In this document: in pieces, positions 1 through 64,000 of the stretch
How the letters are laid out: each line of letters opens with the position of its first letter
Numbering within the stretch: the stretch's first letter is position 1
NCBI RefSeq assembly: GCF_030817535.1
Contig: NZ_JAUSZL010000002.1
Coordinates: forward strand, 3,224,001 to 3,288,000
DNA length: 64,000 bases
Source: Streptomyces sp. V3I8
Lineage (GTDB): Bacteria > Actinomycetota > Actinomycetes > Streptomycetales > Streptomycetaceae
Reading direction: 5' to 3'
Made by a program: the position numbers and the translations under genes
The notes under the pieces: generated by a model
The model's input: the letters and a program-made list of their open reading frames with translations, nothing else
What the model was told of the DNA's origin: nothing
Databases searched by the model: none

Positions 1-300
1 GTCCTGGAGTCGGTCCGGCTGCTCGCGAACGTCTCCCGGCTGCTCGCCGACCGCACCGTGGACGGCATCACCGCCAACCGTGAGCGGGCCCGTGAGTACG
101 CCGAGTCGTCGCCGTCGGTCGTGACACCGCTGAACAAGTACATCGGGTACGAGGAGGCCGCGAAGGTCGCCAAGAAGGCGCTGGCCGAGCGGCGGACCAT
201 CCGCGAGGTCGTCCTGGACTCCGGTTACGTCGAGCGCGGGGACCTCACCCGGGAGCAGCTGGACGAGGCCCTGGATGTCCTGCGGATGACACGGCCGTGA
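1..300 (+). CDS. fumC: Fumarate hydratase class II, C-terminal part
   Basis: This is the C-terminal 99 residues of class II fumarase, the cytosolic TCA-cycle enzyme that interconverts fumarate and L-malate. The window opens inside the gene; the frame is open from base 1 and ends at TGA 298-300. Visible are the segment [20 protein letters not shown], the helix [15 protein letters not shown] and a tail with VVLDSGYV, all typical of the C-terminal domain of this family. The substrate-binding and catalytic loops lie upstream, outside the window. Identity is confident; completeness of the gene cannot be judged. Confidence 0.93.
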
Positions 301-360
301 CGTCGTCCGGCGCGCAGGCGAACCATGGCGCCGGCCGCGGCGTCGTATGCCCCGGGCACC

Positions 361-366
361 TAATAT
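361..366 (+). promoter_or_regulatory. -10 box TAATAT of a probable leaderless promoter
   Basis: TAATAT stands six bases before the ATG at 373, so the first transcribed base would be the A of the start codon. No Shine-Dalgarno sequence precedes that ATG, which fits a leaderless transcript, a common arrangement in Streptomyces. No clear -35 box is seen. Confidence 0.5.
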
Positions 367-372
367 CTGTTC

Positions 373-1065
373 ATGGCAGAGGGCGGAGCGGTGACAGACG
401 TGGAATCGGGCGGTCCGGCGGCGTACTGGAACCCCGGGAGTCAGATCCTGTGGCGGTACCGGGAGAACGCCGGTGAGCGCTTCCACATCGTGCGTCCCGT
501 GACCGTCGTGCGGGACGACGAGGAACTGCTCGCCGTCTGGCTGGCCCCGGGGACGCAGTGCACGAAGCCCGTCCTCGCGGACGGCACGCCGGTGCACGCG
601 GAGCCGCTGGAGTCCCGCTACACCAAGCCGCGGACCGTGCAGCGCGACCGCTGGTTCGGCACGGGCGTGCTCAAGCTGGCGCGGCCGGGCCAGCCCTGGT
701 CGGTGTGGCTGTTCTGGGAGCCGGGCTGGCAGTTCAAGAACTGGTACGTCAACCTGGAGGAACCGCTGGCCAGATGGGCCGGCGGGGTCGACTCCGAGGA
801 CCACTTCCTGGACATCTCGGTGCACCCGGACCGCAGTTGGGGCTGGCGCGACGAGGACGAGTTCGCGCAGGCCCAGCGGGACGGCCTGATGGACGAGCGG
901 CTGGCGGCGCGCGTCAGGGAGGCCGGGCGGGCGGCGGTGGAGGTGATCCGGCGCTGGGGTCCGCCGTTCTCGGACGGCTGGGAGCGCTGGCGCCCCGATC
1001 CGGCCTGGTCCGTACCGCCCCTGCCGGACGACTGGGATCGCACGCCCGCGTACGTGTCCACATGA
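373..1065 (+). CDS. DUF402 domain protein (putative nucleoside diphosphatase-like)
   Basis: A 230-residue soluble protein with the DUF402 core: the stretch VWLFWEPGWQFKNWYVNLEEP (about residues 115-135), followed by the acidic DISVHPDRSWGWRDEDEF segment. Family knowledge: DUF402 proteins include FomD and related metal-dependent nucleoside di/triphosphate hydrolases that use clustered Asp/Glu; the acidic cluster around residues 140-165 is present here. The substrate is not known from sequence. The ATG at 373 is preferred because it follows a TAATAT -10 box directly; GTG 391, behind a GGAG-like stretch, is an alternative start that removes six residues. It lies 72 bases after fumC and is probably transcribed separately. 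Confidence 0.75.
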   Translation: MAEGGAVTDVESGGPAAYWNPGSQILWRYRENAGERFHIVRPVTVVRDDEELLAVWLAPGTQCTKPVLADGTPVHAEPLESRYTKPRTVQRDRWFGTGVLKLARPGQPWSVWLFWEPGWQFKNWYVNLEEPLARWAGGVDSEDHFLDISVHPDRSWGWRDEDEFAQAQRDGLMDERLAARVREAGRAAVEVIRRWGPPFSDGWERWRPDPAWSVPPLPDDWDRTPAYVST

Positions 1066-1477
1066 GACCCTTGATGCGCCCCCGTGGTAGAACCGTAGGA
1101 TCGTCCTCCGCAACGAACAACAGCGAACAGCAACGAACAGAACGAAGAGAGCGAAGAGAACGGCCCGTCAGGGCCGGTGCAGGGCACCGTCGTTGAGAAG
1201 CGGTGGCCGGACGGCGGACGGGTGCATCCGGCAACTCCCGCACGATGCGCTGGGCTTGACCGAACGTCACCGAGGGGCGGCAGGACGTGAGCGAGGGGTA
1301 CGAGGGCCACGGCGGCACGGCTCGGAGCCGGCGAATCAGGTTGTTCCCGCCGGTGTCCGAAGGTCCTTCTTCTGAGAGGCTGTCTGATCACGCGGGAAAT
1401 CCGTTCCTGGGGCACGCATTCCGGGTATCGGGTTCTTCGCGGGACGAACTGCACGCAGGGCGCGCAGCACCGGACGG
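1066..1477. other. 412-base intergenic leader region before the phosphatase gene
   Basis: No convincing gene is seen. A TAGGAT -10-like box lies at 1096-1101. Between about 1110 and 1160 the strand is unusually rich in A and G, with repeated GAACA and GAAGAG words that would give an unstructured leader. Two short hairpins follow that share bases and cannot form together: CGGCCC 1161-1166 with GGGCCG 1171-1176, and CGGTGC 1175-1180 with GCACCG 1184-1189. Open frames here have poor third-position G/C bias and were not called. Confidence 0.4.
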
Positions 1478-3652
1478 ATGGATTCGACACGCGTGACGGA
1501 GCACCCCACCTCCCATGAGCGCCGGCAGCCGAGCGCTGCCCGGCCCACGGCCCCCGCGGACCCTCGCGGGGCGCTCCTGCGTACCCCTGAGCCGCCGGTA
1601 CCGGGCTCAGCCGGTTTACCCGCGCAGGGACGGATCGCAGGCACCCCCGCACCGCCGGGGGCCACAGACATGCCCGTCCCGGACGCCCGGGCCGCCGCCA
1701 CCGGCACGCCCGCCGCGTCGGGTCCCCCGGCCGGCAGCGAGGGCCCGCCCGCGCCCTCGGGAGGGCACGGCCCGGCCGACCCGCCCGCCGGGTCCGGTCC
1801 CGGGCGGTCCCAGCCGTCCGCGAGGGAGCCCGGCCCGCACCGTCCGCGGCCCGTGCCGGAGGCGATCGTGACCCAGCCAGGTGCCGAGGCGTCCGTCCAG
1901 CAGAGCGGCAAGGACCGCCGTACGGGGCAGAGCCCGGCGCCCGGCGCGCCCATGCCGATGCGCCGCGACGGCGACCGGCTGCGGTTCGTGGGCGCCGCCA
2001 CCCGGCGGATCGCCCGCGGCATCGACCTCGACGAGATCGTGATGGGGCTGTGCCGGGCGACGGTCCCGACCTTCTCGGACGCGATCCTCGTCTATCTGCG
2101 CGATCCGCTGCCGGTGGGCGACGAGCGGCCGACCGGTCCCGTCGTGCTGCGGCTGCGGCGCACGGACCGGATCCCGGAGGACCGGGACACCGAGGGCTTC
2201 CTGCTGCCCGCGCTGCAGCCCGAGCCCGACGTGGGCGTCACCGCCGAGCTGTGCACCGTACGGCCCGGTGGCGCGCTGAACGAGGTGCTGCGCGGTGTGC
2301 GGCCCGTCTTCGCGGACGCGCCCGCCGCCCGGGCCGCGCTGCCCGAGCTGATCGGTGACGACCTGACCGTGCCGGGCGGCCAGCGCGCGATCCTCGCGCC
2401 GCTGCGCGGCCGGCGGCGGGTGATCGGTGCCGCGCTGTTCCTGCGCCGCCCCGACCGGCCCGCCTTCGAGACCGACGACCTGCTGGTCGCGGCGCAGCTC
2501 GCCACGCACAGCGCGCTCGGCATCGACAAGGCGGTGCTGTACGGGCGCGAGGCGTACATCGCGGACGAGCTGCAGCGCACCATGCTGCCCGAGACCCTGC
2601 CGCGGCCCACGGGCGTACGGCTGGCCTCCCGCTACCTGCCGGCCGCCGAGACGGCCCGGGTGGGCGGTGACTGGTACGACGCGATCCCGCTGCCCGGCAG
2701 CAGGGTCGCCCTCGTCGTCGGCGACGTCATGGGCCACTCCATGACCTCGGCGGCGATCATGGGCCAGCTGCGCACGACCGCGCAGACCCTCGCCGGGCTC
2801 GACCTGCCGCCGCAGGAGGTCCTGCACCATCTGGACGAGCAGGCCCAGCGGCTCGGCACCGACCGCATGGCGACCTGCCTGTACGCGGTGTACGACCCGG
2901 TCGCGCACCGCATCACCATCGCCAACGCCGGCCATCCGCCGCCGGTGCTGCTGCATCTGGGCGGGCGCGCCGAGGTCCTGCGCGTACCGCCGGGTGCCCC
3001 CATCGGCGTAGGCGGCGTGGACTTCGAGGCGGTCGAGCTGGACGCGCCCGCGGGCGCCACGCTGCTGCTCTACACCGACGGGCTCGTCGAGTCGCGGCTG
3101 CGGGACGTGTGGACCGGGATAGAGCAGCTGCGGGAGCGGATCGCCGCGACCGCGCAGCTGACCGGCCCCGACCACCCGCCGCCGCTGGAGGCGCTGTGCG
3201 ACGAGGTGCTCGACATGCTCGGCCCGGGCGACCGGGACGACGACATCGCGCTGCTCGCCGCCCGCTTCGACGGGATCGCGCCCAGCGATGTCGCGCTCTG
3301 GCACCTCGACCCCGAGGACTCGGCACCCGGGCGGGCCCGGCGGCTGGCCCGCAAGGCCCTGTCGCGGTGGGACATGGAGGAGCTCACGGACTCCGTGGAG
3401 CTGCTGGTCAGTGAGGTCGTCACCAACGCGGTGCGGTACGCCACGCGGCCCGTCACCCTGCGGTTGCTCCGCACGGACGTGCTGCGCTGCGAGGTGGGGG
3501 ACGACGTGCCGCAGCTGCCGCGGCTGCGCAACGCCCGGGCCACGGACGAGGGCGGGCGGGGCCTGTATCTGGTGAACAAGCTGGCCCGGCGCTGGGGGGC
3601 GACCCGGCTCAGCACCGGCAAGGTCGTGTGGTTCGAGCTGAACCACGGCTAG
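1478..3652 (+). CDS. SpoIIE-family PP2C phosphatase with GAF and HATPase domains
   Basis: A 724-residue multidomain signalling protein. Residues 1-150 are a Pro/Ala/Gly-rich disordered tail; residues about 165-330 form a GAF-like sensor; residues about 355-560 form a PP2C/SpoIIE phosphatase domain with GGDWYDAIPL and VVGDVMGHS metal-binding motifs and a late DRDDDIALLAARF acidic motif; residues about 590-724 form an anti-sigma-factor-type HATPase with LVSEVVTNAVRYA (N box) and GGRGLYLV (G box). Such proteins control sigma factors by phosphorylating (HATPase) or dephosphorylating (PP2C) anti-sigma antagonists. No membrane segment is seen, so it is cytosolic. GTG 1493 or a later codon is an alternative start because the N-terminus is low complexity. 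It is convergent with the penicillin-binding protein gene. Confidence 0.88.
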   Translation: MDSTRVTEHPTSHERRQPSAARPTAPADPRGALLRTPEPPVPGSAGLPAQGRIAGTPAPPGATDMPVPDARAAATGTPAASGPPAGSEGPPAPSGGHGPADPPAGSGPGRSQPSAREPGPHRPRPVPEAIVTQPGAEASVQQSGKDRRTGQSPAPGAPMPMRRDGDRLRFVGAATRRIARGIDLDEIVMGLCRATVPTFSDAILVYLRDPLPVGDERPTGPVVLRLRRTDRIPEDRDTEGFLLPALQPEPDVGVTAELCTVRPGGALNEVLRGVRPVFADAPAARAALPELIGDDLTVPGGQRAILAPLRGRRRVIGAALFLRRPDRPAFETDDLLVAAQLATHSALGIDKAVLYGREAYIADELQRTMLPETLPRPTGVRLASRYLPAAETARVGGDWYDAIPLPGSRVALVVGDVMGHSMTSAAIMGQLRTTAQTLAGLDLPPQEVLHHLDEQAQRLGTDRMATCLYAVYDPVAHRITIANAGHPPPVLLHLGGRAEVLRVPPGAPIGVGGVDFEAVELDAPAGATLLLYTDGLVESRLRDVWTGIEQLRERIAATAQLTGPDHPPPLEALCDEVLDMLGPGDRDDDIALLAARFDGIAPSDVALWHLDPEDSAPGRARRLARKALSRWDMEELTDSVELLVSEVVTNAVRYATRPVTLRLLRTDVLRCEVGDDVPQLPRLRNARATDEGGRGLYLVNKLARRWGATRLSTGKVVWFELNHG

Positions 3653-3727
3653 GGCGTTTCCTTCGGACCGGCCCGGGTCCGCGGGGTGGTGCGGGTGGTT
3701 CCGTCCGCCGCGGGTCCGCCGTGGTTT

Positions 3728-3767
3728 GTCGCGCGGTTCCCCGCGCCCCTTTTCCGGGGCGCGGGGT
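3728..3767. repeat. Dispersed GC-rich repeat copy forming a terminator hairpin
   Basis: CCCCGCGCCCC at 3739-3749 pairs perfectly with GGGGCGCGGGG at 3756-3766 around a TTTTCC loop. The element lies between two convergent genes, so it can end both transcripts. It belongs to the family with core GCGCGGTTCCCCGCGCCCC found again near 7.6, 11.4, 28.8, 41.2, 50.0, 52.1 and 61.2 kb. Confidence 0.75.
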
Positions 3768-3771
3768 GCTG

Positions 3772-6069
3772 CTACTCGTCGTCGTCCGGCTGGGGGTCGT
3801 CCGGGTCCGGGGGAAGTTCTATGCCTCCCGGCGGGGACGACGTCGGGCTCGTCGACGGCGGGGACGGGGTGTCGTCCGAGGGGGTCTCCTCGGGCGTGCT
3901 CTCCTCCGCGGGGCTGGACGACGGGGGCTTCGTCGTCGGTTCCTCGGAGGACGGCTCCTCGGACGGGGTCGTCGGCGTCTCGGACACCGTCGGCGTCGGC
4001 GTCGGCCGCACGGCCGCGCCCTGGTCGGTGTCCAGGTCGAACTCGGAGACGTCGCCCATCGCGCCGAAGGTGTAAGCCGCCCAGATCTGCGCCGGGTAGC
4101 CACCGCCGTTGACGCGGCCCTTGCCCGGCAGCAGCCCGGTGGCACCCGTCAGGGAGACCTGCTTGTGCGGGGGCTTGTCGTCCTCGCCGAACAGCCCCAC
4201 CGAGGTCACGAGATCCGGGGTGTAACCCGTGAACCAGGCCGACCGGTTGAAGTCGGACGTACCCGTCTTGCCGGCGACCTGCTGGCCGTCCCGGTCCGGG
4301 TTGTCGCGTACCGACGTCCTCGCCGTACCGTCGTCGACCACGCCCGTCAGCACGGAGGTGACCGTGTCGGCGGCCTCACGGCTGACGACCCGCTCGCCGA
4401 TCGCGTCCGGGAGATCGACCCTGCGGTCCTTGTGCTGGACCGACTTCACGAGGGCCGGTGTCACCTTCTTGCCGTGGTTGTCGAGGGTCGCGTAGACGCC
4501 GGCCATCTCCAGCGGGCTGGCGCCCATGGTGCCCAGGGTCTGCGCGGGCACCGACTTGACGCCCTCGACGTCCATGCCCAGCTCGCCCGCGGTCTTCATG
4601 ACCTGGTCCATGCCGACGTCGAGGCCCATCTGCGCGAAGACGGAGTTGATGGACTTGTTCATCGCGGTCTGCACGGTGACGTCGCCGTAGTCGACGTCGT
4701 CCTCGTTCGGCGGGGAGAAGCCGACCTTCGTCCCGTCGTCGAGGACGGGACGCCTGCTGGTGCCGTCGTAGATCGTGTTCGCCGTGATCGGCTGGTCGTC
4801 CTGGGTCGTGGCGTCCTTGTCGACCGCCGCGGCGAGGATCACCGGCTTGAAGGTGGAGGCAGGCTGGTAGTCGCGGCGCGTCGCGTTGTTCGTGTAGTGC
4901 TTCACGTAGTCCACGCCGCCGTACATCGCGAGGACCCGGCCGGTCTTCGGGTCGACGGAGACCGCGCCGGCCTGCACGTCGGCGTCGACCTTGCGCTTCT
5001 TGCCGTCGAGCTTGCCGGTCAGCCTGGCCTTGACGGCCTTCTCCAGCTGGGCCTGCTTCTTCTTGTCGATGTTCAGGGTGATGGTCCAGCCGCCCGCCTT
5101 GACCATCGTCTCGGCCTCGTTCGTGTCGGCGGCCGTGCCCTGCTCGACGAGCTGCTTCTCGAGGGCCGTGTTGGCGGCCTCGACCAGGTAGCCGGCCTGG
5201 CCCTCCAGGCCGGGCGCGCCCTGCGGGTCCTCCGGCACGGGGAACTTCATCGCGTCGCGCTTCCCGGAACTCAGCCAGCCCTCGCCGACCATGTTGTCCA
5301 GGACGTAGTTCCAGCGGTTGGTGACGAGCTTCTTGCTGGTGTCGCTGGCGACCGCCCAGTCGTACTGGCTCGGGGCCTGGAGCAGGGCTGCCAGGTACGC
5401 GCCCTGCTGGACGTTCAGGTCGCTCGCGTCGACACGGTAGTACGCCTGCGCGGCGGCCTGGATGCCCCAGGCGTTGCGGCCGTAGTAGCTGGTGTTGATG
5501 TAACCCGCGAGGATGGCGTCCTTGGACTTCTGGCGGTCCACCTTCAGCGAGATGACCAGTTCCTTCAGCTTGCGCGTGACGGTCTGGTCCTGCGTGAGGT
5601 AGTAGTTCTTGACGTACTGCTGGGTGATCGTCGAGCCGCCCTGCTTGCCCTTGCCGGACAAGGTGTTCAGCAGTCCGCGGGCCGTGCCCCTGAAGTCGAC
5701 GCCGGCGTCCTTGTAGAAGGACTTGTTCTCGGCGGCGACGAAGGTCATCCGCACACCCTTGTCGAGCTGGTCCAGGTCGACCAGCTCACGGTTGACCTCG
5801 CCGTCGCGGGCGAGCGTCGCACCGTTGCTGTACTTGTAGATGTTGCTCTGCTGCACCGCGGCCGCGTTCCCCTTGGGGACGTCGATCAGCAGGTAGAGCG
5901 CGACGAACGCGGCCATGCCGAGCAGACAGAGACCGAAGAACGCGCCGAGGATCTTCTTCCAGGTGAAGAAACGGCGTATGCCGCTCTTCCCGCCCGCCTT
6001 CGACGAGCGTTTCGGCGCGCCGCGGTGGCCACCACGCTGCCGCGCTCGTCTCTCATCCGCTCGTCCCAT
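3772..6069 (-). CDS. Bifunctional penicillin-binding protein (class A, GT51 plus transpeptidase)
   Basis: A 765-residue cell-wall synthase that polymerises lipid II and cross-links peptidoglycan at the outer face of the membrane. A basic cytoplasmic tail is followed by one membrane segment (about residues 38-62). The GT51 domain (about 80-250) shows AENKSFYKDAGVDFRG and GGSTITQQYVKN. The transpeptidase domain (about 345-640) shows the active-site tetrad STFK, the SIN motif and KTGT. The last 100 residues are a Pro/Ser/Thr/Glu-rich tail ending in an acidic DDDE, probably wall-exposed and disordered. The ATG at 6069 has GGAG a few bases upstream. It is divergent from the SPFH gene and convergent with the phosphatase. 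Confidence 0.93.
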   Translation of the reverse strand: MGRADERRARQRGGHRGAPKRSSKAGGKSGIRRFFTWKKILGAFFGLCLLGMAAFVALYLLIDVPKGNAAAVQQSNIYKYSNGATLARDGEVNRELVDLDQLDKGVRMTFVAAENKSFYKDAGVDFRGTARGLLNTLSGKGKQGGSTITQQYVKNYYLTQDQTVTRKLKELVISLKVDRQKSKDAILAGYINTSYYGRNAWGIQAAAQAYYRVDASDLNVQQGAYLAALLQAPSQYDWAVASDTSKKLVTNRWNYVLDNMVGEGWLSSGKRDAMKFPVPEDPQGAPGLEGQAGYLVEAANTALEKQLVEQGTAADTNEAETMVKAGGWTITLNIDKKKQAQLEKAVKARLTGKLDGKKRKVDADVQAGAVSVDPKTGRVLAMYGGVDYVKHYTNNATRRDYQPASTFKPVILAAAVDKDATTQDDQPITANTIYDGTSRRPVLDDGTKVGFSPPNEDDVDYGDVTVQTAMNKSINSVFAQMGLDVGMDQVMKTAGELGMDVEGVKSVPAQTLGTMGASPLEMAGVYATLDNHGKKVTPALVKSVQHKDRRVDLPDAIGERVVSREAADTVTSVLTGVVDDGTARTSVRDNPDRDGQQVAGKTGTSDFNRSAWFTGYTPDLVTSVGLFGEDDKPPHKQVSLTGATGLLPGKGRVNGGGYPAQIWAAYTFGAMGDVSEFDLDTDQGAAVRPTPTPTVSETPTTPSEEPSSEEPTTKPPSSSPAEESTPEETPSDDTPSPPSTSPTSSPPGGIELPPDPDDPQPDDDE

Positions 6070-6252
6070 GGCTCCGTCCGCTCCGCTTCCGTCTCTCGTG
6101 TCTCACAGGTTCGTCGCCCGAGTCAGCTCAGCAAACTAACACCGCAGTCGGGGACAAACGTCTGCCGATCCGGCCTTTTACGGACGTGAGAATCAGCACC
6201 CACCTCATGGGAACCGACGATTCACGGGCATGGAAGGTTGCCGTGGCGGGTA

Positions 6253-6266
6253 AAGTGATATCACTT
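6253..6266. promoter_or_regulatory. Perfect 14-bp palindrome upstream of the SPFH gene
   Basis: AAGTGATATCACTT is fully self-complementary and lies 62 bases before the SPFH start, just ahead of an AT-rich TTAGATAG that could be a -10 box (6265-6272). This spot in a divergent control region fits an operator. The small DNA-binding-like protein encoded behind the SPFH gene, or a GntR-type regulator, could bind it; which one is not shown. Confidence 0.55.
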
Positions 6267-6327
6267 AGATAGAGCGAAGCAAGCGCCCGCACGCCGGGCG
6301 GCGGCACCACGAAACGGGGGAACACCC

Positions 6328-7275
6328 ATGTCCACGCACGACTCTCCAGGCACGGCCGCGGACGTCGCCGACGTACCCGAGATGCCCGCTCCGCGCGTAC
6401 GCGAGTTCTCCGCGCGCAGCATCGGCGGCGGGCTCGCGCTGCTGCTCGGGCTCCTCGGACTGCTGGCGGGTGTCGCGATGGTCGTCTGCGCCACGGCGGT
6501 GGAGTCCACCGGCGGCAAGGCCCTGCTCATCGTGGGCGGCGTCCTCATCGGCATCGCGTCCTTCGTCGCCATGTGCGGCCTGAACATGGTCGCCCCCGGC
6601 GAGGCCCGCGTCGTCCAGCTCTTCGGCCGCTACCGCGGCACGATCCGCGAGGACGGGCTGCGCTGGGTGAACCCGCTCACGTCCCGTACGAAGATCTCGA
6701 CGCGGGTACGCAACCACGAGACGGCCGTCCTCAAGGTCAACGACGCCTACGGCAACCCGATCGAGCTGGCGGCGGTCGTGGTGTGGAAGGTCGAGGACAC
6801 CGCGCAGGCGAGCTTCGAGGTGGACGACTTCCTGGAGTTCGTCGCCACCCAGACCGAGGCGGCCGTGCGGCACATCGCCATCGAGTACCCCTACGACGCC
6901 CATGACGAGGGGGGCCTCTCGCTGCGCGGCAACGCGGAGGAGATCACCGAGAAGCTCGCGGTCGAGCTGCACGCGCGCGTGGAGGCCGCCGGCGTGCAGA
7001 TCATCGAGTCCCGCTTCACGCATCTCGCGTACGCGCCCGAGATCGCCTCCGCGATGCTCCAGCGCCAGCAGGCCGGTGCGGTCGTCGCCGCACGGCGGCA
7101 GATCGTGGACGGCGCGGTGGGGATGGTCGAGGCGGCGCTCACGCAGCTGTCCGAACGGGACATCGTGGAACTGGACTCCGAGCGGAAGGCCGCGATGGTG
7201 TCGAACCTGCTGGTGGTGCTCTGCGGGGACCGGGCGCCGCAGCCCGTGCTGAACACGGGGTCCCTCTACCAGTGA
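6328..7275 (+). CDS. SPFH (stomatin/prohibitin/flotillin) membrane protein
   Basis: A 315-residue protein with two adjacent hydrophobic segments (about residues 30-55 and 65-88), then an SPFH/band-7 domain (about 90-290) marked by [18 protein letters not shown], the [15 protein letters not shown] segment and a coiled-coil-like [17 protein letters not shown]. Family members form membrane scaffolds that organise lipid microdomains and cell-wall or protease partners; the exact role here is unknown. GGGGGA lies seven bases before ATG 6328. The next gene overlaps its stop (GTGA), so the two are translationally coupled. The promoter region holds a perfect 14-bp palindrome. Confidence 0.88.
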
Positions 7276-7526
7276 GCGCCTCTCCTCCGGAGGGGGATTC
7301 CCCTCGGCGTCGGCCGCCGCAGCAGCGCAAGCAGGTGCTGCTGCGGCTGGATCCGCTGGTGTACGAGGCACTGGCCCGGTGGGCCGGGGACGAGCTGCGG
7401 TCCGCCAACGCGCAGATCGAGTTCCTGCTGCGGCGGGCGCTCGGGGAGGCGGGGCGGCTTCCCGGCGGGGCGGGGCCGATGCCCCGGCGGGGGCGACCGC
7501 CCCTCTCCGAGGAGGCGGACGAGTAG
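7272..7526 (+). CDS. Small ribbon-helix-helix-like protein coupled to the SPFH gene
   Basis: An 84-residue basic protein starting with GTG that overlaps the SPFH stop codon. The centre reads KQVLLRLDPLVYEALARWAGDELRSANAQIEFLLRRALGEAG: a short beta strand followed by two helices, with the NAQIEFLLRRAL helix typical of Arc/MetJ-like antitoxins and repressors. The flanks are Pro/Arg-rich and probably disordered. It is a good candidate to bind the AAGTGATATCACTT palindrome ahead of its own operon, but that is inference. No toxin gene lies next to it. Confidence 0.72.
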   Translation: MSASPPEGDSPRRRPPQQRKQVLLRLDPLVYEALARWAGDELRSANAQIEFLLRRALGEAGRLPGGAGPMPRRGRPPLSEEADE

Positions 7527-7559
7527 GACGCCGTCGACCGCAGGCCGGTGGGGCCGGTC

Positions 7560-7634
7560 ACGCAGTTCCCCGCGCCCCTGAAAGGCGAAAGACCGGGGCG
7601 CGGCCCCGTGCTCCAGGGGCGCGGGGAACCGCGT
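7560..7634. repeat. Paired dispersed repeat copies forming a 20-bp-stem terminator
   Basis: Two copies of the dispersed element face each other. The left arm 7560-7580 (ACGCAGTTCCCCGCGCCCC...) pairs with 7614-7634 with one mismatch, enclosing a 33-base loop. It stands 34 bases after the stop of the SPFH operon and separates it from the PadR promoter. Confidence 0.7.
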
Positions 7635-7747
7635 GAGCCACCACGACGGCGCCGCGCCCGCCCACCCACCGGCCCGCCCCGCGGTCGGTCGCAGAACCGT
7701 GACAATCGGCCCTGACCTGCTGAGGCGCACGGTCGGGATACGGGTCC

Positions 7748-7784
7748 ACACCGTGCGTATACACACCGTGTATACGCACTGTGT
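7748..7784. promoter_or_regulatory. Long palindromic operator upstream of padR
   Basis: GTGCGTATACAC at 7753-7764 is the exact reverse complement of GTGTATACGCAC at 7768-7779, with a three-base centre. Beyond one mismatch (7752/7780) four more bases pair, giving 17-base arms. The site ends 12 bases before the padR start, where a repressor would block transcription. Autoregulation by PadR proteins through such palindromes is established for the family; binding here is inferred. Confidence 0.8.
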
Positions 7785-7796
7785 AGAGTGCTCCGC

Positions 7797-8321
7797 ATGT
7801 CCATCGGTCACACACTCCTAGGGCTCCTGGAGTCCGGGCCCCGCCACGGTTACGACCTGAAGCGGGCCTTCGACGAGAAGTTCGGTCACGACCGGCCCCT
7901 GCACTACGGCCAGGTCTATTCGACGATGTCCCGCCTGCTGAAGAACGGCCTCGTGGAGGTCGACGGGATCGAGGCGGGCGACGGTCCCGAGCGGAAGCGG
8001 TACGCCATCACCGAGGCGGGCGTCACCGACGTCCAGCGGTGGCTCGCGACCCCGGAGAAGCCGGAGCCCTACCTCCAGTCGACCCTCTACACGAAGGTCG
8101 TCCTCGCCCTCCTGACGCACCGCGACGCGTCCGACATCCTCGACACCCAGCGCTCGGAGCACCTGCGCATGATGCGCATCCTCACCGACCGCAAGCGCAA
8201 GGGCGACCTCGCCGACCAGCTGATCTGCGACCACGCCCTCTTCCATCTCGAGGCGGACCTGCGGTGGCTGGAACTCACCGCCGCGCGCCTCGGCAAACTC
8301 GCAGAGGCGGTGACCCGATGA
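7797..8321 (+). CDS. PadR-family transcriptional repressor
   Basis: A 174-residue PadR regulator. The N-terminal winged helix begins SIGHTLLGLLESGPRHGYDLKR and contains the YGQVYSTMSRLLKNGLVEV recognition region; a helical dimerisation domain follows (about residues 90-170). ATG 7797 is chosen because the conserved N-terminus starts there; GTG 7788 in the same frame is less likely. Its stop overlaps the ABC ATPase start (ATGA), and the three genes form one operon. PadR members commonly repress an adjacent drug-export operon until a ligand binds, which is the likely role here. The palindrome just upstream is the probable operator. Confidence 0.92.
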   Translation: MSIGHTLLGLLESGPRHGYDLKRAFDEKFGHDRPLHYGQVYSTMSRLLKNGLVEVDGIEAGDGPERKRYAITEAGVTDVQRWLATPEKPEPYLQSTLYTKVVLALLTHRDASDILDTQRSEHLRMMRILTDRKRKGDLADQLICDHALFHLEADLRWLELTAARLGKLAEAVTR

Positions 8322-9004
8322 CCCCCGCAGGCTCCCTGCTCGTGGCCCACGACCTGCGCAAGGCGTACGGTCCCACGAACGCCCTCGACGGCGCCGAATT
8401 CTCCATCCACCCGGGCGAGGTCGTCGCCGTGATGGGCCCCTCCGGCTCCGGCAAGTCGACCCTCCTGCACTGCCTCGCCGGCATCGTGACGCCCGACTCG
8501 GGCTCGATCACGTACGACGGCCGCGAGATGGCGACGATGAACGACTCCGGGCGCAGCGCGCTGCGGCGCTCCGAGTTCGGCTTCGTGTTCCAGTTCGGCC
8601 AGTTGGTGCCGGAGCTGACCTGCGTCGAAAACGTGGCTCTGCCGCTGCGGCTGAACGGCGTCTCCCGCAAGGAGGCCGAGCGCACCGCCCTGTCGTGGAT
8701 GGAGCGCCTGGAGGTCGACGACCTGTCGGGCAAGCGCCCCGGCGAGGTCTCCGGCGGCCAGGGCCAGCGCGTCGCCGTGGCCCGCGCCCTGGTCACCGGT
8801 CCACGCCTGCTGTTCGCCGACGAGCCCACCGGCGCCCTCGACTCGCTCAACGGCGAGCGCGTGATGGAACTGCTCACGGACGCGGCCCGGTCCGCCAACG
8901 CGGCCGTCGTCCTCGTCACGCACGAGACCCGGGTCGCCGCCTACTCGGACCGCGAGATCGTCGTACGGGACGGCAAATCCCGGGACATGGAGCGTGCCGT
9001 ATGA
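8318..9004 (+). CDS. ABC transporter ATP-binding protein (MacB/LolD type)
   Basis: A 228-residue nucleotide-binding subunit. Walker A is GPSGSGKST (about residues 37-45), the Q-loop region reads FVFQFGQLVPELT, the signature is VSGGQGQRVAVARAL (glutamine replacing the usual second Gln/Lys context), Walker B is LLFADEPTGALDS and the switch histidine is in VLVTHE. This pattern is the MacB/LolD/FtsE group, which powers FtsX-like permeases that move lipids, peptides or drugs by mechanotransmission. It overlaps padR and the permease gene by ATGA junctions on both sides. Confidence 0.94.
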   Translation: MTPAGSLLVAHDLRKAYGPTNALDGAEFSIHPGEVVAVMGPSGSGKSTLLHCLAGIVTPDSGSITYDGREMATMNDSGRSALRRSEFGFVFQFGQLVPELTCVENVALPLRLNGVSRKEAERTALSWMERLEVDDLSGKRPGEVSGGQGQRVAVARALVTGPRLLFADEPTGALDSLNGERVMELLTDAARSANAAVVLVTHETRVAAYSDREIVVRDGKSRDMERAV

Positions 9005-11412
9005 CCACACGGGAGGAAACCGCCGCCCCGCCCGGGGCTCCCCCGGGGCCGCCCGCCCGCCCGGAGCCTGCGCGCGACATCCCCATGGTCGTGCAGTGGT
9101 CCAGGGACCTGGCCATGGGCGCCAGGTTCGCGTTCACCGGCGGCCGTGAGGGCTGGGTGCGCGTCCTGCTCACCGGCGTCGGCGTGGGTCTCGGGGTGGC
9201 GCTGCTGCTCCTCACCACCGCTCTGCCGAGCGCGATGCAGGCGCGCTCCGACCGCGAGTACGCGCGCATGGACATGACCTTCGGCTCGTCCGAGCCGCCC
9301 AAGGGCGACAACACCGTGGTCGTCGCCAACGTCGACACGGAGTTCCGCGGCTCGGACATCCGCGGCCGTCAGCTGGAGCCCGAGGGGCTGCGGGCGCCGC
9401 TGCCGCCGGGGGTGCACACGTTCCCCGGGCCGGGCGAGATGGTCGCGTCCCCCGCGCTCAAGAAGCTGCTGGCGGCCGGGGATTCGGCGCTGCTGCGTGA
9501 GCGGCTGCCGTACCGGATCACCGACACGATCGACGAGCCGGGTCTCATCGGCTCGGCCGAACTCGCCTTCTACGCCGGCGGCGAGGACCTGGCCGCGTAC
9601 GTCGGCGGCCCCAACGTCGTACGTATCAAGACCTTCCACGCGCAGAAGGCCCCCTCGGAGGAGCTGGACCCGGTCCTCCTCCTGCTCGTCCTGACCGTCT
9701 TCGTGGTGCTGCTGATGCCGGTCGGCGTCTTCATCGCCGCGGCCGTACGCTTCGGCGGCGAGCGGCGCGACCGCAGGCTCGCGGCGCTGCGGCTGGTCGG
9801 CGCCGACAGCCGGATGACCCGCCGGATCGCGGCGGGCGAGGCGCTCTCGGGGGCCGTCCTCGGGCTGCTCTTCGGCACCGGCTTCTTCCTGATCGGGCGC
9901 CAGATCGCCGGGTCCGTCGAAGTGTTCGGCTTCAGCGTCTTCCCGAGCTACCTGAACCCGACGCCCGCGCTCGCCGTCCTGATCGCCGTCGCGGTGCCGG
10001 CCGCCGCGGTCGCGGTGACACTGCTGGCCCTGCGCGGTGTGGTGATCGAGCCGCTCGGCGTGGTGCGCACGGCCAGGCCCGCGCGGCGCCGGCTGTGGTG
10101 GCGGCTGCTGCTGCCGCTGGGCGGCCTCGGGCTGCTCGCGCCGATGATCGGCAAGGGCACCGAGAACGGCGAGTTCAACGAGTACATGGTGACCGGCGGT
10201 GTCGTCCTGCTCCTCGTCGGCGTCACCGCGCTGCTGCCGTGGGTCGTGGAGGCCGTCGTGACCCGGCTGAACTCGGGCCCGGTCTCCTGGCAGCTGGCCG
10301 TACGCAGGCTGCAGCTGAGCAGCGGCACGGCGGCGCGCATGGTCAACGGCATCGCGGTGGCGGTGGCCGGTGCGATCGCCCTGCAGATGCTGTTCTCCGG
10401 CGTCCAGAGCGACTACACGAAGTCCACCGACCAGGATCTCTCGCGGGCCCAGATGCAGGTCTCCGTGCCCGCGGGAGTCTCCGTCGCCGACGCCCGGCGA
10501 AAGCTCGCCGGAACACGGGGCGTGCGCAGCGCCGTCACGCTCTCCGACGGCACGCTGGGCGCGAGCAGGAAGGAGCCCGAGACGTCCGTGGGACTCACGG
10601 TCGGCGACTGCGCGGCCCTGCGCGAGGTCGCGACGCTGCCCTCGTGCCGCGAGGGCGATGTGTTCGCCGTGCACGACGTCGACTACGACATCGCCACCGC
10701 GAAACTCGCCGAACCCGGCAGCAAGCTCGTCATCGATCCCTCCTACGAGTCCTCGCCGGGCGCGGAGGTCCCCTGGACGGTGCCGCGGGGCATCAAGAAG
10801 GCCGATCCCCGCAAGGACCCGACGGGCTGGGAGCGGGGCGGTCTCCTGATCACGACGAAGGCGCTGCCCGCCGCGGCGGCCCCGACCGTCCGGGGCGAGG
10901 TCTACCTCGGCCTCGACACCGCGGTCCCGGACGTGGGCGAGTTCGTGCGCAACACCGCGGCGGAGATCTCCCCGCTGGCGAATCCCATGGCGTACACGGC
11001 GTCCGAGCGGTCCGAGCGGTACGACTCCATCCGCACCGGTCTGTTCGTCGGCGCGGCCGGTGTCCTCGCGCTGATCGGGGCGAGCCTGCTGGTCTCGCAG
11101 CTGGAGCAACTGCGCGAGCGCAAGAGGCTGCTGTCGGCGCTGGTCGCCTTCGGCACCCGGCGCCGCACCCTGAGCCTGTCGGTGCTGTGGCAGACCGCCA
11201 TCCCGGTCGCCCTGGGCCTGCTCCTCGCCGCGGCGGTGGGCCTCACCCTCGGTACGGTCCTCCTGAAGATGACGAACACGGCGGTGACGGTGGACTGGAC
11301 GAGCGTCCTCGCGATGACGGGGATCGGCGCGGCGGTGGTCCTGGCGGTGACGGCCCTGAGCGTCCCCCCGCTCCTCCGCCTGATGCGCCCGGACGGCCTC
11401 CGCACGGAGTAG
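9001..11412 (+). CDS. ABC transporter permease with two FtsX domains
   Basis: An 803-residue membrane protein that partners the preceding ATPase. One membrane segment lies near residues 55-78, a large extracellular domain follows, three hydrophobic segments lie near 220-350, a second block near 385-470, another extracellular domain near 490-670 and three more segments near 680-800. The repeated layout is the double FtsX-domain permease found in many Streptomyces PadR-linked exporters. The ATG overlaps the ATPase stop. The substrate cannot be read from sequence; drug, peptide or lipid export is likely from the family. A dispersed repeat follows its stop and may terminate the operon. Confidence 0.9.
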   Translation: MTTREETAAPPGAPPGPPARPEPARDIPMVVQWSRDLAMGARFAFTGGREGWVRVLLTGVGVGLGVALLLLTTALPSAMQARSDREYARMDMTFGSSEPPKGDNTVVVANVDTEFRGSDIRGRQLEPEGLRAPLPPGVHTFPGPGEMVASPALKKLLAAGDSALLRERLPYRITDTIDEPGLIGSAELAFYAGGEDLAAYVGGPNVVRIKTFHAQKAPSEELDPVLLLLVLTVFVVLLMPVGVFIAAAVRFGGERRDRRLAALRLVGADSRMTRRIAAGEALSGAVLGLLFGTGFFLIGRQIAGSVEVFGFSVFPSYLNPTPALAVLIAVAVPAAAVAVTLLALRGVVIEPLGVVRTARPARRRLWWRLLLPLGGLGLLAPMIGKGTENGEFNEYMVTGGVVLLLVGVTALLPWVVEAVVTRLNSGPVSWQLAVRRLQLSSGTAARMVNGIAVAVAGAIALQMLFSGVQSDYTKSTDQDLSRAQMQVSVPAGVSVADARRKLAGTRGVRSAVTLSDGTLGASRKEPETSVGLTVGDCAALREVATLPSCREGDVFAVHDVDYDIATAKLAEPGSKLVIDPSYESSPGAEVPWTVPRGIKKADPRKDPTGWERGGLLITTKALPAAAAPTVRGEVYLGLDTAVPDVGEFVRNTAAEISPLANPMAYTASERSERYDSIRTGLFVGAAGVLALIGASLLVSQLEQLRERKRLLSALVAFGTRRRTLSLSVLWQTAIPVALGLLLAAAVGLTLGTVLLKMTNTAVTVDWTSVLAMTGIGAAVVLAVTALSVPPLLRLMRPDGLRTE

Positions 11413-11480
11413 CCCCGACGGGGGCGCGGGAACGGCACAGTCCTCCAGGGGCGCGGGGAACTGCGCGGCCGGCCACGACG
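11413..11480. repeat. Dispersed GC-rich repeat after the export operon
   Basis: The segment contains GGGGGCGCGGGAACGGCACAG followed by GGGGCGCGGGGAACTGCGCGG and ends GGCCGGCCACGAC, two adjoining copies of the dispersed family in the same orientation. It begins at the permease stop codon. Confidence 0.65.
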
Positions 11481-11606
11481 CGCCCGCAGCGCCCCACCCC
11501 GCGCCCCCTGTTTCCGCAATCACCGCACTCTGTGCCACGATCAAGAGCGTCCGAATTCATGAGGAAACCCCCGGACACGGGGCCCGCTTCGCTGCGAGGA
11601 GAGCAC

Positions 11607-11675
11607 ATGCTCACTGTCAGTGACACGTCCCCCGGGAGCGACCCCGTCCCGGCCCCGCTGCCGGCCGGTGGGTGA
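11607..11675 (+). pseudogene. 22-codon open frame, probable in-frame deletion scar of ahpC
   Basis: An ATG with a GAGGAG ribosome site four bases upstream opens a frame of only 22 codons that begins MLTVSD and stops TGA three bases before ahpD. Streptomyces AhpC proteins begin, from memory, MLTVGD, and ahpC normally lies immediately before ahpD with oxyR divergent from it. The codons after MLTVSD (TSPGSDPVPAPLPAGG) carry no peroxiredoxin sequence and no catalytic cysteine. The simplest reading is loss of almost all of ahpC with its start region and coupling to ahpD kept. A chance short leader peptide is the alternative. Confidence 0.5.
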
Positions 11676-11678
11676 CCC

Positions 11679-12212
11679 ATGTCCCTCGACACGCTGAGGT
11701 CCGCGCTCCCGGACTACGCCAAGGACCTCCGGCTGAACCTCGATTCGGTGATCGGCAACTCCCCCCTCACCCAGCAGCAGCTGTGGGGCACGCTGCTCGT
11801 CTGCGCCATCGCCTCGCGCTCGCCCGTCGTCCTGCGGGAGCTGGAGGAGGAGGCCAACGCGAAGCTCTCGCCCCAGGCCTACACGGCGGCGAAAGCCGCG
11901 GCGGCGGTCATGGCGATGAACAACGTCTTCTACCGCACCCGGCATCTGCTCTCCGACCCGCAGTACGCGACGTTGCGGACCGGGCTGCGGATGAACGTGA
12001 TCGGGAACCCGGTGGTCGAGAAGGTCGACCACGAGCTGTGGTCGCTCGCCGTCTCCGCGGTGAACGGATGCGGGCAGTGTCTCGACTCGCACGAGCAGGC
12101 GCTCCGCAGGGCGGGTGTCGACCGGGAAACGATCCAGGAGGCGTTCAAGATCGCGGCGGTGGTGCAGGCCGTGGGGGTCACCCTGGACTCGGAGGCGGTC
12201 CTGACCCGCTGA
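11679..12212 (+). CDS. ahpD: Alkyl hydroperoxide reductase AhpD (carboxymuconolactone fold)
   Basis: A 177-residue AhpD protein. The redox centre is CGQCLDSHE (about residues 131-139), the CxxC plus histidine used with an upstream glutamate to reduce AhpC through lipoyl-linked electrons. All family residues are present and the length is normal. In relatives the partner peroxiredoxin AhpC is encoded just upstream; here only a 22-codon frame with an AhpC-like start is found there, so AhpD may act alone, serve another peroxiredoxin or be a relic. It is convergent with a small membrane protein gene 31 bases downstream. Confidence 0.94.
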
Positions 12213-12243
12213 CCGGACCGAATCCGCAGCGCGGCGGGGATGC

Positions 12244-12717
12244 TCAGAGCCGCCCCTTCGTCTCCTCGTACCAGTACGTGGGACGCGCGGCCCAGGTCAG
12301 AGCGAGGGCGGCGGCTCCGAAGGCCCCTGCCACGGGATTCACGTATCCGGGCACGACGGCGTCGTACGTCCGCCCGCCTGTGACACGGCACCTGAAATGC
12401 AGGGGGAGGAAGGAGTATTCGTATCCCACGACGGACTCGACCTGCTCGGACCTCAGTCTCTTCTCACAGGCCAGGGCCTGGCCGCTCTCGTCCAGCATCA
12501 GGAGATGGAGCACGCCCCAGCCGTACAGGCCGACCGCGCAGGCCCCTGTCAGAGCGGCGACGCCCTTGACCACGGTCTGCGCGTCCCGTCCGCCGCCGTC
12601 ACGGCGCAGCAACCGCACCGCGCGGGTGACGAGCCAGGGCGTGACCACGATGCCGGCCGCGCTCAGGAGGAGCACCAGAGCGATGTAGAGGTCGTCGGAA
12701 GCGTCCGTCACCAGCAT
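12244..12717 (-). CDS. Small membrane protein, unknown function (paralogue of 24044-24523)
   Basis: A 157-residue protein with three hydrophobic segments (about residues 8-30, 47-72 and 122-145). Between the last two sits an outward loop with LPLHFRCRVTGGRTYDAVVPGYVNP. The protein at 24044-24523 has the same length, the same segment layout and a matching LPLGFDCLLSDGRVV ... YTLLN loop, so the two are probably paralogues. The pair of cysteines (ACEKR and FRCRV) could form a disulphide outside the cell. No function is assigned. Confidence 0.7.
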   Translation of the reverse strand: MLVTDASDDLYIALVLLLSAAGIVVTPWLVTRAVRLLRRDGGGRDAQTVVKGVAALTGACAVGLYGWGVLHLLMLDESGQALACEKRLRSEQVESVVGYEYSFLPLHFRCRVTGGRTYDAVVPGYVNPVAGAFGAAALALTWAARPTYWYEETKGRL

Positions 12718-12799
12718 GGCGAGAAGCCTGCCAGCTGGTATGGGCGACGGAGTCGGCTTCTCCGCTATTCGGTACAGCGCGGGGTGTCGCTCCAGGGTG

Positions 12800-14170
12800 T
12801 CAGCCGGACGGCGGCGGCGCGTCCGTGGGTGGCTGCTCCACCGGCTTCGCCTGTTCCGCCTGCGGTGCCTCCACCGCTGTCGCCCCCATCGCCGTCGCCC
12901 CTCTGGGTGGCGGAGAGCCGCGAAGCGCCGGTGCCTGGGAGTACGAGCGCAGATAGCCGACCACCGTGTTGGTGACCGCGACGAGCGGTACCGCGACCAC
13001 CGCTCCGCCGATCCCGGCGATCACCCCGCCCGCCGCGACGGACAGCACGACCGCGAGCGGATGCACCCGCACCGCCCGCCCGAGGATGAACGGCTGCAGG
13101 ATGTGCCCCTCGATCTGCTGCACGGCCAGCACCACGGCCAGCACCATGAGGGCCGTGAAGACGCCCTGCGTCACCAGCGCGACCACCACCGCCAGCGCCC
13201 CGGAGACGACCGCGCCGACCAGCGGGATGAAGGCGAACAGGAAGATGAAGACGGCGAGCGGGACGGCCATCGGGACGTCGAGGAAGAAGATCCCGAGCCC
13301 GATGAAGATGGCGTCGATCAGGGCGACTATCACCGTGCCGCGGACGTAGGCGGTGAGGGTGCGCCAGGCCCGCGGCCCGGCGCCGGCGACGCCCGGCCGC
13401 GCCGCGGCGGGGACGAGCTTGAGGGTCCACTCCCAGATGCGCTTGCCGTCGTAGAGGAGGAAGAGCGTGGAGAACATCGTGAGGAGGATGCCGGTGAGCG
13501 CCTCGACGATGACGGTGACGCCCTCCAGGCCCGCGGAGGTGATCTCCTCGGTGTTCGCCCCGACCGCCTCGCGCAGGCTCTTGGCGGTGTCCTTGATCTG
13601 GTCCTCGGTGACGTGGAACGGGCTGTTCAGCAGCCAGCGCTGCAGCTCGTCGATGCCGTCCTGGATCTGGTTGGAGAGGTCGTCGATGTTCTCCATGACC
13701 TGCCAGACCACGAACCAGCCGACCAGGCCCATGACGACGAAGCCGAGGATGGCGGTGAGCGCGGTGGCGAGCCCGCGCGGCACCCCGTGCCTGCACAGCC
13801 GGGCGACCGTGGGCTGGAGCAGCGCGGTGATGAGGAGCGCGGCGACGAAGGCGAGGACGACGAGCTGGACGGCGCTGATGACGCGCATCAGCACCCAGAC
13901 GGTGCCCGCGAGGACGAGCAGCCGCCAGCCGGCCTCGGCGGCGACCCGCACGCCCCAGGGGACGGCGGTGGCCGGATCGGGGCGGACCGTGCCCGGGGAG
14001 GAGGACGGGGACGGGGAGCGGAGGTCCGTACCGTCCGTCCCGTCCTCGACGATGCCGGACTCGTCGGCGTCGTCGTCCTTCTCGGCGGCCGCGCGGCGCG
14101 CGTCCAGCCGATCCCCCACTTCGGTGAGTCCGGCGCCGATTCGGCCGATCCACCCTGGCACTCGCGACAT
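12800..14170 (-). CDS. AI-2E family transporter (permease-like membrane protein)
   Basis: A 456-residue protein with about eight membrane segments. The N-terminal 75 residues are charged and acidic; segments then group near residues 88-135, 150-175, 240-260 and 290-420, with a central amphipathic region containing IQDGIDELQRWLLNSPF and the conserved RGTVIVALIDAIFIGLG and PLVGAVVSGALAVVVAL blocks of the AI-2E/UPF0118 family. Members include TqsA-like exporters and Na+/H+ antiporters; the substrate here is unknown. ATG 14170 is chosen because AGAGGAC lies eight bases before it. Confidence 0.85.
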   Translation of the reverse strand: MSRVPGWIGRIGAGLTEVGDRLDARRAAAEKDDDADESGIVEDGTDGTDLRSPSPSSSPGTVRPDPATAVPWGVRVAAEAGWRLLVLAGTVWVLMRVISAVQLVVLAFVAALLITALLQPTVARLCRHGVPRGLATALTAILGFVVMGLVGWFVVWQVMENIDDLSNQIQDGIDELQRWLLNSPFHVTEDQIKDTAKSLREAVGANTEEITSAGLEGVTVIVEALTGILLTMFSTLFLLYDGKRIWEWTLKLVPAAARPGVAGAGPRAWRTLTAYVRGTVIVALIDAIFIGLGIFFLDVPMAVPLAVFIFLFAFIPLVGAVVSGALAVVVALVTQGVFTALMVLAVVLAVQQIEGHILQPFILGRAVRVHPLAVVLSVAAGGVIAGIGGAVVAVPLVAVTNTVVGYLRSYSQAPALRGSPPPRGATAMGATAVEAPQAEQAKPVEQPPTDAPPPSG

Positions 14171-14242
14171 GATCCGTCCTCTTCCCCCGTTGCTCCCCAC
14201 CACTCCCCCCTGGAGTCGTCGGCATCGACCGTACAGGGCAGA

Positions 14243-14271
14243 AGCCCCTCACCGTAGGACGGTGAAGGGCT
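14243..14271 (-). terminator. Terminator hairpin after the transglycosylase gene
   Basis: AGCCCCTCACCG (14243-14254) pairs with CGGTGAAGGGCT (14260-14271) with one mismatch. It lies 46 bases beyond the stop of the secreted transglycosylase gene. A second short hairpin, GAGCCGG 14282-14288 with CCGGCTC 14291-14297, stands between them. Confidence 0.65.
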
Positions 14272-14316
14272 CCGCGAGGTTGAGCCGGGACCGGCTCGAT
14301 GACGGCCGGGGCCGGT

Positions 14317-15036
14317 TCAGTAGTAGTTGTTGGCCTGCCAGAAGTTCCAGGCCGCGCACGGGCTGCCGTACCGGCCGTCCATGTAGCTCAGGCCCCACTT
14401 GATCTGGGTCGCCGGGTTGGTCGCCCAGTCGGCACCGGCCGAGGACATCTTCGAACCCGGCAGCGCCTGCATCAGGCCGTACGCGTCCGAGGTGGGGTTG
14501 TCCGCCTGGTAGTTCCAGCTGGACTCGTGGTCGACGATCCGGCTGAAGCACTGGAACTGGTCCGCCGGGACCAGCTGGCGCGCCATCTCCTGGACCTGCG
14601 CGGCCGTGTACGAGGACTGCACGGGGAAGCTGGCCGAGTCACGCGTGGCGGAGCGGCTGGCGACCTTCTCCGCCGCCTTGCGTTCCTTGGCTTCCTTGGC
14701 TTCCTTCTCCGCCTTCGCCACCTTCTCGGCGGCGGCCTTCTGCTTGGCGACCGCGTCCTTGGCGGCCTGCTTGCGCGCGGCTGCCTCGGCGTCCTTCTTG
14801 GCGGTCGCGTCCGCCGCGATGGCCTGGGAGTCGGCCTGCTGTGTCAGGGAAGCGGTCTGCACCTGCGCCTGAGCACCCGCGGGGATGTCGGCGAGGAGCG
14901 TCGCGCCGCTCGCCGTCGCCTCGGCCTCATCGCCCGAGGGTGCGGTGCTGCCCGAGGCAACACCCGTAACGGCGCCGACAGCGGTGACTGCGGTGGCCGA
15001 GGCCACTGCGAGCCCACGGACCGAGATCCGGCTCAC
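14317..15036 (-). CDS. Secreted lytic transglycosylase-like (SLT/lysozyme fold) protein
   Basis: A 239-residue exported protein. The N-terminus is a signal peptide (about residues 1-30, ending in a small-residue stretch). Residues about 65-130 are a long Ala/Lys/Glu-rich coiled coil. The last 85 residues form a lysozyme-like domain: FSRIVDHESSWNYQADNP supplies the catalytic glutamate, followed by AYGLMQALPGSKM and the C-terminal MDGRYGSPCAAWNFWQ, as in Streptomyces transglycosylases of the resuscitation and wall-remodelling type. GTG 15036 is preferred because AAGGAA lies just upstream; ATG 15054 in frame lacks a ribosome site. It probably cleaves peptidoglycan glycan strands. Confidence 0.88.
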   Translation of the reverse strand: MSRISVRGLAVASATAVTAVGAVTGVASGSTAPSGDEAEATASGATLLADIPAGAQAQVQTASLTQQADSQAIAADATAKKDAEAAARKQAAKDAVAKQKAAAEKVAKAEKEAKEAKERKAAEKVASRSATRDSASFPVQSSYTAAQVQEMARQLVPADQFQCFSRIVDHESSWNYQADNPTSDAYGLMQALPGSKMSSAGADWATNPATQIKWGLSYMDGRYGSPCAAWNFWQANNYY

Positions 15037-15315
15037 ACGGTTTCCTTCCAGCATCGACCGCTACAGGTGACCCTCGCGGACGCAATCGTGCCCCTGGCAC
15101 TGGCCTCCCAACTGCGGGGTCACGGGAGGCACGGGCCCGGTGGGCAACTCCCCGGGAGGGAGCGCCGCATGGTGCTCGGGCGGCATACGACGGCGGTATG
15201 GAGTTCTGGTGTTCTTGCTGTGCTGTGCCGCTGGGGGTACAGGTGTGTCGTATGCGGGGCCTGACAGGAACGAGACTCTAGCCGTACCGCGGCGCCAGGA
15301 GGCAATTCCGTGCCG

Positions 15316-15333
15316 GGTGTGAAAGCTCACACC
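15316..15333. promoter_or_regulatory. Inverted repeat GGTGTGA-N4-TCACACC
   Basis: GGTGTGA (15316-15322) and TCACACC (15327-15333) are exact complements around AAGC. The site is about 280 bases upstream of the transglycosylase start. It resembles a CRP half-site pair but with four rather than six central bases, so the binding protein is unknown. Confidence 0.4.
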
Positions 15334-15466
15334 TCGTTCACCCCAGGAGTTTTCCGGAAACGGGCGCACGCACAGGCGCCGCCCGGCTAGGCTCTTTCGC
15401 CTTGCCGGACGGCGCCAACTACCGTGCAGTCACCACCCGTTGGGTCACCCGTCGGGTCACCCGCCG

Positions 15467-15497
15467 GTCCGTCCGCCGGACCGCTCACCGGACGGAC
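15467..15497 (-). terminator. Hairpin after the PhoH-like gene
   Basis: GTCCGTCCG (15467-15475) pairs with CGGACGGAC (15489-15497) around a 13-base loop, 32 bases past the phoH-like stop codon. No T-run follows, as is usual for Streptomyces terminators. Confidence 0.5.
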
Positions 15498-15528
15498 GGG
15501 GCAAGTGGGACAGGCGGGACAGGCGGCC

Positions 15529-16854
15529 TCAGATCTGTCCGTCCTCCAGCATCTCGGTCACCAGGGCGGCGATCTGGGACCGCTCGGACCTGGTGAGCGT
15601 GACGTGCGCGAAGAGGGGATGGCCCTTCAGCTTCTCCACGACGGCCACGACACCGTCGTACCGGCCGACCCTGAGGTTGTCCCGCTGGGCCACGTCGTGG
15701 GTCAGGACGACCCGCGAATTGGCCCCGATCCGGGACAGAACGGTCAACAGGACGTTCCGTTCCAGGGATTGGGCCTCGTCCACGATCACGAACGCGTCAT
15801 GGAGCGAGCGGCCGCGGATGTGGGTGAGGGGCAGGACCTCCAGCATCCCGCGTGCGGTGATCTCCTCGATGACCTCGCGGCTGGTGACCGCGGAGAGCGT
15901 GTCGAAGACCGCCTGCGCCCAGGGGCCCATCTTCTCGGACTCGGAACCGGGCAGGTAGCCGAGCTCCTGCCCGCCGACCGCGTACAGCGGCCGGAAGACC
16001 ATCACCTTCTTGTGCTGGCGCCGCTCGAGCACGGCCTCCAGGCCCGCGCACAGGGCGAGTGCCGACTTTCCGGTGCCGGCCCGGCCGCCCATCGACACGA
16101 TCCCGATGTCCGGGTCGAGGAGCAGGTCCAGCGCGATGCGCTGCTCCGCGCTGCGGCCCTTGATGCCGAAGGCCTCGCGGTCGCCGCGGACCAGCCGGAC
16201 GTTCCCCTCGGCCGTCACCCGTCCCAGCGCCTTGCCGCGCTCGGACTGGATCATCAGGCCCGTGTGGACCGGGAAGTCCGACGCCTCGGGCACATACAGG
16301 GTGTCCTCTTCGAAGAGGAGGTCCACCTGTTCGGCGGAGAGGGGCAGTTCGGACATTCCGGTCCAGCCGGAAGAGCCCGTGATGGCGAGTTCCGCGCGGT
16401 ACTCCTCGGCGAGGAGACCGACCGAGGAGGCCTTGATCCGCAGCGGGAGGTCCTTCGACACGACCGTGACGTCGAACCCCTCGGCCTGCAGATTGCGGGC
16501 GACCGCGAGGATGCGGGAGTCGTTGTCCCCCAGGCGGTAGCCGCTCGGCAGCACGCTGGGGTCCGAGTGATTGAGCTCGACACGGATCGTCCCACCCAGT
16601 TCCCCGGTGGGGATGGGGTCGTCGAGACGGCCGTACTTCACCCGGAACTCGTCGAGCAGACGCAGGGCCTGCCGGGCGAAGTAGCCGAGTTCGGGATGGT
16701 GCCGCTTGGCCTCCAATTCCGTGACCACGACGATCGGCAGCACTACTTCGTGCTCGTCGAAGCGGTTCATGGCGTGCGGGTCGGCCAGCAGGACGCTGGT
16801 GTCGAGAACATAGGTGCGCCGGTCTGGCATACGGCGCTTTGTGCTGGTCACCAC
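15529..16854 (-). CDS. PIN domain plus PhoH ATPase (PhoH2-type) protein
   Basis: A 441-residue fusion. Residues about 12-150 form a PIN ribonuclease domain: [14 protein letters not shown] carries the first acidic residue, VVVTELEAK the second, and [11 protein letters not shown] with TVVSKD the last. Residues about 235-440 form a PhoH P-loop domain with [15 protein letters not shown] (Walker A) and [11 protein letters not shown] (Walker B). Known PhoH2 proteins from mycobacteria are ATP-dependent, sequence-specific RNA helicase-nucleases. Starts at GTG 16854, GTG 16851 or ATG 16830 are possible; the first is used as in relatives I recall, with GAGGGGG about eleven bases upstream. No antitoxin-like leader gene was recognised upstream. 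Confidence 0.9.
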
Positions 16855-17178
16855 GGAAGGACGTACCCCCTCGGATGAGGTCGGGGAGCGACGGAGGAGA
16901 GCTGGACCGGTTTTTGGCACCGATGCACGGGCCGTGAACCGGCCCTTCGCCTCGTCCGTACTGACCGCACGGTCGCGCTGGTGCAAAGGGCCTCCCGGGC
17001 GGACGGCCCCGTGCCGTCCGCTGAGATCCGACACCCGTGGTTCGGGCGTCGACCTGGAGGCTTTATGCCCTCGAACGAGCCATGCCATGCCGACAGGCAC
17101 GGCGGCGCCCTGGTGAACTCCTCATTACTTCCACCCCAGAGGACCAACCCGTGGTCCCGCGGCGTCCCCGCCGAGTCC

Positions 17179-17200
17179 CCGCGGCGGGGGACCGCCGCGG
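17179..17200 (-). terminator. Terminator of the cis-prenyltransferase gene
   Basis: CCGCGGCG (17179-17186) pairs perfectly with CGCCGCGG (17193-17200). It begins five bases past the stop of the isoprenyl transferase. The rest of the 350-base gap up to the phoH-like start holds no gene I can support. Confidence 0.65.
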
Positions 17201-17204
17201 TCCG

Positions 17205-17978
17205 TCATCCGCCGTAGCGCCGGTGGCGGGCCGCGTAGTCGCGCAGGGCGCGCAGGAAGTCGACCTTGCGGAAGGCCGGCCAGAAGACCTCGCAGAAGTA
17301 GTACTCGGAGTGGGCCGTCTGCCAGAGCATGAATCCGGACAGCCGCTGCTCACCGCTCGTACGGATCACGAGGTCGGGGTCCGGCTGGTCGCTGGTGTAG
17401 AGGTGCTTGCCGATCATGTCGACGTCGACGGTCTCGGCGAGGTCCTCCAGCGAGGTGCCCTTGTCGGCGTGGTCGAGGAGCATCAGCCGTACGGCGTCGG
17501 CGATCTCCTGGCGGCCGCCGTAGCCGATGGCGACGTTGACGAGTATGCCGTCGACGTGCGCGGTGGACTCCTCGGCCTCCTTGATGGTCGTCTGCATCTG
17601 CGAGGGCAGGATGTCCGGCGTGCCGACGTGGTGCACGCGCCAGCGGCCGTCGGCGGCGAGGGAGCTCACGACGTTCTCGATGATGTCGAGCAGCGGTACG
17701 AGCTCTTCGCGGGGCCGGTCGAAGTTGTCCGTGGACAACAGCCAGAGGGTGACGACCTCGACGTCGGTCTCGGAGCACCAGCCGAGGAACTCCTCGATCT
17801 TGTCCGCTCCGGCCCGGTGCCCCTGGGCGGCGGTGCTGCCCGCGGCCTTCGCCCAGCGCCGGTTCCCGTCGACGATGACCCCGATGTGCTTCGGCACCTG
17901 GTCGTGGTCAAGGTGGCCTTCCACCCTGCGGGCATAGAACCTGACCAGCAAACGGCGCAGGTTGTCGCGCAGGTCCAC
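17205..17978 (-). CDS. uppS: Isoprenyl (cis-prenyl) transferase
   Basis: A 257-residue undecaprenyl-diphosphate-synthase-family enzyme that condenses isopentenyl diphosphate in cis configuration. Motif I is HIGVIVDGNRRWAK, with the catalytic Asp; then GHRAGADKIEEFL, the WLLSTDNFDRP block, NVAIGYGGRQEI and the C-terminal DLVIRTSGEQRLSGFMLWQ with FCEVFWPAF. All are conserved. Streptomyces usually carries more than one copy; the closer resemblance of this N-terminus to short-chain Z-farnesyl diphosphate synthases of actinobacteria is a recollection, so chain length is uncertain. Two hairpins stand in its long upstream region. Confidence 0.93.
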   Translation of the reverse strand: MDLRDNLRRLLVRFYARRVEGHLDHDQVPKHIGVIVDGNRRWAKAAGSTAAQGHRAGADKIEEFLGWCSETDVEVVTLWLLSTDNFDRPREELVPLLDIIENVVSSLAADGRWRVHHVGTPDILPSQMQTTIKEAEESTAHVDGILVNVAIGYGGRQEIADAVRLMLLDHADKGTSLEDLAETVDVDMIGKHLYTSDQPDPDLVIRTSGEQRLSGFMLWQTAHSEYYFCEVFWPAFRKVDFLRALRDYAARHRRYGG

Positions 17979-18060
17979 GTTTCCGTCAGCCCCTCCGTGC
18001 AGATGGCAGTCCCCGAGGCCGACACCTTACAGCCGCCGGAGCCCGCCTCCCCCTTGGGGT

Positions 18061-18095
18061 GCAAGGCCTCCTGGCCGCCGGGCGGGAGGCCTTGC
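18061..18095. other. Perfect hairpin in the leader of the isoprenyl transferase
   Basis: GCAAGGCCTCC (18061-18071) is the exact complement of GGAGGCCTTGC (18085-18095), with a 13-base loop. It ends 82 bases before the isoprenyl transferase start and has no T-run. It could be a processing or regulatory structure in the leader or a second terminator. Confidence 0.5.
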
Positions 18096-18194
18096 GCCGT
18101 AAGGGAGACGGGGCGGGGAGCCGGCGGGGGCCGGGCGTCCGATGCGACGGCGGCTCCGGTGCGTGCGCCGTGCGCGCGGGAGCGCACAAAAAAC

Positions 18195-18236
18195 GGGCCG
18201 GTCCGTGGGGGGGAGACGGACCGGCCCGAGGGGGGG
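18195..18236 (-). terminator. Strong intrinsic terminator with T-run on the minus strand
   Basis: GGGCCGGTCCGT (18195-18206) pairs perfectly with ACGGACCGGCCC (18216-18227). On the minus strand the stem is followed by GTTTTTTG, a run of six T. It would stop any leftward transcript entering the isoprenyl transferase leader, so that gene either has its own promoter below 18195 or is controlled by readthrough. Confidence 0.75.
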
Positions 18237-18767
18237 TTTCCACCATAACCCTTCGTAAGTGATGCTGCGCGCATCGGCGTGCCAAAACTACTCTCCGGAG
18301 TCGCCCGACAACGCCCGGGTGGATGCGGAGACGTGAATTCCGAGGCAGATCATGGCCGGATCCCAGCGGATTCCAAGGCGATCAAGGAGAATACGAAGGG
18401 AATCAGGGGGTTCGCACGAGGATATGAGGCGTTGGGCCGTTTCCCTCGGACGTACGCCCCAAGGGTGACCGCGCCGGGGCGGTACCCGTCCGCCGTCCGC
18501 CCCGCTTCCTCGCGGGACGGACCTGCAGGGACGGCACCGCGCAGCCCCCTCCACCGCGCGGTGCCGTCCCGCGCAGCTTTGCTGGCGCGAATTGCCTTCG
18601 TACGAAACTACGCGACGGTGACGGGTGGAATGAGCCATCCGGCATAACGATGTGGAAACCGTGTGTACGTTTCCGGGATTTTCGCGGCGTCTCGGCCCGC
18701 TCGCGCCGGGCCGCTCGCGCCGGGCCGCGCGGGTGGGCGGTTCGCGGGGGTGGGCGGTTCGCGGGGC
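18237..18767. other. 530-base intergenic region with one very strong hairpin
   Basis: No gene is called: the open frames have weak third-position G/C bias. GGGACGGCACCGCGC at 18528-18542 is the exact complement of GCGCGGTGCCGTCCC at 18556-18570, a 15-bp stem with a 13-base loop, which could end the metal ATPase transcript 200 bases after its stop. The last 90 bases contain duplicated GGGTGGGCGGTTCGCGGG and CTCGCGCCGGGCCG words. A small RNA between this hairpin and the T-run terminator at 18195 is possible but not shown. Confidence 0.45.
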
Positions 18768-20714
18768 CTACTCGCGCCAGGCGCTCTCGCGCAGCAGGCG
18801 CAGGCCGTTGAGGCCGACCAGGATCGTCGAACCCTCGTGGCCGGCGACACCGAGGGGCAGCGGGAGGTGCCACGCCAGGTCCCAGACGACGAGGACGGTG
18901 ATGAACACCCCGGCGAGGCACAGGTTCTGGACGACGAGGCGCCGGGCGCGGCGGGAGAGGGCGACGGCCCTGGGCACGGCCGTGAGGTCGTCGTGGACGA
19001 GTACGGCGTCCGCGGTCTCCAGCGCCAGGTCCGCGCCGCCCCGTCCCATCGCGACGCCGGTGTGGGCGGCGGCGAGGGCCGGGGCGTCGTTGACCCCGTC
19101 GCCCACGAAGAGCACCCGGCCGCCCAGGTCCCGTACGGCCTCGGCCTTCTGGTGCGGGAGCAGGGCCGCGTGTACGCCGCCGGCGGGGATGCCGGTCCGT
19201 CCGGCCACCGCGTGCGCGGCCCGGCGGTTGTCGCCGGTGAGGAGGACGGGCGGGGCGGAGGTGAGGCCGCTCAGGGCGGCGACCGCCTCGGGGGCGCCGG
19301 GGCGGAGCCGGTCGGCGAGGAGCAGCCAGCCCGCGCGGACGCCGTCCACGCGGACGACGACCGCGGTGCCGTCGGTGTCGGGGACCGCCGCCCGTTCGCC
19401 GAGCCGCTCCGGGGAACCGACCTCCACCTCGCGCCCGGCCACGGTCGCGGTCACTCCGCACCCGGGCGCGGACCGGAAGTCGTACGCCTCCTCCGGGTGC
19501 GGGGTCGCGTGCGGGAGTTCTTGGGCGGCGGCCACGATCGCGCGGGCCAGGGGGTGTTCGCTGCGGTACTCGGCGGCGGCCGCGAGGGACAGCAACCCGG
19601 CCTCGCTGAAGCCCGGTTCGGGCAGGACGCCGGTGAGGTGGGGCGTGCCCTCGGTCAGGGTGCCGGTCTTGTCGTAGACGATCCGGTCCGCCTGCCCGAG
19701 GCGTTCCATCACGACGGCGGACTTGATGAGCACGCCGTGGCGGCCCGCGTTGGCGATGGCCGACAGGAGCGGCGGCATCGTCGCCAGGACCACCGCGCAC
19801 GGCGAGGCGACGATCATGAAGGTCATGGCCCGCAGGAGTGCCCCGGTGAGGTCGGCGCCGAAGACGAGCGGGACGGCGAAGACGAGGACGGTCGCGGCCA
19901 CCATGCCCAGCGCGTAGCGGTGTTCGATCCGCTCGACGAAGAGCTGCGTCGGGGCCTTCGTGCGGGAGGCCTCCTCGACGAGGGCGACGACACGGGCGAT
20001 GACCGTGTCGGAGGGGTCGCGCCCGACGCGGACGCGCAGGGCGCCGGTGCCGTTCAGGGTGCCGGCGAAGACCTCGTCGCCCGCCGCCTTCGATACGGGC
20101 AGGGGTTCGCCGGTGATGGTCGCCTGGTCGAGGTCGCTCGTACCGTCCAGGACCCGGCCGTCGGCCGCCACGCGCTCGCCGGGCCGCACCAGGATCACGT
20201 CCCCGACGGCGAGCCGGCCGGCCTCGACCGTCTCCTGCGCGCCGCTGCCGGGGTGCAGCCGGGTGGCTGTCGCCGGCGCGAGGCCGAGGAGGCCGCGGAC
20301 GCTGTCCTCGGTGCGGGCGGTGGCCAGGGCCTCCACCGCGCCCGAGGTGGCGAAGATGACGATGAGCAGCGCGCCGTCCATGACCTGGCCGATCGAGGCC
20401 GCGCCGAGCGCCGCGACGATCATCAGCAGGTCGACGTCGAGGGTCTTCCCGCGCAGCGTCCTGAGCCCTTCGAGCGCGGGCTCCCAGCCGCCGGCCAGGT
20501 AGGCGACGGCGTACAGCGGCCCCCACAGCCACGCGCTCGCGCCGAGCAGCTGGAGCGGCAGCGCGAGCAGGAAGGCCGCGGTGGAGGCGGCGGCCCAGCG
20601 GGCTTCGGGGAGCGCGAGGAGGCGGGTACGGGCGGGCCGCACGCGCGCCGGGGCGGAAGCCGGTGCGGGTGCGGAGGCGGGCAGGGCGGTGGGAGTGGGT
20701 GCCGGGGCGGACAT
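18768..20714 (-). CDS. Heavy-metal P1B-4-type ATPase (Co/Zn/Fe exporter-like)
   Basis: A 648-residue P-type metal pump. After a Pro/Ala-rich tail come membrane helices (about residues 40-85 and 110-150), the actuator domain with TITGEPLPVSK, the metal-site helix with SPC (ASPCAVVLATMPP), the phosphorylation site DKTGTLTEG, the TGDN and GDGVNDAPAL motifs and the last helices with HEGSTILVGLNGLRLL. SPC plus HEG(G/S)T identifies the P1B-4 subgroup (CoaT, CtpD, CtpJ), which exports Co2+, Zn2+ or Fe2+. No N-terminal CxxC metal domain is present. ATG 20714 is chosen over ATG 20756 because the earlier codon overlaps the operator and lacks a ribosome site, while GGTGG precedes 20714. Confidence 0.92.
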   Translation of the reverse strand: MSAPAPTPTALPASAPAPASAPARVRPARTRLLALPEARWAAASTAAFLLALPLQLLGASAWLWGPLYAVAYLAGGWEPALEGLRTLRGKTLDVDLLMIVAALGAASIGQVMDGALLIVIFATSGAVEALATARTEDSVRGLLGLAPATATRLHPGSGAQETVEAGRLAVGDVILVRPGERVAADGRVLDGTSDLDQATITGEPLPVSKAAGDEVFAGTLNGTGALRVRVGRDPSDTVIARVVALVEEASRTKAPTQLFVERIEHRYALGMVAATVLVFAVPLVFGADLTGALLRAMTFMIVASPCAVVLATMPPLLSAIANAGRHGVLIKSAVVMERLGQADRIVYDKTGTLTEGTPHLTGVLPEPGFSEAGLLSLAAAAEYRSEHPLARAIVAAAQELPHATPHPEEAYDFRSAPGCGVTATVAGREVEVGSPERLGERAAVPDTDGTAVVVRVDGVRAGWLLLADRLRPGAPEAVAALSGLTSAPPVLLTGDNRRAAHAVAGRTGIPAGGVHAALLPHQKAEAVRDLGGRVLFVGDGVNDAPALAAAHTGVAMGRGGADLALETADAVLVHDDLTAVPRAVALSRRARRLVVQNLCLAGVFITVLVVWDLAWHLPLPLGVAGHEGSTILVGLNGLRLLRESAWRE

Positions 20715-20736
20715 GCGCGCCACCATACAGGAACAC

Positions 20737-20752
20737 ATGAACAAGTCTTCAT
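20737..20752. promoter_or_regulatory. ArsR/SmtB-type operator ATGAA-N6-TTCAT
   Basis: ATGAA (20737-20741) and TTCAT (20748-20752) are exact complements around six bases. TGAA-N6-TTCA is the inner half-site arrangement known for SmtB/ArsR repressors. It lies between the divergent ATPase and regulator genes and can control both. Confidence 0.75.
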
Positions 20753-20789
20753 TCATTCCGATGGGTACGGGGCCGGCGTGGCGGTCTCG

Positions 20790-22013
20790 CTACGATGACG
20801 GGATGGGCCACGGAGTCGATGCGAAGAGCAGCACCCGCGAGCGGCTGGACGCCGTCGGCGCCGCGGACGTCGCGGCGACGCTCCAGGCCCTGGCCACGCC
20901 GTCCCGGCTGCGCATCCTGGCGCGCCTGCGGGAGGGCCCGTGCGCGGTCGGCGAACTCGCCGAGGCGGCGGACCTGGAGCAGTCGGCGTGCTCGCACCAG
21001 CTGCGGCTGCTGCGGAACCTGGGGCTGGTCACCGGGGAGCGGCGCGGGCGGTCGATCGTGTACGCGCTGTACGACCACCACGTGGCGGAGCTGCTGGAGC
21101 AGGCGCTGCACCATGTGGAGCACCTGCGGCTGGGGCTGCGGGACGAGGCGTGAGCGCCACAGCCGCGCTCCGGCCTACGGGCTCGCGGGCTTGCGGGCTT
21201 ACGGGCCTCGACGAGGTGGCGGGAGCTGTGGGCCACGAACGGGCCCTCGCCGACGATCTGCCGGTGCAGGCGCAGCAGTCGGGTCCGGTACCGCTCGACG
21301 GTGAAGTCCGGCACCATCCACACCACCTTGCGCAGGAAGTGCACGACGGCCCCGATGTCGTGGAACTCCATCCGCAGCCGCTCCGCCCGCAGGTCGACGA
21401 TCTCCAGGCCGGCCGCCTCGGCCCCGGCGCGCTCGCGGTCCGGGTGACGGTGGCCGCGGTGACTGCCGGGCTGCGGCCCGAGGAAGTACTCGACGACCTC
21501 GAAGGCGCTGGCGGGACCGACGTGCTGGGCGAAGTACGTGCCGCCGGGACGCAGGACGCGGGCGATCTCCGTCCAGTGCGGGGTCACCGGGTGCCGGCTC
21601 GTGACCAGGTCGAACGCCCCGTCGCCGAACGGCAGCGGCGCGTCCTGCGGCGAGGCGACGACGACCGCGCCGCGCGGATGGAGCAGGGCGGTGGCCTTGG
21701 CCACGTTCGGGGGCCAGCCCTCGGTGGCGACGGTGAGCCTGGGCAACCCGGCCGCGGCGGCGAGGACCTCACCGCCGCCGGTCTGGATGTCGAGCGCGGC
21801 GTCCGCGCGGGCCAGCCGCTCCCCCATGGCGCGTGCGTATCCCCAGGAGGGGCGTTCCTCGGTGGCCCGCCCCTCGAACCACGAGAAGTCCCACCCTGCG
21901 GTGGGGGCGGCCTCGGCCTCGGCGACAAGTTCCTCGAAGGTGCCGGTGCCGGTGTGGGTGTGGGTGCCGGTACCGGTGTGGGTGCGTGGGCCGGTCGGAT
22001 CGGTCTGGCTCAT
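20790..22013 (-). CDS. Class I SAM-dependent methyltransferase with unusual antisense tail
   Basis: A methyltransferase whose conserved part covers residues about 26-273. The Rossmann motifs are ALDIQTGGGEVL (motif I, acidic residue plus Gly-rich loop), TVATEGWPPN, PLPFGDGAFDLVTSRHPV and the IARVLRPGGTYFAQHVG block. The N-terminus is a Thr/Gly/His repeat. The family domain ends with FVAHSSRHLVEARKP at about base 21195, yet no stop follows: the frame stays open for 134 more residues and runs antisense to the entire 3' side of the arsR gene. That tail is Arg/Ser-rich and is probably a lost stop rather than a domain; the functional gene may be effectively 21195-22013. Confidence 0.8.
   Translation of the reverse strand: MSQTDPTGPRTHTGTGTHTHTGTGTFEELVAEAEAAPTAGWDFSWFEGRATEERPSWGYARAMGERLARADAALDIQTGGGEVLAAAAGLPRLTVATEGWPPNVAKATALLHPRGAVVVASPQDAPLPFGDGAFDLVTSRHPVTPHWTEIARVLRPGGTYFAQHVGPASAFEVVEYFLGPQPGSHRGHRHPDRERAGAEAAGLEIVDLRAERLRMEFHDIGAVVHFLRKVVWMVPDFTVERYRTRLLRLHRQIVGEGPFVAHSSRHLVEARKPASPRARRPERGCGAHASSRSPSRRCSTWCSACSSSSATWWSYSAYTIDRPRRSPVTSPRFRSSRSWCEHADCSRSAASASSPTAHGPSRRRARMRSRDGVARAWSVAATSAAPTASSRSRVLLFASTPWPIPSS
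20803..21153 (+). CDS. ArsR/SmtB-family metal-sensing repressor
   Basis: A 116-residue winged-helix repressor. The recognition helix is EQSACSHQLRLLRNLGLV and the wing GERRGRSIVYALYDHHV. The last helix contains D-x-H-x10-H-x2-H (DHH ... HVEH), the alpha-5 metal site of CzrA/NmtR-type sensors for Zn2+, Co2+ or Ni2+, and fits the P1B-4 pump encoded divergently. ATG 20803 follows TACGAT (20791-20796) by six bases, suggesting a leaderless transcript. Without metal it should repress both genes through the ATGAA-N6-TTCAT site. Its 3' half is overlapped by the long antisense tail of the methyltransferase frame. Confidence 0.92.
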   Translation: MGHGVDAKSSTRERLDAVGAADVAATLQALATPSRLRILARLREGPCAVGELAEAADLEQSACSHQLRLLRNLGLVTGERRGRSIVYALYDHHVAELLEQALHHVEHLRLGLRDEA

Positions 22014-22065
22014 CGGGCGATGGTGGCAGGCGGCGGGCGCGGGACGCGACAGGTTTCCCGGCGGG

Positions 22066-22632
22066 TCACTCCTGGGCGGCGGGTCCGTCGGGTACGGGTC
22101 CGTCGGGCGCGGGCCCGTCGGATACGGGTCCGTCGAGTACGAGGAGGTCGTGCACGTCCTTGCCGTGCTGAAGCGTGCCGACCTTGCGGAAGCCGTGCCG
22201 TTCCAGGAGGCGGACCGAGGCGGTGTTCCCCGCGAAGGGGTCGGCGTACAGGGGGCGGGTCCTCTCCTCGCGGAGGAAGAGGCCGAGGGCTTCGGTGCCG
22301 ATGCCTCTGGCCCAGTAGGGGCGGCCGAGCCAGTAGCCGACGAAGCGCCGGTCCTCACCCGTCGCCGCGTCCGCCTCCCACCAGGCGACGATGCTGCCGG
22401 CCGGGGCGTCGTCCACGTCGACCGTCCGTACGAGAACGGTGGGGTCGCCGAGGATGCGGGTGGTCCAGTGCGTCATGAAGCGGTCGCGGGGCCGGGCGGG
22501 GAACCGCGACCGCCGGGTCGCCTCGGGGTCCTGTTCGTACGCGAAGAGGACAGGCAGGTCGGTGTCCCGTACGTTCCGCAGCCGTACGCGTGGGGCGGGC
22601 GGGGCGGTCTGTCCGTGCGCGTCGTCGCTCAT
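22066..22632 (-). CDS. GNAT-family N-acetyltransferase
   Basis: A 188-residue acetyltransferase of the RimJ/RimL-like type. The acetyl-CoA region is FVGYWLGRPYWARGIGTEAL (Arg-x-x-Gly-x-Gly type loop) followed by PLYADPFAGNTASVRLLERHGFRKVG, typical of the family. The C-terminus carries four DGP repeats (DGPVSDGPAPDGPVPDGPA) encoded by an imperfect tandem repeat at about 22080-22140. ATG 22632 is chosen; an in-frame ATG six codons earlier is possible. It follows the methyltransferase's direction and lies 52 bases upstream of it, so the two may be cotranscribed. Substrate unknown. Confidence 0.85.
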   Translation of the reverse strand: MSDDAHGQTAPPAPRVRLRNVRDTDLPVLFAYEQDPEATRRSRFPARPRDRFMTHWTTRILGDPTVLVRTVDVDDAPAGSIVAWWEADAATGEDRRFVGYWLGRPYWARGIGTEALGLFLREERTRPLYADPFAGNTASVRLLERHGFRKVGTLQHGKDVHDLLVLDGPVSDGPAPDGPVPDGPAAQE

Positions 22633-22715
22633 GCCGGAGCAGTCTGGCACCGGGCACTGACAGTGGGCGTGGGTGTTGGCATGGGCGACGACGGCACGGA
22701 TCCGGTTCCGATCCC

Positions 22716-22763
22716 GGCTCCGGTTCCGATCCCGGATCCGGATCCGGGATCGGAACCGGAGCC
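22716..22763. repeat. Perfect 48-bp palindrome between two minus-strand genes
   Basis: The 24 bases at 22716-22739 are the exact reverse complement of 22740-22763, with no spacer. The left arm starts GGCTCCGGTTCC and the centre is GGATCC-GGATCC. An 18-base unit beginning TCCGGTTCCGATCCCGG is also directly repeated from 22701. It starts 7 bases past the monooxygenase stop and can fold as an RNA hairpin or a DNA cruciform; a terminator role is likely. Confidence 0.8.
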
Positions 22764-22769
22764 CGGGGC

Positions 22770-23645
22770 TCAGGGGACGAGAGGGCGTACTTCTTCGGCG
22801 GTGAAGCGGATGAAGCCCTCGGGGTCCGGCTCGTCGGCGGTGGGCTGCAGGACGACGGTGTCGGCGCCGGCGTCCGCGAGACGCTGCACGGCCTGCGCGA
22901 CGTCGCCGGCGTCCCCGGCGACGCCGAGGTCCGGCACCGACGCCACACCTTCGGCGCGCTGCTCGGCCTGGAGGCGGGCGGCGGCGTCGGGGCCGGTGGC
23001 GGTGAGGAGGTAGACGACGACGGTGTGCGGGTCGCCGGTACGGGAGGCCGACGCGCGCCCCTCGTCGATGAGGCGGCGGGCTTCCCGCACACCCCCGGGT
23101 GACGTGTTGGCCGTGAGGACGGTGCCGTCCGCGGCCTCTCCGGAGAGCTTGAGCGAGCGGGGTCCGGTGGCTCCGGCGAGGATCGGCACCGGCGTCGGCG
23201 GGGGCCAGTCGAGGGCGACGTCGTCGAGCTTCACGTACCGGCCGTCGGTGGTGACGCGTTCACCGGCCAGCAGGGCGCGCAGGGCCGTGAGGTACTCGCG
23301 CAGGAGCGTCACGGGTGACTCGGCGCGCGCTCCGACCTGGCCCATCCAGTCCTGTACGCCGTGTCCGACGCCCAGGACGGGCCGGCCGGGGAAGAGCCGG
23401 TGCAGGGTGGCGGCCTCCATGGCGGTGACGGCGACGTTGCGCAGCGGCACGGGGAGGAGGCCGACTCCTACGCGGAGCCGGTCGGTCCACGCGAGGGCCG
23501 CGGCTGCCGCCGAGACGCCTCCTTCGAGGAAGCAGTCCTCCCAGAGCCAGAGTTCCTCCAGCCCGGCGTCGTCCGCCGCGCGGGCCAGAGCTCGCAGGCG
23601 TTCTGGAGGCAGTTGGGGCCGGAAGACAGCGCCGAGTGTGGTCAT
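22770..23645 (-). CDS. LLM-class flavin-dependent oxidoreductase
   Basis: A 291-residue luciferase-like monooxygenase-fold enzyme that would use FMN or coenzyme F420. It opens with TTLGAVFRPQLPPERL, then ELWLWEDCFLEGG, RLRVGVGLLPVPLRN, LFPGRPVLGVGHGVQDWM and the late PIPVLAGATGPRSLKLSGEAADGTVL, the conserved strands and loop of the F420-dependent class common in actinobacteria. No neighbour indicates the substrate. A perfect 48-bp palindrome follows its stop. Confidence 0.88.
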   Translation of the reverse strand: MTTLGAVFRPQLPPERLRALARAADDAGLEELWLWEDCFLEGGVSAAAAALAWTDRLRVGVGLLPVPLRNVAVTAMEAATLHRLFPGRPVLGVGHGVQDWMGQVGARAESPVTLLREYLTALRALLAGERVTTDGRYVKLDDVALDWPPPTPVPILAGATGPRSLKLSGEAADGTVLTANTSPGGVREARRLIDEGRASASRTGDPHTVVVYLLTATGPDAAARLQAEQRAEGVASVPDLGVAGDAGDVAQAVQRLADAGADTVVLQPTADEPDPEGFIRFTAEEVRPLVP

Positions 23646-23693
23646 GCGCTGTTCCTACCCGGAGGGTCGGCGGGGTTCAACCTGTTTGTCGGA

Positions 23694-23860
23694 TCACTCC
23701 GGCCGGCCCGACCCCGGCGGCGGATCGGCGACGAAGGTCCCCTTGCCGTGGACGGTGACGATGAGCTGCCGCTCCCGCAGCACCTGGCCGCAGCTCCCCC
23801 GCCGCGATACGCGCGGCAACGTGGCCGGCGATGGCGACGTACAGGTCGCGTCCCGGTGAC
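23694..23860 (-). pseudogene. Remnant of a GntR-type winged-helix regulator
   Basis: The minus strand encodes RDLYVAIAGHVAARIAAGELRPG in one frame (ending near 23785) and VLRERQLIVTVHGKGTFVADPPP in another, ending at TGA 23694-23696. In intact GntR regulators these two pieces flank about 30 residues of the helix-turn-helix, and both are in one frame. Here that middle part is gone and the frame is broken. No complete regulator can be made. The remaining sequence up to about 24040 holds no gene I can support. Confidence 0.7.
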
Positions 23861-24043
23861 GCGCCCCGCGGTACGGATGTGCGCGCGCTGCGAGCGCACC
23901 ACGGCGGAGCCGGTCCTGGTTCGCGGGGACGCCCTGCCGGGCGCGGTAGCCGTCGCGTGAAGGAACCGGCCGGCGCGACCTGGCGTCTGGCACAGGACGA
24001 CCGGATCATCGGAGCGGCAGGGACAGCGGGAGGCGGCTGGAAC

Positions 24044-24523
24044 ATGTTCGTCCTGCTGATGTACGGCGCCGTGCTCGCTGTGCCGCTGTGGGCCGTCGCG
24101 GTCGTGGTGAAGCTGGCGTCGGTCCTCGCGCCCGGGCGGCGACCGGACTGGGCCGGGGACCTGCTGCGGTGGTGCGCGGGCATGGCGGCTGTCGCGGCCG
24201 TGATCGTGTACGCGATCGGGCTCGGCCTGGTCCAGTGGAACGCGAGCGAAGCCGAGTCCGGCGCGGGGTCCGCGCCCGCCGCCCCCTGCCGCTCCCTCCC
24301 GCCCGGCACCCTTGATCAGCTCACCGGGCACGGGCCGTCCTACCTGCCGCTGGGCTTCGACTGCCTGCTGAGCGACGGCCGGGTCGTCGCGGCCGACGGC
24401 CCCTACACCCTCCTGAACGTCCTGGCCGCCGCCTTCGTGCTGGCAGCGATGCTGTCGCTGCTCGCGGTGGGGTTCCTGGACGAGTACCGGGCGCGCTCCG
24501 TCACGCCTCCTTCGGGAACGTGA
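24044..24523 (+). CDS. Small membrane protein, paralogue of 12244-12717
   Basis: A 159-residue protein with hydrophobic segments at about residues 1-22, 40-62 and 128-148, and an outward loop containing CRSLPPGTLDQL and YLPLGFDCLLSDGRVVAADGPYTLLN. The layout, the LPL.F.C motif and the two cysteines match the protein at 12244-12717. GGGAGG lies about ten bases before ATG 24044; an upstream GTG in frame would add a polar tail. Its 3' end overlaps the convergent OmpA-like gene by 23 bases. Function unknown. Confidence 0.72.
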   Translation: MFVLLMYGAVLAVPLWAVAVVVKLASVLAPGRRPDWAGDLLRWCAGMAAVAAVIVYAIGLGLVQWNASEAESGAGSAPAAPCRSLPPGTLDQLTGHGPSYLPLGFDCLLSDGRVVAADGPYTLLNVLAAAFVLAAMLSLLAVGFLDEYRARSVTPPSGT

Positions 24524-25130
24524 CCTCCACGCGGCGGTTCTTGCGGCGGCCCTGTTCCGAGGTGTTGTCGGCGATGGGGTAGTCCTCGCTGTAGCCGCGT
24601 ACGACGAAGGTGACGTCCACCTCGCCGAGGGCCGCCGCGAGCTGTTCATGGACGGCTTCCGCCCGGCCCTTGGAGAGGGTGACGCCATGGGCGTACGAGC
24701 CGAGGTTGTCCGTGAAACCGAAGACACGGACGTTCGTGGCCTTCTGGGACTTGATCTCGTCCGCGATCGTCGCGATACGGGCACGTGCCTCCGGGTTGAG
24801 CTTGGAGCTGTTCTTCGGGAAGAGGACCTCCGCCTGGAGCGCGAACGTCACGTCCTCGTTCGTGTCCTCGCGGCGCTCCTCCCCGCCGAGGTCCTCGACG
24901 ACCGACTTGATGTCGAGCACCCGCGCGGCCGCGAGGGTCGCGCCGTCGGCCAGCTTCAGCCCGGGGCTGTTCGCGTCGACCTCCGGCGGCTGGGACGTGG
25001 TGACGCTGCCCGGCGGTTCACTCGGGTCCGCGTCGTCCGCGTGGGCCGCGGTCAGCGGGGTCATGAAGACGAGTGCGGCGAGGGCGGTGAGGGTGACCGA
25101 CGTGGCGCGGGGGGTGAGCGGCATGGTCAC
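24501..25130 (-). CDS. OmpA-family (peptidoglycan-binding) exported protein of the Tad locus
   Basis: A 209-residue exported protein. A signal peptide covers about residues 1-31 (cleavage near AHA-DD). The C-terminal OmpA domain (about 90-209) shows LFPKNSSKLNPEARARIATIADEI, VRVFGFTDNLGSYAHGVTLSKGRAEAV and RRKNRRVEVTF with the conserved Asp and Arg that hold diaminopimelate. It should anchor something to peptidoglycan. The start GTG 25130 overlaps the stop of the preceding lipoprotein gene, so it is coupled to the end of the Tad locus; ATG 25124 is an alternative start. OmpA domains near Tad genes suggest a role in seating the pilus machine in the wall. Confidence 0.85.
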   Translation of the reverse strand: MTMPLTPRATSVTLTALAALVFMTPLTAAHADDADPSEPPGSVTTSQPPEVDANSPGLKLADGATLAAARVLDIKSVVEDLGGEERREDTNEDVTFALQAEVLFPKNSSKLNPEARARIATIADEIKSQKATNVRVFGFTDNLGSYAHGVTLSKGRAEAVHEQLAAALGEVDVTFVVRGYSEDYPIADNTSEQGRRKNRRVEVTFPKEA

Positions 25131-25726
25131 TCACCCTCGGAGATCTCTACCGCGGCCGGGGGCATCGAGCCGACCTGGAAGGAGACCTCGGTGGTCCCCT
25201 CGGGCGGGGCGGGGAACTGGGCGAACCACTCCGTGGTCTCGCCCGGCTGGACGCCGCCGGTGAACCGCGTGCAGAGGCAGCGCCCCTCCGTGTCGCGCAG
25301 AACGAGGTATTTCTTCTTGCCCCCCTGATCGACCAGGCTGGCACCCGCGATGGATCCGCCGTTCCCGGCCAGCTCCCGCTCGTCGCCCCGCCAGTCCGCA
25401 GCCACCCACGACTTGCCGCTGCCGTTGGTCACCGTCCCCTCGACGGTGACGAATCCACCCTCGTCACGGTCGGCCGAGGTGACGGCGACGGTCAGGCCGC
25501 CCGCCTTCACTTCGGCCAGGACCTGTTGGGCCGACGGCGACTGGGATCCCTGCTCGTCGTCGCCCCCGTCGTCCCCGTCGTCCTTCGCCGGTGAGGACGA
25601 GGACGTCTTCTTGTCCGAGCCCCCGTCGTCTCCACCGCCGCAGCCGGCCACCGTGAGGACCAGCCCAGTCGTGATCGCCACGGCGGTCAGTACCGTGCGG
25701 CCCTTCGTGGTGTGCCGAATGTTCAT
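25127..25726 (-). CDS. Putative lipoprotein of the Tad locus
   Basis: A 199-residue lipoprotein. The signal peptide ends in the lipobox TVAGC (Cys about residue 29), followed by a Gly/Asp/Ser-rich linker to about residue 65. The rest is a beta-rich domain: LTVAVTSADRDEGGFVTVEGTVTNGSGKSW and VQPGETTEWFAQFPAPPEGTTEVSFQVGS, which resembles extracellular immunoglobulin-like (DUF4352-type) domains. A CLC pair near residue 150 is notable. It lies between the TadG-like and OmpA-like genes and overlaps the latter. Its exact function is unknown. Confidence 0.78.
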   Translation of the reverse strand: MNIRHTTKGRTVLTAVAITTGLVLTVAGCGGGDDGGSDKKTSSSSPAKDDGDDGGDDEQGSQSPSAQQVLAEVKAGGLTVAVTSADRDEGGFVTVEGTVTNGSGKSWVAADWRGDERELAGNGGSIAGASLVDQGGKKKYLVLRDTEGRCLCTRFTGGVQPGETTEWFAQFPAPPEGTTEVSFQVGSMPPAAVEISEGE

Positions 25727-25741
25727 CGCTACGGCTTCCTT

Positions 25742-26347
25742 TCACTCGGCCAGATGCACAGAGAACAGCACGGACGCGTCGGGAAGGTCGTCCAAATCGA
25801 AATCTTCGGGGTCGATATCCACAAGTTCGCCGTCACAATCCAGTTCGACGACATCTTTCGGATCATCGGGTACGTCGAAGTCGCAGCGAGGCTTGATGAC
25901 GGCCGCGGCTTCCGCGGTCGCGTGCATGCCCTCCGTGCCCGGAATGATCGAGTCCCCGACCGTGTAGTCGGTCCGGATCTCCACCTGGAAACCGGGGAAT
26001 CCGGCCACGGCATAGGGCGTGACCGCCGTCACAGACGCATCGTTCTCGGCGGCCAGTTCACCAGCTGCGGCTGCGGCGCCGGCGCCGTCGAACCCGTCGC
26101 CGTCGAGCCAGTCCAGCCAGTCGTCCTCCACACCGACGGCGGCCTCCAGGCCTTCCATCAGTTCGTCCCTGGCGTCCTGAGCGGCTGCCAGAGCGGCGGC
26201 GTCCGCCGCGGACTGTGCTCCGTTCCGGGCGGACGCCGCCTGGGCGAACGCGAAGAACGCGAACGCGGCGAAGAGCAGGATGGCCGTCAGCCAGATGGAG
26301 ACGGGGAGAGTCGATCCCCGGTCGCCGCGCAGTCGTGCGCGGATCAG
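25742..26347 (-). CDS. TadG/TadE-like pilus protein with apparent CTG start
   Basis: A 201-residue protein with one N-terminal membrane segment (LPVSIWLTAILLFAAFAFFAFA) preceded by RARLRGDRGST, then the SARNGAQSAADAAALAAAQDAR helix typical of TadG-like proteins and an acidic C-terminal domain containing a CDFDVPDDPKDVVELDCDG pair of cysteines. No ATG, GTG or TTG occurs in frame before the membrane segment. The only plausible start is CTG 26347-26345, whose last two bases and the next A form the TGA stop of the pilin gene (CTGA overlap). AGGT lies about ten bases upstream. It is exported and should act with the Flp-like pilin. Confidence 0.75.
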   Translation of the reverse strand: MIRARLRGDRGSTLPVSIWLTAILLFAAFAFFAFAQAASARNGAQSAADAAALAAAQDARDELMEGLEAAVGVEDDWLDWLDGDGFDGAGAAAAAGELAAENDASVTAVTPYAVAGFPGFQVEIRTDYTVGDSIIPGTEGMHATAEAAAVIKPRCDFDVPDDPKDVVELDCDGELVDIDPEDFDLDDLPDASVLFSVHLAE

Positions 26348-26583
26348 CCGCCGATGACCTGGTTGACCGCGTCCAGGATCGCGCCGGAGATCAGTCCGTC
26401 GAGGCCGAGACCGTCGATCAGCGTGAAGATCCCGGCGATCAGGATCATGAGCCCTGCGTACTCGACGAAGCCCGCGCCCGCGTCCCGGTCCCGTCCGCGC
26501 ATCCGGGAGGCCACGGTGCGGCCCCATTTCCGAACCGCCCGCTTCGTTCCCGTGGACGTCTCCGGCTCCAGGTTTCTGGTCAC
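26344..26583 (-). CDS. Flp-like type IVb pilin
   Basis: A 79-residue pilin precursor. After a basic leader comes DRDAG-AGFVEYAGLMILIAGIF: the Gly before cleavage and the glutamate at +5 are as in prepilins, followed by one hydrophobic helix and a short LDAVNQVIGG tail. It would be the major subunit of a Tad-type pilus in the cell envelope after cleavage by a prepilin peptidase, which is not encoded in this window. GTG 26583 is chosen because GGGAGGGAAGGG lies just upstream. Its stop overlaps the start of the TadG-like gene. Confidence 0.8.
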   Translation of the reverse strand: MTRNLEPETSTGTKRAVRKWGRTVASRMRGRDRDAGAGFVEYAGLMILIAGIFTLIDGLGLDGLISGAILDAVNQVIGG

Positions 26584-26688
26584 AGTGATCCCTTCCCTCC
26601 CGCCCAAAACCACTACCGTCCCGCGCACCGTACGTGATAATCCGCCTACTGCGGGTGGGTCCAGGGGCCCAACTTCCCGTGGCCGGAG

Positions 26689-27441
26689 TCACCGGTTCCA
26701 CCCCCCGTGGGCCGTGCCCAGCCAGTGGGCGATCGCTTCGCTGCGGGTGGAACTGTGCAGCTTCGCGAAGATGCGGTTGATGTGGTTCTTGACCGTCTTC
26801 TCGCTGATGAAGCACGTGGCGGCGATCTGCTGGTTGCTCATACCTGCCGCGATGAGATCCATGACCTCCACCTCCCGTGAACTCAGGTCGTGATCCGGAC
26901 GGTTGCGGCCGCGCCGCAGGAGCCCCGGCGCGTGGACGGGAAGAGCCTGCGACGACTGTGCCACAACCGATTGCAGGTGCGAAGAGTTTTGGTTCGGTTC
27001 GTACGAAACTCCGAGCGAATCCGACACATCGGCGGCGGACACGGTGAAAGTGGCCGTTCCGTCGCGCAAGTCCCGCACGGCGGTGATCAGTTCGTCCGCG
27101 GTGAACTCGCCGTGGACCAGGTAACCGACGGCGCCCAGGCACAACGCCCGTGCCACCACCTCAGGTTCGCGGCTGTACGTCAGCATCATCACGGGCGCGA
27201 GCCGGGCCAGCGGGGGCAGCGCGGTCAGGCCGTCCGTGCCCGGCATGCGCACGTCCAGCAGGACCACGTCGGGGCGGTGGCGGGTCGCGAGTGCGATCGC
27301 TTCCTCGCCGTCGGACGCCTGGGCCACGGCCCTGATGTCCGGGTGGGCGTTCAGCAGGGCCGCGAGGCCGGCCCGGACGACCGGGTTGTCGTCGGCCACC
27401 AGCACTCGCAGGGGCGGGCCGGGAAGTGCCTGCTCAGGCAT
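26689..27441 (-). CDS. NarL/LuxR-family response regulator
   Basis: A 250-residue two-component response regulator. The receiver domain (about 10-125) has the acidic pair DD, the phosphoacceptor aspartate in VVLLDVRMPGTDG and the switch Thr in MMLTYSR. A linker with several Ser/Gln follows, then the LuxR DNA-binding domain (about 185-245) with LSSREVEVMDLIAAGMSNQQIAATCFISEKTVKNHINRIFAKL. It overlaps the 3' end of the histidine kinase gene (ATG of the regulator lies inside it), so the two form one unit. Placed inside the Tad locus, it is the likely controller of pilus genes. Confidence 0.93.
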   Translation of the reverse strand: MPEQALPGPPLRVLVADDNPVVRAGLAALLNAHPDIRAVAQASDGEEAIALATRHRPDVVLLDVRMPGTDGLTALPPLARLAPVMMLTYSREPEVVARALCLGAVGYLVHGEFTADELITAVRDLRDGTATFTVSAADVSDSLGVSYEPNQNSSHLQSVVAQSSQALPVHAPGLLRRGRNRPDHDLSSREVEVMDLIAAGMSNQQIAATCFISEKTVKNHINRIFAKLHSSTRSEAIAHWLGTAHGGWNR

Positions 27442-28900
27442 GTGCGGCCTCCTCTTGGGGAGTGTGTGAAGGGGGTGCGGACGGCGGAGGGGCGAGGGGG
27501 AGGCTCAGCGTGACCTCCGTGCCTCCGCCTTCGGCGCTGTGCAGTCGGAGGTCCGCTCCCACGGATGCCGCGCGTTCCAGCATTCCCAGCAGGCCGAAGT
27601 GGCCGGTTTTCGCCAGGACCGGTATGTCGGCGAGGGACACGGGTGTGCCTTCCCCGTCGTCCCGCACGGTCAGGTGCAGGGCGCAGTGCGGGGCGGGGTG
27701 CGTGACGGCGAGGGACACGTGTACGTGGGTCGCGTGCGAGGCGTGGCGGTGCGCGTTCTCCAGGGCCTCCGAGGCGATCGCCAGCAGGTGGCGGGAGGCC
27801 TCGGGAGGGACGGCCCGGAGAGGGACGGCCGCGGCCGGGACGGTTTCGTGGGTGAAGGTCGTCCTCATACCCGTGCGGGACTCGAAGTCGGTCACCCTGG
27901 AAGCCAGTTCCGTCAGCAGGTCCGCCAGCAGGTCCGTCGGCGGGGTCGACATCGCCGTGTGGGCCCGCAGGTCCGTCAGCAGTTCACGGGACTCCGCCGC
28001 CGCCCGTCGGGCCGCTCCCGCCACCGCGGTGGCCTGGGCCTTCAGGGCGCGGGGGTCCGTGTCGTGGTCGGCGGCGACCGCCAGGGCCTCCGCCGACAGG
28101 GCCAGGCCGTGCAGGGTCTTCGCCACCGAGTCGTGCATCTCGCGGGCCAGCCGGGCCCGTTCCGATTCGACGGCCTCCGCGACGGCCAGGCGGGAGTTCG
28201 CCTCCGCGAGGGCCTGGCCGGCCGTGCCGAACTGGAACATCAGGTTGCGCAGGGTCACGCCGATGATGCCCGCCGCGATGCAGAAACCCGCGATGAGGAG
28301 GGTGCTGGCACCGGTGCCGGGGTGGTGCTGCCATGCCCTGAAGGTCGTCAGCAGGACGACCAGCTGGAGTCCCGTGAAGACTCCCGAGCCGCGCCAGCCG
28401 TACAGCAGGCCCGCCAGGAGGGGGGTGCAGACCGCCGCGTACGCGAGGGGGGAGGCGGGGGGCGCCGTCAGGAGGAGTATCGCGCCGAAGACCAGGTCCA
28501 CCGCCATGAGGGTGGGGTGGGCGAGGAGTTTCGGGGCGAACCTGTCCCAGTCCCTGAGCATGGCGTACGAGCCCGTCACCGCCAGGACCGCGGCGGTGAC
28601 GACCGCGTGGCGGGGGAGGCCGTCGGACGCGTTGGCCGTGGCGAAGGGGGCGCCGATCGCGATCATCGTGAGCCTGACCGCGAACGCCTGGCGGCACAGG
28701 GCCTGCAGGGCGTTGAGCTGGAGACGCACGCTGCCGGGCGCCGCCGCGTCGTCGGCGAAGTAGCCCGTCGGGCGGGACGCCCTGGCCCTGGCGGACAGGA
28801 CCGCCTTGAACCCGCGGGTCCGTCGGGGCTCGTCGCGCGGTTCCCCGCGTCCCTGACGGGGCGCGGCCCGGCCGCCCTCGGGAGTCCCTCCGGCTGCCAT
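27434..28900 (-). CDS. NarL-type sensor histidine kinase of the Tad locus
   Basis: A histidine kinase of up to 488 residues. Six hydrophobic segments lie between about residues 70 and 210. The H box is ARLAREMHDSVAKTLHGL with the phosphoacceptor histidine; the HATPase domain shows ASEALENAHRHASHATHV (N box), VRDDGEGTP and GHFGLLGMLERAASVGADL. It should autophosphorylate and pass the phosphate to the following regulator. The first 28 residues are encoded by a copy of the dispersed GC-rich repeat (28832-28868), so the true start may be later, for example GTG 28729 just before the first helix. The signal is unknown; there is no large extracellular sensor domain. Confidence 0.9.
   Translation of the reverse strand: MAAGGTPEGGRAAPRQGRGEPRDEPRRTRGFKAVLSARARASRPTGYFADDAAAPGSVRLQLNALQALCRQAFAVRLTMIAIGAPFATANASDGLPRHAVVTAAVLAVTGSYAMLRDWDRFAPKLLAHPTLMAVDLVFGAILLLTAPPASPLAYAAVCTPLLAGLLYGWRGSGVFTGLQLVVLLTTFRAWQHHPGTGASTLLIAGFCIAAGIIGVTLRNLMFQFGTAGQALAEANSRLAVAEAVESERARLAREMHDSVAKTLHGLALSAEALAVAADHDTDPRALKAQATAVAGAARRAAAESRELLTDLRAHTAMSTPPTDLLADLLTELASRVTDFESRTGMRTTFTHETVPAAAVPLRAVPPEASRHLLAIASEALENAHRHASHATHVHVSLAVTHPAPHCALHLTVRDDGEGTPVSLADIPVLAKTGHFGLLGMLERAASVGADLRLHSAEGGGTEVTLSLPLAPPPSAPPSHTPQEEAAHA
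28832..28868. repeat. Dispersed GC-rich repeat copy at the kinase 5' end
   Basis: GTCGCGCGGTTCCCCGCGTCCC is followed by GACGGGGCGCGG, the same core as the intergenic copies elsewhere. It lies in the gap or N-terminal coding part between tadC and the kinase gene. Confidence 0.65.
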
Positions 28901-28901
28901 G

Positions 28902-29792
28902 TCAGCGGCCCAGTACCGAGCCGAAGTTCGTGCCCGAGCCCAGGAACATCCCCGTCGCGATCAGGATCATCGTGGCCGGCAGCATGAAGACGAGCGTGAC
29001 CATGGTCGCCTTGGGGATCGTCTTGGCGGCCCGGCGGCGGGAGTTCTGGGCGTCCGTGCGGCGCATGTCCGTGGCGAGCTGGATGAGGGTGTCCGCGATC
29101 GGGGAGCCCAGCTCCTCGCCCTGCTGGAGCGCCGAGACGAACTGCGCCACCTGCTCGGACGAGTTGCGCCTGCGCAGCTCGTCGAAGGCCTGGCGGCGGC
29201 TCACGCCCATGTCCATCTGGCGCAGGGTGATGCGCAGCTCGTCCGCCCACGGGCCCTCGTAGTGATCGGCCACGCGTTCCAGGGCCTGACGGAAGCCCAG
29301 GCCCGCCGACACCACGACCGCCAGGACGTCCAGGAAGTCGGGGAGGGTGCGGTCGATGACGTCCTTGCGGTCACGGATCGCCTGCCAGATCAGCGCGTCC
29401 GCGGCCAGCAGGCCGAACGCCAGGGCCATGACCGCGAACAGGAGCTGCCCGTTGGTCAGGAAGATCAGGAACAGCAGGACGCCGAAGACGCCGTACACCG
29501 CCCGGCGGGCCGCGTACCGGTTCAGGGTCAGGCCGCCGGGGTTGCCCGCCATGTCGATACGGCGGCGCTTGGCGTCCACGCGGCGCGGGCCCATCAGACG
29601 CAGCACCGCCGGGGCGAACCGCATGCCCAGGCGGTCCACCGCGGAGTCCGCCTTCGAGACGCGGGTCCCGCCCACCTCCAGCGCCAGGGCCAGGTCGCCG
29701 GGGAGCTTGGCCTCCGCGCGGTACATGCGCAGACCGAGGAGGAAGCCTCCGACGGCCAGGCCCATCAGCGCGGCGAGCAGCAGTGCCGTCAT
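28902..29792 (-). CDS. tadC: TadC: type II/IV secretion system F-domain protein
   Basis: A 296-residue inner-membrane platform protein of the Tad pilus machine. A membrane segment begins the protein, a second pair lies near residues 105-150, the T2SSF domain (about 155-285) contains LPDFLDVLAVVVSAGLGFRQALERV and a last segment ends the protein. Length and spacing match TadC. It lies one base from the histidine kinase gene and behind tadB, and it should form the base on which the CpaF motor acts. Confidence 0.88.
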   Translation of the reverse strand: MTALLLAALMGLAVGGFLLGLRMYRAEAKLPGDLALALEVGGTRVSKADSAVDRLGMRFAPAVLRLMGPRRVDAKRRRIDMAGNPGGLTLNRYAARRAVYGVFGVLLFLIFLTNGQLLFAVMALAFGLLAADALIWQAIRDRKDVIDRTLPDFLDVLAVVVSAGLGFRQALERVADHYEGPWADELRITLRQMDMGVSRRQAFDELRRRNSSEQVAQFVSALQQGEELGSPIADTLIQLATDMRRTDAQNSRRRAAKTIPKATMVTLVFMLPATMILIATGMFLGSGTNFGSVLGR

Positions 29793-29826
29793 CCCGTTCC
29801 CCTCCCTGTGCCCTCGGCCCTCAGGT

Positions 29827-29861
29827 CCCCGTGTCCCCGTGTTCCCCGTGTTCCCCGTGTG
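29827..29861. repeat. Short tandem repeat CCCCGTGT(T) between tadB and tadC
   Basis: Four near-identical units CCCCGTGT or CCCCGTGTT follow one another just after the tadB stop codon. Slippage at such repeats can change the spacing to tadC; here it is outside the coding frame of tadB. Confidence 0.6.
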
Positions 29862-29862
29862 C

Positions 29863-30805
29863 TCATACTTCGATCTTGCCCAGGCGGCGGATGACGAAGA
29901 AGCCGATCGTGTAGAGGCCCATCGCGATGAGCACCAGGGTCTGGCCCAGCGGGGAGCCGGTCACCTTGGCCAGGGCGCCCTCGTTCGAGGAGTTGATGAG
30001 GAGGAGCGAGCCGAGGCCGAGGAGCGGGACCGTGAAGGCCGTCGCGTTGACCTCGGAGAGCATCGTGCGGACCTCCCGGCGGGTCTCCTTGCGGTCCTCC
30101 AGGGTCTTGGTGAGGTTGCGCAGGGAGTTGACGACCGTGCCGCCCGCCTTGTTGGACAGGACCAGGGTGGTGACCAGGACGACCAGTTCGCGGGACGGAA
30201 GCCGGTCGGCCAGCTCGCTCAGGGCGTCGTCGACCGAGCGGCCCAGGGTCAGCTGGTCCGCGACCCTGGCCAGTTCCTCGCCCGCCGGGGCCTCCAGCTC
30301 CTCCGCCGCCATCGCCAGCGCGGTGCGCAGGGCCAGGCCCGCGGCTGCCGCGTTGGCCAGCAGGCGTGCCACGTCCGGCAGCTGGTTGATGAACGCCTCG
30401 ATGCGCTTCTGGCGCTGCCAGTTGAGGAAGATCGCCGCGCTCCAGACACCGACCAGGCCCGCGATGGGGCCGAAGAACGGGGTCGAGGGCGGCGGCCGCG
30501 ATCAGCCAGAGCGCGACGACCACGGCGGCGCCGTACGTGAAGAACTCGCCCGCCGTCACGTCGAGGCCCGTCGCCGAGAGCCGCAGCTGGATCGTGCGGC
30601 CCAGCCGGGTGCGGCGCAGCCGGCGGTCGACGGCGGCGAAGCGGCGCGCGCGGCCGGCGGCGGTGCGCAGGGGGCCGCCGCCGGAGAGGCGGTCGACCAG
30701 GGCCTGGCGCTGGGCGCGGCCGGACGCGTACGTGTGCACGCCCGCGACGGCGAGCGTGCCGCACAGGAGGGTGGCGCCGAGGGCGAGCGGGACCGCGTTG
30801 TTCAC
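29863..30805 (-). pseudogene. tadB: TadB-like platform protein with a one-base frameshift
   Basis: The frame starting at GTG/ATG 30805 encodes a TadB N-terminus (a membrane segment, then RLRRTRLGRTIQLRLSATG and the segment WLIAAAALDP) and then turns to nonsense. Removing one G from the GGGG run at 30479-30482 restores a continuous frame: ...ALDPFFGPIAGLVGVW..., through FINQLPDVARLLANAAAAGL to IRRLGKIEV at 29863. The repaired protein would have 313 residues, the normal length. The downstream half retains the full T2SSF domain. This is either a real inactivating or phase-variable frameshift or a homopolymer sequencing error. Confidence 0.85.
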
Positions 30806-30857
30806 GACGCGCTCCTCCCGCTCGTGACCGGGCGGTCTGCGACGACTGCGGTGGGTG

Positions 30858-32198
30858 TCATCCGATCGCCTGCCGGGTGCCGGGGACGTCGAGTGCTTCC
30901 GCCACCCCGAAGGCGGGCGGCAGCGGCTCGTTGGCGACGTACAGCTTCTCCGCCACCGAGCGGGGCAGCGGAAGGTGTTCGAAGTAGCCGTGGACGACCC
31001 GGTCGGGGCCGGTGGGGCGCGGAACGAAGCGGGTGACGGGCACGACCCGGAACTGCTCGCGGCCGTGCGAGACCAGCAGCGCGATCTCGGTGACCTTGCG
31101 GGAGCCGTCGGCGTGCCGGGTCAGCTGGACGACGACGTCCACCGCCGAGTTGATCTGGTCCTTGAGCGCCTCGAAGGGGATCTGCACCTCGGACATCGAG
31201 CCGAGGGTCTGGAGCCGCATCAGGGCGTCCTCGGCGGAGTTCGAGTGGACGGTGGCGAGGGAGCCGTCGTGGCCCGTCGACATGGCCTGGAGCATGTCGA
31301 GGGTCTCGCCGCCGCGGACCTCGCCGACGATGATGCGGTCGGGGCGCATGCGCAGGGAGTTGCGGACCAGGTCGCGGATGGTGATCTGGCCCTTGCCCTC
31401 CACGTTCGGCGGGCGGGACTCCAGGCGGATCACGTGCTCCTGCTGGAGCTGCAGTTCCGCGGAGTCCTCGATGGTGATGATGCGCTCGTGGGAGGGGACG
31501 AGTCCGGAGAGCGCGTTCAGGAGCGTGGTCTTGCCCGAGCCCGTACCGCCGCTGACGATGACGTTGAAGCGGGCGCGGACGAACGCGGCCAGCAGCATCA
31601 GCATCTGCTCGTCGAGGGAGCCCAGGCCGATCAGCTCCGGGAGCGTGTACGCGCGGGGGAAGCGGCGGATCGTGAGGGTGGGACCGGTGAGGGCGAGCGG
31701 CGGGATGACGACGTTGACGCGCTCCCCGGTGGGGAGGCGGGCGTCGACCATCGGGTTCGACTCGTCCACGCGGCGGTTGACGGTGGAGACGATGCGCTCG
31801 ATGGTCTGCATCAGCTGCTCGTTCGAGGCGAAGCGGAGCGGGAGCTGCTCCACGCGCCCGGCCCGCTCGACGAAGATCGAGTCCGGGCCGTTGACCATGA
31901 TCTCGGTGATCGACGGGTCGGCGAGGAGGGGTTCCAGGACGCCGAGGCCCAGTGCCTCGTCGACGACCCGGCGGATCAGCTGGGAGCGCTCGGCGGTCGA
32001 CAGGACCGGGCCCTCGCGGCTGATGATGTGCCCGAGGACGCGCTCCAGGCGGATGCGGCGCTCGGCCGCCGCGAGGCTCGACATCTCCGCGAGGTCGATC
32101 TCCTCCAGCAGCTTGGCGCGGTAGACGGCGACGAGGTGTCCGTCCTCGCGGCCGGCTCCGCCCTCCTCGGGTGCGGCGATACGGGCTCGCAGGCTCAT
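30858..32198 (-). CDS. cpaF: CpaF/TadA secretion ATPase
   Basis: A 446-residue hexameric ATPase that powers Tad pilus assembly at the cytoplasmic face. An N-terminal domain (about 1-130) is followed by the VirB11/GspE core: Walker A GGTGSGKTTLLNAL, the Asp box ITIEDSAELQLQQEHVIRLESR, Walker B IIVGEVRGGETLDMLQAM and the His box GHDGSLATVHSNSAEDAL. All motor motifs are intact. ATG 32198 is chosen; the Pro/Arg-rich upstream extension in this frame is noncoding repeat. It lies 52 bases before tadB, and the 113-base gap upstream carries a G-quadruplex-prone tract. Confidence 0.93.
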   Translation of the reverse strand: MSLRARIAAPEEGGAGREDGHLVAVYRAKLLEEIDLAEMSSLAAAERRIRLERVLGHIISREGPVLSTAERSQLIRRVVDEALGLGVLEPLLADPSITEIMVNGPDSIFVERAGRVEQLPLRFASNEQLMQTIERIVSTVNRRVDESNPMVDARLPTGERVNVVIPPLALTGPTLTIRRFPRAYTLPELIGLGSLDEQMLMLLAAFVRARFNVIVSGGTGSGKTTLLNALSGLVPSHERIITIEDSAELQLQQEHVIRLESRPPNVEGKGQITIRDLVRNSLRMRPDRIIVGEVRGGETLDMLQAMSTGHDGSLATVHSNSAEDALMRLQTLGSMSEVQIPFEALKDQINSAVDVVVQLTRHADGSRKVTEIALLVSHGREQFRVVPVTRFVPRPTGPDRVVHGYFEHLPLPRSVAEKLYVANEPLPPAFGVAEALDVPGTRQAIG

Positions 32199-32288
32199 GG
32201 GGTCGCCTCCTCTCGGTCTCTCGATCGTTCGGCGTCTCGGTCGTTCGGCGTCTCGGTCAGGCGGTCGTTCGGGCGTTCGGGCGGGCGT

Positions 32289-32312
32289 GGGTGGGTGGGT
32301 GGGTGGGTGGGT
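32289..32312 (+). repeat. (GGGT)6 tract, potential G-quadruplex, template strand of the Tad operon
   Basis: Six uninterrupted GGGT units end exactly at the stop codon of the TadE-like gene (TCA 32312-32314 on the plus strand). Because the operon is transcribed leftward, the plus strand is the template, so a quadruplex would form in front of RNA polymerase. Imperfect repeats of CGTTCGGCGTCTCGGT lie just below (32226-32270). Confidence 0.8.
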
Positions 32313-32692
32313 CAGTCGTCGGTGGGCATCGTGGCGTGGCGTTCCACCGTCACGCTCGGCAGGAGGGGGATGACGGCGGGGACCTGGAGCGTGACCGTCG
32401 CGGTCGTGAGGTCGTCGCCCTCGGCGGCCGACACGTTCGGGTCGAGCCAGCCGCTCACCGAGGCCGCTCCCGCCGCTCCCCCGTCGTCCCCCTGCGAGGC
32501 GGCCCGCGCCGCGGCCCGCGCCGCCGTACCGGCCTGGTTGATGCCGTAGCCGATCAGGCCGAGCTGGATGGCCGCCATGCCGACGACGAGCAGGATGGGC
32601 AGGAACCCGGCGAACTCCAGCATGGACACGCCCCGGTCGTCCCGTAACCGCCTCCACAGGCGCGTCGGAAGACGTCGCGGAAGTCGCTTCAT
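32312..32692 (-). CDS. TadE-like pseudopilin
   Basis: A 126-residue prepilin-like protein. A basic leader is followed by DRG-VSMLEFAGFLPILLVVGMAAIQLGLIGYG: glycine before the cut, glutamate at +5 and one hydrophobic helix. Then comes an Ala-rich helix (GTAARAAARAASQ) and a beta-rich domain with PAVIPLLPSVTV. The ATG overlaps the stop of the CpaE-TadE gene (ATGA), so translation is coupled. It should be processed by the same peptidase as the Flp-like pilin and join the pilus or its platform. Confidence 0.85.
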   Translation of the reverse strand: MKRLPRRLPTRLWRRLRDDRGVSMLEFAGFLPILLVVGMAAIQLGLIGYGINQAGTAARAAARAASQGDDGGAAGAASVSGWLDPNVSAAEGDDLTTATVTLQVPAVIPLLPSVTVERHATMPTDD

Positions 32693-34305
32693 CAGCCGTC
32701 CCCCTCCAGCGCGGCCCCCGCCGTCCCCTTGACCTTCCAGCCCGCGTCGAAGCCCGGGAAGAAGAGCGGTACCTCCGCCTCGATCGTGGCCTTCATGACC
32801 GTCCCGTTCGCGCCGCAGGTGATCACCGCACCGTCCCAGGCGCCCGGCAGGTGCTCGCCGCCGGCGGCGGCGCAGGCACCCGCGACGTCGCCGTCGACCG
32901 CGTTCGCAGCCGTCGCCGCCCGCGCCGCCTCGTCCGCCGCGTTCCCGGCCAGGGAGTACGTGTAGCCGTACAGCGCGCACTGCCACAGGATCGTCATCAC
33001 GACCAGCAGGATCGGGAACATCCCGGCGAACTCCAGGGTGACCGCGCCCCGGTCGCCGCCCTTGCGGCGCAGCGAGAGGGACCCCTTGTCGGCGGCGGCC
33101 CTGCGGCGCCGGCCGCCACCGCCCGCGGGCTGCTCGGCCACCAGGCCCAGCTCGCCGGCCAGGGCCCACAGCGCCTGCTTGACCGTCGAGCGGGCGTCCA
33201 GGTCCTGCATGCGGCCCGCGTCCACGACGGACTGGAGTTCCTTGAAGGCGGCCGGGACCGTGGTGCGGGCGACCTTGGTGCCGGTGACGCGTTCGACCAG
33301 GGACGGCTGTATCTCCGTACCGCGGGCGAAGCGGTTGACGACCGTGCGGGTCTCCTCGGCCTTGCGGATCTGGAGGCGGTCCCACATGCGGACCATGCGT
33401 TTGGCGGCGCGGACGGCGACGACGTCGGGGGTGACCAGGAGCAGGGCCTGGTCGGCGAGTTCGACGGCGGCGGCGTTCGCGGCGTTCAGCTGGGCGCCGC
33501 AGTCGACGACCACGACGTCGTAGCGGGAGCGCACGGCGGCCAGGACCTGGCGGGCCACCCGGTCGGTGATCTCCTCGCCGCGCTCGCCCTCGGCGGGGGC
33601 CAGGAGCAGGCCGAGCCCGGTCTCGTGGGTGTAGACGGCGTCCTGGAGCACCCGCGGGTTGATGTCGCTGATCGCGGCGAGGTCGGCGATGGAGCGGCGG
33701 AACTGCACGTCCAGGTAGGAGGCCACGTCGCCGGACTGGAGGTCCAGGTCCAGCAGGGCCACCGAGCGGCCCGAGGCCTGGGCGGCCAGGGCGAGCTGGA
33801 CGGCCGTGACCGTCGTGCCGACGCCGCCCTTCGCGCCGGTCACCGTGACGACCGTGCCGCCCGGTCCTGCGTACAGCTCGGGGGTGCCGCTGCCCAGGTG
33901 GCGCCGCATGCCGGTGGACCAGGCGGCGGCCGCCTGGACGCGTTCGGCGAGGGAGTCGTAGCTCAGCGGGAGGCCGACGATGCCGCGCGCGCCGGAGTCC
34001 ATGGCGGCGGTCAGCACGCCCGTGCTGGCGTCGGCGGTGACGAGGACGACGCCGACGGCCGGGAAGCGCAGGACCAGGTCGCGGATGACGTCGAGCGCGG
34101 GGACGGGGCCGACGCGCTCGTGGACGAGGACGACCTCGGGCAGTTCGTCGAGGGATTCCGCGGCCAGCCGGGCCAGGGTGTCCAGCAGGGCCGTGGTGTC
34201 GGCGACCGGCGGGGCGGGTTCGGCGTCGGCGAGCTGGCTCAGGAGCGTGCTGAGCGCGCGGGCCGAGTCGATGTCGCCGACGGCGGGCAGGATGCGGATG
34301 GTCAT
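32692..34305 (-). CDS. CpaE-like ATPase fused to a TadE pseudopilin
   Basis: A 537-residue two-part protein. Residues about 1-130 form a degenerate receiver-like domain; about 135-400 form a MinD/CpaE ATPase with the deviant Walker A VTGAKGGVGTTVTAVQLA, LLDLDLQSGDVASYLD and VVVDCGAQLN. After a linker (GGGGRRRRAAADKGS) the C-terminus is a complete TadE domain: KGGDRG-AVTLEFAGMFPILLVVMTILWQCALYGYTY with glutamate at +5 of a prepilin-like site, then a domain with two cysteines. If cleaved, the peptidase would split localiser from pseudopilin. ATG 34305 has GAGG eight bases upstream; ATG 34311 is possible. Confidence 0.88.
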   Translation of the reverse strand: MTIRILPAVGDIDSARALSTLLSQLADAEPAPPVADTTALLDTLARLAAESLDELPEVVLVHERVGPVPALDVIRDLVLRFPAVGVVLVTADASTGVLTAAMDSGARGIVGLPLSYDSLAERVQAAAAWSTGMRRHLGSGTPELYAGPGGTVVTVTGAKGGVGTTVTAVQLALAAQASGRSVALLDLDLQSGDVASYLDVQFRRSIADLAAISDINPRVLQDAVYTHETGLGLLLAPAEGERGEEITDRVARQVLAAVRSRYDVVVVDCGAQLNAANAAAVELADQALLLVTPDVVAVRAAKRMVRMWDRLQIRKAEETRTVVNRFARGTEIQPSLVERVTGTKVARTTVPAAFKELQSVVDAGRMQDLDARSTVKQALWALAGELGLVAEQPAGGGGRRRRAAADKGSLSLRRKGGDRGAVTLEFAGMFPILLVVMTILWQCALYGYTYSLAGNAADEAARAATAANAVDGDVAGACAAAGGEHLPGAWDGAVITCGANGTVMKATIEAEVPLFFPGFDAGWKVKGTAGAALEGDG

Positions 34306-34358
34306 CGGCATGTCCTCGCCCGGGACGACGTCGTGGGGGCTGAGCGCATCACGGCCTC

Positions 34359-35072
34359 CTACTTGTCCTCGTCGAGGGTGTACGAGCGGTCGCCGGGGGC
34401 GACGGTGGCGTCGGCGCCCGCCGCGATGAGGGCGAGGCGGACGTGCTCGGCGAACGACTCGGCGTACGCGACGCGCTGGGCGTCGGCGGTGTCGAGGGCG
34501 AACGTGATGGGGACGGCCTCGTTCGCGGTGCGGCGGCGGTCGTTGCCGGACTGGCCGGGGTCGAGCGCGGTCAGCTTGCCGACGTCGATGACGCGGGCGT
34601 TCTGCACGATGACCTTCGACTGGTCCTTGCCGTTGTCGCTCTCGTCCTTGAACGTGGCGTAGATGTTGACCCGCGAGCCCGGGTCGATCTTGCCCGCCAC
34701 CCCGGTCGCCGCGTCGATCAGGATCGCGATCTCCTGCTGGCCGGCCCGGAGCGCGGGCCGGTCGACGATCATGTCCGTCTGGAGCAGCGAGCCCTTCTTC
34801 AGCTGTGTGACGGCGATCTTGCCGCGGACCTGGGAGAGGCTGGTGACCGCGGTGGAGGAGAGCCACCGCTCGGGCATCGAGACCTTCTCGAACTGGTCGG
34901 CCGTCAGCGTCCGGTAGGGCGCGATGTCGCTCTTGAGACGGTACGCCGCCACCTCGGGCCCGACCTTCGAGTTCACGTCGCGGATCACCGACAGCACTCC
35001 GGCGAAGGCACCGACGGCGCACAGGACCGACAGGGCCAGCAGGACGACGCCGCGGCGCTGGCGCGAGTTCAC
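34359..35072 (-). CDS. cpaB: CpaB-like Flp pilus assembly protein (SAF domain)
   Basis: A 237-residue exported protein. One membrane anchor lies at about residues 8-28. The SAF domain (about 45-110) reads RLKSDIAPYRTLTADQFEKVSMPERWLS and KIAVTQLKKGSLLQTDMI; the following domain has EIAILIDAATGVAGKIDPGSRVNIYATF, which matches CpaB/RcpC. In Tad systems this protein lies in the periplasm or wall zone and helps shape the secretion path. It lies 53 bases before the CpaE-TadE gene. Two 15-bp direct repeats stand 36-70 bases upstream of its start. Confidence 0.86.
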   Translation of the reverse strand: MNSRQRRGVVLLALSVLCAVGAFAGVLSVIRDVNSKVGPEVAAYRLKSDIAPYRTLTADQFEKVSMPERWLSSTAVTSLSQVRGKIAVTQLKKGSLLQTDMIVDRPALRAGQQEIAILIDAATGVAGKIDPGSRVNIYATFKDESDNGKDQSKVIVQNARVIDVGKLTALDPGQSGNDRRRTANEAVPITFALDTADAQRVAYAESFAEHVRLALIAAGADATVAPGDRSYTLDEDK

Positions 35073-35107
35073 AACATCTCACCTCGTGGGGGCGGAACCG
35101 GGTTCAA

Positions 35108-35142
35108 GGGGTATTCACCGTTGTCAGGGGGTACTTACCGTT
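35108..35142. promoter_or_regulatory. Two 15-bp direct repeats upstream of cpaB
   Basis: GGGGTATTCACCGTT (35108-35122) and GGGGTACTTACCGTT (35128-35142) match at 13 of 15 bases and start exactly 20 bases apart, about two helical turns. On the minus strand they read AACGGT(G/A)A(A/G)TACCCC. This placement upstream of cpaB suggests a site for a dimeric activator such as the locus's own NarL-type regulator. Confidence 0.55.
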
Positions 35143-35181
35143 ATTCACGTGTACGTGCCTGCCGTGCGTCACGTGTGTGGC

Positions 35182-36099
35182 TCACACGGCCCCGCGGGGC
35201 AGGGCGCGTACCGAGGATGCTGCCCGCGCGGCGGCCTTCGGAAGCCCGTTCGACCGCGACGGGCCCGGTGACAACGGCGCCGCGCAGAAACCGCAGCGGT
35301 CGCCGATGAGTTCGAGACCGCACCAGTGGCACTCCTCGCGCCGCACGGACGAGACCAGCTGGTACAGGACGGACACATCGTGCAGGCCCGCGGCGAACTC
35401 GGCCAGCTTGCCGGTGCCCCACCAGCGGGCCGACTCGGCGGGCAGCGGCACGGTCGCGACGCCCTGCACGCGCCAGGCGGGCGCGAGCGTCCCGGTGACC
35501 CAGTCGGCGGGCAGCTGCCCGGGCGCGACGAGCATCCGCGTCCCGAACTCGGGTCCGGTCAGGTCGCCCTGGCCGACCCGCACCAGCTGGGGGCGCGGCG
35601 TGGCCAGTACGGCGAACTGGGCGCCCGGCACCCACGACTTGGCGTGCGACCTGAGCGACACCGGCACCCGGTCGAGTCTGGCGACCGAGGTCAGCTGGGC
35701 GCCCGCGTAGATGTAGTGGGCGAGCAGCCGTGCGGAGGAGGCGAGCACGCCGGGACTGAAGTCGCAGGCGGAGAGCTGGCGCAGCTGCTGGGCGAGCAGG
35801 GCGAGACCGAGCGGGGGCAGGTCGAGGCCGAGCAGCGCGATGCGGTCGCTCTCCAGGACGGACCGCACGGCGTGCAGCCGGCGCCCGACGCCGGCCGGCG
35901 CGGAGGCCGGGTAGAGCGCGATCACGTATCCGTGCTGCTCGATGAGCGCGTGCATGCCGGTGGTGGAGTCCTCAAGGCTTTCCAGGGACCGGAGGACGAC
36001 GGCGGGCGGTGTCTGCCGGTCGTGCGGCGGAAGCACCAGGTCGGAACTGGTGACGGCTATCGCGGTCGGCACGCTGCACACCACCCCGTTCACCGGCAC
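35182..36099 (-). CDS. Tad-locus-associated protein with C-terminal zinc ribbon
   Basis: A 305-residue protein of unknown function at the head of the Tad gene set. There is no signal peptide or membrane helix. The main part (about 25-255) is alpha/beta with conserved-looking blocks (TGMHALIEQHGYVIALYPAS, LLGLDLPPLGLALLAQQL). Near the C-terminus CHWCGLELIGDRCGFC is a four-cysteine zinc ribbon. The GTG at 36099 is used. A chaperone, adaptor or regulatory role for the pilus ATPases is a guess from position alone. Confidence 0.72.
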   Translation of the reverse strand: MPVNGVVCSVPTAIAVTSSDLVLPPHDRQTPPAVVLRSLESLEDSTTGMHALIEQHGYVIALYPASAPAGVGRRLHAVRSVLESDRIALLGLDLPPLGLALLAQQLRQLSACDFSPGVLASSARLLAHYIYAGAQLTSVARLDRVPVSLRSHAKSWVPGAQFAVLATPRPQLVRVGQGDLTGPEFGTRMLVAPGQLPADWVTGTLAPAWRVQGVATVPLPAESARWWGTGKLAEFAAGLHDVSVLYQLVSSVRREECHWCGLELIGDRCGFCAAPLSPGPSRSNGLPKAAARAASSVRALPRGAV

Positions 36100-36331
36100 G
36101 GGGCGGTCAACCGCCGTCCCGGATCGCCCCTATGTCGCCATGAATGCCTCACAGGAGGACACACCTTGCCACTGTGGCGTCCTTCCGCAACTGCACCTTA
36201 TCCACGGTGCGCGCCGCTCAACACCGGATCTCCGGGATCAATTCACGCGGGGTGCGCGCATGATCCACACAGAGTGAGCCACGTCTGCCCAACTCCGGCA
36301 GCTGTCAGGGCCGTTGGCGGCACCAAGGGTC

Positions 36332-36359
36332 TTGACAACGTGATTGGTCTGGACCAGTT
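36332..36359 (+). promoter_or_regulatory. Chitinase promoter with DasR-like operator
   Basis: TTGACA (36332-36337) is a consensus -35 box. Overlapping the spacer and -10 zone is ATTGGTCTGGACCAGTT (36343-36359), in which TGGTC and GACCA form an inverted repeat. It matches the known DasR element (consensus TGGTCTAGACCA) that silences Streptomyces chitin and N-acetylglucosamine genes until glucosamine-6-phosphate accumulates. The remaining 36100-36331 stretch holds no gene. Confidence 0.75.
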
Positions 36360-36436
36360 TGGAGAGGCGACGGTGGCCACCGTGCTCGTCCTCTCCTCAC
36401 CCCCTCCTCGTCCCCACTCCCCCACCGGAGGCCCCA

Positions 36437-38146
36437 GTGGACCGCGTATCAGGCATGCCCAGACGCAGACGGACATGGGCCGGCGCGCTCGCCGCCGTAC
36501 TCGCCGCGTCCGCCCTCTCCCTGGCCGGCGCCGGCCAGGCCTCGGCCGCGGACGTCAACAACACGAAGAACGCCGGCTTCGAGTCGGGACTCTCCAACTG
36601 GACCTGTTCGGCGGGCAGCGGCTCCGCCGTCTCCGCCCCCGTGCACGGGGGCGCGGCCGCGCTGAAGGGCGCGCCGGCCGGGCAGGACAACGCCCGGTGC
36701 AGCCAGACCGTCGCGGTGAAGCCCAACTCCAGCTACTCGCTGAGCGCGTGGGTTCAGGGCGGGTACGCGTACCTCGGCGCGAGCGGCACCGGGACGACGG
36801 ACGTGTCAACGTGGACCCCGGACTCCTCCTCCTGGAAGCAGCTGACGACGTCCTTCACGACGGGTGCGAACACCACGTCCGTGACGGTCTACACACACGG
36901 CTGGTACGGACAGGCGGCCTACTTCGCCGACGACGTGTCCGTGTTCGGGCCCGACGGGGGCGGTACGGGCGGCGACCCCGACCCGGTGGTCCCCGCGACC
37001 CCGGCCGGCCTGAACGTGGCCTCCACGACCTCCTCCGCGGTCTCCCTCGCCTGGAACCCGGTGTCGGGCGCGAGCGGCTACAACGTCTACCGCAGCGGTA
37101 CGAAGGTCGCGGCGGTGACCGGCACCTCGGCGACCGTCACCGGCCTGGCCGCGTCCACCTCGTACTCCTTCCAGGTCACCGCGACCAACACGGCCGGTGA
37201 GTCGGCGAGGTCGACGGCGGTCACCGGGACGACCAAGGCGTCCTCGGGCAACACCGGCAACCTGCCCAAGCACGCGGTGACGGGCTACTGGCAGAACTTC
37301 AACAACGGCGCGGCCGTCCAGAAGATCTCCGACGTCCCGTCCCAGTACGACATCATCGCGGTGTCCTTCGCCGACGCCACGACGACGCCGGGCGCCGTCA
37401 CCTTCAACCTCGACTCGGCCGGTCTGAACGGCTACACCGTCGACCAGTTCAAGGCGGACGTCCAGGCCAAGAAGGCCGCGGGCAAGAAGGTGATCATCTC
37501 GATCGGCGGCGAGCGCGGCACGGTCGCGGTGAACGACTCCGCCTCGGCGGCGAACTTCGCGAACTCCGTGTACTCCCTGATGCAGACGTACGGCTTCGAC
37601 GGCGTCGACATCGACCTGGAGAACGGCCTCAACGCCACCTACATGACGCAGGCGCTGCGGTCGCTCTCGTCGAAGGCGGGCTCCTCGCTGATCATCACGA
37701 TGGCGCCGCAGACGATCGACATGCAGTCCACGTCGAACACGTACTTCCAGACGGCCCTGAACATCAAGGACATCCTCACGGTCGTCAACATGCAGTACTA
37801 CAACAGCGGTTCGATGCTCGGCTGCGACGGCAAGGTGTACTCGCAGGGCTCGGTGGACTTCCTCACCGCCCTCGCCTGCATCCAGCTGGAAGGCGGCCTC
37901 GCCCCGTCCCAGGTGGGCCTCGGCGTCCCGGCGTCGACCCGCGGCGCGGGCAGCGGGTACGTCTCCCCGGCCGTCGTGAACAACGCCCTGGACTGCCTCA
38001 CCAAGGCCACGAACTGCGGCTCCTTCAAGCCGTCCAGGACCTATCCGGACCTGCGCGGCGCGATGACCTGGTCGACGAACTGGGACGCCACGTCGGGCAA
38101 CGCGTGGTCGAACGCGGTGGGCCCGCACGTGCACGCGCTGCCGTAG
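36437..38146 (+). CDS. Secreted family 18 chitinase with CBM and fibronectin III domain
   Basis: A 569-residue extracellular enzyme that hydrolyses chitin. It has a signal peptide (about 1-37, ending AGQASA), a carbohydrate-binding module (about 40-175, starting NNTKNAGFESGLSNWTC), a fibronectin III domain (about 185-270), and a GH18 barrel (about 275-569). The catalytic DxxDxDxE motif is FDGVDIDLE. Other conserved segments are KVIISIGGE and MAPQTIDM; the barrel ends with GAMTWSTNWD. GTG 36437 follows GGAGG by six bases; ATG 36455 in frame is possible. A DasR-like site in its promoter predicts repression relieved by chitin breakdown products. Confidence 0.95.
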   Translation: MDRVSGMPRRRRTWAGALAAVLAASALSLAGAGQASAADVNNTKNAGFESGLSNWTCSAGSGSAVSAPVHGGAAALKGAPAGQDNARCSQTVAVKPNSSYSLSAWVQGGYAYLGASGTGTTDVSTWTPDSSSWKQLTTSFTTGANTTSVTVYTHGWYGQAAYFADDVSVFGPDGGGTGGDPDPVVPATPAGLNVASTTSSAVSLAWNPVSGASGYNVYRSGTKVAAVTGTSATVTGLAASTSYSFQVTATNTAGESARSTAVTGTTKASSGNTGNLPKHAVTGYWQNFNNGAAVQKISDVPSQYDIIAVSFADATTTPGAVTFNLDSAGLNGYTVDQFKADVQAKKAAGKKVIISIGGERGTVAVNDSASAANFANSVYSLMQTYGFDGVDIDLENGLNATYMTQALRSLSSKAGSSLIITMAPQTIDMQSTSNTYFQTALNIKDILTVVNMQYYNSGSMLGCDGKVYSQGSVDFLTALACIQLEGGLAPSQVGLGVPASTRGAGSGYVSPAVVNNALDCLTKATNCGSFKPSRTYPDLRGAMTWSTNWDATSGNAWSNAVGPHVHALP

Positions 38147-38198
38147 GGCACCGCGGCATCCCCTGAACGGACCGGCCCCGGTCGGGGCGCAGACGGCG

Positions 38199-39560
38199 TC
38201 AGAAGAACTCCGACCAGGGCTGGTCCCAGACCTGCTTCACGCACAGGACGACGAAGAGCAGGCCCGCGATCGTCAGCATGGCGTTGCTCAGGAGGCCGTT
38301 GCGCCACTCGGGCGGCGTGCGGGAGGAGTTGAGGAGCCAGACCAGGGTGAGGGCGAGGAAGGGCAGGAAGGCCGCGCCCAGGACCCCGTACAGGATGATC
38401 AGGCGGAAGGGCTGGCCCTGGAAGAGCAGGACCATGGGCGGGAAGGTCAGCCAGAGGAGGTATGCGCGAAAGGGCCAGGACTTCTCGTGGGCGCCGGACG
38501 CCACCTCCTCGCCCGAGGCCGTGGCCGTGGCCGTGGCCGTGCCGCCGGTGTCCGTGCCGGTGCCGGCCGAGGTGGCCCGGTCCCGGCGCAAGCGTTCCAC
38601 GAAGTCCGCGAACATCAGGCTCACACCGTGCCAGACGCCGATGAGCGAGGTGAAGGAGGTGGCGAAGAAGCCGATGAGGAAGAACTTGGCGGTCGCCGTG
38701 CCGTACTCGTCCTCCAGGATGTCGCCGAGCTGGATCAGGCCCTTGTCGCCGCTCGCGATCGCGATGTCGGAGGAGTGCAGGATCTCCGCGCCCACGAAGA
38801 GCATGGCGACGACGAAGATGCCCGTGGTGATGTAGGCGACGCGGTTGTCGAGCCGCATCACCTTCATCCAGCCGGTGTTCGTCCAGCCCTTCGCGTTGAC
38901 CCAGTAGCCGTACGCGGCGAGCGTGATCGTGCCGCCGACGCCGCCGATCAGGCCGAGCGTGTTGAGGATCGAGTCCTTCTCGTCGGGCAGGACCGGCAGC
39001 AGTCCCGCGAACGCCTCGCCCAGGTTCGGGGTGACGCGGACCGCCAGGTAGACCGTGACGACGAACATGACGCCCACCAGGACCGTCATGACCTTCTCGA
39101 AGACCGCGTACTTGTTGAACCAGACGAAGACCAGACCGACCAGGCCGGTCAGGATCGCCCACCACTTGAGGCCCATCACGTCCGGGAACAGCGCCTGCAG
39201 GGGCAGCCCCGACGAGGACATGGCCGCCGCCCCGTAGACGAAGCCCCAGATCACCACGTACGCGACGAAGAACCACGAGGTCCAGCGGCCCAGGCTCGCC
39301 CAGCCGTCGAAGAGCGTGCGGCCGGTGGACAGGTGCCAGCGGCCCGCGGCCTCGGCGAGGGAGATCTTGACGAGGCAGCCGATGACGGCGGCCCACAGAA
39401 GGGTGTAGCCGAAGTTCGAGCCCGCGATCAGGGTGGCGACGAGGTCGCCCGCGCCCACCCCGGTCGCGGCGACCACGATGCCGGGGCCGATGTACTTCCA
39501 GCTGGATTTACGGGGGCCTGAGTCCTGCCTGGTGTCCGCGTGTCCCGAGGTGTCCGCCAT
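38199..39560 (-). CDS. Nramp-related divalent metal transporter lacking canonical metal ligands
   Basis: A 453-residue membrane protein with about eleven hydrophobic segments and the Nramp layout. It starts with KYIGPGIVVAATGVGAGDLVATLIAGSNFGYTLLW. In true Nramps the first helix has DPGN; here that position reads GAGD. The sixth-helix MPH motif is also absent (LAAYGYWVN). Nramp-related proteins that lost these residues transport other ions (for example Mg2+) in known cases, so manganese or iron uptake should not be assumed. A linker of Thr/Ala/Gly repeats near residue 325 is encoded by a GCC-GTG repeat. ATG 39560 is chosen; it is divergent from the carboxypeptidase gene. Confidence 0.85.
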   Translation of the reverse strand: MADTSGHADTRQDSGPRKSSWKYIGPGIVVAATGVGAGDLVATLIAGSNFGYTLLWAAVIGCLVKISLAEAAGRWHLSTGRTLFDGWASLGRWTSWFFVAYVVIWGFVYGAAAMSSSGLPLQALFPDVMGLKWWAILTGLVGLVFVWFNKYAVFEKVMTVLVGVMFVVTVYLAVRVTPNLGEAFAGLLPVLPDEKDSILNTLGLIGGVGGTITLAAYGYWVNAKGWTNTGWMKVMRLDNRVAYITTGIFVVAMLFVGAEILHSSDIAIASGDKGLIQLGDILEDEYGTATAKFFLIGFFATSFTSLIGVWHGVSLMFADFVERLRRDRATSAGTGTDTGGTATATATASGEEVASGAHEKSWPFRAYLLWLTFPPMVLLFQGQPFRLIILYGVLGAAFLPFLALTLVWLLNSSRTPPEWRNGLLSNAMLTIAGLLFVVLCVKQVWDQPWSEFF

Positions 39561-39827
39561 GCCGATCAAGAAAGCGCAAAGAGATGCGGGACACAAGAGG
39601 GCGTGCGCCGATCCCCACCCGATGTGCACAGCGTGAACCGCCTGTTCGAGCGCTCGTCGAACGATGCCGGCGGCACGGTCTCGGCCTGATGTCCGGTACC
39701 GGCCCCCTGCTCACTCTTGACCCGAACATGCCATGGCTTCACGATGAGCGCCACACCGCACAGCCACCCTGCTCCCATCCCCACATTTCCGGTGATCCCG
39801 GATTTCATGGAGAAAACAGGAGAACTC

Positions 39828-41174
39828 ATGCGATTGCGCGACAAAGACGGCAGACGCGGCCGGCGCACCGCCGCCCTCGCCACGCTCCTCGCCCTGGCGC
39901 TCGCGGCCCCCGTCGCCGCCACGACCAGCGCGAGCGGCGCCCCCGGAGCGGCTCCCGTCTCGGACACGGACGAGATCCACCAGTACGAGATCCACCTGCA
40001 CGGCAGCACCTCGGCCACCCGCACCGCCATCGCGCGGACCGGGGTGTCGATCGACGAGGCCGACGAGGAGACCGTCGTCGTCTCGGGCCGCGCCTCCCAG
40101 GCGAAGGAACTGCGGCGGCTCGGGTACGAGGTCTCGTCCCTCGGCGCGGCGCCCGACCGGTCGGGCGCCGCCGACGCCGGTGTCCTCGACTTCCCCTCCG
40201 CGGACTCGCGCTACCACAACTACGCCGAGATGAACACGGAGATCAACCAGCGCCTGGCCGCCTACCCGTCCATCATGAGCAAGCGCGTGATCGGGAAGTC
40301 CTACCAGGGCCGGGACATCGTCGCCGTCAAGATCAGCGACAACGTGGCGACCGACGAGGCGGAGCCCGAGGTCCTGTTCACCCACCACCAGCACGCGCGC
40401 GAGCACCTCACCGTGGAGATGGCGCTCTACCTGCTGCGCGAACTGGGCGCCGGGTACGGCTCCGACAGCCGGATCACCAACATGGTGAACAACCGCGAGA
40501 TCTGGATCGTCCCGGACCTCAACCCGGACGGCGGCGAGTACGACATCGCGACCGGCGCGTACCGCTCGTGGCGCAAGAACCGCCAGCCCAACACCGGCAG
40601 TTCGGCCGTCGGCACGGACCTGAACCGCAACTGGAACTACCGCTGGGGCTGCTGCGGCGGCTCGTCCGGTTCCACGTCGTCCGAGACCTACCGGGGCGCG
40701 TCGGCCGAGTCGGCGCCCGAGGTGAAGGTCGTCGCCGACTTCGTACGCAGCCGGGTCGTCGGCGGCAAGCAGCAGATCAGGGCGGGCGTGGACTTCCACA
40801 CGTACAGCGAGCTGGTGCTGTGGCCGTTCGGCTACACCACCTCGGACACCGCGACCGGGATGACGGCCGACGACCGCAACGCCTTCGCCGCGGTCGGGCA
40901 GAAGATGGCCGCCAGCAACGGGTACACGGCGGAGCAGTCGAGCGATCTGTACATCACCGACGGGTCGATCGACGACTACCTGTGGGGCAGCCAGAAGATC
41001 TTCTCCTACACCTTCGAGATGTATCCGTCGTCCAGTGGCGGAGGCGGGTTCTATCCGCCCGACGAGGTCATCGAGCGGGAGACCTCGCGCAACCGGGACG
41101 CCGTTCTGCAGCTGCTGGAGAACTCCGACTGCATGTACCGGTCCATCGGCAAGGAGGCGCAGTACTGCAGTTGA
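39828..41174 (+). CDS. Secreted zinc carboxypeptidase (M14 family)
   Basis: A 448-residue exported metallocarboxypeptidase. A signal peptide covers about 1-35, and a prodomain runs to about residue 115. The M14 domain has the zinc ligands in HHQHAREH (H and E), the substrate-binding [11 protein letters not shown], the later zinc histidine in [13 protein letters not shown] and the catalytic glutamate in YTFEMYP near the C-terminus. It resembles the Streptomyces griseus carboxypeptidase type that cleaves C-terminal residues from peptides. AGGAG precedes ATG 39828. It lies opposite the Nramp-like gene and is followed by a repeat-type terminator. Confidence 0.93.
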
Positions 41175-41195
41175 GCGGGGTGACTTGAGGTGGGT

Positions 41196-41247
41196 GGGGA
41201 ACTGCGCGTCCGTCGTGGCCGGGCGCGCAGTTCCCCGCGCCCCTAAA
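41196..41247. repeat. Dispersed repeat pair forming a bidirectional terminator
   Basis: GGGGAACTGCGCG (41196-41208) is the exact complement of CGCGCAGTTCCCC (41224-41236), followed by GCGCCCCTAAAGGG. Both arms are copies of the dispersed repeat in opposite orientation. It sits between convergent genes. Confidence 0.75.
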
Positions 41248-41833
41248 GGGCGCTTTCCTCGGCCTCTTCCGCCTCTTCGAAGTAGGTGTCCAGGACCTTG
41301 TCCAGGTCCTCCTCCCACTCCTTGAAGTCGGAGCGCGACTTCGCCTCGATCTCCAGGGGGTACCAGCGGCGGTCGGGCGTGTGCACCGTGATGGTGAAAC
41401 GCTTGCCGAAGCGCGGGGACTCCGTCTCGACGGCGCCGATCTCGTCCCAGCGGAACTCGGCCTCCTGGTCGTCCAGGCTCAGCCGTACGCCACGGTGGTC
41501 GGCGACGACCTTCGCGCGGCGGTCGGAGGCCTCGAAGACCGGGCCGCCGTCCGGGACCCGGGCGTCCCCGGACTCCTCCGGCTCCCCGGACTCCTCCGGT
41601 TGCCCGGGTTCACCGTGCTCCTCGGACTCCCCGGGTTCCCCGGCCGGGGAGTCCTTGCCGGAAGGCTCGTCGTCGGGAGCCTTCACGGCGGCGGGTTCCT
41701 GTTCCTCCTTCGTCACCTTCGGCTCGGCGGCGTCGGGCTCGGCGGGGCGCGGGCCCGTGATGCCGGGCACGAACGCCGGGTCGACCGCGGCACCTTGCAG
41801 GGGCGGGATGTTGGGTCCTATGCGCTGCTCCAC
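41243..41833 (-). CDS. Hypothetical protein with PH-like C-terminal domain
   Basis: A 196-residue soluble protein. Residues about 1-95 are disordered and very rich in Glu, Pro, Gly and Ser, with GEPGE and EESGE repeats. Residues about 100-185 form a small beta-rich domain: KVVADHRGVRLSLDDQEAEFRWDEIGAVE, RFTITVHTPDRRWYPLEI and FKEWEEDLDKVLDTYFEEAEE, a pattern like pleckstrin-homology-type bacterial domains. No catalytic motif is seen. It lies downstream of the GntP region but is 67 bases from it. Function unknown. Confidence 0.72.
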   Translation of the reverse strand: MEQRIGPNIPPLQGAAVDPAFVPGITGPRPAEPDAAEPKVTKEEQEPAAVKAPDDEPSGKDSPAGEPGESEEHGEPGQPEESGEPEESGDARVPDGGPVFEASDRRAKVVADHRGVRLSLDDQEAEFRWDEIGAVETESPRFGKRFTITVHTPDRRWYPLEIEAKSRSDFKEWEEDLDKVLDTYFEEAEEAEESAL

Positions 41834-41899
41834 AGCGGGCAGTATGGTCGACGATCCTGTGTCAGGAACAGTCGGGCTCCGCTTCGTCCCGCCACATCG

Positions 41900-43489
41900 T
41901 TATATGAAGAGGCTCAGCACCGCGGCCATCGCGAAGCCCGCCACCGACAGCACCGTCTCCAGGACCGTCCAGGACTTGAGGGTGTCCCGTTCGGAGATGC
42001 CGAAGTACTTGGCGACGATCCAGAAGCCGCCGTCGTTGACGTGCGAGGCGAAGATCGAGCCGGCCGAGATCGCCATGATGATCAGTGCCAGGTGGGCCTG
42101 GGGCAGGTCCTGGCCCTCGACCAGCGGGACGACGATGCCGGCGGTGGTGACGATGGCCACCGTCGCCGAGCCCTGCGCCACCCGCAGCACCACCGAGATC
42201 AGGTAGGCCAGCACGATGACCGGCAGGCCTACGTCGTTGAAGGTGTCCGCGAGTGCGTCCGCGATGCCCGAGCCCTTGAGCACGGCGCCGAAGACACCGC
42301 CGGCGCCGACCACCAGCAGGATGTTGCCGACCGGCTTCAGCGACGAGGTGGAGACCGTCTCCAGGGACTTGCGGGACCAGCCGCGCCGGATGCCCAGCAG
42401 GTAGTAGGCCATCAGCAGGGCGATCGTCAGCGCGACGAAGGGGTGCCCGAAGAACTCGACGACCGAGCGGAAGGTCGAGGGGTCCAGCGCGATCGAGGAG
42501 AAGGTCGCGGCGAGGATCAGCAGCAGGGGCGTACCGATGATGAGGAAGACGGTGGCGAGGGGGACGGGCTGCTCCGCGTAGTCCTCGGGCCGGGTGGCCG
42601 TGACGGTGCCGGTACCGGCACCGTCACCCTTGCCGGTTCCGGTGCCGCTTCCGGTGCCGGTGCCGTCGGTGGAGCCCGTCGAGCGGGCGGCGGCGCGGCG
42701 TGCGGCGCGCTCCTCGGCGACCGCGGCCTTCGCCTCGTCCGCCGCCTCCAGCATGTCCTGCGGTACGGGGACGAAGAGGCGCTTGCCGATCCAGGCCGCG
42801 TACGCCCAGGCGGCGAGCACGGCCGGGATGCCGACGACGACGCCCATCAGGATGACCCAGCCGAGGTCGACCTTGAACAGTCCGGCGGCGGCGACCGGGC
42901 CGGGGTGCGGCGGCAGGAACGCGTGGGTCATCGACAGGCCCGCGAGCAGGGGCATGGCGTACAGCAGGATCGACTTGCCGGAGCGCTTGGCGGCGGCGTA
43001 CACGATCGGCGCGAGGACGAAGATGCCGACGTCGAAGAAGACCGGGATGCCGAAGATCAGGCCGGTGAGGCCCATGGCGAGCGGGGCGCGCTTCTCGCCG
43101 AAGAGGTTGAGCAGGCGGGTCGAGAGGGCCTCCGCGCCGCCCGACACCTCGAGGATCGCGCCGAGCATCGTGCCGAGGCCGATGATGATCGCGACGTGGC
43201 CGAGGATGCCGCCCATGCCCGACTCGATCATCGAGACCGAGGCCGAGCGCTGGACGGTGCCGAAGAGTTCCGTGACGGAGAGGCCGGCCGAGAGGCCGAC
43301 GGCTATGGAGACGGCCAGCAGGGCGACAAAGGGCTGGAGTCTGACCTTGATGATCAGGACCAGCAGAAGGACGATGCCGAGGGCCGCGACGGTCAGGAGG
43401 CCGGCGGTGCCGTCCAGGAGGAGGAGCAGGCCTCCTGTGTGGGGTGGGGTCTCCGGGGCTGGTGGTGCGGCTGCGAGCAGGGGTGACAT
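41900..43489 (-). CDS. GntP-family gluconate/organic acid permease
   Basis: A 529-residue membrane permease with about twelve to fourteen hydrophobic segments. It matches GntP: IGLGTMLGAILEVSGGAEAL, FFDVGIFVLAPIVYAAAKRSGKS, MTHAFLPPHPGPVAAAGLF (the conserved PPHPGP), a charged loop with TGTGSG repeats near residue 275 and GSGIADALADTFNDVGLP towards the C-terminus. GntP proteins import gluconate or similar sugar acids, or D-serine in the DsdX branch. The start ATG 43489 follows AAAGAGGAC-like sequence. It closes an operon with RidA, IclR and a sugar-acid kinase. Confidence 0.92.
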   Translation of the reverse strand: MSPLLAAAPPAPETPPHTGGLLLLLDGTAGLLTVAALGIVLLLVLIIKVRLQPFVALLAVSIAVGLSAGLSVTELFGTVQRSASVSMIESGMGGILGHVAIIIGLGTMLGAILEVSGGAEALSTRLLNLFGEKRAPLAMGLTGLIFGIPVFFDVGIFVLAPIVYAAAKRSGKSILLYAMPLLAGLSMTHAFLPPHPGPVAAAGLFKVDLGWVILMGVVVGIPAVLAAWAYAAWIGKRLFVPVPQDMLEAADEAKAAVAEERAARRAAARSTGSTDGTGTGSGTGTGKGDGAGTGTVTATRPEDYAEQPVPLATVFLIIGTPLLLILAATFSSIALDPSTFRSVVEFFGHPFVALTIALLMAYYLLGIRRGWSRKSLETVSTSSLKPVGNILLVVGAGGVFGAVLKGSGIADALADTFNDVGLPVIVLAYLISVVLRVAQGSATVAIVTTAGIVVPLVEGQDLPQAHLALIIMAISAGSIFASHVNDGGFWIVAKYFGISERDTLKSWTVLETVLSVAGFAMAAVLSLFI

Positions 43490-43621
43490 GGGGAGGTCCT
43501 CTTTCCGGGGGCTTCACAGGGGGCATGGTGTTTTCGGGCAGGGGGGATCGCCGTACGTCGTGCGGGGTTTGTGTGGGGGGCGCCGGGAGGCCGGGGCCCG
43601 GAGGCCCCGGAGGGGCGGAGC

Positions 43622-44035
43622 TCAGTTGTCCAGGACCGCCAGGACGTCGATCTCGACGAGGAGGCCGGCGGGCAGGCCGACGTAGACCGTGGTGCGGGCC
43701 GCGGGGGGCGCGGTCAGGTTCTGCTCCGCGAAGTACGCGTTGTAGATCGCGTTCATCTCGGCGAAGTGGCCGACGTCCGTGAGGTAGACGCGGATCATCA
43801 TCGCGTCGTCCCAGGACGCGCCGCCCTCCTCGAGGATGGCCTTCACGTTGGCCAGGGTCTGCAGGGTCTGCTCGCGCAGGGTGGGGCCGGCGGGCGTCGG
43901 CGGCTGTCCCTCCACCGCGGGCAGGAAGCCGACCTGGCCCGCGACCTGCAGGATGTTGCCCTTCCTGACGCCGTGCGAGAACGTGGCGGGCGGGGTCGTG
44001 TGGGTCTTCGGGGTGAGGGCGGTCTTCTCGGTCAT
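43622..44035 (-). CDS. ridA: RidA-family enamine/imine deaminase
   Basis: A 137-residue RidA (YjgF) protein. It shows FSHGVRKGNILQVAGQVGFLP, TLANVKAILEEGGASWDDAMMIRVYLTDVGHF and PPAARTTVYVGLPAGLLVEIDVLAVL, including the conserved Arg of the substrate pocket (PAART). RidA hydrolyses reactive 2-aminoacrylate and related imines released by PLP enzymes. That fits the divergent PLP-dependent deaminase-like gene. Its ATG overlaps the IclR stop codon (ATGA), so it is translated with the regulator. Confidence 0.93.
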   Translation of the reverse strand: MTEKTALTPKTHTTPPATFSHGVRKGNILQVAGQVGFLPAVEGQPPTPAGPTLREQTLQTLANVKAILEEGGASWDDAMMIRVYLTDVGHFAEMNAIYNAYFAEQNLTAPPAARTTVYVGLPAGLLVEIDVLAVLDN

Positions 44036-44796
44036 GAGCTGGTTTCCTTCGTAGGGGTCTTGCCTGAGTACTCGCCGCTGACGGCGTCCGCGGTACGGCG
44101 GACCAGCGGGAGCAGGGTGAGGAGTTCGTCCGCGGTGACGACGACGTTCGGGGCGGAGACGGACATGGCCGCGACGACCCGCCCGTCGGTGCCCCGCACG
44201 GGGGCCGCGACGCAGTTGATGGACTCCTCGTGGCCGCCGAGGTCGGTGGCCCAGCCCTGTTCGCGGACCTTGTCCAGCTCCCGCAGGAAGGCGGGGGCGC
44301 TGGGGGTCGAACGGGACGTGTACATGGGGTAGTCGAGCTTCTCCGCGAAGGCGCGGCGCTCGGGCTCCGGCAGGTCGGCGAGGAGCAGCTTCGCCACGGC
44401 GGCGACCGTGATCGCGACGGGCTTGCCGATCCGCGAGTACATGCGCACCGGGTAGCGGCTCTCGACCTTGTCGATGTAGAGCACCTCGCCGTCCTCGTGC
44501 ACGGCGAGGTGGACGGTGTGGCCGCAGCTCTCGTTGAGGCGTACGAGGTGGGGGTGGGCGATCTCGCGGACGTCCAGGTTCTCCACGGCCTCCTGCGCGA
44601 GCGCGAAGAGGCGGGCGCCCAGGCGGTAGCGCTGGTCGGACTGGCGGTAGACCAGGCCGTGTTCGTGGAGGGTGCGCAGCAGCCGCAGGGCGGTGGACTT
44701 GTGGACGTCGAGCCGGTCGGCGACCTGCCCTAGGTCGGCGGGGCCCTCGGCGAGCAGCGGCAGGATGCTCAGCGCGCGGTCGACGGTCTGGCTCAT
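44032..44796 (-). CDS. IclR-family transcriptional regulator
   Basis: A 254-residue IclR regulator. The N-terminal winged helix is TVDRALSILPLLAEGPADLGQVADRLDVHKSTALRLLRTL; the C-terminal ligand domain (about 80-245) has HTVHLAVHEDGEVLYIDKVE, RIGKPVAITVAAVAKLLLADL and ESINCVAAPVRGTDGRVVAAMSVSAP. It overlaps the kinase stop and the RidA start by ATGA junctions. It probably controls the divergent promoter at 45983-46054, where two overlapping inverted repeats of IclR-like form (GTTGC and GCAAC) are found. Ligand likely a sugar acid or keto acid of the pathway. Confidence 0.93.
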   Translation of the reverse strand: MSQTVDRALSILPLLAEGPADLGQVADRLDVHKSTALRLLRTLHEHGLVYRQSDQRYRLGARLFALAQEAVENLDVREIAHPHLVRLNESCGHTVHLAVHEDGEVLYIDKVESRYPVRMYSRIGKPVAITVAAVAKLLLADLPEPERRAFAEKLDYPMYTSRSTPSAPAFLRELDKVREQGWATDLGGHEESINCVAAPVRGTDGRVVAAMSVSAPNVVVTADELLTLLPLVRRTADAVSGEYSGKTPTKETSS

Positions 44797-45938
44797 GGGG
44801 TGGGTACCTCCTCCTGGGCCCGGTCTGCGGCGTTCGTCCAGCCGGGGCCGAGTCGAAGTGTCCCCCACGCGTCGTCGTCCAGGGCGGCGAGGCGGTCGGC
44901 GTGGCCGCGGGAGGGGGGTGCGGCCAGGTCGCCGGGGACGGTGAGGGCGGCGGCGGCCATGAGGTGGCCGTGGCGGAGGCGGTGTTTCGCGGCGAGGCCG
45001 CGGAGGGTCGCCGACAGGAAGCCGGCGGCGAAGGCGTCGCCCGCGCCGACGGGGGCGACCACGTCCACGCCGAGAGCCGCGGCGGAGGTGACCGTGTCGT
45101 GCCGGTGCCCCGCCGTCGTGCCGTCGTCCCCGCGCGAAGGGGTGTGCGGGTGCGGGGCCGCGGGGGTCGTCGTCTCGAACAGGGTGGCGCCCCGGCTGCC
45201 GTTCTTGACCACCAGCACGCGTGGTTCCGGGAGTGCGGCGCGGACCGCGGCCGGGCCGCCGGTGACGCCCCAGGCCGCCTCGGCCTCGTCCTCGCCCACG
45301 AAGACCAGGTCCGCGGCGCGGGCCAGGGTGAGGAGGGTGGGGCCCGCCGCGGCCCGGTCCGGCCACAGGCCCTCCCGGTAGTTGACGTCGAACGAGATCA
45401 GCGGGCGGCCTGGACGGGGGGCCGTGAGGGCCGTGAGGAGCGACAGGCAGGCCGGCGAGAGGGCCGCCGTGATACCGGAGAGGTGCAGGACGCGGCCCGA
45501 GTCGAGGGCCTTCGGGTCGACGGTGGCGGGGGACATCGCCGAGGCCGCGGAACCGGCGCGGTAGTACGCCACCTCGTGGGCGTCGGTGGCCCGGTCGCCG
45601 GCGGTGCGGAAGTAGATGCCGGTGGGGCGGAAGGCGTCCCGTCGTACGGCGGTGGTGTCGACGCCGTAGGAGGCGATCGTCTCCAGGAGGTGGTCGCCGA
45701 AGCCGTCGGCGCCGACCCGGCTGACCCACCGCGCGGTGTGGCCGGCGGCGGCCAGCACGCAGGCCACGTTGGACTCCGCGCCGCCGATCGCCCGCTCGAA
45801 GGACGGCACGTCGGCGAGGCGGCCCGGACGGGAGGGGAGGAACGTGACCATGGACTCGCCGAGGGTGACGACCTCCACGGCGGCCGGCGGGCGCGTGGCG
45901 TCGTGGTCGGTGCCGACGGGCGGTCCGGTGCGGGTCAC
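44793..45938 (-). CDS. PfkB-family sugar kinase, probably 2-keto-3-deoxygluconate kinase
   Basis: A 381-residue ribokinase-fold enzyme. The N-terminal strand VVTLGESMVTFLPSRPGRLADVPSFERAIGGAESNVACVLAAAG and the RTGIYFRTAGDR-like segment resemble 2-keto-3-deoxygluconate kinases. The ATP and catalytic region is VVAPVGAGDAFAAGFLSA with the general-base Asp. An insert of Thr/His/Asp residues (about 255-290) is longer than usual. It should phosphorylate a keto sugar acid brought in through the GntP permease. It is the first gene of the leftward operon, with the start ATG 45938 opposite the deaminase promoter; GTG/ATG alternatives near it are possible. Confidence 0.88.
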   Translation of the reverse strand: MTRTGPPVGTDHDATRPPAAVEVVTLGESMVTFLPSRPGRLADVPSFERAIGGAESNVACVLAAAGHTARWVSRVGADGFGDHLLETIASYGVDTTAVRRDAFRPTGIYFRTAGDRATDAHEVAYYRAGSAASAMSPATVDPKALDSGRVLHLSGITAALSPACLSLLTALTAPRPGRPLISFDVNYREGLWPDRAAAGPTLLTLARAADLVFVGEDEAEAAWGVTGGPAAVRAALPEPRVLVVKNGSRGATLFETTTPAAPHPHTPSRGDDGTTAGHRHDTVTSAAALGVDVVAPVGAGDAFAAGFLSATLRGLAAKHRLRHGHLMAAAALTVPGDLAAPPSRGHADRLAALDDDAWGTLRLGPGWTNAADRAQEEVPTP

Positions 45939-45982
45939 GATGGCTGGGGCTCCTCGTCCTGACGCGGGTCCAGGCGGCTCCG

Positions 45983-46054
45983 TTGACCCGGCGTTGGCCG
46001 AGATGTTAGACAGCAGTAAGCGCGATACGCAATGCCTGTTGCGGAGAATGCAAC
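45983..46054. promoter_or_regulatory. Promoter with overlapping inverted repeats (IclR-type operator)
   Basis: TTGACC (45983-45988) and TTAGAC (46006-46011) have a 17-base spacer and form a good promoter reading right. Downstream of its start point lie CGCAA (46028-46032) with TTGCG (46039-46043), and GTTGC (46038-46042) with GCAAC (46050-46054); the two repeats share one arm. A bound repressor would block elongation. IclR proteins often use GTTGC/GCAAC-like half-sites; the regulator encoded at 44032 is the likely user. Confidence 0.7.
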
Positions 46055-46075
46055 GGTACTGATCAGGAGGCTCTC

Positions 46076-47359
46076 ATGGCTGCCGACACCACCGCGGAAC
46101 GGCTGGCCGCGCTCGCGGACGAGCGTGTCGACCACCGTTTCAAGGGACTTCCGCCCGACGCCGAGGGCCTGACCGTCGGTGAGCTGGCCGCCGAGCGCCG
46201 CAACCTGTTCAGCGGCGGGTTCACCACGCCCGTGCTCGCCCTCTCCGCCGAGCGGCTGGAGCACAACCTGCGCCTGATGGAGACGTACACCGCCCGGCAC
46301 GGCCTGGTCTTCGCGCCGCACGGCAAGACCTCGATGGCCCCCCAGCTGTTCCAGCGGCAGATCGAGCGCGGCGCCTGGGGCATCACGCTCGCGGTGCCGC
46401 ACCAGGTGCGGGTGGCCCGGGCCTTCGGCGTCCGGCGCGTCTTCCTCGCCAACGAGCTCGTCGACCCGGCCGCCCTCGCCTGGATCTCCGCCCAGCTCGC
46501 CGCCGACCCCGGCTTCCGGTTCGTCTGTTACGTCGACTCCGTGCGCGGCGTCGAGCTGATGGACGCCGCGCTGCGCGGGGGCTCCCGTCCGGTGGACGTC
46601 GTCGTCGAGCTGGGCGCGGGCGAAGGGGCCCGGACCGGTGTGCGGACGGAGGCGGAGTGCGCCGCCGTCGCGGACGCCGTGGCCGGGGTGGACACGCTGC
46701 GGCTGGTGGGGGTCGCCGGGTACGAGGGCGAGGTGCCGGACGCCGACCCGGAGCGGGTGCGGGCGTGGCTGCGACGGCTGACCGCCCTGGCCGTGGAGTT
46801 CGACGAGGCGGGCCGGTTCGACGCGGCCGGGCTGGACGAGATCGTGGTCAGCGCGGGCGGCAGCGCCTGGTTCGACGCGGTGGCCGACGTCTTCGCCACC
46901 CTGCCCGAACTGTCGCTGCCCGTGCTGAAGCTGCTGCGCTCGGGTGCCTACGTCTCGCACGACGACGGGCACTACCGCGAGGTGACGCCCTTCGTCCGGG
47001 TCCCCGAGGAGGGCGCCCTGCACCCCGCCTTCCGGCTCTGGGCGCAGGTCGTCTCGCGCCCCTCCCCCGGGCAGGCCTTCGCCAACGCGGGCAAGCGCGA
47101 CGCGGCGTACGACCTGGATCTGCCCGAGGTGCAGGTGGTGCGGGACGAGGACGGCGAGCGGCCGGCGGACGGCATCACCGTCACCTCGCTCTCCGACCAG
47201 CACGCCTGGATCCGTACGGACGGGCAGGCCCGGCTGCGGGTCGGCGACTGGATCGGGATGGGGCTCTCGCACCCCTGCACCTCGTTCGACAAGTGGCAGC
47301 TGATCCCGCTGGTGGAGCGGGACGGCACGGTCGTCGACTACATCCGCACCTACTTCTAG
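46076..47359 (+). CDS. D-amino-acid deaminase-like PLP enzyme (alanine racemase fold)
   Basis: A 427-residue fold-type III PLP enzyme. The Lys that binds PLP is in RHGLVFAPHGKTSMAPQLFQRQ; the barrel continues with GAWGITLAVPHQVRVARAFGVRRVFLANELVD, then FRFVCYVDSVRG and VVVELGAGEGARTGVR. The C-terminal beta domain holds the conserved metal-binding pair in SDQHAWIRTDGQ and GLSHPCTSFDKW (His and Cys), as in zinc-dependent D-serine dehydratases and D-threonine aldolases. It probably deaminates a D-amino acid to a keto acid. The AGGAGG ribosome site precedes ATG 46076, and the acylase follows nine bases after its stop. Confidence 0.88.
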   Translation: MAADTTAERLAALADERVDHRFKGLPPDAEGLTVGELAAERRNLFSGGFTTPVLALSAERLEHNLRLMETYTARHGLVFAPHGKTSMAPQLFQRQIERGAWGITLAVPHQVRVARAFGVRRVFLANELVDPAALAWISAQLAADPGFRFVCYVDSVRGVELMDAALRGGSRPVDVVVELGAGEGARTGVRTEAECAAVADAVAGVDTLRLVGVAGYEGEVPDADPERVRAWLRRLTALAVEFDEAGRFDAAGLDEIVVSAGGSAWFDAVADVFATLPELSLPVLKLLRSGAYVSHDDGHYREVTPFVRVPEEGALHPAFRLWAQVVSRPSPGQAFANAGKRDAAYDLDLPEVQVVRDEDGERPADGITVTSLSDQHAWIRTDGQARLRVGDWIGMGLSHPCTSFDKWQLIPLVERDGTVVDYIRTYF

Positions 47360-47368
47360 GAGCCCGCC

Positions 47369-48994
47369 ATGATGGATCTCGTCATCCGTGACGTGGACGT
47401 CGTCGACGGCAGCGGCGGACCCTCCTACCGGGCCGACGTGGGCATCGAGGGCGGCAGGATCACGACCGTGGTGCAGGAGGCGGCCGCCGCCGGGTGCCTG
47501 CGGCCCGTAGCCCGCCGGGTGGTGGACGCCGAGGGCCTCGTGCTGGCCCCGGGCTTCATCGACATGCACGCCCACAGCGACCTCGCCCTGCTGCGGGACC
47601 CCGACCACAGCGCCAAGGCGGCGCAGGGCGTCACGCTGGAGGTCATCGGGCAGGACGGGCTGTCGTACGCGCCCGTCGACGACCGCACGCTCGCCGAGGT
47701 GCGCCGCGCGATCACCGGCTGGAACGGCGACGGCGACGACATCGACTTCACCTGGCGCTCGGTGGGCGAGTACCTGGACCGCCTCGACCACGGCTTCGAC
47801 GGCGAGGGCATCGCCGTGAACGCCGCCTACCTCGTCCCGCAGGGCGCGGTACGCATGCTCGCCGTCGGCTGGGACGACAGGGAGGCGACGCCCGCGGAAC
47901 TGGACCGGATGCGGCGCCTGGTCGCCGACGCGATGAGCGAGGGCGCGGTCGGCATGTCGTCCGGGCTCACGTACACCCCCGGCATGTACGCCAAGGACGC
48001 CGAGCTGACGGAACTGTGCCGGGTGGTGGCCGGGTACGGCGGCTACTACTGCCCGCACCACCGCTCGTACGGCGCCGGCGCCCTCGACGCGTACCGGGAG
48101 ATGGTGGACCTGACCCGCGAGGCGGGCTGCCCGCTCCATCTCGCGCACGCCACCATGAACTTCGGCGTCAACAAGGGGAAGGGGCCGGACCTGCTGGCGC
48201 TCCTCGACGAGGCGCTGGCCGGCGGGGCGGACATCAGCCTCGACACGTATCCGTACACCCCCGGCTGCACGACGCTCGTGGCGCTGCTGCCCAGCTGGGC
48301 GAACGAGGGCGGCCCGGAGGCGACCCTGGCCCGGCTGCGGGACGAGGGAACGGCCGGGCGGATCCGCCACCACCTGGAGGCCGTCGGCTCGGACGGGTGC
48401 CACGGCGTGCCCATCGAATGGGACACCATCGAGATCTCGGGCGTCACCGATCCGGCGCTCGCGTCCTACGTGGGCCGCACGGTCCGGGAGGCGGCGGACG
48501 AGCGCGGCGAGGCTCCCTGGACGACCGCCCGCCGGCTGCTCCTCGACGACGGCCTCGGCCCGACGATCCTGCAGCACGTGGGCCATGAGGAGAACGTGCA
48601 GGCGATCATGCGCCACCGCGTCCACACCGGCGGTTCGGACGGCATCCTGCGCGGCGCCAAGCCGCACCCGCGGGCGTACGGCACGTTCCCGCAGTACCTC
48701 GGCAGGTACGTACGGGAACTGGGCGTCCTGAGCCTGGAGGAGTGCGTCGCGCATCTGACGTCACGGCCGGCCGCGCGGCTGCGGCTGCCCGACCGCGGTC
48801 TTGTCCGCGAGGGCTACCGGGCCGACCTGGTCCTCTTCGACCCGAAGACGGTGGCCGCGGGTTCGACCTTCGACGCCCCCCGGACGCTCCCGACCGGCAT
48901 CCCGCACGTCCTGATCGACGGCCGGTTCGTCATCGAGGACGGCCGCCGGACGGATGTGCTGGCGGGACGGGCGGTCCGCCGGACTCCTCGCTGA
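47369..48994 (+). CDS. N-acyl-D-amino-acid deacylase (amidohydrolase family)
   Basis: A 541-residue zinc amidohydrolase. The metal-binding HAHSD lies in APGFIDMHAHSDLALL; VTLEVIGQDGLSYAP, GMSSGLTYTPGMYAKDAEL, YYCPHHRSYG and HLAHATMNFG follow, with the catalytic aspartate in VHTGGSDGILRGAKPHPRAYGTFPQYL. These are D-aminoacylase features. It would release D-amino acids from N-acyl forms for the preceding PLP enzyme. ATG 47369 or 47372 is the start, eight bases after AGGAG. The gene ends 20 bases before a convergent secreted protease gene. Confidence 0.92.
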   Translation: MMDLVIRDVDVVDGSGGPSYRADVGIEGGRITTVVQEAAAAGCLRPVARRVVDAEGLVLAPGFIDMHAHSDLALLRDPDHSAKAAQGVTLEVIGQDGLSYAPVDDRTLAEVRRAITGWNGDGDDIDFTWRSVGEYLDRLDHGFDGEGIAVNAAYLVPQGAVRMLAVGWDDREATPAELDRMRRLVADAMSEGAVGMSSGLTYTPGMYAKDAELTELCRVVAGYGGYYCPHHRSYGAGALDAYREMVDLTREAGCPLHLAHATMNFGVNKGKGPDLLALLDEALAGGADISLDTYPYTPGCTTLVALLPSWANEGGPEATLARLRDEGTAGRIRHHLEAVGSDGCHGVPIEWDTIEISGVTDPALASYVGRTVREAADERGEAPWTTARRLLLDDGLGPTILQHVGHEENVQAIMRHRVHTGGSDGILRGAKPHPRAYGTFPQYLGRYVRELGVLSLEECVAHLTSRPAARLRLPDRGLVREGYRADLVLFDPKTVAAGSTFDAPRTLPTGIPHVLIDGRFVIEDGRRTDVLAGRAVRRTPR

Positions 48995-49013
48995 CCGCCC
49001 GTCCGCCGGCCGG

Positions 49014-49871
49014 TCACGGCTTGGGCAGGGTGCACCCGCTCGCGCTCAGGTCGAGCTTGCTGTCGAGGCCGAAGCAGGCGGGGATCTGGTAGGTCTCCTG
49101 CGCGTAGTTGATGCCGGCGCGGACGGTGACGGTGCCGTTCGCGTCCACCTCGCACGGGTTGTTGTCGGTGCAGCGTCCGCCGTCCTCGTTGCCGGTGTTG
49201 TTGACGGCGACGACGGTGTTGGTGGCGTTGTCGATCACGGGCGAGCCCGAGGTGCCGCCGATGGTCTGGCAGGCGGAGGTGTAGCGGACCGAGTCCTTCC
49301 AGGTCCAGCTGCCCTCCTTCAGGCGGTAGGCGAAGCCGTCGACGTTGCAGGCGTACGTCCGCTTCCAGTAGCCGGAGACGACCGTGATGGCCCGGCCTGC
49401 CACCGGGTGCGTGTCGTTGAGCGTCAGCGCGCTGATGCCGTACGAGCTCTTGATCTGCCCGTACGTGGTGGTCAGCTGGTAGAGCGAGACGTCCGTGTCG
49501 GTCATCGTGGCGTACGCGATCTTGCTGGCGCGCAGGGTGGCGACACGGGTGCCGGCGGAGTTCAGCAGGCCGAAGGTGCGGGTGGAGGCCCGGTCGACGA
49601 TGACCTGGCCGGCCGCCGGGAAGCCGGTCTCCAGGCAGTGGCCGTTCGACATCACCAGCGCCGGGTCGTTGTCCTCCGAGTCCGGGAGGCGCACGACGGA
49701 GCCGGAACAGTTGCTGAGCGAGACGGTACCGGCGAAGGTGACGGCCTGGATCGCCGCGGGTGCCCTGGTGCCGGTGCCGGTCGACGTCTCCGTGGCGGCG
49801 ACGGCCGGTGCCGCCAGGCCGGTCCCTGTGATCACCAGGGCTCCGAGCGCGGCGAGGAGAGGCTTCTTCAT
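49014..49871 (-). CDS. Secreted trypsin-like serine protease (S1 family)
   Basis: A 285-residue exported protein. A signal peptide spans about 1-26 (LVITGTGLAAPAVAA). The chymotrypsin-like fold has MSNGHCLETG (catalytic His), DTDVSLYQL (catalytic Asp) and the serine in TIGGTSGSPVIDN. Six cysteines (for example NCSG, HCLE, YACN, SACQ, GRCTDNNPCE and PACF) suggest disulphides. The catalytic triad is present, so it should be active after export. AGAGGGGAC precedes ATG 49871. It is convergent with the D-acylase gene and has no visible operon partners. Confidence 0.9.
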   Translation of the reverse strand: MKKPLLAALGALVITGTGLAAPAVAATETSTGTGTRAPAAIQAVTFAGTVSLSNCSGSVVRLPDSEDNDPALVMSNGHCLETGFPAAGQVIVDRASTRTFGLLNSAGTRVATLRASKIAYATMTDTDVSLYQLTTTYGQIKSSYGISALTLNDTHPVAGRAITVVSGYWKRTYACNVDGFAYRLKEGSWTWKDSVRYTSACQTIGGTSGSPVIDNATNTVVAVNNTGNEDGGRCTDNNPCEVDANGTVTVRAGINYAQETYQIPACFGLDSKLDLSASGCTLPKP

Positions 49872-50043
49872 GTGGGGGGTCCCCTCTTGCGACGTGAGCG
49901 GCCGGAGGTCTTCCGGCCACTTCCCGTTTTTGTCATGCGCATTCTTAGCGCCGTCCTCCGCCCCGACAAGAACCTGTTTCCAGCCGCCCACGCCCGTCGG
50001 CGGGGCGGGCCGCGCGTACGGCTGCGGACCGGCGGGGGCCGGT

Positions 50044-50070
50044 CCGCAGTTCCCCGCACCCCGACGGGGA
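50044..50070. repeat. Dispersed GC-rich repeat copy (degenerate)
   Basis: CCGCAGTTCCCCGCACCCC is followed by GACGGGG, a slightly diverged copy of the dispersed family in the gap between the protease and aminotransferase genes. Confidence 0.6.
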
Positions 50071-50132
50071 CGGACGTCTCACGTGGCGGAAACACGGCGC
50101 GAGAACCCCTGCCCGCCCGTAAGCTCGCGACC

Positions 50133-51344
50133 ATGCAGGTGATCCAGTCGACCAAACTCGCCAACGTCTGTTACGAGATCCGGGGCCCGGTCCTCGAGGA
50201 GGCGATGCGGCTGGAGGCGGCAGGCCACCGCATCCTCAAGCTCAACACCGGCAACCCGGCGGCGTTCGGCTTCGAGTGCCCCCCGGAGATCCTGGAGGAC
50301 ATCCTCCGCAACGTCTCCTCCGCGCACGGCTACGGGGACGCGAAGGGCCTGCTCGCGGCCCGCCGCGCCGTGGTCATGCACAACCAGACCCTCGGCATAG
50401 AGACGGACGTCGAGCACGTCTTCATCGGCAACGGCGTGTCCGAGCTGATCGTGATGGCGATGCAGGGCCTGCTGGACGACGGCGACGAGGTCCTCGTACC
50501 GGCGCCGGACTACCCCCTGTGGACCGCGGCCGTCTCCCTGTCCGGCGGCACCGCCGTGCACTACCGCTGCGACGAGCAGTCCGACTGGATGCCCGATCTC
50601 GCCGACGTGGAGCGGAAGGTCACCGACCGCACCAAGGCGATCGTGATCATCAACCCGAACAACCCGACCGGCGCGGTCTACGACGAGGCGGTGCTGAAGG
50701 GCCTCACCGACATCGCCCGCCGCCACAACCTGCTGGTCTGCTCGGACGAGATCTACGACAAGATCCTGTACGACGAGGCCGTGCACACCCCGACCGCCAA
50801 GGTCGCCCCCGACCTGCTCACCCTCACCTTCAACGGCATGTCGAAGGCGTACCGCGTGGCCGGGTACCGCGTCGGGTGGATGGCGATCTCGGGCCCGCGG
50901 GCGCACGCCGACTCGTACATCGAGGGGCTGACGATCCTCGCCAACATGCGCCTGTGCGCGAACATGCCCGGCCAGCACGGTGTGGTCGCCGCCCTCAGCG
51001 GCCGGCAGACCATCAACGACCTCGTCCTGCCGGGCGGGCGGCTGCGGGAGCAGCGGGACGCGGCCCACTCGCTGCTGACGCAGATCCCCGGCGTGACCTG
51101 CGTGAAGCCGAAGGGCGCGCTCTACCTCTTCCCGCGCCTCGACCCGAAGGTCTACAAGATCAAGGACGACCGGCGGATGGTGCTGGACCTGCTGCGCACC
51201 GAGAAGATCATGGTGGTGCAGGGCACGGGCTTCAACTGGCCGGAACCGGACCACTTCCGGGTCGTCACCCTGCCGACCACGCGGGACCTCACGGACGCGG
51301 TGACCCGGATCGGCACCTTCCTGGACGGCTACGGGCAGCACTGA
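50133..51344 (+). CDS. Class I aminotransferase (alanine transaminase AlaA-like)
   Basis: A 403-residue PLP aminotransferase. It opens VIQSTKLANVCYEIRGPVLEEA, as in AlaA-type alanine aminotransferases, then NTGNPAAFGFECPPEI, VFIGNGVSELIVMAMQGLLDDGDEV, PDYPLWTAAVSLSGG, VIINPNNPTGAVYDEAVL, SDEIYDKILYDEAVH and the PLP lysine in LTFNGMSKAYRVAGYRVGWM. All catalytic residues are present. It likely interconverts alanine and pyruvate with glutamate. ATG 50133 follows TAAGCT (50120-50125) by seven bases and has no ribosome site, so it is probably leaderless. A strong terminator follows. Confidence 0.92.
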   Translation: MQVIQSTKLANVCYEIRGPVLEEAMRLEAAGHRILKLNTGNPAAFGFECPPEILEDILRNVSSAHGYGDAKGLLAARRAVVMHNQTLGIETDVEHVFIGNGVSELIVMAMQGLLDDGDEVLVPAPDYPLWTAAVSLSGGTAVHYRCDEQSDWMPDLADVERKVTDRTKAIVIINPNNPTGAVYDEAVLKGLTDIARRHNLLVCSDEIYDKILYDEAVHTPTAKVAPDLLTLTFNGMSKAYRVAGYRVGWMAISGPRAHADSYIEGLTILANMRLCANMPGQHGVVAALSGRQTINDLVLPGGRLREQRDAAHSLLTQIPGVTCVKPKGALYLFPRLDPKVYKIKDDRRMVLDLLRTEKIMVVQGTGFNWPEPDHFRVVTLPTTRDLTDAVTRIGTFLDGYGQH

Positions 51345-51358
51345 CGCACCGCCGCACC

Positions 51359-51399
51359 GGACCGGGCGGTCACCCCGCGTGACCGTCCGGTCCGTTTTT
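51359..51399 (+). terminator. Intrinsic terminator of the aminotransferase gene
   Basis: GGACCGGGCGGTCAC (51359-51373) pairs with GTGACCGTCCGGTCC (51379-51393) with one wobble, around CCCGC, followed by GTTTTTC. It begins 15 bases past the stop codon. Confidence 0.85.
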
Positions 51400-51415
51400 C
51401 TGAGTTCGGTCAAGT

Positions 51416-51438
51416 TTAGACGAATTCTAAGCTAGGAT
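51416..51438. promoter_or_regulatory. AT-rich inverted repeat and -10 box before the 140-residue protein
   Basis: TTAGA (51416-51420) and TCTAA (51426-51430) are exact complements around CGAAT, and TAGGAT (51433-51438) could be a -10 box. The AT-rich palindrome stands out from its surroundings and could be an operator. AGGAGG lies nine bases before the start codon. Confidence 0.5.
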
Positions 51439-51470
51439 GGTTTCCTGCCAGACACAGGAGGCCGTCTCCC

Positions 51471-51893
51471 ATGTACGAACCGATCCGCACCAAGTCGGTC
51501 CACACGATGGCCGGCACCGCCGACTTTCCCCACCGGTCGCGCGAGGAGGAGCTGGACATCCAGCTCGCCGGTCATCTGGCGGCCCTGCTCGCGGTCACGG
51601 ACGAGCTCCGCGCGCTGGAACCGTCCGCCGAGCTCGACACCGCGGCGGCGCGGCTGGCCGAACAGGTCACCCGTCTGCGCGGAGGGCTGCCGCCGGTCCG
51701 CTCGGCGGCCGCCGTACCGGTCACCGACGAGCGCGAGGCACTGTCCTGCGGACTGCACCGCCGGGCGCACGCGCTCGCGGGGCGGGCGCTCGTCGTCGCG
51801 GCGTCCCGGGCGGACACAGCGGCCGCGATCCTGGCCGCCGAGCGCATGGACGTACACGCGGTGGCCGTCACACCGGCTCTCACCGCCCGCTGA
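51471..51893 (+). CDS. Small conserved Streptomyces-type hypothetical protein
   Basis: A 140-residue soluble, mostly helical protein: EEELDIQLAGHLAALLAVTDELRALEPS, DTAAARLAEQVTRLRGGLP and the C-terminal HRRAHALAGRALVVAASRADTAAAILAAERMDVHAVAV. There is no signal peptide, membrane helix or enzymatic motif. The strong ribosome site (AGGAGG) and an AT-rich palindrome upstream suggest its own regulated promoter. It has its own terminator. Function unknown; I recognise only a recurring protein type in Streptomyces. Confidence 0.75.
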   Translation: MYEPIRTKSVHTMAGTADFPHRSREEELDIQLAGHLAALLAVTDELRALEPSAELDTAAARLAEQVTRLRGGLPPVRSAAAVPVTDEREALSCGLHRRAHALAGRALVVAASRADTAAAILAAERMDVHAVAVTPALTAR

Positions 51894-51977
51894 GCCCGGG
51901 GTTTCCCGGACTCCCTGAGATCGCCCCGGCCCGCGCGCACCCGCAGCGACGTGCGGGCCGGGTGCCCTGCTCGACGG

Positions 51978-52007
51978 AAGGGCCGCACCTCATCGGGTGC
52001 GGCCCTT
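51978..52007 (+). terminator. Intrinsic terminator after the 140-residue protein
   Basis: AAGGGCCGCACC (51978-51989) pairs perfectly with GGTGCGGCCCTT (51996-52007). The stem is followed by CTGCTG with a T-pair; it lies 85 bases past the stop. Confidence 0.7.
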
Positions 52008-52057
52008 CTGCTGTCCGCCCACGCCGGTCGACCGTCCCCCGCGGGCCGGCGGGGGCC

Positions 52058-52092
52058 GGCCGCGCGGTTCCCCGCGCCCCTGACGGGGCCCG
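52058..52092. repeat. Dispersed GC-rich repeat copy upstream of the TelA operon
   Basis: GGCCGCGCGGTTCCCCGCGCCCC is followed by TGACGGGGCCCGCGG, a typical copy with internal base pairing. It lies 100 bases before the first gene of the TelA operon. Confidence 0.65.
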
Positions 52093-52193
52093 CGGCGGAA
52101 GCCTGGCGTCCGGTTTTGTACTGGGATGGGGTGGCCACCCGGTGTTCATCCGATGCGGCGGGGAACGTCGGATTCCGGGAGCAGGCTCCGGGT

Positions 52194-53270
52194 GTGAGAC
52201 GAATCATCGCCATCGTCCTGGCGGTATTCCTGATCGGCGGAGTGGCAGCAGCCGTCGTAGCGGGCCGCGAAGAACAGGACACGAGCACGGCAACGAAGAC
52301 CGTGCGAGGAGTGATCGGGTCGGAGAAGGCGGAGTTCTTCGCCGACCCGGATGTGGTGAAGGCCCTGGCTGCCAGGGGCTACACCGTGGAGACCGAGACC
52401 TCCGGCTCCTGGGCCATGGAGGGACTCGACCTCAAGGGGTACGACTTCGCCTTCCCGTCCAGCCAGGCACCCGCCGGGGAACTGGCCGCGAAGTACGGCG
52501 TACGGCAGCCGTTGCCGCGCCCCTTCTACTCGCCCCTCGTGGTCGTGGCGCACCGCGGCGCCGCCGAGGTGCTGGCCGCCAACGGCCTCGCGACGCCGGA
52601 CGAGGAGGGCAACGGCACCCTCGGCATGAGGGCCTACCTCGACGCCGCCGCGGACGACAGGACCTGGCAGCAGCTCAAGGGGGCTGACCGGCACGGTGAG
52701 TTGAGCGGCACGCTGTTCATCTCCACCACCGACCCGACCAGTTCCAGCTCGGGCGCGCTGTACCTCGCCGCCGCCTCCTACGTGGCCGACGGCGGCCGGG
52801 TCGCCGACGGCGCCGCGGCGGTCGGCCGCACGGCGCCCCTGATGCGCAAGCTGATCAGCGTCCAGGGCTCCCAGCAGACCAGCACGGACGCGGCGTTCCG
52901 GGACTTCGTGAGCGGTGCCGGAAACCCGCTGGTCCTCGTGTACGAGTCCCAGGTCGCGGCCCTCCTCACGCAGGGCCGGGGCGTCGACGACCTGGTCGTC
53001 CTCTACCCGGACACCACCGCCAACAGCGACCACACCGTCGTCCCCCTCACGGACGAGGGGCGCGCCCTCGGCGAACTGCTCGGCACCGACAAGGAGCTGC
53101 GCCGGCTCGCGGTGCGCCACGGGTTCCGGCCGCAGGGCGCCGCCGCCGAGTTCACGGCGGCCACCGGCGCCCACACCAGGTACCTCGACCAGAAGCTGAC
53201 CGGCGTCCGGCAGGCGCCCGTGCCCGCCTCCACGGTGCTGCACGACATGGCCCGCCGGGCCCGGAAGTAG
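52194..53270 (+). CDS. Membrane-anchored substrate-binding-like protein of the TelA operon
   Basis: A 358-residue protein with one N-terminal membrane anchor or signal (IIAIVLAVFLIGGVAAAVVA, about 3-24) and then a bacterial solute-binding-type fold: VRGVIGSEKAEFFADPDVVKALAARGYTVETETSGS, YDFAFPSSQAPAG, RPFYSPLVVVAHRGAAEVLAANG, LFISTTDPTSSSSGALYLAAASYVADGG and NPLVLVYESQVAALL. The anchor lacks a lipobox, so it stays bound to the membrane outside the cell. GTG 52194 has GGAGCAGG upstream. It lies 12 bases before telA-like and opens the operon. Ligand unknown. Confidence 0.8.
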   Translation: MRRIIAIVLAVFLIGGVAAAVVAGREEQDTSTATKTVRGVIGSEKAEFFADPDVVKALAARGYTVETETSGSWAMEGLDLKGYDFAFPSSQAPAGELAAKYGVRQPLPRPFYSPLVVVAHRGAAEVLAANGLATPDEEGNGTLGMRAYLDAAADDRTWQQLKGADRHGELSGTLFISTTDPTSSSSGALYLAAASYVADGGRVADGAAAVGRTAPLMRKLISVQGSQQTSTDAAFRDFVSGAGNPLVLVYESQVAALLTQGRGVDDLVVLYPDTTANSDHTVVPLTDEGRALGELLGTDKELRRLAVRHGFRPQGAAAEFTAATGAHTRYLDQKLTGVRQAPVPASTVLHDMARRARK

Positions 53271-53282
53271 GGGGAACAGCAC

Positions 53283-54458
53283 GTGAGCAATCTCGAAGAC
53301 ACCTTCACCCTCACCCCTCCCGAGCCGGTCGCGGCCGTGCCGAAGGAGAAGGCCGGCACGCTCGTGCCGGTCGCCGAGTCGGTCCGCGGCGACATGGCGC
53401 GCAAGGCCGCCGAGTACGTCGACGCGCTCGCCGTGCTCGACGCCCGCTCCCCCGAGTTCGCCGGGAAGGTCGGCGAGGTCGTCGCGCTCGGCTCCGGCGA
53501 GATACGCGGCGCCGCCGCCCGGTCGAACCGCATGCTGGAGCGCACGGTCCGCGCCCTGCCCGCGAACGGCGAGGACGCCCAGGCCCGCGTCTCGTCCTCG
53601 CTCGTCGAACTGCGGCGCACCGTCGAGGACCTGGACCCGCGCGACCTGCCCGGCGGGAGGGCGCGCAAGCTGCTGTCCCGGCTGCCGGGCGGCAACCGGC
53701 TCCGCGACCACGTGGCCGGGTACGCCTCCGCGCAGGGCACGCTGAACAGGATCGTGGGCTCGCTGCGCGGCGGCCAGGACGAACTGCGCCGCGACAACGC
53801 CGCGCTGCAGACCGAACGCGTCCGCCTCTGGGACTCGATGGGCAGGCTCCAGGAGTACGTCGTCCTCACCGAGGCCCTGGACGCGGCGGTCGAGGGCCAC
53901 ATCACCGGCGTCGAGGCACAGGACCCGGTCCAGGCGGACGCACTCCGCGCCGACGTCCTCTTCCCCGTACGGCAGAAGCACCAGGACCTGCTCACCCAGC
54001 TCGCGGTGTGCGCCCAGGGCTATCTGGCGATGGACGTGGTCCGCCGCAACAACGAGGAGCTGATCAGGGGGGTCGACCGCGCGGCCACCACCACGGTCTC
54101 CGCGCTGCGCATCTCCGTGATGCTCGCCGCCGCCCTCGACGACCAGCGCAAGGTCGTCGAGCAGGTCGACGCGCTGCGCGGCACGACGGAGGACCTCATC
54201 CGCGGCAACGCGGAGATGCTCGCCACCCAGAGCGGCGAGATCCAGCGCATCGCCGCCGACCCCGCCGTCGGGGCTCAGACGCTGCGCTCGGCGTTCCAGC
54301 AGATCTACCGGACGCTCGACGCCATCGACACGTACAAGGTCCAGGCCACGCAGACCATGGCGGCGACCGTGGAGTCCCTGACCTCGGAGCTCCAGCACGC
54401 CACGTCGTACCTGGAGCGCAGCCGCTCGCAGGGCGCGCCGGAAGGGGGCCTCGCATGA
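53283..54458 (+). CDS. TelA-family (toxic anion resistance) protein
   Basis: A 391-residue cytosolic, almost wholly helical protein. It carries the TelA core: LARKAAEYVDALAVLD-like start helix, SPEFAGKVGEVVALGSGEIRGAAARSNRML, LSRLPGGNRLRDHVAGYASAQGTLNRIVGSL, LRRDNAALQTERVRLWDSMGRLQEYVVLTEALD and the long C-terminal coiled coil RNNEELIRGVDRAATTTVSALRISVMLAAALDDQRKVVEQVDAL. TelA proteins are linked to tellurite tolerance and envelope stress, but the biochemical role is not established. The downstream gene overlaps it by ATGA, giving a tight operon with the binding-protein genes. Confidence 0.9.
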   Translation: MSNLEDTFTLTPPEPVAAVPKEKAGTLVPVAESVRGDMARKAAEYVDALAVLDARSPEFAGKVGEVVALGSGEIRGAAARSNRMLERTVRALPANGEDAQARVSSSLVELRRTVEDLDPRDLPGGRARKLLSRLPGGNRLRDHVAGYASAQGTLNRIVGSLRGGQDELRRDNAALQTERVRLWDSMGRLQEYVVLTEALDAAVEGHITGVEAQDPVQADALRADVLFPVRQKHQDLLTQLAVCAQGYLAMDVVRRNNEELIRGVDRAATTTVSALRISVMLAAALDDQRKVVEQVDALRGTTEDLIRGNAEMLATQSGEIQRIAADPAVGAQTLRSAFQQIYRTLDAIDTYKVQATQTMAATVESLTSELQHATSYLERSRSQGAPEGGLA

Positions 54459-56002
54459 GACGCCTCCGTCCGGTGGTGGCCGCCGTCGCGCTGGCCCTGG
54501 TGACGGCCGGATGCACGTCCGCCCCGCGGGAGCCGGGCCCTTCCGGCGACGGGCCGGTCCCCGGCACCCTGCGCGTCCTCGCCTCCAGCGAGCTCTCGGA
54601 CATGAAGGGTGTGCTGGAGCAGGTCCGGAAGGACACCGGCATCACGGTCCGGCCCACCTACCTGGGTACCCTCGACGCGGTCGACCTCCTCGCGAAGGGC
54701 AGGGCGAAGGGCGCGTACGACGCCGTCTGGCTCTCCTCCGGCGCCTACCTGCGGCTCGATCCCGCCGCCGCACGGCAGATCGTGTCCGAGACCCCGGTCA
54801 TGTCCAGCCCGCTGGCCGTCGGGGTGCGGCCCGCCACCGTACGGAGGCTGGGCTGGAAGCCGGCGGACGTCACCTGGACCGACATCGAGAAGGCGGTCCG
54901 GGACGGCGGGCTGACGTACGGCATGACCGACCCGTCGCGCTCCAACTCCGGCTTCTCCACGCTCGTCTCGGTGGCCTCGGCCCTCTCCGGCGCCCAGTCG
55001 GCGCTCACGGACGCGGACGTGCGGCGGGCGACGCCCGAACTGGCGGAGTTCTTCGAGGGCCAGAAGCTGACGTCCGGGTCCTCGGGCTGGCTGGCGGCGG
55101 CGTACGACCGCCGCGGTGACGTCGACGCGCTGCTCAACTACGAGTCGGTGCTGAGGTCGAGGAAGGACCTGACGGTGATCCGCCCGCGCGACGGCGTGGT
55201 CACCGCCGACTACCCGCTCTCCTCGCTCACCTACACGAGCCGGGAGGCCCGCGCCGACGTCCGCCGCCTCACCGGGGCCCTGCGCACTCCGGCGACCCAG
55301 AAGCTGATCACCGACCGCACGCTGCGCCGGCCCGTCGTGCCCGGCGTGCCGCCCGCGGCCGGACTGGACACCGCCCGCCGCCGCGAACTCCCGTTCCCCG
55401 GCAGCCGGTCCGTCGCCGACGGCCTCCTCGACTCCTACGAGAACGAGCTGCGCCGCCCCTCGCGGACCGTGTACGTGCTCGACACCTCGGGCTCGATGGG
55501 CGAGGACGGGCGGCTCGGCCGGCTCAAGAAGGCCCTGACCGGCCTCACCGGCGACTTCCGCGAGCGCGAGGAGGTGACGCTGATGCCGTTCGGGTCGGCC
55601 GTCAAGAGCGTCCGCACGCATGTGGTGCGGCCCGAGGACCCGCGCGCGGGGCTCGACGCGATCCGCCGCGACACCGGGGCGCTCACCGCGGAGGGCGACA
55701 CCGCGATCTACACGTCGCTGCGGAAGGCGTACGAGCATCTGGGCGCCGGCGACGACACGTTCACGTCGATCGTGCTGATGACGGACGGCGAGAACACGCG
55801 GGGCGCGGGTCCGGCGCGGTTCGACGACTTCCACGGCCGGCTGTCCGGGGCCGCGCGGCGGATCCCCGTCTTCCCGATCCTCTTCGGCGACTCCGACCGC
55901 GCCGAGCTGGAACACATCGCCGACCTGACCGGCGGCCGCCTCTTCGACGCCCGGAAGGGCTCGCTGGACGGCGCCTTCGAGGAGATCCGTGGCTACCAGT
56001 AG
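54455..56002 (+). CDS. Lipoprotein with solute-binding domain fused to a von Willebrand A domain
   Basis: A 515-residue exported lipoprotein. The signal peptide ends in the lipobox VTAGC (Cys about 20). Residues about 35-310 form a solute-binding-type domain (LRVLASSELSDMKGVLEQVRKDTGITVRPTYLGTLDAVDLL, YDAVWLSSGAYLRLD, TYGMTDPSRSNSGFSTLVSVAS). Residues about 340-515 form a von Willebrand A domain with the metal site DTSGSMGED, a threonine in TAEGDTAIY and VLMTDGENTRG. Both lie outside the membrane. It overlaps the TelA gene start (ATGA) and is coupled to it. Together with the previous binding-like protein it makes a two-receptor arrangement. Confidence 0.88.
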   Translation: MRRLRPVVAAVALALVTAGCTSAPREPGPSGDGPVPGTLRVLASSELSDMKGVLEQVRKDTGITVRPTYLGTLDAVDLLAKGRAKGAYDAVWLSSGAYLRLDPAAARQIVSETPVMSSPLAVGVRPATVRRLGWKPADVTWTDIEKAVRDGGLTYGMTDPSRSNSGFSTLVSVASALSGAQSALTDADVRRATPELAEFFEGQKLTSGSSGWLAAAYDRRGDVDALLNYESVLRSRKDLTVIRPRDGVVTADYPLSSLTYTSREARADVRRLTGALRTPATQKLITDRTLRRPVVPGVPPAAGLDTARRRELPFPGSRSVADGLLDSYENELRRPSRTVYVLDTSGSMGEDGRLGRLKKALTGLTGDFREREEVTLMPFGSAVKSVRTHVVRPEDPRAGLDAIRRDTGALTAEGDTAIYTSLRKAYEHLGAGDDTFTSIVLMTDGENTRGAGPARFDDFHGRLSGAARRIPVFPILFGDSDRAELEHIADLTGGRLFDARKGSLDGAFEEIRGYQ

Positions 56003-56588
56003 GTTTCTCGGCCACCTGGAGTCCCGCAAGAACCTCACCGGGAGCGCCTGCGCGATCGCGGGCCTGGCGCTGACCTTCGCGGGGGCCGCGGGGGCGTACT
56101 GGCCGGTCGTCGTCGCGGGACTGTACGGCGCCGGGGCGCTCCTCGCGCCGCCGGAGCGGCCGCCGGTGCCGGACTTCCCGGACGCCTGCGCCCAGCTGGA
56201 CGGAATCCGGACCGACTTCGGCCGGCTCCGGACCTACCTGGCGGACGTCGGACTGCCGCCCGCCGCGGCCGGCCGGCTCACCGAGCTGACGGAGCTGCTC
56301 GGCGGACTGCTCGACCCCGGGTGGGTCGCGCAGGTGCTCGCGCGGGACGCGGAGGGGGTGCACGTGCTGTCGCGGGCGGTGCGTCTCGACGTCCCGGAGG
56401 CCGTCGACGCGTATGTGCGGGCGCGGTGGTGGGTGCGGCTGGCGCCGGGCGCCGAGTCGCCCGAGCGGCATCTCGAACGGCAGCTGGGTCTGCTGCACGA
56501 CGAGCTGACGTCGCTGGCGGCGACCCTCCGCGAGACGGAGGCCCGCCGCCAGGAATCGCACACGCGGTACCTGGAGGACCGGGCGTGA
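55989..56588 (+). CDS. Small membrane protein of the TelA operon
   Basis: A 199-residue protein beginning at GTG 55989, which overlaps the end of the lipoprotein gene by 14 bases. Two hydrophobic segments (about 20-38 and 40-55) form a hairpin (GSACAIAGLALTFAGAAGAYWPVVVAGLYGAGALL), and the rest is a soluble helical domain (about 60-199) with many Arg and Glu residues, likely cytoplasmic. No family is recognised. It could link the outer lipoprotein sensor to cytosolic TelA, but that is inference from position. Confidence 0.78.
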   Translation: MATSRFLGHLESRKNLTGSACAIAGLALTFAGAAGAYWPVVVAGLYGAGALLAPPERPPVPDFPDACAQLDGIRTDFGRLRTYLADVGLPPAAAGRLTELTELLGGLLDPGWVAQVLARDAEGVHVLSRAVRLDVPEAVDAYVRARWWVRLAPGAESPERHLERQLGLLHDELTSLAATLRETEARRQESHTRYLEDRA

Positions 56589-56595
56589 GGGATTC

Positions 56596-56640
56596 TCGAG
56601 CGCAGGGCGGGCTGAATTTTTCAGCCCGCCCGGCGCTCGA
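56596..56640. terminator. 20-bp-stem bidirectional terminator between convergent operons
   Basis: GGGCGGGCTGAA (56605-56616) pairs with TTCAGCCCGCCC (56620-56631) around TTT, and outside it TCGAGCGC (56596-56603) pairs with GCGCTCGA (56633-56640) with one mismatch between. It lies 8 bases past the TelA operon and about 100 bases past the pckG end. Confidence 0.85.
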
Positions 56641-56737
56641 TGACGAGCGCACCGGCGCGATTGCGGGGGTCTGGGGGCGCAGCCCCAGGGATGGGACGGG
56701 AAGGGGCGGCGGGGGCGGGGGCGGGGAAAGGCCGGGC
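56641..56737. repeat. Recurrent Streptomyces-type GC-rich intergenic sequence
   Basis: This 97-base gap reads GATTGCGGGGGTCTGGGGGCGCAGCCCC and then GGGACGGGAAGGGGCGGCGGGGGCGGG. From memory the same words follow many convergent genes in Streptomyces chromosomes, usually together with the GGCGGGCTGAA-type hairpin just before it. It holds no gene. Confidence 0.5.
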
Positions 56738-58576
56738 CTAGCCCAGGCGCTTCACCAGGGCCCGGTACTCGTCCCACAGCTCGGCCGGTGTGTGGTCACC
56801 GAACGTGTTCAGGTGATCCGGCACCAGCGCCGCCTCCTCCCGCCAGACCTCCTTGTCGACGGTGAGGAGGAAGTCCAGCTCGGCCTCCGACAGGCCGAGC
56901 CCCTCCGTGTCGAGGGCGCCCTTGGCCGGCAGCACCCCGATCGGCGTCTCGACGCCCTCGGCCCGCCCGTCCAGCCGGTCCACGATCCACTTCAGGACCC
57001 GGCTGTTCTCACCGAAGCCGGGCCACACGAACTTCCCCGCGTCGTCCTTGCGGAACCAGTTCACGTAGTAGATCTTCGGGAGCTTCGCCTGGTCCCTGCC
57101 CTTGGCGACGTCGACCCAGTGCCCCATGTAGTCGCCCATGTTGTAGCCGCAGAACGGCAGCATGGCGAACGGGTCCCGGCGCAGCTCACCGACCTTGCCC
57201 TCGGCGGCGGCGGTCTTCTCGGAGGCGACGTTCGCGCCGAGGAAGACGCCGTGGTTCCAGTCGAAGGACTCCGTCACCAGCGGAACGGCCGTCGCGCGGC
57301 GCCCGCCGAAGAGGATCGCCGAGATCGGTACGCCCCTGGGGTCCTCCCACTCGGGCGCGATGATCGGGCACTGCGCGGCGGGGACGGTGAAGCGGGCGTT
57401 CGGGTGGGCGGCGGGGACGCCGGAGTCGGGGGTCCAGTCGTTGCCCTTCCAGTCCGTCAGGTGGGCCGGGGTCTCCTCCGTCATGCCCTCCCACCAGATG
57501 TCGTTGTCGTCGGTGAGGGCGACGTTCGTGAAGACGGAGTTGCCCCACAGCGTCTTCATCGCGTTGGCGTTGGTGTGTTCGCCGGTGCCGGGCGCGACAC
57601 CGAAGAAACCGGCCTCGGGGTTGATGGCGTACAGGCGGCCGTCCTCGCCGAAGCGCATCCAGGCGATGTCGTCGCCGATGGTCTCGACGGTCCAGCCGCG
57701 GACCGTCGGCTCCAGCATGGCGAGGTTCGTCTTGCCGCAGGCGCTCGGGAAGGCGGCGGCCACGTACTTCGACTCCCCCTGCGGGGGCGTGAGCTTCAGG
57801 ATGAGCATGTGCTCGGCCAGCCAGCCCTCGTCACGGGCCATGACGGAGGCGATGCGCAGCGCGTAGCACTTCTTGCCGAGCAGGGCGTTGCCGCCGTAGC
57901 CGGAGCCGTACGACCAGATCTCGCGGGTCTCCGGGAAGTGGGAGATGTACTTCGTGGGGTTGCAGGGCCACGGCACGTCCGCCTCGCCCTCCTCCAGCGG
58001 CGCCCCGAGCGTGTGCACGGCACGCACGAAGAAACCGTCGGAGCCGAGTTCGTCGAGGACCGGCTGACCCATCCGGGTCATGGTGCGCATCGAGACGGCC
58101 ACGTACGCCGAGTCGGTGATCTCGACACCGATGGCGGACAGGTCCGAGCCGAGCGGGCCCATGCAGAACGGGACGACGTACATCGTCCGGCCGCGCATCG
58201 AGCCGCGGAAGATCCCGCCGTCGCCCTCCTTGCCCCGGAAGACCTCCCGCATCTCCGCGGGGTCCTTCCAGTGGTTGGTCGGGCCCGCGTCCTCCTCCTT
58301 CTCGGAGCAGATGAACGTACGGTCCTCGACCCGGGCGACGTCGGTCGGGTCGGAGGCCGCGTAGTAGGAGTTGGGGCGCTTGATCGGGTCGAGCTTCCTG
58401 AAGGTGCCCTTGCGGACGAGCTCCTCGCTCAGTCGCTCGTATTCGGCCTCCGAGCCGTCGCACCAGACCACGCTGTCCGGCTGCGTCAGTTCGGCGATCT
58501 CGTTGACCCACGAGACCAGTTCCTGATGGGTGGTGGGGACGGTGGTCGGAAGGGGAGCCGCGATGTCGCGCGCCAC
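56738..58576 (-). CDS. pckG: Phosphoenolpyruvate carboxykinase (GTP)
   Basis: A 612-residue GTP-dependent PEP carboxykinase that makes phosphoenolpyruvate from oxaloacetate in gluconeogenesis. The hyper-reactive cysteine and P-loop lie in [16 protein letters not shown]; other conserved blocks are [53 protein letters not shown] (substrate and nucleotide site) and [14 protein letters not shown]. All metal ligands are in place. GTG 58576 follows AGGAG by five bases. The gene is monocistronic with its own control region (58577-58935). Confidence 0.96.
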
Positions 58577-58905
58577 GATCGCTCCTAGATGAGGGGTTTT
58601 TGTGTTTGTGCCCCGTGGGGGCTGCGACCCGGATGCTTCACATGACCGGTCCACACCGATCATTCCGGTGCATTTCGATCTTCCTGGCGCTCATCCGGTG
58701 CCGACCGCACTCATTTGATCATCCGACGGGTGCGCGCATATGTCCAGAGGGCCTCACACCTGAGCAGCGTGAGCATCACCACTTGTTACCGGAGGTGTAA
58801 GGAGTCCGCTTCCCGAGCACCCGGCACCATGGCCCGGATACGCGCCCTTCGCACGGGTGAGACGCCCGCCACTTGGCGCGCTTCTTACCCGGGGACCGAC
58901 ACGTA

Positions 58906-58923
58906 ACCTACGGTTCCGTAGGT
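58906..58923. promoter_or_regulatory. Perfect inverted repeat at the PAQR promoter
   Basis: ACCTACGG (58906-58913) and CCGTAGGT (58916-58923) are exact complements separated by two bases. TACGAT (58923-58928) directly after it could be a -10 box, putting the start point on ATG 58936. The tight overlap with the promoter fits a TetR-type operator; the TetR gene two genes downstream is a candidate. The rest of 58577-58905 holds no other feature I can support. Confidence 0.65.
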
Positions 58924-58935
58924 ACGATGGGCCCC

Positions 58936-59649
58936 ATGACTGCGCCCAGTTCCGACGCCTCTACGGACACGCCTGTCGTCGACCGTGTCGCCGAGGCGCT
59001 CTCCCTGCCCCATCCGGTGAAACCACACCTGCGCGGGTGGCTGCACGCCGGGATGTTCCCGGTGGTCCTCGTCTCCGGCCTCGCGCTGACCGCCCTCGCC
59101 GGCTCGACCCGCGCACGCGCCGCCTGCGCGGTCTTCGTGCTGACGGCCTGCCTGCTGTTCGGGGTCAGCGCGATCTACCACCGCGGCACGTGGAGTCCGC
59201 GCATGGACGGCGTGCTGCGCAGGCTCGACCACGCGAACATCTTCCTCATCATCGCGGGCTCGTACACGCCCCTCACGATGCTGTTGCTCCCGGAGAGCAA
59301 GGGCAGATGGCTGCTGTGGGGCATCTGGGGCGCCGCCGTCGCGGGCATCGCCTTCCGGGTCTTCTGGATCGGCGCCCCGCGCTGGCTCTACACCCCCTGC
59401 TACATCGCGATGGGCTGGGCGGCCGTCTTCTTCCTCCCCGACTTCATGCGGGCCGGCGGCGTCGCCGTGCTGGTCCTGGTGATCGTGGGCGGGCTGCTCT
59501 ACAGCGCCGGCGGCGTGATCTACGCGCTCAAGCGGCCCGACCCGTCGCCGCGCTGGTTCGGTTTCCACGAGGTCTTCCACTCGCTCACGCTCGCCGCGTT
59601 CATCGCGCACTACATCGGCATCTCGATCGTGGCCTACCGGTACGGGTGA
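58936..59649 (+). CDS. Hemolysin III / PAQR-family membrane protein
   Basis: A 237-residue protein with seven hydrophobic segments. The PAQR hallmarks are SAIYHRGTWSP (first helix His), RLDHANIFLIIAGSYTPL, the intermediate YTPCYIAMGWAA region and HEVFHSLTLAAFIAHYIGI with the late histidines. This family includes bacterial hemolysin III and YqfA-type proteins with a zinc-bound hydrolase site inside the membrane. ATG 58936 follows the -10-like box by seven bases and may be leaderless; ATG 58927 is also in frame. A palindrome covers its promoter. Confidence 0.9.
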   Translation: MTAPSSDASTDTPVVDRVAEALSLPHPVKPHLRGWLHAGMFPVVLVSGLALTALAGSTRARAACAVFVLTACLLFGVSAIYHRGTWSPRMDGVLRRLDHANIFLIIAGSYTPLTMLLLPESKGRWLLWGIWGAAVAGIAFRVFWIGAPRWLYTPCYIAMGWAAVFFLPDFMRAGGVAVLVLVIVGGLLYSAGGVIYALKRPDPSPRWFGFHEVFHSLTLAAFIAHYIGISIVAYRYG

Positions 59650-59746
59650 CCGGCGCGGCCTGCCGGTACGGCCTGCCGGTACGGGTGGCCGGTGTCCGCT
59701 GCCCGTAGGAGCGGTGGGCGGCGGTCGACAAACGACAATGGCCTGT

Positions 59747-60430
59747 ATGAAGGCCGCCCGTACCCCGCCCTCCGCCGACCGCCCCCCGCAGCGTCCCGAG
59801 CACCGTCCGGAGCCGGGGCTCCGCGAGCGGAAGAAGGCCAGGACGCGGACGGCGATCCGTGCCGCGACGTACCGGCTGATCCGGGAGCAGGGGTACGACG
59901 CGACGACGGTCGAGCAGATCGCCGCTCTCGCCGAGGTGTCGCCGTCCACGGTCCTGCGCTACTTCCCGGCCAAGGAGGACATCGTCCTCACCGACGAGCA
60001 CGGCCCGTCCCTGGCGGCGGAGCTGCGGGCCCGGCCGGCGGACGAGCCGTGGTTCGAGTCCCTGCGGTACGTACTGCGGAAGGCCGCCGGCTCCGGGACC
60101 GCGGAGGACCCCGAGGTGACCCGGCTGCGGACCCGCCTGATGGTCGAGGTGCCCGCCGTACGGTCCCGGATGACACAGAGCATGGCCGCCACCGGCCGGC
60201 TGCTCGGCCAGGTCGTCGCCGAGCGCACCGGGCGGGCGGCCGACGGCTTCGAGGTGCGCGTCCTCACGATGTCGCTGGTCGGCGGCCTGCTGGAGGCGTC
60301 CCTCTACTGGGCCGAACACCACCACGAGGACGACCTCGGCACGCTGGTCGACCGGGCCCTGGACGTGGTGGGGCACGGCCTCGCCCCGGGAGACCCGCAG
60401 GCCGCGGGTCCGTCCCCCGTGCCATCCTGA
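59747..60430 (+). CDS. TetR-family transcriptional regulator
   Basis: A 227-residue regulator. After a Pro/Arg-rich tail the helix-turn-helix reads ARTRTAIRAATYRLIREQGYDATTVEQIAALAEVSPSTVLRYFPAKEDIV. A helical ligand-binding domain follows (about 75-200). ATG 59747 lies eight bases after GACAAT (59734-59739) and has no ribosome site, suggesting a leaderless start; ATG 59738 is possible. It follows the PAQR gene and precedes Mut7-C with only five bases between stop and start, so it can be cotranscribed with it. Confidence 0.92.
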   Translation: MKAARTPPSADRPPQRPEHRPEPGLRERKKARTRTAIRAATYRLIREQGYDATTVEQIAALAEVSPSTVLRYFPAKEDIVLTDEHGPSLAAELRARPADEPWFESLRYVLRKAAGSGTAEDPEVTRLRTRLMVEVPAVRSRMTQSMAATGRLLGQVVAERTGRAADGFEVRVLTMSLVGGLLEASLYWAEHHHEDDLGTLVDRALDVVGHGLAPGDPQAAGPSPVPS

Positions 60431-60434
60431 CGCG

Positions 60435-61169
60435 GTGAACGGACCGGAGATCCATGTCGAATTCGCGCCCGGACTACGGGTGTTCGTCCCGCACGGACGC
60501 CGGGCGGGGGCCACGCGGGTCGCCACCGACGGCGCCTCCACGCTCGGGCACGTCGTCGAGTCGCTCGGCGTTCCGCTGACCGAGGTCGGGGAGCTCCTGG
60601 TGGACGGCCGCACGGTGGCCGTGTCGCACGTGCCCGCGGCGGACGAGACCGTCGAGGTGCGCGCCGTCGAGCGGCCCCAGCCGGTGCCGGGCGCCCCGCT
60701 GCGGTTCCTGCTCGACGTCCACCTCGGCACGCTGGCGCGCCGGCTGCGGCTGCTCGGCGTCGACACCGCGTACGAGTCGCCGGACATCGGCGACCCGGCG
60801 CTCGCGGCGCGGTCCGCCGCCGAGCGGCGGGTGCTGCTCAGCCGGGACCGGGGGCTGCTGCGGCGGCGGGAGCTGTGGGCGGGGGCGTTCGTGTACAGCA
60901 CCCGGCCGGAGGAGCAGCTGCGGGACGTGCTGGAGCGGTTCGCCCCGCGGCTCGCGCCGTGGAGCCGGTGCACCGCGTGCAACGGGGTGCTGCGGCCGGC
61001 CTCGAAGGAAGAGGTCGCCGGGCAGCTGGCGGGCGGGACCCGGCGGTCGTACGACGTGTTCGCGCGGTGCGGGGAGTGCGGGCGGGCGTACTGGCGCGGG
61101 GCGCATCACGCCCAGCTGGAGGAGATCGTCGGTCGTGCCCTGACCGAATTCGGCCAGAACACGACCTGA
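60435..61169 (+). CDS. Mut7-C RNase-like protein with ubiquitin-like N-terminus
   Basis: A 244-residue protein. Residues about 1-85 form a ubiquitin-like beta-grasp domain (IHVEFAPGLRVFVPHGRR, STLGHVVESLGVPLTEVGELLVDGR). Residues about 88-240 form the Mut7-C domain: RFLLDVHLGTLARRLRLLGVDTAYE with the acidic residue of the PIN-like fold, VLLSRDRGLLRRREL, and a four-cysteine zinc ribbon CTACNGVL ... CGECGRAYWRG. Mut7-C domains are predicted ribonucleases. It begins five bases after the tetR stop and is translationally near-coupled. Confidence 0.88.
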   Translation: MNGPEIHVEFAPGLRVFVPHGRRAGATRVATDGASTLGHVVESLGVPLTEVGELLVDGRTVAVSHVPAADETVEVRAVERPQPVPGAPLRFLLDVHLGTLARRLRLLGVDTAYESPDIGDPALAARSAAERRVLLSRDRGLLRRRELWAGAFVYSTRPEEQLRDVLERFAPRLAPWSRCTACNGVLRPASKEEVAGQLAGGTRRSYDVFARCGECGRAYWRGAHHAQLEEIVGRALTEFGQNTT

Positions 61170-61176
61170 TCCCTCC

Positions 61177-61345
61177 GGGGCCGCGAGGAACGGCGCAGTC
61201 TTTCGCTTTCAGGGCCGCGGGGAACGACGCAGTCTTTCGCTTTCAGGACCGCAGGGAACGGCGCAGTCTTTTGCTTTCAGGGGCGCGGGGAACGGCGCAG
61301 TCTTTTAAGGGGCGCGGGGAACTGCGCGATCAACCACGACGCACC
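61177..61345. repeat. Tandem 34-bp expansion of the dispersed repeat
   Basis: Units start at about 61177, 61212, 61246 and 61280 with lengths of 34-35 bases; each begins GGGCCGCGGGGAACG or similar and continues GGCGCAGTCTTT(C/T)GCTTTCA. A partial fifth unit ends GGGGCGCGGGGAACTGCGCG and CAACCACGAC. The AT-rich spacer CTTTCGCTTTCA is unusual for this genome. The array is followed by a run of (CACCCG) units (about 61341-61390). It lies between convergent genes. Confidence 0.85.
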
Positions 61346-61406
61346 CGCACCCGCGCCCGCACCCGCACCCGCCCCCGCCCCCGCACCCGGCGAAGCACCC
61401 CACCGC

Positions 61407-63434
61407 TCACCCCCCGAGCGCCGCCCGGAGGCGGTCGGCGTCGGTCGTCGGGGCGTCGCAGGTGAAGTTGCGGCAGACGTACGCGGTGGGCGCGCCGCCG
61501 ACCAGGGAGCGGTCCGCGAGCAGCGGGAGCTCACCGCTGTCCGCGGCGCCCACGGCGACGACCGCGCCGGGCGCGGTGGCCAGCAGGGCCACCCGGTGGA
61601 GCTCCCTGGTGGCCGGGTCGTCCGCCGGTCCGACGACGGCCACCTCGCGCGGCCCGTCGAGCAGGGCCTCGGCCGTGGCCAGGCCCCAGCCGACGAAACG
61701 CGGGGCGCGCGGGCCGAGTGCCTTCACCACTCCCAGCGCCCGTTCCGCGGTGCGGCGGTGGGCCTCCGAGCCGGTCTGGGCCGCATAGCTCAGCAGGGCT
61801 CCCGCGGCGGCGCTCCAGCCGGAGGGGGTGGCGTTGTCGGTCGGGTCCTGCGGGCGCCGGATGAGCTTCTCGGCGTCGGCCGCCGTGTCGTACAGCGCTC
61901 CCGACTCCTCGTCGGTGAACTGCGCCAGGACGTGGTCGAGCAGGAAGCCGGCGAATTCCAGCCAGACACCCTCGCCGGTCACCGAGGCCAGCGCGAGGAA
62001 CCCCTCCGCGACGTCCGCGTAGTCCTCCAGCACCCCCGCGTGCGCGCCCGCCCGGCCGTCCTTGCTGGTACGGGCGAGACGCGCGTGCTCGTCCAGGTGC
62101 AGGCGCACGAGGAGGTCGGCCGCCCCGAGCGCCGCGTCGACCAGGTCGGGCCGGTCGAAGTACGCGCCGGTCTCGGCCAGCGCGGCGATCGCGAGACCGT
62201 TCCAGGCGGCGACCACCTTGTCGTCGCGGCCGGGGGCGGGCCGGCCGTCCCGCGACGCCTTCAGCCGCGCCCGCACCGACTCGACGCGGGCCGCGTCGAA
62301 CACGCCCTCGGCCTGCGGCAGCTGCAGGACGGAGGCGCCCTCCTCGAAGGTGCCCTCCGCCGTCACGCCGAAGTGGTCGGCGGCGAGCTGCGCGTCCTCG
62401 TCGCCGAGCACCTCGCGCAGCTGCTGCGGCGTCCACACGTAGTACGCGCCCTCGACGTGCTTCCCCGTGCCGTCGTCGCTGTCGGCGTCGAGCGCGGAGG
62501 CGAACCCGCCCTCGTCCGTGCGCAGTTCGCGGACCATGAAGTCGGCCGTCTCCAGGGCGACCCGGCGGGCCAGGTCCGAGCCGGTGGCCCGCCACAGGTG
62601 CGCGTACACCCGGCACAGCAGCGCGTTGTCGTACAGCATCTTCTCGAAGTGCGGCACGACCCACGCGCGGTCGACCGAGTAGCGCGCGAACCCGCCGCCG
62701 AGCTGGTCGTAGATGCCGCCGCGGGCCATCCGCTCACAGGTGTCGGCGGCCATCTGCAGCGCCCCCTCGGCCCCGGTGCGCGCGTGGTGGCGCAGCAGGA
62801 ACTCGACGGCCATGGACGGCGGGAACTTGGGCGCCCCGCCGAAACCGCCGTGCGCCGCGTCGTAGTCGCGGGTCAGCCCCAGCAGTGCCTGCGCGAGTTC
62901 GCCCTCGCCCGGCACCTGTGCGTCGCCGAAGCCGATCTCGCGTCCCGCGAGGTCGCGCACGATCTTCCGGGCGACCTCGGCGACCTCGTCCCGCCGGTCG
63001 GTCCACGCGCTGTGCACGCCCTCCAGCACCTGCCGGAACGAAGGGCTCCCGTGCCGCGGCTCGGGCGGGAAGTAGGTGCCGAAGTAGAACGGCTCGGCGT
63101 CGGCCGTGAGGAAGACGGTCATGGGCCAGCCGCCCTGCCCGGTGGCCGCCTGCACGGCCTCCATGTAGACCGCGTCGACGTCGGGCCGCTCCTCGCGGTC
63201 CACCTTGACACCGACGAAGTGCGCGTTCAGGTAGGCGGCGGTCTCCTGGTCCTCGAAGGACTCGTGGGCCATGACGTGGCACCAGTGGCACGCCGAGTAT
63301 CCGACCGACAGGAGCACGGGGACATCACGTCGCCGCGCTTCCTCGAAAGCCTCTGGCGTCCACGGCCACCAGTCGACCGGATTGTCGGCATGCTGAAGCA
63401 GATAAGGCGAGGTCACACCAGCCAACCGGTTCAT
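61407..63434 (-). CDS. DUF255 (YyaL-like) thioredoxin-fold protein with glycosidase-like domain
   Basis: A 675-residue protein. Residues about 1-170 form a thioredoxin-like domain: [24 protein letters not shown], the CHWC motif in [35 protein letters not shown] and [24 protein letters not shown]. Residues about 200-600 resemble the alpha/alpha-barrel (N-acylglucosamine 2-epimerase-like) half found in the family, with [49 protein letters not shown] and [15 protein letters not shown]. Its role is not established; human SPATA20 is a relative. ATG 63434 is chosen. It is convergent with Mut7-C across the tandem repeat. Confidence 0.92.
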
Positions 63435-63629
63435 ACGACCCAGCCTCTCACAGCGCCTGGCGCGACCGGTGAAACCCTGACGAGTCGCCCCACTTGGCCG
63501 AATTGCACTGTGTGCCATCACGTGGCGGGCGACTCCGTCCACTGCCGGGTCGGGCGGCCCGACACCTCGGAACAGTAGGCTGGGCGCAGTGCCGCTGGAC
63601 CTGCCGAGGCTCCTCGAAGGAGGTACACC

Positions 63630-64000
63630 ATGACCGCCGAGATGGTGGCGCCCGCGTGGATGCATTCGCAGATCAGCGCGGAGCAGTACGACTCCTGGTC
63701 CGAGGAGCAGTGCGCCGGCATCGAGATCGTGGACGGGATGGTCCTCGTGAGCCCGAGCGCCTCCAAGCGCCACAACCGGCTGGCCCGGATCCTGGCCAAC
63801 GCCCTGGACGCCGCCGCGGGCCCGGACTGGAACGCCGACACGGACTTCGACGTCCGCTTGCAGGACGTTCCGCTCACCAACCGCCGTCCGGACGTCACCG
63901 TCTACCGGGCAGAGACCATCGACTTCACGCCCACCCGCCCCGAGTACGTGCTCCTGGTCGTCGAGGTCGTGTCGCCCGGCTCGGAGACCACTGACCGGAT
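63630..64000 (+). CDS. Uma2-family endonuclease-like protein, N-terminal part
   Basis: The first 123 residues of a Uma2-type protein; the window ends before the stop. It begins with [22 protein letters not shown] and shows the family's ENGxL-like [20 protein letters not shown] block, then [14 protein letters not shown] and [15 protein letters not shown], which carry the acidic residues of a restriction-endonuclease-like (PD-(D/E)xK) fold. Uma2 genes are abundant in Streptomyces and their targets are unknown. AAGGAGGT lies eight bases before ATG 63630. Confidence 0.88.

Follow-up and report, generated by a model that had tools for sequence, protein, structure and literature searches.

Four tightly packed genes of Streptomyces sp. 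V3I8 form, as judged from sequence comparison, one co-inherited operon, in which TelA and a probable XpaC-type membrane protein are combined with two outer binding proteins. The operon is preceded by a predicted PhoP-type PHO box. We read it, with some hesitation, as a phosphate-starvation-induced, transporter-less binding-protein complex that is linked through g4 to TelA; this reading falls a little short of probable, and its ligand and output are those we infer. All four ORFs were found on the same strand at 52194-56588 of the 64,000 nucleotide stretch analysed (the window), in agreement with a preliminary description of this DNA that had placed four closely packed genes with these parts at the same positions.

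52133..52154, + strand: candidate PHO box (predicted PhoP site), made of two 11-nt units in direct repeat whose 7-nt cores are GGCCACC and GTTCATC
52162..52187, + strand: second conserved non-coding block, GGAAYGTNGGNTTCCGNGAGCANGCT, with 4 or fewer mismatches in 63/68 sequences
52194..53270, + strand: g1, 358 aa, membrane-anchored, extracytoplasmic binding-protein-like protein with an N-terminal helix and SBP homology to g3
53283..54458, + strand: g2 (TelA), 391 aa, cytosolic, with a PF05816 match
54455..56002, + strand: g3, 515 aa lipoprotein with SBP_bac_11 (residues 41-286) and vWA (about 338-499) domains, MIDAS intact
55989..56588, + strand: g4, 199 aa, two-helix membrane protein whose cytosolic part is helical; probably a divergent relative of XpaC (PF10112)

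The g2 and g3 genes overlap by 4 nt (ATGA) and g3 and g4 by 14 nt. With start codons as chosen in this analysis, these overlaps are conserved in 50/65 and 61/65 genus loci, respectively. Above-cut-off TelA matches and type I g3 (at least 579 bits) occur in an identical set of 69 out of 200 Streptomyces genomes, one sub-cut-off TelA match (G461) having been dropped. The order and shared strand of all four genes are preserved in 65 of the 68 genus TelA loci other than the window, the three exceptions being a g4 in two frames (L061), a locus at a contig edge (L106) and a locus where TelA is shortened and g1 gave no match of its own (L120). Over 63 loci, the four proteins have correlated distance matrices, with r ranging from 0.885 to 0.966. 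The profile searches, within the genus and beyond it, scored a few top-ranking first-look candidates in each genome. In the Actinomycetota sample, TelA was present in 9/9 genomes with a strong g3 (at least 545 bits) and in just 17/296 overall, strong g3 being absent from 8 of these 17. All six g3-bearing genomes among 199 Pseudomonadota have TelA on the same strand within about 1.2 kb, and in Bacillota g3 was found in just 2/149 genomes. Of 79 named g3 loci, taken from the best 80 matches listed (L200 was excluded owing to many frame breaks), 65 have the four-gene set, with g1-TelA-g3-g4 (48), g1-g3-g4-TelA (9) and g3-XpaC-g1-TelA (8) as gene orders. The 79 loci include some at contig edges (L156, L193 and L211), a g4 missed by start choice and recruited by profile search (L203), g4 assignments at weak profile scores of 80-94 bits (L184, L186, L188, L192 and L199), and three loci at which TelA was not seen (L196, L208 and L210). 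Conservation of the neighbourhood, proposed earlier as a check, is borne out within the genus and among the best-listed named loci, and the four parts recur in three phyla (Actinomycetota, Pseudomonadota and Bacillota).

Adjacency of this kind could also reflect mere vertical inheritance of a fixed locus, the genes being passenger neighbours. The surroundings are indeed mostly unchanged within the genus, with an aminotransferase neighbour in 62/68 and PEPCK in 52/68 genus loci, but the identical presence sets and the retention of the parts across three phyla, in three orders among the named loci listed, make this explanation extremely improbable. The flanking ORFs of the window, some of which were scanned with Pfam, include the aminotransferase, PEPCK, HlyIII, a TetR-type regulator and a Mut7-C protein. 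In S. coelicolor, SCO4978 (an integral membrane protein) and SCO4979 (PEPCK) both appear in the CutR binding table of one paper.

TelA and vWA domains occur in ter-type tellurite/stress loci, as the preliminary description had pointed out. Both domains are present here, but in contrast to the TerC/TerD/TerF systems with TelA, the vWA is predicted to be extracytoplasmic and none of the flanking ORFs scanned is a ter gene. An anti-phage defence or conflict system would fit the patchy presence in 69/200 genus genomes. However, 0/4 proteins matched PADLOC anti-phage models, a PHO box is present, and the neighbourhood is constant in most genus loci, leaving this a very improbable explanation; the phage product formerly suggested as a ligand likewise finds no support.

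The SBP_bac_11 domain of g3 (PF13531) scores 57.7 bits, and four VWA models are also above cut-off. A Pfam scan of g1 gave no match. Profile-profile comparison of g1 with the g3 SBP domain yielded an hhalign probability of 99 (E 3e-18), and g1 is called a binding-protein relative because of this match alone. The one solved-structure match of g1, to a virion protein, covers only 39 positions and was rejected as looking like chance. The g1 N-terminus forms a single hydrophobic helix (residues 1-26), while the g3 lipobox ends at C20, a residue conserved in 90% or more of the 52 rows aligned. In the same 52 rows the MIDAS residues of the g3 vWA (DxSxS...T...D; D343, S345, S347, T416 and D444) are invariant, supporting the intact metal site proposed before, and Glu 46 and Glu 230 of the binding domain are nearly invariant. 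The two glutamates could equally be compatible with a metal or an amine ligand. It is conceivable that the acidic SBP clefts and MIDAS vWA bind divalent metal, the complex loading or guarding metal outside the membrane and tellurite effects being indirect. Conservation of the MIDAS and of E46/E230 is in keeping with metal handling, as are weak hits to iron-binding proteins across the 60 N-terminal positions (E 0.028). Comparison of the SBP part with solved structures gave marginal matches only, however, these included, and the promoter evidence points to phosphate; we regard metal handling as rather improbable.

A transporter role was rejected because ORFs with both Walker A and LSGG[QME], as expected of a cognate ABC ATPase, were rare in a motif scan (8 of 62 loci of at least 12 kb). 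With no dedicated ABC transporter seen, the pair would serve as a sensor, trap or scaffold and not as part of an importer. SBP_bac_11 is linked to oxyanion ABC transporters, and g3 resembles their SBPs in domain family and lipid anchoring. Unlike these, g3 has no permease or ATPase partner seen (the ATPase by motif scan), is fused to a vWA domain and has as its partner another SBP-like protein, the TM-anchored g1. The eukaryotic alpha2-delta and CLCA proteins are extracellular vWA regulators, and they too hold a vWA outside the membrane. The profile similarity is confined to the vWA part, the ligand domain is a different one and no channel is known here, making the likeness an analogy of working as opposed to membership.

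The g2 protein matches TelA (PF05816) with 274.4 bits (cut-off 30) over model positions 3-332 of 332, and is the sole TelA match in this genome. TelA has long been labelled a tellurite or toxic-anion protein, although to our knowledge its mechanism is not known. Two hydrophobic stretches were recognised by eye near residues 16-53 of g4, scored just below cut-off by our hydropathy script, and a g4 of this hairpin type, also judged by eye, is part of the TelA cluster in 65/68 genus loci. A Pfam scan of g4 gave one chance match below cut-off, and 0/13 g4 relatives match PF10112 (cut-off 29.8 bits) at E 1 or better. The protein at the g4-equivalent place in L132 matches PF10112 with 38.5 bits, and an iterated profile seeded by this XpaC recruits g4. 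For g4 against XpaC proteins from the equivalent operon position, hhalign reported a probability of 82 (E 1.1e-5, 149 columns). On this evidence we regard g4 as a probable divergent XpaC. The four-gene sets of Bifidobacterium and Clostridium have XpaC-type proteins beside TelA. The likeness of g4 to XpaC, the known partner of TelA, was overlooked in the preliminary description, as was the promoter.

Ten of the 149 Bacillota genomes sampled have PF10112 above cut-off, and in each of them it lies no more than about 1.4 kb from TelA; the model matched in Lactococcus and missed the B. subtilis control, so XpaC may be undercounted. An excerpt of PMC3498285 places the B. subtilis xpaC-yaaN operon in the core sigma-W regulon, and a Listeria lmo1967 mutant (lmo1966-1967 pair) was more nisin- and tellurite-sensitive, as cited in a passage of PMC12791056. 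These three observations favour a cell-envelope stress module, with XpaC-TelA conferring tolerance to wall-active antibiotics and peptides as in Bacillus and Listeria. The binding proteins would then see an intermediate of the wall or of teichoic acid, and wall remodelling during phosphate starvation would account for Pho control. The Bacillota pair is, however, mostly without binding proteins (g3 in 2/149 genomes), which means its phenotype need not transfer, and the flanks scanned with Pfam hold no envelope gene. We consider an envelope role possible but unlikely. The present operon shares TelA and a membrane XpaC-type partner with B. subtilis xpaC-yaaN and Listeria lmo1966-lmo1967, but also encodes two binding proteins located outside the cytoplasm, one of which bears a vWA, has a PHO box in several lineages in place of sigma-W control, and contains a binding pair that can occur without TelA. 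While the XpaC-TelA pair is known, the variant with two outer binding proteins and a PHO box is new. No description of this four-gene set was found in the literature searched, as the preliminary description had supposed.

The PHO box reference consists of 11-nt units with a GTTCACC core, as given in an excerpt of PMC4415409. The box of the window itself is degenerate, with 2-3 mismatches out of 14 to GTTCAYC-N4-GTTCAYC, counted as 3 in the comparison of the genus loci. A box with 1-4 mismatches is nevertheless present at a fixed position in 66/66 genus loci carrying the second block, and 65/66 have 3 or fewer mismatches at one fixed position, compared with 0/13,400 random positions; orthologous promoters are non-independent samples in this and the following counts. 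Across 51 named actinomycete loci, drawn from the best 80 named matches (Actinomycetota L133-L179 except L156, together with L183, L185, L187, L189 and L194), GTTCAYC was perfect in 10 and had at most 1 mismatch in 16. As the Y was chosen after inspection of the alignment, the count was repeated with the strict published core, giving 6/51 perfect and 13/51 with at most 1 mismatch. Controls were 0/5,118 windows for either pattern. L153, L158 and L176 are among the loci with a perfect site. The exact GTTCAYC pattern occurs at 3 sites in the whole genome (reversed control 0), the operon's own box not being among them. These sites precede a PHO4 phosphate transporter, a PhoX phosphatase and a GH92 hydrolase, so the pattern marks phosphate genes in this genome. 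On sequence grounds, the operon carries a PhoP-type PHO box in Streptomycetaceae and Pseudonocardiales. No box was found in 8/8 Nonomuraea, Acrocarpospora, Sphaerisporangium and Planobispora loci or in Corynebacterium L191 and L195 (5-6 mismatches in each group), and no convincing E. coli-type pho box in 14 Pseudomonadota, Bacillota and Bifidobacterium loci (2-7 mismatches). Pho control is therefore not universal.

The best match to the second block lies 32 nt before the g1 start in 45 sequences, 33 nt in 19, 81 nt in 2 and elsewhere in 2. Shuffled sequence gave best matches with 8-12 mismatches, and random windows of the same loci, with the site itself allowed, had at most 1 mismatch in 9/335. 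A g1 start further upstream, with the block being codon-like, was rejected as the offset leaves no fixed frame with g1, and the block is taken as regulatory DNA because of this variable offset. It possibly contains a -10 element at 52163-52168. We do not favour an ECF-type (GGAAY...) promoter, which would leave the direct repeats unexplained.

For the phosphate-starvation complex that we favour, we propose that PhoP would turn the operon on during phosphate starvation. Both g1 and the lipid-anchored g3, standing at the outer membrane face, would bind a solute that is scarce or harmful; phosphate, a phosphate-like oxyanion or a phosphorylated envelope compound is the likeliest candidate. Binding of ligand, and of metal at the MIDAS, may change the g1-g3 contact, a change that the hairpin protein g4 could couple to cytosolic TelA. 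TelA might then adjust the envelope or transport and so shield the starved, phosphate-importer-rich cell against toxic oxyanions and damage to its wall. TelA would thereby gain fixed partners, a membrane side for an incoming signal and a candidate inducer in phosphate starvation.

The preliminary description had spoken of a TelA operon in which the signal passes to TelA. An obligatory central place for TelA was not upheld: TelA is wholly absent from 7/7 tested genomes that have the binding pair without an adjacent TelA, demonstrating that it cannot be the sole output. From gene content, TelA is dispensable for the binding pair, and it is g1 and g3, rather than TelA, that form the most broadly retained part of the operon, which reverses the question. 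In Kitasatospora and Corynebacterium the pair occurs with an XpaC-like protein and without TelA. A second Streptomyces type (type II) has another membrane protein in place of TelA, a one-helix protein of about 260 aa with no detected relation to g4. A broader and more doubtful reading is that the pair defines a previously undescribed transporter-less signalling class, in which a starvation-induced binding pair with a metal-gated vWA would work through interchangeable membrane/cytosol outputs. These outputs would be XpaC-like plus TelA (type I), XpaC-like alone (Kitasatospora and Corynebacterium) or the one-helix protein (type II). If so, TelA would be the effector of an outside-in solute sensor. 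The upstream regions of type II have 2-4 mismatches to the PHO box in the 6/14 loci looked at, and in one type II locus (L217) g1 is split over two frames.

The four-gene set of the preliminary description was found in the window as it had been described there, with the following members:

52194-53270: g1, with a single membrane helix at the N-terminus; the extracytoplasmic part matches no Pfam family
53283-54458: g2, full-length TelA
54455-56002: g3, a lipoprotein that combines SBP_bac_11 and vWA domains
55989-56588: g4, a membrane hairpin of two helices (judged by eye) and a helical cytosolic part

The intergenic spacing is +12 nt for g1/g2, -4 nt for g2/g3 and -14 nt for g3/g4, and the genome contains a single TelA copy. 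By profile comparison (hhalign probability 99, E 3e-18), g1 is homologous to the SBP domain of g3. The vWA metal site (MIDAS) is invariant in 52/52 rows of the g3 alignment, as is R291, while S45, E46, S163, N164 and E230 are nearly so. The Pfam family SBP_bac_11 includes oxyanion binders; these six residues could fit a protonated oxyanion, but a metal too.

Within Streptomyces, TelA was detected above cut-off in 69/200 genomes (leaving out one weaker match), and the 69/200 that carry a close g3 (579 bits or more) are the same genomes; a g3 match of any strength occurs in 119/200. When 68 TelA loci of the genus were fetched (the window's own excluded), 65 were found to have the order g1-TelA-g3-g4 on the same strand. 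The three exceptions are L061, with g4 split over two frames, L106, which stops at a contig edge, and L120, which has a short TelA and lacks a separate g1 match. Upstream, an aminotransferase was seen in 62/68 loci and PEPCK in 52/68, with contig ends cutting some loci, and the operon within the genus is therefore largely a single inherited event. A small ORF without Pfam family (window 51471-51893, 140 aa), located between the aminotransferase and g1, is kept in 60/68 of these loci.

At the phylum level, TelA scores above cut-off in 17 of 296 Actinomycetota genomes; the 9 genomes whose g3 match is strong (545 bits or more) all carry it, and in 25 further genomes the g3-like matches reach no more than 173 bits. 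Among 199 Pseudomonadota genomes, 36 contain TelA above cut-off and 6 contain g3, with TelA at most about 1.2 kb away on the same strand in 6/6. For Bacillota (149 genomes), TelA was found in 18, g3 in only 2 (one copy at a contig edge) and the XpaC family PF10112 above cut-off in 10, where TelA lies within about 1.4 kb in 10/10. XpaC may be undercounted here, because the PF10112 search gave no match in the B. subtilis control.

A genome scan with the g3 alignment gave 163 loci, of which the best 80 were taken and 79 scored for gene order. Among these, 48 have g1-TelA-g3-g4 (Streptomyces, Lentzea, Amycolatopsis, Nonomuraea, a Burkholderiales MAG and others), 9 have g1-g3-g4-TelA (Olsenella, Leucobacter, MAGs named Psychrobacter, Rhizobacter, Methylotenera and Roseateles, and others) and 8 have g3-XpaC-g1-TelA (6 Bifidobacterium, 2 Clostridia). 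The remaining 14 comprise 7 genomes without TelA, three loci at contig edges (L156, L193, L211), three with no TelA nearby (L196, L208, L210) and L203, with all four genes. Protein distances across 63 loci correlate for every pair of the four proteins (r 0.885-0.966, values that contain shared species history), and 0/500 permutations were as high for any pair. A second g1-like gene (L206:12290-13372) was observed on the opposite strand near a Bifidobacterium four-gene set.

In L132 (Actinomycetota), as in the versions from Bifidobacterium and Clostridium, XpaC-type proteins occupy the g4 position; against PF10112, the L132 protein scores 38.5 bits and the L204 genome's four-gene cluster 96 bits, and others were assigned by profile. 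No PF10112 match was detected in g4 of 13/13 relatives. Comparison of the g4 and XpaC profiles gives a probability of 82 (E 1e-5), and a profile started from the L132 XpaC draws in the g4 family: g4 is a probable, not proven, XpaC relative. An XpaC-TelA operon is already known from Bacillus and Listeria: B. subtilis xpaC-yaaN is described as a core sigma-W operon (PMC3498285), and work cited in PMC12791056 covers the Listeria XpaC-TelA pair lmo1966-1967 and reports higher sensitivity of the lmo1967 mutant to nisin and tellurite. The four-gene set shares TelA with these operons and has in g4 a probable XpaC-type partner; we regard it as a variant of the known XpaC-TelA kind. A published description of the four-gene set was not found among the open-licence papers searched; parts of it may have been mentioned earlier, for instance in work on Ter systems.

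Among the best 80 of 163 g3 matches, the g1-g3 pair also occurs, with or without g4, without adjoining TelA: in L154, L176 (Kitasatospora), L183 (Nocardiopsis), L185 (Streptomyces sp. CB01881), L187 (Pseudonocardia), L191 and L195 (both Corynebacterium) and L196. A genome-wide search found TelA in 0/7 of these genomes (all but that of L196; genome completeness not stated), and three positive controls matched. A second Streptomyces version, type II (387-455 bits to the g3 profile), comprises g1', g3' and, after them, a protein of about 260 aa with one membrane helix. The g1'-g3' pair is present in 14/14 fetched loci (L217 g1' in two frames), with TelA or g4/XpaC matches in 0/14. The third protein of L213 (L213:7544-8332) has BLAST relatives in 14/14 type II loci (L213-L226), and the three members scanned lack a Pfam family above cut-off; it is a possible alternative output of the sensor pair. 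Some type II genomes carry the type I (g1-TelA-g3-g4) operon elsewhere as well. As the pair is kept without TelA, and in type II with another third protein, the outer pair g1-g3 is the most constant element and its partners can be exchanged; TelA is not the centre. A third, distant group of SBP-vWA fusions is represented in the window's genome by a protein of ~620 aa (L227:5929-7779, C2 7400212-7401639), and many of the 200 Streptomyces genomes yield similar matches.

Two conserved elements precede g1 in the genus, a proximal block and PHO-box-like repeats:

52162-52187: proximal promoter block, GGAAYGTNGGNTTCCGNGAGCANGCT, which lies after the PHO box and before the g1 start

The block is found with at most 4 mismatches in 63/68 sequences, 32 nt (45/68), 33 nt (19/68) or 81 nt (2/68) before the g1 start. 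Its variable positions are codon-like, yet without fixed frame relative to g1, and it does not look coding because the distance to the start varies. Upstream of it, two GTTCAYC-like cores 11 nt apart occupy one fixed position in 66/66 block-bearing sequences, with three or fewer mismatches of 14 in 65/66 versus 0/13,400 random positions. The S. coelicolor PhoP PHO box is described as two 11-nt units with core GTTCACC (PMC4415409); the repeats match it, making them a candidate PhoP site. When 51 actinomycete loci from the best 80 of 163 g3 matches were scored, 10 had perfect GTTCAYC repeats and 16 were within one mismatch; as the Y was picked after viewing the alignment, we recounted with the strict published core, giving 6 and 13. 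Control windows reached one mismatch in 0/5,118 cases for either core. The 10 perfect sites belong to Lentzea (5), Kibdelosporangium, Umezawaea, Peterkaempfera, Kitasatospora L176 and Streptomyces L185, most at a start distance differing from the main Streptomyces group; in L176 and L185 the operon lacks TelA. No PHO box was seen in 8/8 Nonomuraea, Acrocarpospora, Sphaerisporangium and Planobispora loci, in two Corynebacterium loci or in the non-actinomycete loci inspected; in Nocardiopsis L183, a site with 2 mismatches lies at -162.

Only three exact GTTCAYC sites are present in the window's genome (reversed control 0). They precede genes for a phosphate transporter of the PHO4 family, a PhoX phosphatase and a GH92 glycosidase (this last site at L233:1501-1518), and the pattern thus marks phosphate genes there. 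The window's own candidate box, with 3 mismatches, is not among the three. On sequence evidence, we infer Pho control of the operon for Streptomycetaceae and Pseudonocardiales.

At the level of sequence, these data establish one operon with topology signals, an intact MIDAS and, in several lineages, a PHO box, and an outer pair g1-g3 without a conserved transporter. We propose that phosphate starvation would induce the operon, that the outer pair would bind a phosphate-like ligand, that g3-g1 contact would depend on metal and that the signal would pass via g4 to TelA. The function might be to guard the phosphate-starved cell, where more phosphate importers would admit more toxic oxyanions; this would account for the TelA tellurite phenotype. 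From induction to oxyanion protection the chain is tentative, its chances slightly short of even, the operon and PHO box being its firm parts. Elsewhere in the window, a SpoIIE-type phosphatase with a HATPase_c_2 domain is located at 1478-3652.
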